DNA from: a virus
Strand: one strand, 5' to 3'
Virus record (IMG/VR): IMGVR_UViG_3300044729_000061
Location: 1 to 24,995 of that record
Length of the DNA stretch: 24,995 nucleotides
Position 1 is the first letter of the stretch. Each line of letters begins with the position of its first letter. The notes beneath the pieces are model-generated. The model ran no database searches. It had not been told where the DNA came from and saw only the letters and a program-made list of their open reading frames with translations. The translations under genes were made by a program, and so were the position numbers. This document shows positions 1 to 24,995 of this stretch, piece by piece.

Positions 1-1341
1 ACTCCGTCTTTCCGGTCTCTGGCCAACGACGACCTTCCCGCTTCTGGCGTGGTTGCCGCGACCTACGGTACGGCTTCTGCTGTTCCGGTGTTCACGGTCA
101 ACGCCAAGGGTGTCGTGACCAATGTCACCAACACCACGATCGCCATCTCGAACACTCAGGTGTCTGGCCTGGGCACGATGTCCACCCAGAACGCCACTTC
201 TGTGGCCATCACGGGTGGGGCGATTGACGGCACGACCATCGGCGGGACGACTCCTGCTGCGGGTACGTTCACTTCGGTGACGATGACTTCCGGGACGATC
301 ACCACGGCTCCGGTCAGTGGCAACGACATCGTCAACAAGACCTACGCGGATTCGATCGCCTCAGGCATCAACTTCCACCAGTCCTGCGTCTACGCCACGA
401 CTACGGCTCTTGCGGCGAACACCTACAACAACGGCATCTCCGGTGTTGGAGCAACCCTGACCGGGAACGTCAACGGTGCTCTGGTCATTGATGGCCACAC
501 CTTCGTTTCCCCGACGGATGTTGGCAAGCGGGTTCTGATCAAGAACGAAGGTAACGCTGCGTACAACGGCGTCTATACCGTCACGCAGACGGGTAGCGCC
601 GGTGCTGTGTACATCCTGACCCGTGCGACTGACTTCGATACCGCGGGCTCTGGTGTTGACCAGATCGATCAGGGCGACTTCTTCCTGATCACCGCGGGTA
701 CGGCGAATGCCAATACTTCGTGGGTGCAGCAGACTCCGCTGCCAGTCACGGTTGGTACGACGGGAATCGTCTTCTCGCAGTTCGGTGCGCCGCTGACCTA
801 CTCAGCCGGGACTGGGCTGAATGAGTCCCCTGCCTACACCTTCAACATCGCCAACACCGGCGTGACATCCGGGAACTACGGGAGTGCTTCCTCTGTCCCG
901 GCGATCTCGGTCAATGCTCAGGGCCAAATAACCTCTGCGACCAACACCTCGATTGCGATCGCCGCATCGCAAGTCACATCTGGATCGTTTGGGGTAGATC
1001 GTGGCGCGGTTGGCATCACCAGTTATGCCGCAGGCGACATCATTTATGCCAACACCACCACATCTTTTGACAAACTGGCGATTGGCGCGGCAAGCCGGAT
1101 TCTGACTTCTACAGGGTCTGCTCCGTCATGGACTGATCCGTCAACCATTACGGTTGGCACGGCCACAAACGCCACCAATGCAACGAATGTCGGAGTGGCG
1201 GTAGACAGCACCAATGCCAACTACTTCCTCGGCATTTACAGTACAAATACCGGGAACTTGCCTACTAAGGTGGCAACTGGTCTGACCGCTAATCCTTCCA
1301 CCGGCATGATTACTGGTGGCATCTCTGGAGGAACCTTCTGA
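1..1341 (+). CDS. tail fibre protein, 5' end missing
   Basis: The frame is open from base 1 and the residues before the GTG at 49 (FRSLANDDLPASG) are typical fibre sequence, so the real start lies left of the window. The protein is low-complexity and rich in Thr, Ser, Gly and Ala, as in beta-structured trimeric phage fibres. One unit (AATYGTASAVPVFTVNAKG, about 55-155) recurs near 855-960 as SGNYGSASSVPAISVNAQG. A globular-looking segment near 350-800 separates them. A segment near 1035-1140 (GDIIYANTTTSFDKL, then SAPSWT) is of a kind common in phage fibres. It ends in GGISGGTF. The stop overlaps the next ATG by one base (TGATG). It likely binds the host surface. Which end of the fibre this is cannot be told. 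Confidence 0.8.
   Translation, partial: TPSFRSLANDDLPASGVVAATYGTASAVPVFTVNAKGVVTNVTNTTIAISNTQVSGLGTMSTQNATSVAITGGAIDGTTIGGTTPAAGTFTSVTMTSGTITTAPVSGNDIVNKTYADSIASGINFHQSCVYATTTALAANTYNNGISGVGATLTGNVNGALVIDGHTFVSPTDVGKRVLIKNEGNAAYNGVYTVTQTGSAGAVYILTRATDFDTAGSGVDQIDQGDFFLITAGTANANTSWVQQTPLPVTVGTTGIVFSQFGAPLTYSAGTGLNESPAYTFNIANTGVTSGNYGSASSVPAISVNAQGQITSATNTSIAIAASQVTSGSFGVDRGAVGITSYAAGDIIYANTTTSFDKLAIGAASRILTSTGSAPSWTDPSTITVGTATNATNATNVGVAVDSTNANYFLGIYSTNTGNLPTKVATGLTANPSTGMITGGISGGTF
1327..1332 (+). promoter_or_regulatory. ribosome-binding site embedded in the upstream fibre C-terminus
   Basis: GGAGGA lies 8 bases before the ATG at 1341. It is formed by the two glycine codons of the terminal SGGTF of the preceding fibre gene, so the conserved C-terminal peptide and the signal for the next gene share the same bases. 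Confidence 0.7.
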
Positions 1342-2594
1342 TGGCTGCAACAGGCTTCACCCCGATCCAACTCTACAGAACCTCTACGGCTTCGGCCGCG
1401 CCGACCGCGGGGAACCTTGCAGACGGCGAACTGGCCATCAACGTCACCGACGGCAAGTTGTTCTACAAGGACAACGCAAGTGCTGTTCAGGTCATCGGTT
1501 GGAAGGTGGTTCCCGCAACGGCAGGTGGAACTGGTCTTACCTCTTCTGGCGCCAATGGAAACGTCCTGACCTCCAACGGCACTACCTGGACTTCGGCTGC
1601 CCTGCCTGCCGGTGGTTTGACCTATATCTACACGACCACGCCGATCACGCTGACGGACAAGCAAGGCGCGTTGGCTGACACCTCTGGTGGTGCGTTCACC
1701 ATCACGCTGCCTGCAACGCCTGCTACGGGCGCTCAGGTTGTCGTGGCTGATGCCGGAGCATCTTGGGGTACCAACAACCTGACGGTTGGCCGCAACGGCT
1801 CTACCATCGGTGGAATCGCTCAGGACTTGGTCTGCGACATCACCGGTGTCAGTGTCCAGTTGGTCTACGACGGCACCACCTGGGAGGTGTACGCCCAGAT
1901 CGGCGGCAACGGTGGCAACGCCGCGACTCAGCCTGGGAACAACAACTTCACGGGCGCCAACACCTTCTACAACAACAGCGGTCAGGTCTTCGGAACCGGG
2001 ACTACCTCTCAGGACGGCATCATCCTGGCCGGACGGGCGGGGGGTTCTTCATCTCTGCGGGCAACACTTCAGCCTGCAACGCTGTCAGGCAACCAGACTC
2101 TCACGCTCCCGGACGCCACGAGCACCCTGGCCGTTCTGGGCTTGGCTCAGACCTTCACCGCTACGCAGACCCTGACGGGCTCTTCTAGCGTCCTGGGGGC
2201 GGTTCTGAGCGACACCGCAGAGGTGACGACCATCTCCGCAACTGCTGCGACGGGCACGATTGCTTACGACACCACCACCCAGTCGGTGCTGTTCTACACC
2301 TCCAACGCTTCTGCGAACTGGACGGTGAACTTCCGGGGATCGAGCGGAACGAGCCTGAACACGTTGATGTCCACGGGTCAGTCTCTGACAGTGGCCTTCT
2401 TGGTGACCCAAGGCGCAACTGCGTACTACAACAGTGCGGTGCAGATCGACGGCAGCAGCGTCACGCCGAAGTGGCAAGGCGGCACGGCCCCGAGCGCAGG
2501 CAATGCGAGTGGCATTGACGCCTACGTCTACACGATCATCAAAACTGGTAGCGCCACGTTCACGGTCCTGGCTTCGCAAACCAAGTTTGCATAA
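1341..2594 (+). CDS. tail fibre / receptor-binding-type structural protein
   Basis: A 417-residue phage fibre protein. The N-terminal region contains NLADGELAINVTDGKLFYKD, the attachment-type motif seen at the start of many phage fibres, followed by TAGGTGLTSSG and a GNVLTSNGTTWT segment. The middle (about residues 110-190) has the pattern DTSGGAFTITLPATP, then NNLTVGRNGSTI and VQLVYDGTTWEVYA, which recurs across fibre proteins of marine and freshwater phages. The C-terminal half is Thr/Ser rich. No enzymatic motif (lyase, hydrolase or peptidase) is visible. The start is set by the 1-base overlap with the upstream stop and the GGAGGA 8 bases before. It probably acts at the distal tail in host recognition; its partner and receptor are unknown. 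Confidence 0.75.
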   Translation: MAATGFTPIQLYRTSTASAAPTAGNLADGELAINVTDGKLFYKDNASAVQVIGWKVVPATAGGTGLTSSGANGNVLTSNGTTWTSAALPAGGLTYIYTTTPITLTDKQGALADTSGGAFTITLPATPATGAQVVVADAGASWGTNNLTVGRNGSTIGGIAQDLVCDITGVSVQLVYDGTTWEVYAQIGGNGGNAATQPGNNNFTGANTFYNNSGQVFGTGTTSQDGIILAGRAGGSSSLRATLQPATLSGNQTLTLPDATSTLAVLGLAQTFTATQTLTGSSSVLGAVLSDTAEVTTISATAATGTIAYDTTTQSVLFYTSNASANWTVNFRGSSGTSLNTLMSTGQSLTVAFLVTQGATAYYNSAVQIDGSSVTPKWQGGTAPSAGNASGIDAYVYTIIKTGSATFTVLASQTKFA

Positions 2595-2604
2595 GGGGTA
2601 GACG

Positions 2605-4557
2605 ATGCCGTTGCTTGAAACCAAAGGTGCTGCGTCAGCCCAAGGGTTCGGCCTGACGCTTCAGCAGGCCGCGGCCAACTACATCGAGGACGTGTTCTCG
2701 ACGTGGCTCTACACCGGCAATGGCTCTACGCAGACCATCACCACTGGCATTGATCTGGCGGGGAAAGGTGGGATGCTGTGGATTAAGAATAGGTCATCGG
2801 CTACCAACAATATCATTAGTGATACCGTGCGGGGGGCCGGTAACTTTTTGATGTCCAATGCCTCATCCCAGCAGTTTTTTAATACCGATAACGTCAGTGC
2901 TTTAAGTTCTACGGGATTTTCTGTTGGTGTTGACAGCAACACTAATGGCACAGCAGGAAACCTGTATGCCTCATGGACATTCCGCAAGCAGCCGAAGTTC
3001 TTTGATGTGGTGACGTATACGGGGAATGGAAGTAATCGAGCAATTTCTCATAACTTAGGATCAACCCCTGGATGCATTATTGTTAAATCTACAAGCGCGT
3101 CAGGATTCTGGGCTGTTTACCACAGATCAGAAGGTGCAACTAAAGTTTTGTTGTTAAACACAACTGGAGCGTCTGTAGCGGTAAGTTCATATTGGAATGA
3201 TACAGCGCCAACATCAACGCAATTTACCGTTGGAACCGCAAGCGCAGTAAACGATAACGGAGTTACCTACGTCGCCTACCTCTTCGCCCACGACGCAGGA
3301 GGCTTTGGCCTGACGGGTACGGACAATGTGATTTCGTGTGGGTCTTATACGGGCAATGGCAGCACAACAGGCCCGACGATCACGCTTGGATACGAGCCAC
3401 AGTGGTTATTGGTAAAAAGAGCCTCCGGAACTTCTAACTGGTTCTTGATGGATGTAATGCGAGAGTTGACGACAGACAACAATTCTTACCTATATGCAAA
3501 CGCCTCTGATCCCGAGTATTCAAATCTTGGAAGATTTGCCATAACTTCCACGGGATTTAAAGTAATAACAAGCAATTCATCAGAGAACGCTACCGGAGAG
3601 ACCTACATCTACATCGCCATCCGTCGCGGCCCGATGAAAACTCCGACGACGGGGACGAGTGTGTTTCAGCCTACGACATGGACTGGAACGGGCGCGGCAT
3701 TGCAGCAGAACGTAAACATCAACTACGACTCTTTCATGCAGTGGCGTCGAAACGGAGGGTATTCAACGCCGTGGATGGATAGGCTGAGGGGCTTCGGTTA
3801 CTCGCTTTATACGCAGCAAACGAGTGCGGAAGTAAATCAAACTGCATTCATTGCGGGTACGCTTCGAAACAACTTCGTCAATTTTGTTGACGGCACTTAC
3901 AACTTGAACGGAGAGCCGTGGCTTAACTACGCGTTTGTCCGCGCCCCCGGCTTCTTTGATGTGGTTTGCTATACGGGGACGGGTGCTAACCGCACTGTGA
4001 GTCATAACTTAGGCGTTGTGCCGGAGTTGATGATTGTGAAGTCTCGATCTATTGCTCAGAATTGGCCGGTTTATTCGGCGGCTACTGGAGCAGGCAATAG
4101 ACTAAGAGTTGACTCAAACGGCGCATCTGCTGCTGATACAACACTTTGGAACAACACAGCCCCAACTGCCTCTGTGTTTTCGCTAGGCACTAACACAGAG
4201 TCAAATTCCAACACAGCAACCTACGTTGCCTACCTCTTTGCCTCCTGCCCGGGCGTCAGCAAGGTCGGAACATACACCGGCACAGGCGCGTTGCAGACCA
4301 TCAACTGCGGTTTCACGGGTGGCGCTCGGTTTGTTTTGATTAAGCGTACTGACGGTATTGGGGGTTGGTTTGTGTACGACTCTGCTCGGGGCCTGAGCAG
4401 CGGCAACGATCCATATTTACTGTTAAACACCACGGATGCGGAAGTCACGAGCACCAACTACGTTGACACCACCAGTGTGGGGTTCCAAGTCACCGCAGCA
4501 GCACCGGCGGGGTTGAACGCAAACGGCGGGACCTTCGTGTTCCTTGCAATTTCGTAA
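2605..4557 (+). CDS. six-module tail fibre/tail surface protein (DUF7483-like repeats)
   Basis: A 650-residue protein made of six tandem modules of about 90-100 residues. Each opens with YTGNG, YTGTG or WTGTG and closes with a hydrophobic strand such as YVAYLF, YIYIAIRRG or FVFLAIS. Modules lie at about residues 34-127, 137-228, 247-341, 358-446, 455-546 and 556-650. Modules 1-3 and 4-6 look like one three-module block copied: FFDVVTYTGNGSNR and FFDVVCYTGTGANR sit at the same place in each half, followed by SHNLG and IVKS. This repeat style is frequent in environmental phage tail proteins (I recall the name DUF7483). The fold is presumably beta-sandwich, possibly carbohydrate-binding, which is inference. 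AAGGGG lies 6 bases before the ATG. Base composition is uneven, with clearly AT-richer patches (about 2780-3250, 3470-3600 and 4020-4210) beside GC-richer ones, as expected from module exchange. Confidence 0.75.
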   Translation: MPLLETKGAASAQGFGLTLQQAAANYIEDVFSTWLYTGNGSTQTITTGIDLAGKGGMLWIKNRSSATNNIISDTVRGAGNFLMSNASSQQFFNTDNVSALSSTGFSVGVDSNTNGTAGNLYASWTFRKQPKFFDVVTYTGNGSNRAISHNLGSTPGCIIVKSTSASGFWAVYHRSEGATKVLLLNTTGASVAVSSYWNDTAPTSTQFTVGTASAVNDNGVTYVAYLFAHDAGGFGLTGTDNVISCGSYTGNGSTTGPTITLGYEPQWLLVKRASGTSNWFLMDVMRELTTDNNSYLYANASDPEYSNLGRFAITSTGFKVITSNSSENATGETYIYIAIRRGPMKTPTTGTSVFQPTTWTGTGAALQQNVNINYDSFMQWRRNGGYSTPWMDRLRGFGYSLYTQQTSAEVNQTAFIAGTLRNNFVNFVDGTYNLNGEPWLNYAFVRAPGFFDVVCYTGTGANRTVSHNLGVVPELMIVKSRSIAQNWPVYSAATGAGNRLRVDSNGASAADTTLWNNTAPTASVFSLGTNTESNSNTATYVAYLFASCPGVSKVGTYTGTGALQTINCGFTGGARFVLIKRTDGIGGWFVYDSARGLSSGNDPYLLLNTTDAEVTSTNYVDTTSVGFQVTAAAPAGLNANGGTFVFLAIS

Positions 4558-4559
4558 AC

Positions 4560-5105
4560 ATGGCACACACAAACCTTTATCTCAAGGCGTATACGCAACA
4601 CAAGAGCAACGCCAAGACGCGAGGCGTGGAGTTTCTGTTTACCTTTGAGCAGTGGCGCGACTGGTGGATAGCCACTGGCAAGTGGGAGCAGCGTGGTCGT
4701 GGTCGCGGCAAATACTGCATGAGGCGTCATGGCGACATCGGCCCGTACAGCATTGACAACGTGTTCTGCGGCACTAACGAGGACAACGTGCGCGATGGAA
4801 ATGTCGGGAAAGTGGATAGCCTTGTAACGCGCCTCAAGAAGTCTGAGGCACTTATTGGCAAGCCGAAACCTTGGGCAGTTGGCGACCGCAACCCTATGCA
4901 CCGGCCTGAAGTCAAGGCGAAAATGAGTGCTGCTATTGGTGGCGCAAACCACTACAACGCGATTGGAGTGACGACCCCGCAAGGGTTCTTCCCAACCGCC
5001 AAGGCTGCGGCGGCAGCACTAGGAATGAAGAAGCCAACTGTTGAATGGCGAGCGCGGCACAACAAGTTTGGTTTTAGTTACGGAAACCACCTCGCCATCG
5101 CATAA
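4560..5105 (+). CDS. HNH/NUMOD3-type homing-endonuclease-like DNA-binding protein
   Basis: 181 residues. Residues 11-36 (THKS-like helix, then FTFEQWRDWW) and 49-82 (RGKYCMRRHGDIGPYSIDN, then NEDNVRDG) match the arrangement seen in small phage HNH-family proteins, where RxGDxGxYxxxNV is followed by a T/NxxEN motif. Residues 100-127 (GKPKPW to GDRNPMHRPEVKAKMS) resemble a NUMOD3 DNA-binding motif, and residues 139-173 (TPQGFFPTAKAAAAALGM and after) resemble a NUMOD1-like helix-turn-helix. The Cys and His pattern of a classical HNH site is incomplete, so nuclease activity is unproven. It could be a DNA-binding relative only. The ATG is 2 bases after the upstream stop and lacks a recognisable Shine-Dalgarno sequence. 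It sits between a fibre gene and a chaperone-like gene, consistent with a free-standing mobile gene inserted in the fibre operon. Confidence 0.6.
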   Translation: MAHTNLYLKAYTQHKSNAKTRGVEFLFTFEQWRDWWIATGKWEQRGRGRGKYCMRRHGDIGPYSIDNVFCGTNEDNVRDGNVGKVDSLVTRLKKSEALIGKPKPWAVGDRNPMHRPEVKAKMSAAIGGANHYNAIGVTTPQGFFPTAKAAAAALGMKKPTVEWRARHNKFGFSYGNHLAIA

Positions 5106-5114
5106 GGAGCAATC

Positions 5115-5612
5115 ATGGAAATCAGAATCAGGGCCACTGGCCAAGTGATGTTGGAGGATGAACTCCGGCGTTGGGCGCGGGACAACGGTGGCCCGTCATG
5201 GGATCGCACCACGGACGAGGTGCTAGAGGCGCTTGGCGCTGATGTGGTCTTTGAAGGCCCACAAGCGACCGGAGGTACGGTCTATCAGTTCTCCATGCGT
5301 CAAGGCGTGGAGCAGATTGACGGTAAGTGGTTCACCAAGCACGTTCTTGGCCCGATCTTCACGGACACAGCCGAAGCCACCGCTGCCGAGCAGGAAGCCG
5401 CCTACAAGGCTCAGAAGGACGCCGAGCAAGCCAAGGCTGTGCGCGAGCAGCGCAGCCAAAAACTCAAGGACACGGACTGGACGGTCATCAAGGCTTTGGA
5501 GTCAAATACGCCTCAGAACTTTGATATGGCAGCGTACCGTCAGGCACTGCGGGACATCACCTCGCAAGCCGGGTTCCCCTGGACAGTGCAGTGGCCCACT
5601 CAGCCGGAGTAA
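5115..5612 (+). CDS. tail fibre assembly chaperone-like protein (first copy)
   Basis: 165 residues. The C-terminal part (about 115-165: LKDTDWTVIKALES, then YRQALRDITSQAGFPW and VQWPTQPE) matches the C-terminal signature of small phage tail-fibre assembly proteins (Phage_tail_APC type). The N-terminus (MEIRIRATGQVMLEDELRRW) and the middle QIDGKWFTKHVLGP segment, followed by a charged helix (AEQEAAYKAQKDAEQAKAVREQRSQ, about residues 90-114), also fit that class. The expected role is folding or trimerising an adjacent fibre in the cytoplasm. The last part is nearly the same as that of the gene at 6780, and 22 bases are identical (5589-5610 and 7110-7131). AAGGAG lies 5 bases before the start. 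Its natural partner may be the fibre at 2605 or the one just downstream at 5616. Confidence 0.65.
   Translation: MEIRIRATGQVMLEDELRRWARDNGGPSWDRTTDEVLEALGADVVFEGPQATGGTVYQFSMRQGVEQIDGKWFTKHVLGPIFTDTAEATAAEQEAAYKAQKDAEQAKAVREQRSQKLKDTDWTVIKALESNTPQNFDMAAYRQALRDITSQAGFPWTVQWPTQPE
5606..5609 (+). promoter_or_regulatory. ribosome-binding site inside the chaperone-like C-terminal codons
   Basis: GGAG, from the terminal Pro-Glu codons CCGGAG, sits 6 bases before the ATG at 5616. The same bases end the second chaperone-like gene (7127-7130), 5 bases before the ATG at 7136. Confidence 0.6.
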
Positions 5613-5615
5613 GAC

Positions 5616-6770
5616 ATGGCAAACCTTTCCAACATCATCACGCCCACCAACGTCCTGACGGCCAGTAGCACCAACACGCTGTCTAACAAAACCATCAGCG
5701 GGGCGAGCAACACGATCACCAACGTCAGCCTGTCTACAGGCGTCACCGGCACGCTTCCGGTCGCTAATGGTGGTACTGGACAAACCACCTATACGGACGG
5801 ACAACTGTTGATTGGCAACAGCACGGGCAATACGCTTACCAAAGCAACGCTGACAGCAGGCTCTGGGGTAACTATTACCAACGGCTCTGGTTCTATCACC
5901 ATTGCCGCATCTGGCGGAAGTGCTAATTTCCAAGAGTTTACTTCTTCTGGCACTTGGACAAAACCTTCCGGCGCTACCTTTGTGTTGGTTGAGGTGTGGG
6001 GTGCAGGTGGCGGTGGCGGCAGTGGTGGTAGCGGAGGAACTCGTTCTGGTGGTTCTGCCGGTGCTGGCGGTGCGTATGCTTATCGTTTGTTCAAAGCATC
6101 TGATCTAAGCGCAACTGAAAGCATCACGATTGGAGCAGGCGGAACTGGAGGAACGGGAGTTTTAAGCGCAAATGGGAATAATGGTACATCCGGGGGCGCG
6201 AGTAATTTTGGAACAAAACTGTATGCCTATGGGGGCGATCAAGGTGAGGGAGGCGCTACAGCCGTTAGAGCCGGTTCCAGAGGCGGCGGTGTTCTAAATT
6301 CTTCAGGAGACCCCCGAAACTATGCATCATCAGGATATCAAACCGGCCAATTCGGCGGCGTAAATACCGTATCACCGAATTTTGCTGGTGCCTCTTCTGG
6401 ATTTGGTGGTGGAGGTGGCGGAGGCTCTCCAACAAGCGGGGCCGGACAAGAAGGAGGCTGCTCGTATCAAGGCGGAGCGGGTGGCGGTGGAGGCGGTGGC
6501 TCTAGTAGCGGCGCAGGAGGAGCGGGAGGTTCGATTACAGGAGCAAGCGGCGGCGGCGGAAGCGGCGGTAGCGTTGGAGGCCCAGGATCAGCAGGCTCTA
6601 CATTTAGATTCGGAGGCGGCGGTGGCGCAGCAGATAGCGTAACCGTCGGAGGCGCAGGAGGCGCAGGAGGAGTTGCTGCGGGTGGTGGCGGAGGCGGTTA
6701 CTCAGGCGCGAACGACAGCGGCGCAGGCGGTAATGGTGGTAATGGATACTGCCGTGTCTATACTTGGTAA
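5616..6770 (+). CDS. glycine-rich tail fibre/adhesin
   Basis: 384 residues in two parts. Residues 1-108 are a beta-structured fibre stalk with NTLSNKTISGASNTIT, GTLPVANGGTGQTTY and a GSGVTITNGSGSITIAASG segment, all frequent in phage fibres. From about residue 109 (FTSSGTWTKPSGATFVLVEV, then WGAGGGGG) to the end comes a glycine-rich domain with long Gly/Ser/Ala runs, closing in NGGNGYCRVYTW. The pattern is that of phage glycine-rich tip domains; polyglycine sandwiches such as the T-even gp38 adhesin are the structural analogy, not a proven relation. Variable loops between Gly runs would contact the receptor (inference). The stretch at about 6100-6400 is somewhat AT-richer than its surroundings. 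The start follows the upstream stop by 3 bases. The assembly-chaperone-like gene directly downstream is a plausible partner. Confidence 0.75.
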   Translation: MANLSNIITPTNVLTASSTNTLSNKTISGASNTITNVSLSTGVTGTLPVANGGTGQTTYTDGQLLIGNSTGNTLTKATLTAGSGVTITNGSGSITIAASGGSANFQEFTSSGTWTKPSGATFVLVEVWGAGGGGGSGGSGGTRSGGSAGAGGAYAYRLFKASDLSATESITIGAGGTGGTGVLSANGNNGTSGGASNFGTKLYAYGGDQGEGGATAVRAGSRGGGVLNSSGDPRNYASSGYQTGQFGGVNTVSPNFAGASSGFGGGGGGGSPTSGAGQEGGCSYQGGAGGGGGGGSSSGAGGAGGSITGASGGGGSGGSVGGPGSAGSTFRFGGGGGAADSVTVGGAGGAGGVAAGGGGGGYSGANDSGAGGNGGNGYCRVYTW

Positions 6771-6779
6771 GGGAAAAAC

Positions 6780-7133
6780 ATGAGATACGCAATCATCAAA
6801 GATGGCAAGGTGGCAAACATTGCGGTTGCCGATCCTGAATATGCACAGTCTCAAGGTTGGGTTGAATGCTCTTCCGGTGTTGACATTGGATGGGTGTTTG
6901 ATGGCAACACACCACTACCACCTCCTCCTGATACTGAAGGTGAAGCAGCAAAAGTAAGGGCGCAACGCGATCAGTTGCTTATTGCTTCAGACATCAATGT
7001 ATTGCCTGATCGATGGAATTCGATGACCGTTGAACAGCAGCAGGCGTGGTCGACTTATCGCCAAGCCTTGCGCGACATCACCGCACAAGCCGGGTTTCCT
7101 TGGGACGTTCAGTGGCCCACTCAGCCGGAGTGA
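6780..7133 (+). CDS. tail fibre assembly chaperone-like protein (second copy)
   Basis: 117 residues. The N-terminus MRYAIIKDGKVANIAVADPE, then GWVECSSGVDIGW with VFDGNTPLPPPP, is the standard opening of small phage fibre-assembly proteins (a short beta region ending in a proline linker). The C-terminus (about 63-117: AQRDQLLIASDINVLPDRW, then YRQALRDITAQAGFPW and VQWPTQPE) is the APC-type signature. It is almost the same as the end of the gene at 5115, but the two N-terminal halves differ, so the pair shares only its tail. AAGGG lies 6 bases before the start. The position immediately after the glycine-rich fibre suggests it assembles that fibre. Confidence 0.7.
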   Translation: MRYAIIKDGKVANIAVADPEYAQSQGWVECSSGVDIGWVFDGNTPLPPPPDTEGEAAKVRAQRDQLLIASDINVLPDRWNSMTVEQQQAWSTYRQALRDITAQAGFPWDVQWPTQPE

Positions 7134-7135
7134 GC

Positions 7136-7282
7136 ATGGAACTTCGAGTACCTATTGAACTTGCTAACCAGATCATTGGTTACTTGGCCACCAAGCCTTA
7201 CCAAGAGGTCTTCCAACTCATTGACGGCCTGAAAGAGGCCGCCAAGCCCCCGCAACCACCCAAGGAGCAGGAAAATGGCTGA
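7136..7282 (+). CDS. small conserved phage protein, function unknown
   Basis: 48 residues (MELRVPIELANQIIGYLATK, then PYQEVFQLIDGLKEA and a proline-rich, charged tail). It looks like two helices and has no membrane segment. I chose the ATG at 7136 because GGAG lies 5 bases upstream and the start falls 2 bases after the preceding stop. The longer in-frame opening upstream would overlap the chaperone-like gene. Similar short proteins occur near fibre and lysis genes of environmental phages, but no function is known to me. It overlaps the next gene by 8 bases. Confidence 0.65.
   Translation: MELRVPIELANQIIGYLATKPYQEVFQLIDGLKEAAKPPQPPKEQENG
7262..7267 (+). promoter_or_regulatory. Shine-Dalgarno sequence for the 57-codon gene
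   Basis: AAGGAG lies 7 bases before the ATG at 7275 and is coded within the end of the upstream gene. It is the main support for the tiny downstream gene. Confidence 0.7.
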
Positions 7283-7448
7283 GAAGTGGATCCAGAAGGC
7301 GATATCTAAGCCTGGGGCCTTGCGAGAGGCTTTGGGCGTCAAGGAAGGGAAGAAGATCCCGGCCAAGAAGTTGTCTGTGAAGGAGTCTGACTCTCCCTTG
7401 ATGAAGAAGCGCAAGACCTTGGCTAAGACTTTGAGAGGTTTCGACTGA
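7275..7448 (+). CDS. tiny basic phage protein (57 residues)
   Basis: It starts MAEKWIQKAISKPGALREAL, continues GVKEGKKIPAKKLS and ends KKRKTLAKTLRGFD. It is strongly basic (about 14 lysines) and has no membrane segment. The pattern KPGALRxxLGVKxGxxIPAKKL is one I recognise from many small, unassigned phage proteins, where it forms the whole protein or a C-terminal part; the function is unknown. A nucleic-acid or virion-associated role fits its charge but is a guess. It is supported by a perfect AAGGAG at the right distance, tight packing (8-base overlap upstream, 2-base gap to the next ATG) and family resemblance. Its short length makes it easy to miss. Confidence 0.7.
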   Translation: MAEKWIQKAISKPGALREALGVKEGKKIPAKKLSVKESDSPLMKKRKTLAKTLRGFD

Positions 7449-7450
7449 TC

Positions 7451-7684
7451 ATGAGCGCGGAGATCGATCCAGTCCGCTATGGAGTCCTGTGGCAGAAAGT
7501 CCAGGACTACGAGCGTCGCTTCGATGACATGAGCAAGAAGATGGACAAGATGGAACACCAACTGGATCAGTTGGTCGGCCTCGCCAATCAAGGCAAGGGC
7601 GGCTTCTGGGCCGGGATGGTGTTCGTCTCCGCGGTCTCTACAGTTGTGGGATATGTTTCCCACTTCTTTCACAAGAGCGCATGA
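7451..7684 (+). CDS. small membrane protein with coiled coil, lysis-block member
   Basis: 77 residues. Residues 12-44 form a charged heptad-like helix (DYERRFDDMSKKMDKMEHQL), and residues 51-69 (GFWAGMVFVSAVSTVVGYV) form one membrane segment, leaving a short basic C-terminus. With a cytosolic N-terminus this would be a C-tail-anchored type. Such proteins stand next to holin genes in many phages and are variously called holin-like, but no holin family is certain here. It is the first of four consecutive small membrane-protein genes before the lysozyme. It overlaps the next gene by 4 bases if that gene starts at 7681. Confidence 0.65.
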   Translation: MSAEIDPVRYGVLWQKVQDYERRFDDMSKKMDKMEHQLDQLVGLANQGKGGFWAGMVFVSAVSTVVGYVSHFFHKSA

Positions 7685-8097
7685 TGGACGCCCAGGAACT
7701 GGCCATCTTCAAGGCTCAGGCCAAGGCGGAACTTAACCGCCTTGAGGCCGAGAGTACAGCCAAGGAAGTTGCCGGGAAGGCCATCGGCAAGCATGGTCTT
7801 GCCTATATCACGGCCATCGTGGTGATCGGGGTCGGTGCTTCTATCGTCCTTGAGAACGAGAAGATCGCCGCGGTGATGGGTCTCCTGGGCGCTGCCCTCA
7901 CAGCCTTGATCTCCATGCTCAACGGCATCGCCGGAGCCAATCCGAAGCAGGAGAAGCCCGAGTTTGAGGTGATCAAGCACCTGATCGACAAGTTGGACCG
8001 CCTGGACAAGCCTGAGCAGCCCATGAAGGTGACTGTTCAGGGCGACAAGGTCACGGTCAGCAAGGGCGACGACACCGTAACGGCGTCAAGGGAGTAG
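7681..8097 (+). CDS. putative holin-like protein with two membrane segments
   Basis: 138 residues. The N-terminal helix (1-35) is charged. It is followed by membrane segments at about 40-57 (LAYITAIVVIGVGASIVL) and 62-85 (IAAVMGLLGAALTALISMLN) with a short charged turn (ENEK) between. The C-terminal tail (about 88-138) is soluble and ends in two short strand-like repeats (MKVTVQGDKVTVSKGDD). A hairpin of this form fits a class II-like holin, but the long tail is unusual and a different membrane role is possible. Two ATGs occur in a row (7681 and 7684). AAGAG at 7673-7677 is spaced better for 7684, so the first Met may not be used. Confidence 0.55.
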   Translation: MMDAQELAIFKAQAKAELNRLEAESTAKEVAGKAIGKHGLAYITAIVVIGVGASIVLENEKIAAVMGLLGAALTALISMLNGIAGANPKQEKPEFEVIKHLIDKLDRLDKPEQPMKVTVQGDKVTVSKGDDTVTASRE

Positions 8098-8099
8098 TC

Positions 8100-8375
8100 A
8101 TGGCGTGGTCAGACGTACTCAAGGCAGTCATCCCTATCGTGGTGGCTGCGCTTGCTTGGCTTCTAGGTCAAGTGGCATCCTTCTCTGAGCGTCTGACCAA
8201 GATTGAGGGACAGATGCCCGCCCTGATCACCAAGGAAGGCGTTCCCACCGACAGCCCGATTAGCGCAGAACGCAGGGCGATCCTGAAAGAGCAACTGATG
8301 ACGCACATCAACGATCTTCAGGTCAAGGTCAGGCTGCTTGAGGAACGCGAGCGTATTGCCAAGGGGAACAAGTAA
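8100..8375 (+). CDS. N-terminally anchored small protein with coiled coil (lysis block)
   Basis: 91 residues: one N-terminal membrane segment (8-25, AVIPIVVAALAWLLGQVA), then a polar stretch with VPTDSPISAERRAILKE and a helical C-terminus (56-87) rich in Glu, Arg and Lys. The topology (N-terminal anchor, then coiled coil) resembles an inner-membrane spanin or a small holin-associated protein. No paired outer lipoprotein with a lipobox is seen, so a spanin role is only a possibility. AAGGGAG lies 5 bases before the ATG. The stop overlaps the next start by one base (TAATG). Confidence 0.6.
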   Translation: MAWSDVLKAVIPIVVAALAWLLGQVASFSERLTKIEGQMPALITKEGVPTDSPISAERRAILKEQLMTHINDLQVKVRLLEERERIAKGNK

Positions 8376-8869
8376 TGTTGGAACTACTTAGCGGCGGCAT
8401 CTTCGGCTCCCTCCTGGGGGGCATTTTTCGTCTTGCGCCAGAGGTTCTGAAGTTCTTCGACAAGAAGAATGAGCGTCAGCATGAACTTCTGATGTTCCAA
8501 CGCCAGTGCGACCTAGAACAGATCCGGGGTCAGCAGAAACTGGCCGAGATCGGCGCTGCAAGAGATGCGGCGATTGATGTAGGCGTGATGGATGCCTTCA
8601 ACGCAGCCATCAATCAGCAGGCCGAGATGGCCAAGGCTGCAGGCGGTTGGGCCGCTTCCCTGTCGGCTTCCGTGCGACCCGTGGTGACCTACTGGGTGAT
8701 CTTGCTGTGGTCCTTCGTTCACTTGTGGTTTGCTTGGAACGCATGGCTCCAAGGCGCTGCGCCCCGTGAAGTGTTTGAGACCATGATGACCGCGGACTTC
8801 ATGGCCTTGGTCTCAGGGACGATCAACTACTGGTTCCTCGATCGCACCCTCAAGCAGCGTGGGCTATGA
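8375..8869 (+). CDS. putative holin, 3-TM GTA-holin-like family
   Basis: 164 residues. An N-terminal hydrophobic stretch (about 4-20, LLSGGIFGSLLGGIFRL) is followed by a long charged helix (23-66), then a clear membrane segment at 102-122 (PVVTYWVILLWSFVHLWFAW) and another at about 138-155. The motif SVRPVVTYW before the second segment and the ending NYWFLDRTLKQR fit the three-membrane-segment holin family described for gene-transfer-agent release (GTA_holin_3TM). The role would be to permeabilise the inner membrane and release the lysozyme. AAGGGG lies 8 bases upstream. The stop overlaps the lysozyme ATG by 4 bases (ATGA), which supports paired expression. Of the four membrane genes in this block it is the best holin candidate. 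Confidence 0.65.
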   Translation: MLELLSGGIFGSLLGGIFRLAPEVLKFFDKKNERQHELLMFQRQCDLEQIRGQQKLAEIGAARDAAIDVGVMDAFNAAINQQAEMAKAAGGWAASLSASVRPVVTYWVILLWSFVHLWFAWNAWLQGAAPREVFETMMTADFMALVSGTINYWFLDRTLKQRGL

Positions 8870-9348
8870 AACTCGACATCGCAGAGGAACTCTGCCGTCG
8901 GTTTGAGGGTTTACACCGAGTTGGGTCGGATGGGCTGATCTACCCCTACGTCTGCCCTGCCGGGTTTCCAACGCAGGGCTACGGAACGGTTTTCCGGCCT
9001 GATGGGCGGAAGGTGACGATGGACGATCCTCCGATCACCCGCGAGACGGCCGAGCAATGGCTCAAGGTGGATCTGCTGAACACCTATGCCCCCGGCGTAG
9101 TCCGTCAGTGCCCGATCCTGCTGACTCTTGCCCTTCGGGAGAACGACTGGCCCAAGTTCAATGCGATCGTGGACTTTGCGTACAACTTGGGGGTTGGTCG
9201 CTTGCAGACCTCCACCCTAAAGCGCAAGATCAACGCCCAGGACTGGGATGGAGCAAAGGAGCAGTTGATGCTTTGGGTTCGGGGTGGCGGCCGGGTTCTT
9301 CCTGGCCTAGTTCGTCGTCGTGAGGCCGAGCGTGCCTTGATGGGGTAA
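8866..9348 (+). CDS. endolysin: GH24 phage lysozyme (muramidase)
   Basis: 160 residues covering the whole lysozyme fold, with no signal peptide, so it should need a holin to reach peptidoglycan. The catalytic Glu is E14 (RRFEG). The next two positions of the Glu-Asp/Cys-Thr triad are C30 and T36 in CPAGFPTQGYGT; Cys replaces Asp as in many lambdoid-type lysozymes. The helical region FNAIVDFAYNLGVGRLQTST (99-118) and the ending LPGLVRRREAERALMG are textbook for GH24. The spacing between E14 and C30 is several residues longer than in T4 lysozyme because of an insert (RVGSDGLIYP). The enzyme cleaves the MurNAc-GlcNAc bond. The gene ends 2 bases before the next ATG. Confidence 0.93.
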   Translation: MKLDIAEELCRRFEGLHRVGSDGLIYPYVCPAGFPTQGYGTVFRPDGRKVTMDDPPITRETAEQWLKVDLLNTYAPGVVRQCPILLTLALRENDWPKFNAIVDFAYNLGVGRLQTSTLKRKINAQDWDGAKEQLMLWVRGGGRVLPGLVRRREAERALMG

Positions 9349-9350
9349 AT

Positions 9351-9743
9351 ATGAGTTCTGCCGTCAAATCTGATCCTGCCAAGTGGAAGCGGATCGTCGC
9401 TTCGGTCAAAGCCTCCGACAAGGGCGGAAAACCGGGCCAATGGAGCGCCCGCAAGGCCCAACTTGCAACTCAGAGATACAAAGGCTCTGGAGGGGGTTAC
9501 AAGGGGCCGAAAAGTGCCGATAATTCGCTCTCAAAGTGGACTAAAGAGGACTGGGGAACCAAGTCCGGGAAGCCCTCCACTCAAGGCCCTGAGGCGACTG
9601 GCGAAAGGTATCTGCCCAAGACTGCTCGGGAGAAACTATCCTCGGCAGAGTATGCGGCGACAACCCGAGCCAAGCGCGAAGGCATGAAGCAAGGCAAGCA
9701 GTTCGTTCCTCAGCCCGAGTCGATCAAGAAGAAGGTGTGGTGA
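9351..9743 (+). CDS. basic DUF5872-like protein
   Basis: 130 residues, highly basic. It opens with SDPAKWKRIVASVKAS, then GGKPGQWSARKAQLATQRYK, GGGYKGPKSADNSLSKWTKE and DWGTKSGKPS. The second half carries ATGERYLPKTAREKLSSAEY and AATTRAKREG, then GKQFVPQPESIKKK. This order is that of the DUF5872 family, found in phages and large viruses and in some eukaryotes; no function is established. A packaged DNA-binding role is only a guess from charge. It follows the lysozyme directly, with GGGG a few bases upstream of its ATG, and its stop overlaps the adaptor gene's start by one base. Confidence 0.7.
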   Translation: MSSAVKSDPAKWKRIVASVKASDKGGKPGQWSARKAQLATQRYKGSGGGYKGPKSADNSLSKWTKEDWGTKSGKPSTQGPEATGERYLPKTAREKLSSAEYAATTRAKREGMKQGKQFVPQPESIKKKVW

Positions 9744-10378
9744 TGCCGACAGCAAGTGTCATGACATACGACAGTTTGGTCGAAAACATCCAGTCCTACC
9801 TGGAGCGTACCGACCAAGCGACGCTCGACAAGATTCCACTGTTCATCATGCTCGCCGAGCAGGTTATTGCTTCCCAGATCAAGTTTCTGGGTAACCTGAC
9901 GGTTCAGCAAAGCGCCATGGTTCAAGGCGCTAATGTCATCGACAAACCCGCTCGGTGGCACAAGACGGTTTCGATGAACATCACCGTCGCAGGTAAGCGG
10001 TATCCCGTACTGCTTCGCAAGTACGAATATCTGCGGGAGTATTGGCCTGATCCTTCTCAGGAACTGATACCGAAGTTCTACTGCGACTACGACTACACCC
10101 ACTGGATGGTGGCTCCGACGCCGGATGCTGCCTACAACTTTGAGGTGCTGTACTACGAGCGGATTCAGCCTCTAGACAGCAGCAACCAGACCAACTGGTT
10201 CACGATCTACGCTCCTCAAGCCCTCTTGTACGGATCTTTGTTGCAGTCAATGCCATTCTTGAAGAATGACGATCGCATACCGATGTGGCAGCAGCAGTAC
10301 GACGCGATCATGCAGACGCTGATGGCCGAGGATAAGTTGAGGATTGCCGATCGTCAGGCTGTTGCGATGGACAGTTAA
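9743..10378 (+). CDS. head-tail adaptor-like protein (SU10-adaptor type)
   Basis: 211 residues from the ATG at 9743. This start overlaps the upstream stop by one base and has GAAGG 7 bases before it, so it is preferred over the GTG codons at 9737 and 9740. A further ATG at 9761 gives MTYDSLVENIQSYLERTDQA, the usual opening of the family, so 9761 is a real alternative. The mostly helical N-terminal part (IPLFIMLAEQVIASQIKFLG) and the later VLLRKYEYLREYWPDP, KFYCDYDYTHWMVAPTP and FEVLYYERIQPL fit the adaptor proteins that bridge portal and nozzle in short-tailed phages. Position before the nozzle-like gene agrees. The C-terminus (about 150-211) is helical, with MWQQQYDAIMQTLMAED. Confidence 0.75.
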   Translation: MPTASVMTYDSLVENIQSYLERTDQATLDKIPLFIMLAEQVIASQIKFLGNLTVQQSAMVQGANVIDKPARWHKTVSMNITVAGKRYPVLLRKYEYLREYWPDPSQELIPKFYCDYDYTHWMVAPTPDAAYNFEVLYYERIQPLDSSNQTNWFTIYAPQALLYGSLLQSMPFLKNDDRIPMWQQQYDAIMQTLMAEDKLRIADRQAVAMDS

Positions 10379-10387
10379 GGACTAGTC

Positions 10388-11626
10388 ATGAGTTACAACT
10401 CACCTTTTACCGGAAACGTCGTTCAGCCAACTGACGTTTCATTCCGGGCAGTCACGCTGTCTGCGAACACTCAACTTGAGTGGCCGATCAACGGCAACGC
10501 AACCGACGACTACGCAGCGCGGATCATGAATGTGACGGCCACCACGGGTGGCTTGTCTCTTTATATGCCGCCTGCCAACCAGACTTCGGTCGGCAACGAT
10601 GCCATGATCCGCAACGTCGGGTCGAACACATTTACGGTCAGAACCTTTGGCGGCAACAGCACGATCATCACGATCGCCGCGGGTGAAGCGAAGTACATCT
10701 ACGTCACAGCCAACCCTGATGTGTACGGCACCTGGGGCAACATCGCCTTTGGAGCCGGTACTTCTGCTGCGGATGCTGCCTCCTTGGCAGGCGCAGGCTT
10801 GGTGGCAAATGGCTCAACCTTGGGTCAGAGCCACCCTGCTGTCTCTCTGATCGCCGGATACACCTTTGCGGTCTCTGATCGAGCGCAAGCCTACATCTGG
10901 ACTGGCGGAACCACCACGGCAACTCTGCCCGCGACAGCCGTTCTGGGCAACAACTGGTTCACATTGTTCAAGAACAACGGCACTGGAACAGTCACGATTG
11001 GCACGACTGGTGGTGAACTGTTTGATGGCGGCGTTGCCAAGACATTTGCCCCTAGTGAGTCAGCCCTAATCGTCTGCACCGGAACGAACTTCATCACGGT
11101 TGGATATGGACAGAGTGCTGATTTCCAGTTCAATGTTCTGACCAAGCCTGTCACTGGTGGCTCTTATACGCTAACGCCAAACGAGGCATCAAACACGATC
11201 CAGTTCTATACGGGAACGCTGTCTTCCAATGTCATCGTGACATACCCGGCTGCGGCAAACCTGTACATCATCTCGAACCAGACCTCTGCGGGCGGTTACA
11301 CCCTGACGGTAACAACCGGTATCGTCGGTTCTGCAACCGCCGTGATTCCGTCCGGCGGTCAGGCAACCGTGATCTGCGATGGCACAAACTTCCTCAACGC
11401 CAACACGGTGCAAGCAGGTGCTACGGCCTTGAGCATCGTTAACGGCTCTGCCGGATCGCCTGCCATCAACTTCTCTTCTGAAACGAACACCGGTATTTAC
11501 AGGCCCGGAGCAGGTCGGTGGGGAGTATCAATCTTAGGAAACCTTGTGCTTGATGCAACAGCATCGGGTGTAAATGTGACCGGCACAGGGAACTTCACTT
11601 CCGGCATCTCCGGCGGAGCATTCTGA
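10388..11626 (+). CDS. fibre- or decoration-like structural protein
   Basis: 412 residues, Thr/Gly/Ser/Ala rich and predicted all-beta. It opens MSYNSPFTGNVVQPTDVSFR, then ANTQLEWPINGN and ARIMNVTATTGGLSLYMPPA, a pattern common to phage proteins beside the nozzle gene. Repeated units of similar build follow, with GNDAMIRNVGSNTFTVR, WFTLFKNNGTGTVTIGTTGG and LYIISNQTSAGGYTLTVTTG. These look like three or more copies of a beta module that handles a background value, undefined or in common with fibre stalks. The C-terminal INFSSETNTGIYRPGAG resembles the end region of many phage fibres. It finishes in FTSGISGGAF, close to the ending of the partial fibre at 1-1341. AAGGA lies 6 bases before the start. 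It is probably a fibre or tail-surface protein attached near the nozzle. Confidence 0.65.
   Translation: MSYNSPFTGNVVQPTDVSFRAVTLSANTQLEWPINGNATDDYAARIMNVTATTGGLSLYMPPANQTSVGNDAMIRNVGSNTFTVRTFGGNSTIITIAAGEAKYIYVTANPDVYGTWGNIAFGAGTSAADAASLAGAGLVANGSTLGQSHPAVSLIAGYTFAVSDRAQAYIWTGGTTTATLPATAVLGNNWFTLFKNNGTGTVTIGTTGGELFDGGVAKTFAPSESALIVCTGTNFITVGYGQSADFQFNVLTKPVTGGSYTLTPNEASNTIQFYTGTLSSNVIVTYPAAANLYIISNQTSAGGYTLTVTTGIVGSATAVIPSGGQATVICDGTNFLNANTVQAGATALSIVNGSAGSPAINFSSETNTGIYRPGAGRWGVSILGNLVLDATASGVNVTGTGNFTSGISGGAF
11615..11618 (+). promoter_or_regulatory. ribosome-binding site deciding the GTG start at 11628
   Basis: GGAG lies 9 bases before GTG at 11628 and is formed by codons of the terminal ISGGAF of the upstream gene. 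The first residues from this GTG (TKKVFALDTKPGIQRDGTVF) fit the family opening, so the non-ATG start is favoured. Confidence 0.65.
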
Positions 11627-11627
11627 A

Positions 11628-14600
11628 GTGACGAAGAAAGTATTCGCGCTTGACACCAAGCCCGGCATTCAACGGGACGGAACCGTCTTTGACAAGGAGT
11701 TCTACACCGATGGCCGTTGGGTGAGGTTTCAGCGTGGACGCCCTCGAAAGATGGGCGGATACCGGGAGATCACAAACGAACTCAGCGGGCCTTCTCGCGG
11801 GATCTATGTCAACCCTCAGGACGGCTTCACGAACGTCTTCAACGGGTGGTCTGACGGCATTCAGGTGCTGCCGATCAACAACGACGGCATCGGTGCGGGC
11901 ATCACAAACTTCACGATCGCCGGTCCTATCCTGACGGTCAACACGCTTGTCGGCGGCTCTCAGTACACCAACGGCACCTACACCGAAGTGCCTTTGACTG
12001 GCGGATCTGGGTTCAGTGCTGAGGCCACGATTGTGGTTTCCTCCAACTCTGTTTCTTCGGTAACGATAACGAGCGGCGGCAACGGCTACCTTCCTGGCAA
12101 TACGCTGTCTTGTTCAGCAGCGCAGATTGGAAACGGCGTACAGACCTTCGGAGCGATTACAGGTGGTTCTCTGTACACGGATGGAACCTACCTCAGCGTT
12201 CCACTGACAGGCGGAACGGGATCTGGAGTCACTGCCAACATCACAGTGTCTGGTGGTGCCGTGACCGGTGTAGTGCTTCAAAACCGCGGTATTGGATACA
12301 CGGTCAGCGATGTTCTGAGCGCAGCGGCCGCCAACATTGGTGGCGTTAGCGGCATCATCAACACCTTTGGATACCTGATCCCTGGCTCTCTGTACACGCC
12401 GGGAACCTACTCCAATGTCTCGCTAACTGGCGGGACTGGAACGGGCGCGGTTGGAACCATCGAGGTGCTTGACAGCGGCATCTCCACGGTTGACAACATC
12501 ACCAGTGGCTCGAACTACACCAACGGCTCATTCTCAAATATAGCCCTGACCGGCGGGGCTGGTTCTGGCGCACTAGCCACCATCACCGTCTCTGGTGGGA
12601 ACGTAACCTCGGTGAATGTGACCTTCGGCGGTAACAACTACACCGTCAACGATGTGCTGTCCTGCAGCGCCGCAAGCATCGGCAGCGGAGTGGCCACATT
12701 CGGCGCCATCATTGGCGGCTCTGGATACGTCAACGGCATCTATCCCAACGTCACCCTTACCGGAGGCACTGGGAGCGGCGCTAGGGCCACGATTACGGTG
12801 TCTGGCGGCATCGTGATCTCCGTTACCCTGACCTATGCGGGGGTTGGCTACACCGCATCAGATACGCTGACAACAGCCAACACCAACTTGGGCGGCACTG
12901 GATCAAGTTTCTCTGTGGCGGTGGCCACTGTGGCGGCTAGTGCAGGTTTCCAGTGTGATGTGGCGTCTGTCACCACAGGCGGTGTTGGCAAAGTTACGCT
13001 GACCAACGACGGCAGTGGATACGCTGTTGGTGATGTGTTGTCTGCTCCGGCTGACGACATCGGTGGAATTTCTGGCGTCATCGGTGCGCTTGGCGGGATC
13101 ACGGGGGGTAATTTCTACACCAACTCCTCCACCGCTTCCGGTAGTTCTTCCTCAATCTCCGGGACTGTTTTGACCGTTGGCGGGACTGTCACGGGCACTT
13201 TCGCTGTGGGGCAGACGCTTTCTGGCTCTGGAGTCCTGGCCAATACGGTGATCACCTCCCTGGGATCGGGATCTGGCGGCGCAGGAACCTACAACATCAA
13301 CAACAGCCAAACGGTTTCAACTACAGCGATCTCCGCTCTGGGCGTCTATCGTGACACGCCTCTGACGGGCGGATCTGGCACTGGAGCGACGGCCAACATC
13401 GTGGTCTCCAACAGTCGGGTGTCCAGTGTGACGATCGTTGAGCCCGGTGTTGATTACGCTGTTGGTGACTCTCTGAGCGCCACCCTCGGTGGGGTGTCCA
13501 ACGGTATTGCAAGTCTCGGGGCCATCACGGGTGGGTCTAACTACACCAACGGCACTTACACGAACGTGTCGCTGACGGGTGGCTCTGGAACGGGCGCGAA
13601 GGCAACAATCAGTGTGACTTCAAACGCCGTTTCTGGTGTGACCATCACAGATCCGGGGCAAAACTATGCGGTGTCTGATTCTTTGGGTTGTGCTGCGTCT
13701 GCCATCGGCAACGGCATCAACACGCTCAATCCGCCGACTGGCGGAACGAACTATGGTGACGGCACCTACACCAATGTCTCTTTGACTGGCGGGACGGGCT
13801 CTGGAGCAAAGGCCACCATCGTCGTCGCTCTTGGTACGGTTACCTCAGTCACGTTGACCTCCCGCGGCATCGGATACACCGCTTCAGATAGTCTGAGCGC
13901 AGCAGTAACCGATCTTGGCGGGAACACCAACGGCATCAACACATTCGGTGCGATCACTGGTGGTTCCAACTACACGAACGGCACCTTCACCAATGTTCCG
14001 CTGACAGGTGGATCTGGAACCGGCGCCACGGCCACGATCACGGTTTCCGGAAACGCCGTGACGGCGGTGACGATCACCAACCGCGGCAACAACTACACCA
14101 ACACCGACACTGTCAGTGCTGCAGCGTCCTCCATCGGAAACGGCATTCAGACCCTGGGAACGATCACCGGAGGTTCTGGATACACCGGCAATGAGATCGC
14201 CACTCTAGGCACGATCGTTGGCGGTTCTGGATATACCGACGGAACATATTCCGGGGTTGCTCTAACGTCCTTGACGGGTTCTGGCGTCAACGCAACTGCA
14301 GACATCACGGTGTCTGGCGGTGCTGTGACTGCTGTGACGATCGTCAACAAGGGCAGCGGTTATGCCGTCAATAACAGCCTGACAGCCCCCGCTTCAAGCA
14401 TTGGCGGCACTGGAAGTGGCTTCTCTGTTCCGGTGGCCACTATCAACGCAACCGTGACCTACACGAACGTACCGTTGATCGGAGGATCTGGAACTGGTGC
14501 TCAGGCGTCAATCACGGTGTCTGGTGGCTCGGTCACGGCTGTCACGCTCACGAGTCGCGGTCGCGGATACCTTGCCAGTAACATCATGTCGGCCGCCTCA

Positions 14601-16207
14601 ACGAACATCGGCGGCACCGGCTCTGGCTTCGTGGTTCCAGTCTCTGCCATATACGCAAGTTCAGGGTTCTCTGTGCCTGTTGCGTCTGTGGTGACCAGTA
14701 GTGGCTTTGCTGTGACTGTGGCAACTACTTACGCGAGTTCTGGCTTTGCGGTTCCGGTGGCTTCATTGGGAAGCGCAGGCGGGTTCTCGGTTCCTGTGAC
14801 TTTCACCAGAAGCAGCACTGGGTTCCAGTTCTCCGTGCTGACAGTTGCTCAGAGTTCTGGTTTTTCTGTGCCTGTCTCTGCCATCTACAACAGCAGTGGG
14901 TTCTCGGTGAATGTGGCCACTGTTGATCAGCAGTTCACTGCGAGTTCAAACATCTTGTGGCAGTTTGATGCTCTGTACAGCATCACGGGGGGAGAAAACC
15001 TGCTCCTGGCGCATCCTGGCCGCAACTTGATTGAGATCGACAGCACGGTCAACACGCCGGTTCTGTACGGCAACATCACCGGAACAAGCGTCTATCCCCT
15101 CAAAGACACGGGCGGCTCTAACCCCACGGGGCAGACTATCAGCGTTTCCGGTGGAGTGGTCGCGCTTCACCCGTATGTTTTCGTGTACGGAAACAACGGT
15201 TTGCTCAAGAACTGCTCGGCGGGAGACCCAACGGACTGGAACTCTCCTGACGCCAACGAGACGAACGTGGCAACCGGAAAGATCGTCAAAGGTCTGCCGG
15301 TTCGAGGCGGCTCTAACGCGCCTTCCGGCCTCTTCTGGAGCCTGGACAGCCTGATCCGAGTTTCGTACATCGGCGGGTCCGGAACTCCTCCTCAATACTG
15401 GCGATACGACATCATCTCCAGTCAGACCTCGATCCTCTCAAGCCAGTGCGTCATTGAGTATGACGGCATCTACTTCTGGATTGGTGTGGATCGCTTCATG
15501 TTGTACAACGGTGTGGTCAAAGAGATCCCCAACAGCATGAACCAGAACTACTTCTTCGACAACCTGAACTACAGTCAGTCGCAGAAGGTTTGGGCGACCA
15601 AGGTTCCTCGGTTCGGGGAAATTTGGTGGTTCTATCCGCGAGGAGACTCGACCGAGTGCAACGACGCGATCATCTACAACATCCGTGAAGACACTTGGTA
15701 TGACCTTGGTCAGGCTGTTGGAGGCCGTCGCTCTGCGGGCTACTTTTCTCAGGTTTTCCGGTTTCCTGTGAATGCCGGATGGGAGCAAAACGCCACGAAT
15801 GAGGTCTCCCTGTGGCAGCATGAGTTTGGAACGAATGCCATCCAAGGCTCAACTTTCTCGGCCATCGAGAGTTCGTTCACGACCTCTGATCTTGGCATCA
15901 TCGCCGGAGGGCCATCTCAGCCCTCACCGGTGGGTGAAAACCGTTGGCTGCGACTGGAGCGGGTGGAGCCAGACTTCTTGCAAAACGGCGAGATGGAACT
16001 CTATGTTTTGGGCCGTCCCTATCCTCAGGAGCAGGACAAGATCAGTAGTGCCTACACCTTCCAACCCGGAACGGGCAAGATAGACATGAAAGAGCAGCGG
16101 CGCTTGCTGCGACTGAAGTTCGTGTCAAATGTGGCCGACGGAAACTATCAGGCCGGTAAAGTTATCGTGGACGCAGATGTCGGCGATGTTCGCGGGTACA
16201 GCACATC

Positions 16208-16211
<4 letters not shown>
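11628..16211 (+). CDS. gp10/nozzle-like tail protein with giant repeat insertion
   Basis: 1527 residues starting at GTG. Residues 1-107 (TKPGIQRDGTVFDKEFYTDG, WVRFQRGRPRKMGGYREI, GPSRGIYVNPQDG, FNGWSDGIQVLPINNDG) and about 1099-1527 read as one protein of the P22 gp10 / podovirus nozzle type. Supporting segments are FTASSNILWQFDALY, NLLLAHPGRNLIEIDS, VFVYGNNGLLKNCSAGDP, DGIYFWIGVDRFMLYNG (about 1279-1295) and EIWWFYPRGDSTECNDAIIY. Such proteins form a beta-propeller ring below the adaptor and close the DNA channel. Residues 108-1098 are repeats (annotated separately) placed between NDGIGAGITNFT and FTASSNILW. The flanks alone total about 536 residues, an ordinary nozzle size, so the repeats are best read as an insertion that would project from the tail. 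Adaptor upstream and internal-type proteins downstream agree. Confidence 0.75.
11949..14651 (+). repeat. array of about 70-residue beta repeats within the nozzle-like gene
   Basis: The unit consensus opens TGGSxYTNGTYTNVxLTGGS, continues GTGAxATITVSGGxVTxVTI, then TxxGxGYxVxDxLSAAAxxI and G. Unit starts are at 11949, 12159, 12378, 12501, 12711, 13101, 13527, 13737, 13956, 14166 and 14217, with a partial unit near 14457. The spacings 210, 219, 123, 210, 390, 426, 210, 219, 210 and 51 bases show a core period of 210 or 219 (70 or 73 residues). Short, long and truncated units come from deletion, extra half-units or nested inserts. All stay in frame. Confidence 0.9.
13116..13340 (+). repeat. foreign module nested inside one repeat unit
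   Basis: Following TGGNFYTN the array is broken by a segment with SSSISGTVLTVGGTVTGTFA, VGQTLSGSGVLANTVITSLG and GAGTYNINNSQTVSTTAI. This is a self-contained beta module that occurs in many other phage tail proteins and is unlike the 70-residue unit. The unit then resumes with VYRDTPLTGGSGTGATANIV. Borders are approximate. Confidence 0.7.
14652..14924 (+). repeat. ladder of seven 13-residue (39-base) units
   Basis: Units such as YASSGFSVPVASV, VTSSGFAVTVATT, YASSGFAVPVASL, AQSSGFSVPVSAI and YNSSGFSVNVATV follow each other with no length change for 273 bases, then give way to FTASSNILWQFD. The same 13-residue form appears at the ends of several 70-residue units (GTGSGFVVPVSAI just before the ladder; GTGSSFSVAVATV with AASAGFQCDVASV near 12890-12970). 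Confidence 0.9.
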
Positions 16212-20822
<4,611 letters not shown>

Positions 20823-20827
20823 AGGAG
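20823..20827 (+). promoter_or_regulatory. Shine-Dalgarno sequence for the gene at 20834
   Basis: AGGAG with 6 bases to the ATG, directly after the stop of the giant upstream gene. Confidence 0.7.
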
Positions 20828-20833
20828 CGTCCC

Positions 20834-21766
20834 ATGTCACTTTTCCAAGGCACCGCGCCGCCGAACATAGAAACCACTCGGACTACTTCGGCCACCGCTC
20901 CTCAATACCTAACCGACTACCTGTCGCAACTCGCTCAAACCGGGCAGGGCCTCATGGGCGGGGCTCAGGTTGCCGCTCCTAGTGCTCTTCAGCAGCAGGC
21001 TTTCGCGGCGGCTCCTTCTGCCCTTACCGGGTATCAACAGGCCATGCAGGCCGGTTTATCGACCGCCCAAGGGGCTGCGGCGCCTGTTGGGCAGGCAGAC
21101 ATCTCTCAGTTCTACAACCCGTATCAGCAGTCGGTTGTGGACGAGATGGCTAGACAGAGTGCGCGTAACGTACAGCGCAACCTGTTGCCTCAACTGAAGT
21201 CGGCGTTTGTCGGCAGCGGTGGTCTTGGTTCTCAGCGGTATGCCGGAGCGACGGGACAGGCACTAGCGGATGTGCAGGCAGATCTGATGGGTCAGCAGGC
21301 CAAGGCAATGTCTGCCGGATACGGGACTGCCCTGGAAGCAGCGTTGAGGCAGCGTCAGCAGCAGTCTCAGACAGCCCAGATCATGGGTGGTTTGGGTCAG
21401 GCGCAACAGGCTGCTGCGACATCTGGCTTGAAGTCCATGGCAGATCTTGGCGGTGTTCAGCAAGCCTACGAACAGGCCCAGATAGAAGCGCCGTTGGTTC
21501 GTGCTCAGAACGTGGCGCAACTCATGCGCGGGTACACCTACCCGACCACGACGACTGAACTCTACAAGGGCCCTGCTCAAAGTTATGGCGCCTCACCGCT
21601 GTCTCAGATCGCGGGACTTGGTGCGCTAATCGGGTCAGGCTTCAACACCGACAAGGGTTGGGGTAACCGGCTGTTTGACTTTATTGGCAAGCAGTTTGGT
21701 GGCGGCGGAAGTGGATCAAACTGGATGACGCAGCCTCCCTATGGCGACGATTATGGTGGGCCCTGA
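20834..21766 (+). CDS. Ala/Gln-rich phage virion protein, probably internal
   Basis: 310 residues. The start (AGGAG 6 bases upstream) gives MSLFQGTAPPNIETTRTTSA and then APQYLTDYLSQLAQTG. Residues 93-140 (FYNPYQQSVVDEMARQSARN, then LLPQLKSAFVGSGGLGSQRY) match a motif found in many large phage internal or tail proteins (NPYxxxVVDxxxxxxxRN, then FxxSGGxGSxR). The middle (about 141-235) is helical and rich in Gln/Ala (GTALEAALRQRQQQSQTAQI). The C-terminus is Gly rich with a hydrophobic stretch SPLSQIAGLGALIGSGF near 255-270. No enzymatic signature is seen. It sits among other large structural genes at the end of the late operon; a DNA-ejection or core role is inferred. Confidence 0.65.
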   Translation: MSLFQGTAPPNIETTRTTSATAPQYLTDYLSQLAQTGQGLMGGAQVAAPSALQQQAFAAAPSALTGYQQAMQAGLSTAQGAAAPVGQADISQFYNPYQQSVVDEMARQSARNVQRNLLPQLKSAFVGSGGLGSQRYAGATGQALADVQADLMGQQAKAMSAGYGTALEAALRQRQQQSQTAQIMGGLGQAQQAAATSGLKSMADLGGVQQAYEQAQIEAPLVRAQNVAQLMRGYTYPTTTTELYKGPAQSYGASPLSQIAGLGALIGSGFNTDKGWGNRLFDFIGKQFGGGGSGSNWMTQPPYGDDYGGP

Positions 21767-21781
21767 TACAAAGGCATAAGC

Positions 21782-23737
21782 ATGGCAAATACCGCTCAAC
21801 GCTCCGGTCTGTCAATGGTTGTCGAGACCCCAAGGGAAGAGGCTGCCTTTGAGAAGGCGGTAGCGAGTCGAAAGGCTTTGGAAGAGGCCCTCAAGGCTCG
21901 TGAGAACCCTCTTTTTGATCCGGTTCTTCTGGCAATTGCTCAGGGCTTCCTGGCTCCTACCAAGACCGGATCTTTCGGCGAATCCCTCGGGAACGTCGCG
22001 ACGATGGTTGGCCCCGCCCAGGCGAGCGAGGACAAGCGAGCCATTGAGATGGCTCAGATCAGGCGAGAACTTGCCGCGCAGGAATTGGCAGAAGCACAGG
22101 CTATTTCTGAGCAGCAGATGCTGCGCGGACTTCCGTCCATCTTCGGCCCTTCTGGCGGCGTTCCTGCCGGACAACCCGCTCCTGGTGGGCGACCCGCTCC
22201 TGCAGGACAAGCCGCTCAGGCCGCTCCTTCTGGTGAAGTTACGACCACAAACCCCAACGAGGTTCTTTCCTACGTTGAGCGTCTGAGCAGGTCTTCTCGC
22301 CCTGCCTTGCAGAATGCCGCGAAGCAAACCCTTGAGTTGCTCAAGTTCGAGCGCGAGGGTGTTGAGATCCGAGACGGCATCGTGATCAACAAGAATCGAC
22401 GCGATGCAAGCGGCGCTCCCATGATCTTGGCCGACCTGCGCCAGAAGCAAGAGCCAACAGAAATCGTGTACCAGGGCAAGGCCATGTCAATCCCGATGAC
22501 AGGTCTTGAAATTCAGCAGTTCAAAGCCGAGAAGGAAAAGGGCCCTGAGGCCGAACGTCGGTACTTTGAGACCTATCTTGCCGGTCGCCGCTCTGGGCCT
22601 CAAGCCATGCCGTTTGGCGGAGATCGCGGGATGTTCTCCATCCGTGTTCCAAACCCAAGCAATGCAAGCCAACTGCTAACCTTGACTGGCGAAGGAACTC
22701 CTCGTCAGCGGGCAATGATTGAGCAGGCGGAGGAAAGGGCGTTTGAGACCGGCGACTTCTCTGAGGTTACGAGGCTTTACACGCAGATCACCGGTCAAGG
22801 TCAATACGGACAAAGACCCGCTGCCGCTGCTCAACCCTCTCGGACTCCTGGTGCTCCTGCTGCAGCCCCGAGTGTTCCTCCTGAGCGTGCTGAAGTTCCG
22901 CCTCCGACGCAAGAGCAAAACGCTCTTATGGATCAACTTCGTCAGGCTTCTACCAGGATGGCTTCGGCTGTTCAGACAAATGATGAGAATGCGGAACGTC
23001 AGGCAAGAACAGAGATTAACAATCTTCGGCGGCAGTTGGCGACAAGCCAGGGCATCCCTGTTGGATTGGCTGTTGACCCTGAACTTGCCGGTTTACCGAT
23101 AGCCGAGCAGGTCAAGATCACGACCGACCGTATCAAGGCAAACGACAAAGAGGCTACAGAGCAGATGAGCCTCATCCGCCAGATCGGCGCTCCTCAGCAG
23201 GTTGTCGCATCTAACCGACGCCTAGAAGAGATCCGAGATCTTGCCCGGAAAAACAAGGATGCGGTTGGTCTTTTGGTTCGACAAGGTCTGTTGCCCGCTC
23301 TGATGGCGGCGGCTAATGAAGGCTTCAGTGTGGGCTCTTATAGGGTTTCCGCTCCGGTTGATACGTTCCTGAAGGGTTTGAAATTGCCCCCCGCACAACA
23401 GGAAGTTGCTCGTCGGATCACCATGTTGCTTGACGAGGAGTTCTTCAACCGAGCCGCGGCAAACAAGTCAGTCCTTGGCCCGCAGATCTCCAACGCGGAT
23501 TCGATCTTGATGAAGTCTCCGTTGGCTCGTCCTCAGGACTCTGCTCGGGTCATTGCTTACTGGGCAACCCATAGCCTGTTCACTAATCGTCAGATTGAAG
23601 ATATGTACAACGCTGCTAGAGAGTATCCGAAGAACCGCAGCCCGAACAACTTCATCGGCGAGGATGTCCGTCGCATTATGGATTCCTACACCCCGTTGTT
23701 CACGCAAATTCAAAGCGACTTTGCAGCCGGAAGGTAA
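21782..23737 (+). CDS. large helical virion-type protein, function unknown
   Basis: 651 residues, Ala/Gln/Glu rich. The N-terminal third has ENPLFDPVLLAIAQGFLAPT, KTGSFGESLGNVATMVGPAQ and a charged helix (about 80-110, KRAIEMAQIRRELAAQELAE). Pro/Ala linkers near 130-150 and 345-375 split it into three parts. The last part (about 375-651) is helical, with LMDQLRQASTRMASAVQTND, EQVKITTDRIKANDKEATEQ and AAREYPKNRSPNNFIGEDVR. I see no peptidase, transglycosylase or lyase motif. Only a weak AAAGG precedes the ATG, 15 bases after the preceding stop. The neighbourhood suggests an internal or ejection protein, and the length fits one. I do not recognise a named family. Confidence 0.6.
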   Translation: MANTAQRSGLSMVVETPREEAAFEKAVASRKALEEALKARENPLFDPVLLAIAQGFLAPTKTGSFGESLGNVATMVGPAQASEDKRAIEMAQIRRELAAQELAEAQAISEQQMLRGLPSIFGPSGGVPAGQPAPGGRPAPAGQAAQAAPSGEVTTTNPNEVLSYVERLSRSSRPALQNAAKQTLELLKFEREGVEIRDGIVINKNRRDASGAPMILADLRQKQEPTEIVYQGKAMSIPMTGLEIQQFKAEKEKGPEAERRYFETYLAGRRSGPQAMPFGGDRGMFSIRVPNPSNASQLLTLTGEGTPRQRAMIEQAEERAFETGDFSEVTRLYTQITGQGQYGQRPAAAAQPSRTPGAPAAAPSVPPERAEVPPPTQEQNALMDQLRQASTRMASAVQTNDENAERQARTEINNLRRQLATSQGIPVGLAVDPELAGLPIAEQVKITTDRIKANDKEATEQMSLIRQIGAPQQVVASNRRLEEIRDLARKNKDAVGLLVRQGLLPALMAAANEGFSVGSYRVSAPVDTFLKGLKLPPAQQEVARRITMLLDEEFFNRAAANKSVLGPQISNADSILMKSPLARPQDSARVIAYWATHSLFTNRQIEDMYNAAREYPKNRSPNNFIGEDVRRIMDSYTPLFTQIQSDFAAGR

Positions 23738-23740
23738 GTC

Positions 23741-24781
23741 ATGAGCAAAGACAACGATGATGTGATGAAGCGTCTTCGGGAACTTGACCCGAAGTACGAA
23801 GCGACCGTCAATGATCTTAAAAATATGGGCGTCACTGACAAGAAGCCGCCCGTGCAAATCTCAGAAGAGGACCGTATCCTCTACGACCTGTTCGGCGCAG
23901 GCGCAGGCGCGGCCGCATCCAAGGGTTTGGCCAACCGCATCGTTGCCCAGAGACTGGCGCAAGGGCAGCCCATTCCTCCGTCCTTGTACGCTGCGGCGAG
24001 TCCTTCTTCTCGGGCAATGCAGACTGCTCCAACAGCAGCCGATCCTTCTGCTCCAACAGCAGGCGCTGCCGGGGCTCCTGGGCGCTCCCTGTCTGATCGA
24101 ATCCTGCAAGGAACGATTGACGAAGCAGGTGCTACTGGTAGGGCCCGGACGACCGGATTCAACGTCCAGACGGCCCAAGAGGCCGCAGGGCAGCGTCAGA
24201 TGACTGAACTCATCGAAGAGATGCGTCGTCGCGGCATTGTTGGACGGACCGCTCAGGATTTGTTCTCTTCCCTTCCTGGCATGACAGCCACCCCATCTGG
24301 GGTGTTGACGCCACGCTCTGAGGCTCCTCAGACGGCGGGCCCAAAGCCTGTCGAGGCCAAGCCGTTTATGGGCCCTCCTACGCCTCCTGAGACCGGCGGG
24401 TACACCATGCAACAGAGACCCGGAGCCCTGCAGCAGGCAGCGGGCATGGCTCGTCGCGGCATGGGGGCTGTAGTCTCTCCGGCAGTAGAGATGGGCGGGG
24501 CTTTGCTGTCTTCTCCGCGAGTTTCTGGCGCGATGGGTGGCGTTGGAACCGCAGAAGGCATTCAGCAGTACATGATGCGCCGGGATGTAGATCCGCTAGG
24601 CGCGAAGGTGGCCGCAGGATCTACTGCGGGCAGCCTTCTGTCTCTGCTCCCGCAAATTCACCCCGTGGGACGGGTTGGCTCTGCAGTCCTGTCTCCGTTG
24701 GCTCTGTACCTCTACGACAAATACAAGCCCTACAAGTCTGTTTTAGAGCAGCAGCAGGCTGCAGAACAAGCCCCGCAATAG
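23741..24781 (+). CDS. phage protein of unknown function with Gly/Ala-rich hydrophobic segments
   Basis: 346 residues. The N-terminus is charged (MSKDNDDVMKRLRELDPKYE). It is followed by EEDRILYDLFGAGAGAAASK, a Pro/Ser/Ala region (about 85-125) and a middle part with GRSLSDRILQGTIDEAG and TELIEEMRRRGIVGR. The last part has hydrophobic Gly/Ala stretches at about 232-270 (GMARRGMGAVVSPAVEMGGA) and 289-312 (AAGSTAGSLLSLLPQIHP), which could associate with membrane. It ends KYKPYKSVLEQQQAAEQ. GGAAGG lies 6 bases before the ATG. It is the last + strand gene before the terminator. A virion role is inferred from position; no family is recognised. Confidence 0.6.
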   Translation: MSKDNDDVMKRLRELDPKYEATVNDLKNMGVTDKKPPVQISEEDRILYDLFGAGAGAAASKGLANRIVAQRLAQGQPIPPSLYAAASPSSRAMQTAPTAADPSAPTAGAAGAPGRSLSDRILQGTIDEAGATGRARTTGFNVQTAQEAAGQRQMTELIEEMRRRGIVGRTAQDLFSSLPGMTATPSGVLTPRSEAPQTAGPKPVEAKPFMGPPTPPETGGYTMQQRPGALQQAAGMARRGMGAVVSPAVEMGGALLSSPRVSGAMGGVGTAEGIQQYMMRRDVDPLGAKVAAGSTAGSLLSLLPQIHPVGRVGSAVLSPLALYLYDKYKPYKSVLEQQQAAEQAPQ

Positions 24782-24820
24782 AATCTCTCCTCTCTCTCCA
24801 GTTGCCAAACCAGAGAGTTG

Positions 24821-24842
24821 GGCCCCTTCGGGGGCCTTTTTT
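24821..24842 (+). terminator. intrinsic terminator of the late operon
   Basis: Stem GGCCCC (24821-24826), loop TTCG, stem GGGGCC (24831-24836), then six T (24837-24842), 39 bases after the last + strand stop. The UUCG loop and the T run make a strong rho-independent terminator for the + strand. The other strand has no T run after the stem, so it should act in one direction. The T run touches the minus-strand gene's stop codon. A pyrimidine-rich leader (24786-24799) can pair weakly with GAGAG near 24813-24817. Confidence 0.92.
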
Positions 24843-24995
24843 ATGCGTGTCCGCCGGTGCAGGTGGCCAGGACAAGGAGCCTTCTGTTGTGCTCTTCCAT
24901 GTCCACGAGGGCCTGTTCGTAACCCTTGTCGAAGATCAGCGAGAAGATCTTGCTCATGTAAGCATCTTCGGTGTTAGCCCCTTGGTCGAACTCGT
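24841..24995 (-). CDS. C-terminal fragment of a minus-strand gene, unknown function
   Basis: On the minus strand an open frame enters at the right edge and ends at TAA (complement of 24841-24843). It gives 50 residues ending DMEEHNRRLLVLATCTGGHA, preceded by EDAYMSKIFSLIFDKGYEQA. It reads as an amphipathic helical end of a small cytosolic protein; I do not recognise it. It converges on the late operon and its stop abuts the terminator's T run, leaving no spacer. It is probably the first sign of an oppositely oriented, perhaps early or regulatory, gene block to the right. The frame is preferred over the other minus frames because its stop sits exactly at the operon boundary and its composition looks protein-like. 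Confidence 0.6.
   Translation of the reverse strand, partial: EFDQGANTEDAYMSKIFSLIFDKGYEQALVDMEEHNRRLLVLATCTGGHA

Follow-up and report, generated by a model that had tools for sequence, protein, structure and literature searches.

A tail nozzle gene with a large insert

The DNA analyzed here, referred to as the window, is a stretch of 24,995 nucleotides from the IMG/VR virus record IMGVR_UViG_3300044729_000061. Its focal feature is one intact open reading frame (positions 11628-16211, + strand) with a GTG start, coding for a protein of 1527 aa in which a long repeat array separates two flanks (Table 1). The C-terminal flank matched solved nozzles in phmmer searches (9nwi_Y, E = 1.4e-10; 8zkm, 1.7e-9; 8zkk, near 1e-9), and it also matches phrog_3287. 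An AlphaFold2 model of a relative, L007, rather than of the window protein itself, reached moderate confidence (pLDDT 67.9) and retrieved the nozzles of Pa223, SU10, VP1, P22, and T7 in Foldseek with E-values of 8e-16 to 5e-7 (SU10, 3e-14); an hhalign comparison of the nozzle profile with SU10 gp17 gave a weak match confined to the C-terminal part. The nozzle gene lies close downstream of a gene for an SU10-type adaptor, with one gene between them. The flank matches, the nozzle-like model of the relative, and the upstream adaptor gene bear out the first-pass annotation, which had taken the two flanks for a single nozzle protein. We regard it as practically certain that the window protein is a podovirus tail nozzle of the SU10/P22/T7 type. 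The phage would be an SU10-like short-tailed one, and by homology the nozzle is predicted to be a hexamer.

Directly upstream of the adaptor gene, positions 1-9348 code for tail-fibre-like proteins, two assembly-factor-like proteins, and holin and endolysin candidates. Positions 16455-20822 code for a protein of 1,455 aa, which had no PHROG match and is encoded where a needle, tape-measure, or ejection protein would be expected; it carries a Gly-Thr tract (GTGTGT...) of ~180 residues (19559-20113) with a shorter Thr-Gly-Gly tract ahead of it.

Table 1. Adaptor gene, nozzle flanks, and predicted domain segments of the nozzle insert, with nucleotide positions in the window (res, residues; A-E, modules of the repeat unit)
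Feature	Coordinates	Strand	Basis
SU10-type adaptor protein	9737..10378	+	PF24175, E = 1.5e-24; nozzle docks on adaptor
Nozzle N-terminal flank, res 1-97 (start of platform/propeller core)	11628..11918	+	Core columns 1-97
Domain 1 opening, res 98-170	11919..12137	+	PSSM modules A-D; nucleotides from residue numbers
Domain 2 opening, res 171-243	12138..12356	+	Modules A, B, and D; C degenerate and under threshold
Domain 3 first part (A-B), res 244-284	12357..12479	+	Modules A, B; resumes at 12978
Domain 4 opening, res 285-354, in B-C loop of domain 3	12480..12689	+	Modules A-D
Domain 5 complete, res 355-436, inside domain 4	12690..12935	+	Modules A-E, contiguous
Domain 4 closing strand (SAGFQCDVASV)	12936..12977	+	Module E, 6.4 bits, weak alone
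Domain 3 second part (C-D), res 451-484	12978..13079	+	Modules C, D without preceding A-B
Domain 6 opening, res 485-626, interrupted in YT loop	13080..13505	+	Modules A, B, C, D
Second domain type (SISGTVLTV...GTYNINNSQTV) inside domain 6	13119..13337	+	phrog_21413
Domain 7 opening, res 627-696	13506..13715	+	Modules A-D
Domain 8 opening, res 697-769	13716..13934	+	Modules A-D
Domain 9 opening, res 770-839	13935..14144	+	Modules A-D
Domain 10 first part (A), res 840-856	14145..14195	+	Module A; interrupted by domain 11
Domain 11 complete, innermost, res 857-940	14196..14447	+	Modules; absent from L009, L010, L011, L090
Domain 10 second part and closing strand, res 941-1010	14448..14657	+	Modules B-E
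Seven closing strands, period 13, res 1011-1100: domains 9, 8, 7, 6, 3, 2, 1	14658..14927	+	Seven consecutive E modules
Nozzle C-terminal flank, res 1101-1527 and stop (rest of propeller, platform)	14928..16211	+	phmmer, phrog_3287, core alignment

Insertion site and length variation

A scan of viral contigs yielded at least 600 relatives, of which 80 were kept before identical copies and fragments were removed; the resulting core alignment comprises 68 nozzle proteins, among them those of the window and of two GenBank phages, over 517 columns. Between core columns 97 and 98, these 68 proteins carry 0-1, 84-88, 175-176, 916-917, 1003, or 1099-1102 residues, and all 517 core positions run continuously across the insert whatever its length. 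We looked for repeats integral to the propeller and for flanks unlike nozzles, and instead found many relatives without any insert (e.g., L073, L030, and L043), which, together with the unbroken core, sustains the view that the array was inserted near the N-terminus. With limits set by these insert-free relatives, the window insert covers residues 98-1100 (1,003 residues; nucleotides 11919-14927). The extent previously given, residues 108-1098, is thus roughly right, except that the N-side boundary lies about 10 residues further out. As L004 and L006, which are on other contigs, have inserts equal in length to that of the window, the length of the array is not an assembly artefact.

The core has two further insertion sites. 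In some other relatives, the array's domain occupies one of them, near window residue 1387, and another domain type is found at the other, near residues 1158-1167. What these two sites carry is thus either the array's domain or a second domain type (SGTGIPAGTTV...), as observed in L030, L061, and L016. The first domain type lies inside the second in L030, and a third type lies inside the second in L016 and in L020/L021; in the latter pair, the host is the second-type domain within domain 6.

The repeat unit and its modules

The unit, as defined from 21 relatives with a single insert, is an 85-aa domain made up of ~72 aa and a last beta strand (GSGFSVPVATV), with the consensus GGxILTLGTLVGGSxYTNGTYTNVxLTGGSGTGAKATIVVxGGxVTTVTITxxGxGYxVGDxLSAxAASIGGTG-SGFSVPVATVx. 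Its profile scores 660 bits (E = 9.6e-206) on the nozzle ORF and matches no other ORF of the window. We cut the domain into PSSM modules A-E, E being the last strand; module scores reach 52 bits as against shuffle maxima of ~9-14, and the counts of openings and closings given below rest on these scores combined with a reading of the alignment. Searches of Pfam, NCBIfam, and the PDB with the single domain and with the whole insert recovered no relative by sequence. The insert is beta-rich, with no confident match to an Ig-like or other fold. An AlphaFold2 model of it (residues 88-1110, 12-row alignment) had a pLDDT of 55 and a pTM of 0.25, and a comparison of this model with PDB structures returned nothing (best E 0.15). 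Because of this low pLDDT, sequence order and natural variation, not structure, are the basis for the nesting described below.

The first-pass annotation had described the array as periodic at 70/73 residues. The repeat itself stands, whereas that spacing holds only for openings 1, 2, 4, 7, 8, and 9; elsewhere, the distances are 41, 130, 142, and 17 residues, and the final ~90 residues of the insert follow a separate 13-residue period (SSGFSVPVASVVT...) that had not been set apart. This terminal run is the key to the architecture of the insert.

Openings and closings in mirror order

The modules of the window insert read ABCD ABD AB[ABCD[ABCDE]E]CD A[..]BCD ABCD ABCD ABCD A[ABCDE]BCDE EEEEEEE, that is, 11 openings and 11 closings in mirror order, two weak and spurious module hits inside the second domain type having been left out of the count. 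Written as brackets, this gives 1(2(3a(4(5))3b(6(7(8(9(10a(11)10b))))))), with a depth of nine (10 when the nozzle is included as the outermost host). All domains except 5 and 11 are interrupted, and as many as ~920 residues separate a last strand from its opening. The inserts enter at least four loops: within A (domain 11 in 10), B-C (domain 4 in 3), after C (in L007), and, most often, D-E. The run of seven closing strands is common to all 12 of the long-array sequences. The closing strand of domain 4 is conserved in most of A4; in L087, it has suffered an in-frame deletion of five residues, the only imbalance among the long arrays.

A simpler account would be tandem repeats of 70 residues followed by a separate 13-residue repeat forming a beta-solenoid or sheet, with no nesting at all. 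The superficially regular 70/73 spacing over several units and the clean terminal 13-residue period fit this account, and AlphaFold does not resolve the terminal run. Against it, relatives with one copy carry the 13-residue motif as the final strand of their 85-aa domain, where E belongs to a single domain, and nesting is thereby supported. Further, openings and closing strands are equal in number in every array read other than that of L087 (11/11, 10/10, 6/6, 4/4, 3/3, 2/2, and 1/1), and domain 3, domain 10, and domain 1 of L007 each break off and later resume.

Natural variation also favors nesting. L009, L010, L011, and L090 lack exactly domain 11, its opening and its closing together, and in them domain 10 is uninterrupted, giving an empty/filled pair with the window. 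In L007 and L008, a complete domain splits a second one, whose tail follows behind it: a direct two-level nest. In the window, then, a domain interrupts another and is itself interrupted, which is recursive insertion at the sequence level; complete units in succession, as in the BACON arrays of crAssphage, are not what the array contains. Hence, the earlier picture of a giant repeat arm gives way to one of recursively nested domains, on account of the mirrored closings, the empty/filled pair, and the resumed domains.

Two other lines of evidence weigh less. With openings and closings paired as mirror images, the similarities of the closing strands correlate with those of the openings (r = +0.21 to +0.37), which is not so under same-order pairing (-0.34 to -0.48); this test is weak, however (permutation P 0.02-0.11), and to some extent circular, given that all innermost domains have, by definition, an intact junction in common. 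Likewise, the well-formedness of the brackets is by itself weak evidence, since about 1 in 12 random orders with equal counts would have it; the argument for nesting therefore relies on the equal counts and natural variation and not on well-formedness alone. Taken together, these observations make it very probable that the chain folds as nested domains, and the tandem account highly unlikely. As an explanation of the whole, an arm of 11 nested beta domains on the nozzle, with an SU10-like role, is the one we favor, at a probability of roughly 0.75.

Selection and history of the insert

Between the window and L006, L009, and L085, the insert has dN/dS ratios of 0.07-0.16, and the flanks have 0.07-0.20 against L006 and L009 where estimable; synonymous sites are near saturation, making the ratios rough. 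The insert values indicate that it is maintained by purifying selection. In the core tree, the long-array nozzles do not form one clade but split, with weak support (0.73-0.85), between two positions, one with the window, L004, and L006 and the other with L009-L011, L020-L021, and L085-L089; lineages may have exchanged the insert.

The array could also have been built up non-adaptively, as a mobile, self-tolerant domain cassette that accumulates in loops without any role. Consistent with such a history, the array's domain turns up at two nozzle sites, within a different domain type, and in unrelated virion proteins, and its copy number ranges from 0 to 11. Purifying selection and the preservation of the same nest order across relatives at 58-78% identity argue against it, and we consider it improbable.

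Mirrored arrays in cyanophage virion proteins

Distant relatives of the array are present in virion proteins of marine T4-like cyanophages, including fibre and baseplate proteins. Counted by eye, openings equal closings in P-SSM4 (6/6), P-RSM4 (4/4), P-SSM7, S-SSM6b, S-RIM14, S-CAM22, and ACG-2014g (3/3 each), and S-SSM5 and S-ShM2 (2/2 each). Under leave-one-out scoring, the counts are equal in five of the nine cyanophage arrays; three of the mismatched ones acquire a single weak hit from a constant segment further downstream, and in S-SSM6b the last opening drops below threshold. Orthologs form a series, from S-SSM5 (1,2 / 2c,1c) through P-SSM7 (1,2,X / Xc,2c,1c) to P-RSM4 (1,2,Y,X / Xc,Yc,2c,1c), in which each opening gained at one end is accompanied by a closing at the mirror position. 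In S-PM2, the modules read AB AB ABCDE CDE CDE. The nested design thus appears, as judged from module order, to occur independently in unrelated cyanophage virion proteins.

These arrays of the Kyanoviridae (the YadA-domain structural protein of P-SSM4 and the baseplate connector of S-CAM22; PHROG 5342, 6005, and 438) share a related domain and the same mirror architecture with the window; in contrast, they belong to other host proteins and another phage type and have two to six levels. We found no report of nesting in Kyanoviridae virion repeats in the literature searched. ORF108 of S-TIM4 was mutated in all populations evolved on poor hosts (PMC6224464). Its counterpart in P-RSM4 (a YadA-domain structural protein; cf. 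L095) has a four-level array.

A proposed arm on the nozzle

We propose that the arm would leave the nozzle at residue 97, at the apparent junction of blades 2 and 3 of the beta-propeller, as read from sequence order and not from superposition. Eleven homologous beta domains of ~85 residues would follow in the order nozzle > 1 > 2 > 3 > 6 > 7 > 8 > 9 > 10 > 11, and domain 3 would also bear the side branch 4 > 5; each host domain would be interrupted, usually just ahead of its last strand, by the next complete domain, and the last strands would return in reverse order on the chain's way back. On physical reasoning, two chain segments across every joint should make a stiffer rod than a tandem string, and during infection such arms around the tail may lengthen or brace the channel at the cell surface. 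This geometry, stiffness, and role, as a nested counterpart of the SU10 nozzle domains, are put forward tentatively by analogy, at slightly less than even odds.

The arms might instead be receptor- or glycan-binding devices, which is compatible with nesting and differs only on function; the first-pass annotation had suggested host glycan binding or side attachment. Their expected exposed position on the tail, the related domains in cyanophage fibre and baseplate proteins, and the mutation of S-TIM4 ORF108, the counterpart of the P-RSM4 protein with the four-level array, during adaptation to poor hosts (PMC6224464) would suit such a function. However, the insert's dN/dS of 0.07-0.16 is low where recognition surfaces often evolve fast, the insert matched no carbohydrate-binding family, and separate tail-fibre genes and assembly factors already occupy positions 1-7133 of the window. 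A binding role is accordingly the less likely function, though a more credible alternative than a roleless array.

More broadly, we give an even chance to the proposition that several kinds of phages build long virion arms from a self-inserting domain, reaching beyond six levels, with double-chain joints selected for stiffness. The relatives with 0, 1, 2, 10, or 11 copies, as the comparison of repeat counts brought out, form a natural series for studying the origin, folding, and use of nested proteins. They raise a folding question, in that domain 1 is unfinished until ~920 residues later. Repeat finders call nested arrays tandem and misplace the domain limits, and the nested insert itself would provide a testable arm in phage tails.

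Comparison with known nozzles and nested proteins

The nozzles of P22 (gp10), T7 (gp12), Pa223, and VP1 have their fold in common with the window protein, and no comparable insert in them was found in the literature searched. A close parallel is SU10 gp17 (PDB 7z47 and 7z4f), likewise a propeller nozzle on an SU10-type adaptor with extra domains apparently at the same site: four Ig-like domains located between blades 2 and 3 of the propeller. These straighten on infection and, together with the short tail fibres, lengthen the tail by ~28 nm (PMC9509320). We liken the arms to these domains because the window insert starts at the corresponding point of the chain, near residue 110 in SU10 and at residue 98 in the window by comparison of sequence order only. 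In contrast, the four SU10 domains lie mainly in sequence order, whereas the 11 of the window belong to another sequence family and appear nested nine deep. Residues 303-308 of the SU10 protein have been assigned to nozzle domain 4 (PMC9509320), and ~100 further residues follow this position ahead of blade 3; hence, going by the numbering, SU10 domain 1 may itself be interrupted once.

Recursive insertion as such is already known. A 2026 survey, which covered 2.7 million classified domains, cites cyanobacterial rpoC2, with six nested levels, as its extreme example (PMC13114784); the nine levels read from the window, in an unrelated protein, would exceed this. For phage structural proteins, we found no report of nesting in the open-licence literature searched. 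This SI3 region of the cyanobacterial RNA polymerase is reported to form an arch with sigma (PMC10120043). SI3 resembles the window array in the recursive insertion of beta domains and in its branching hosts (PMC13114784), and differs from it in being an unrelated protein with an unrelated domain and in having six levels as against nine.
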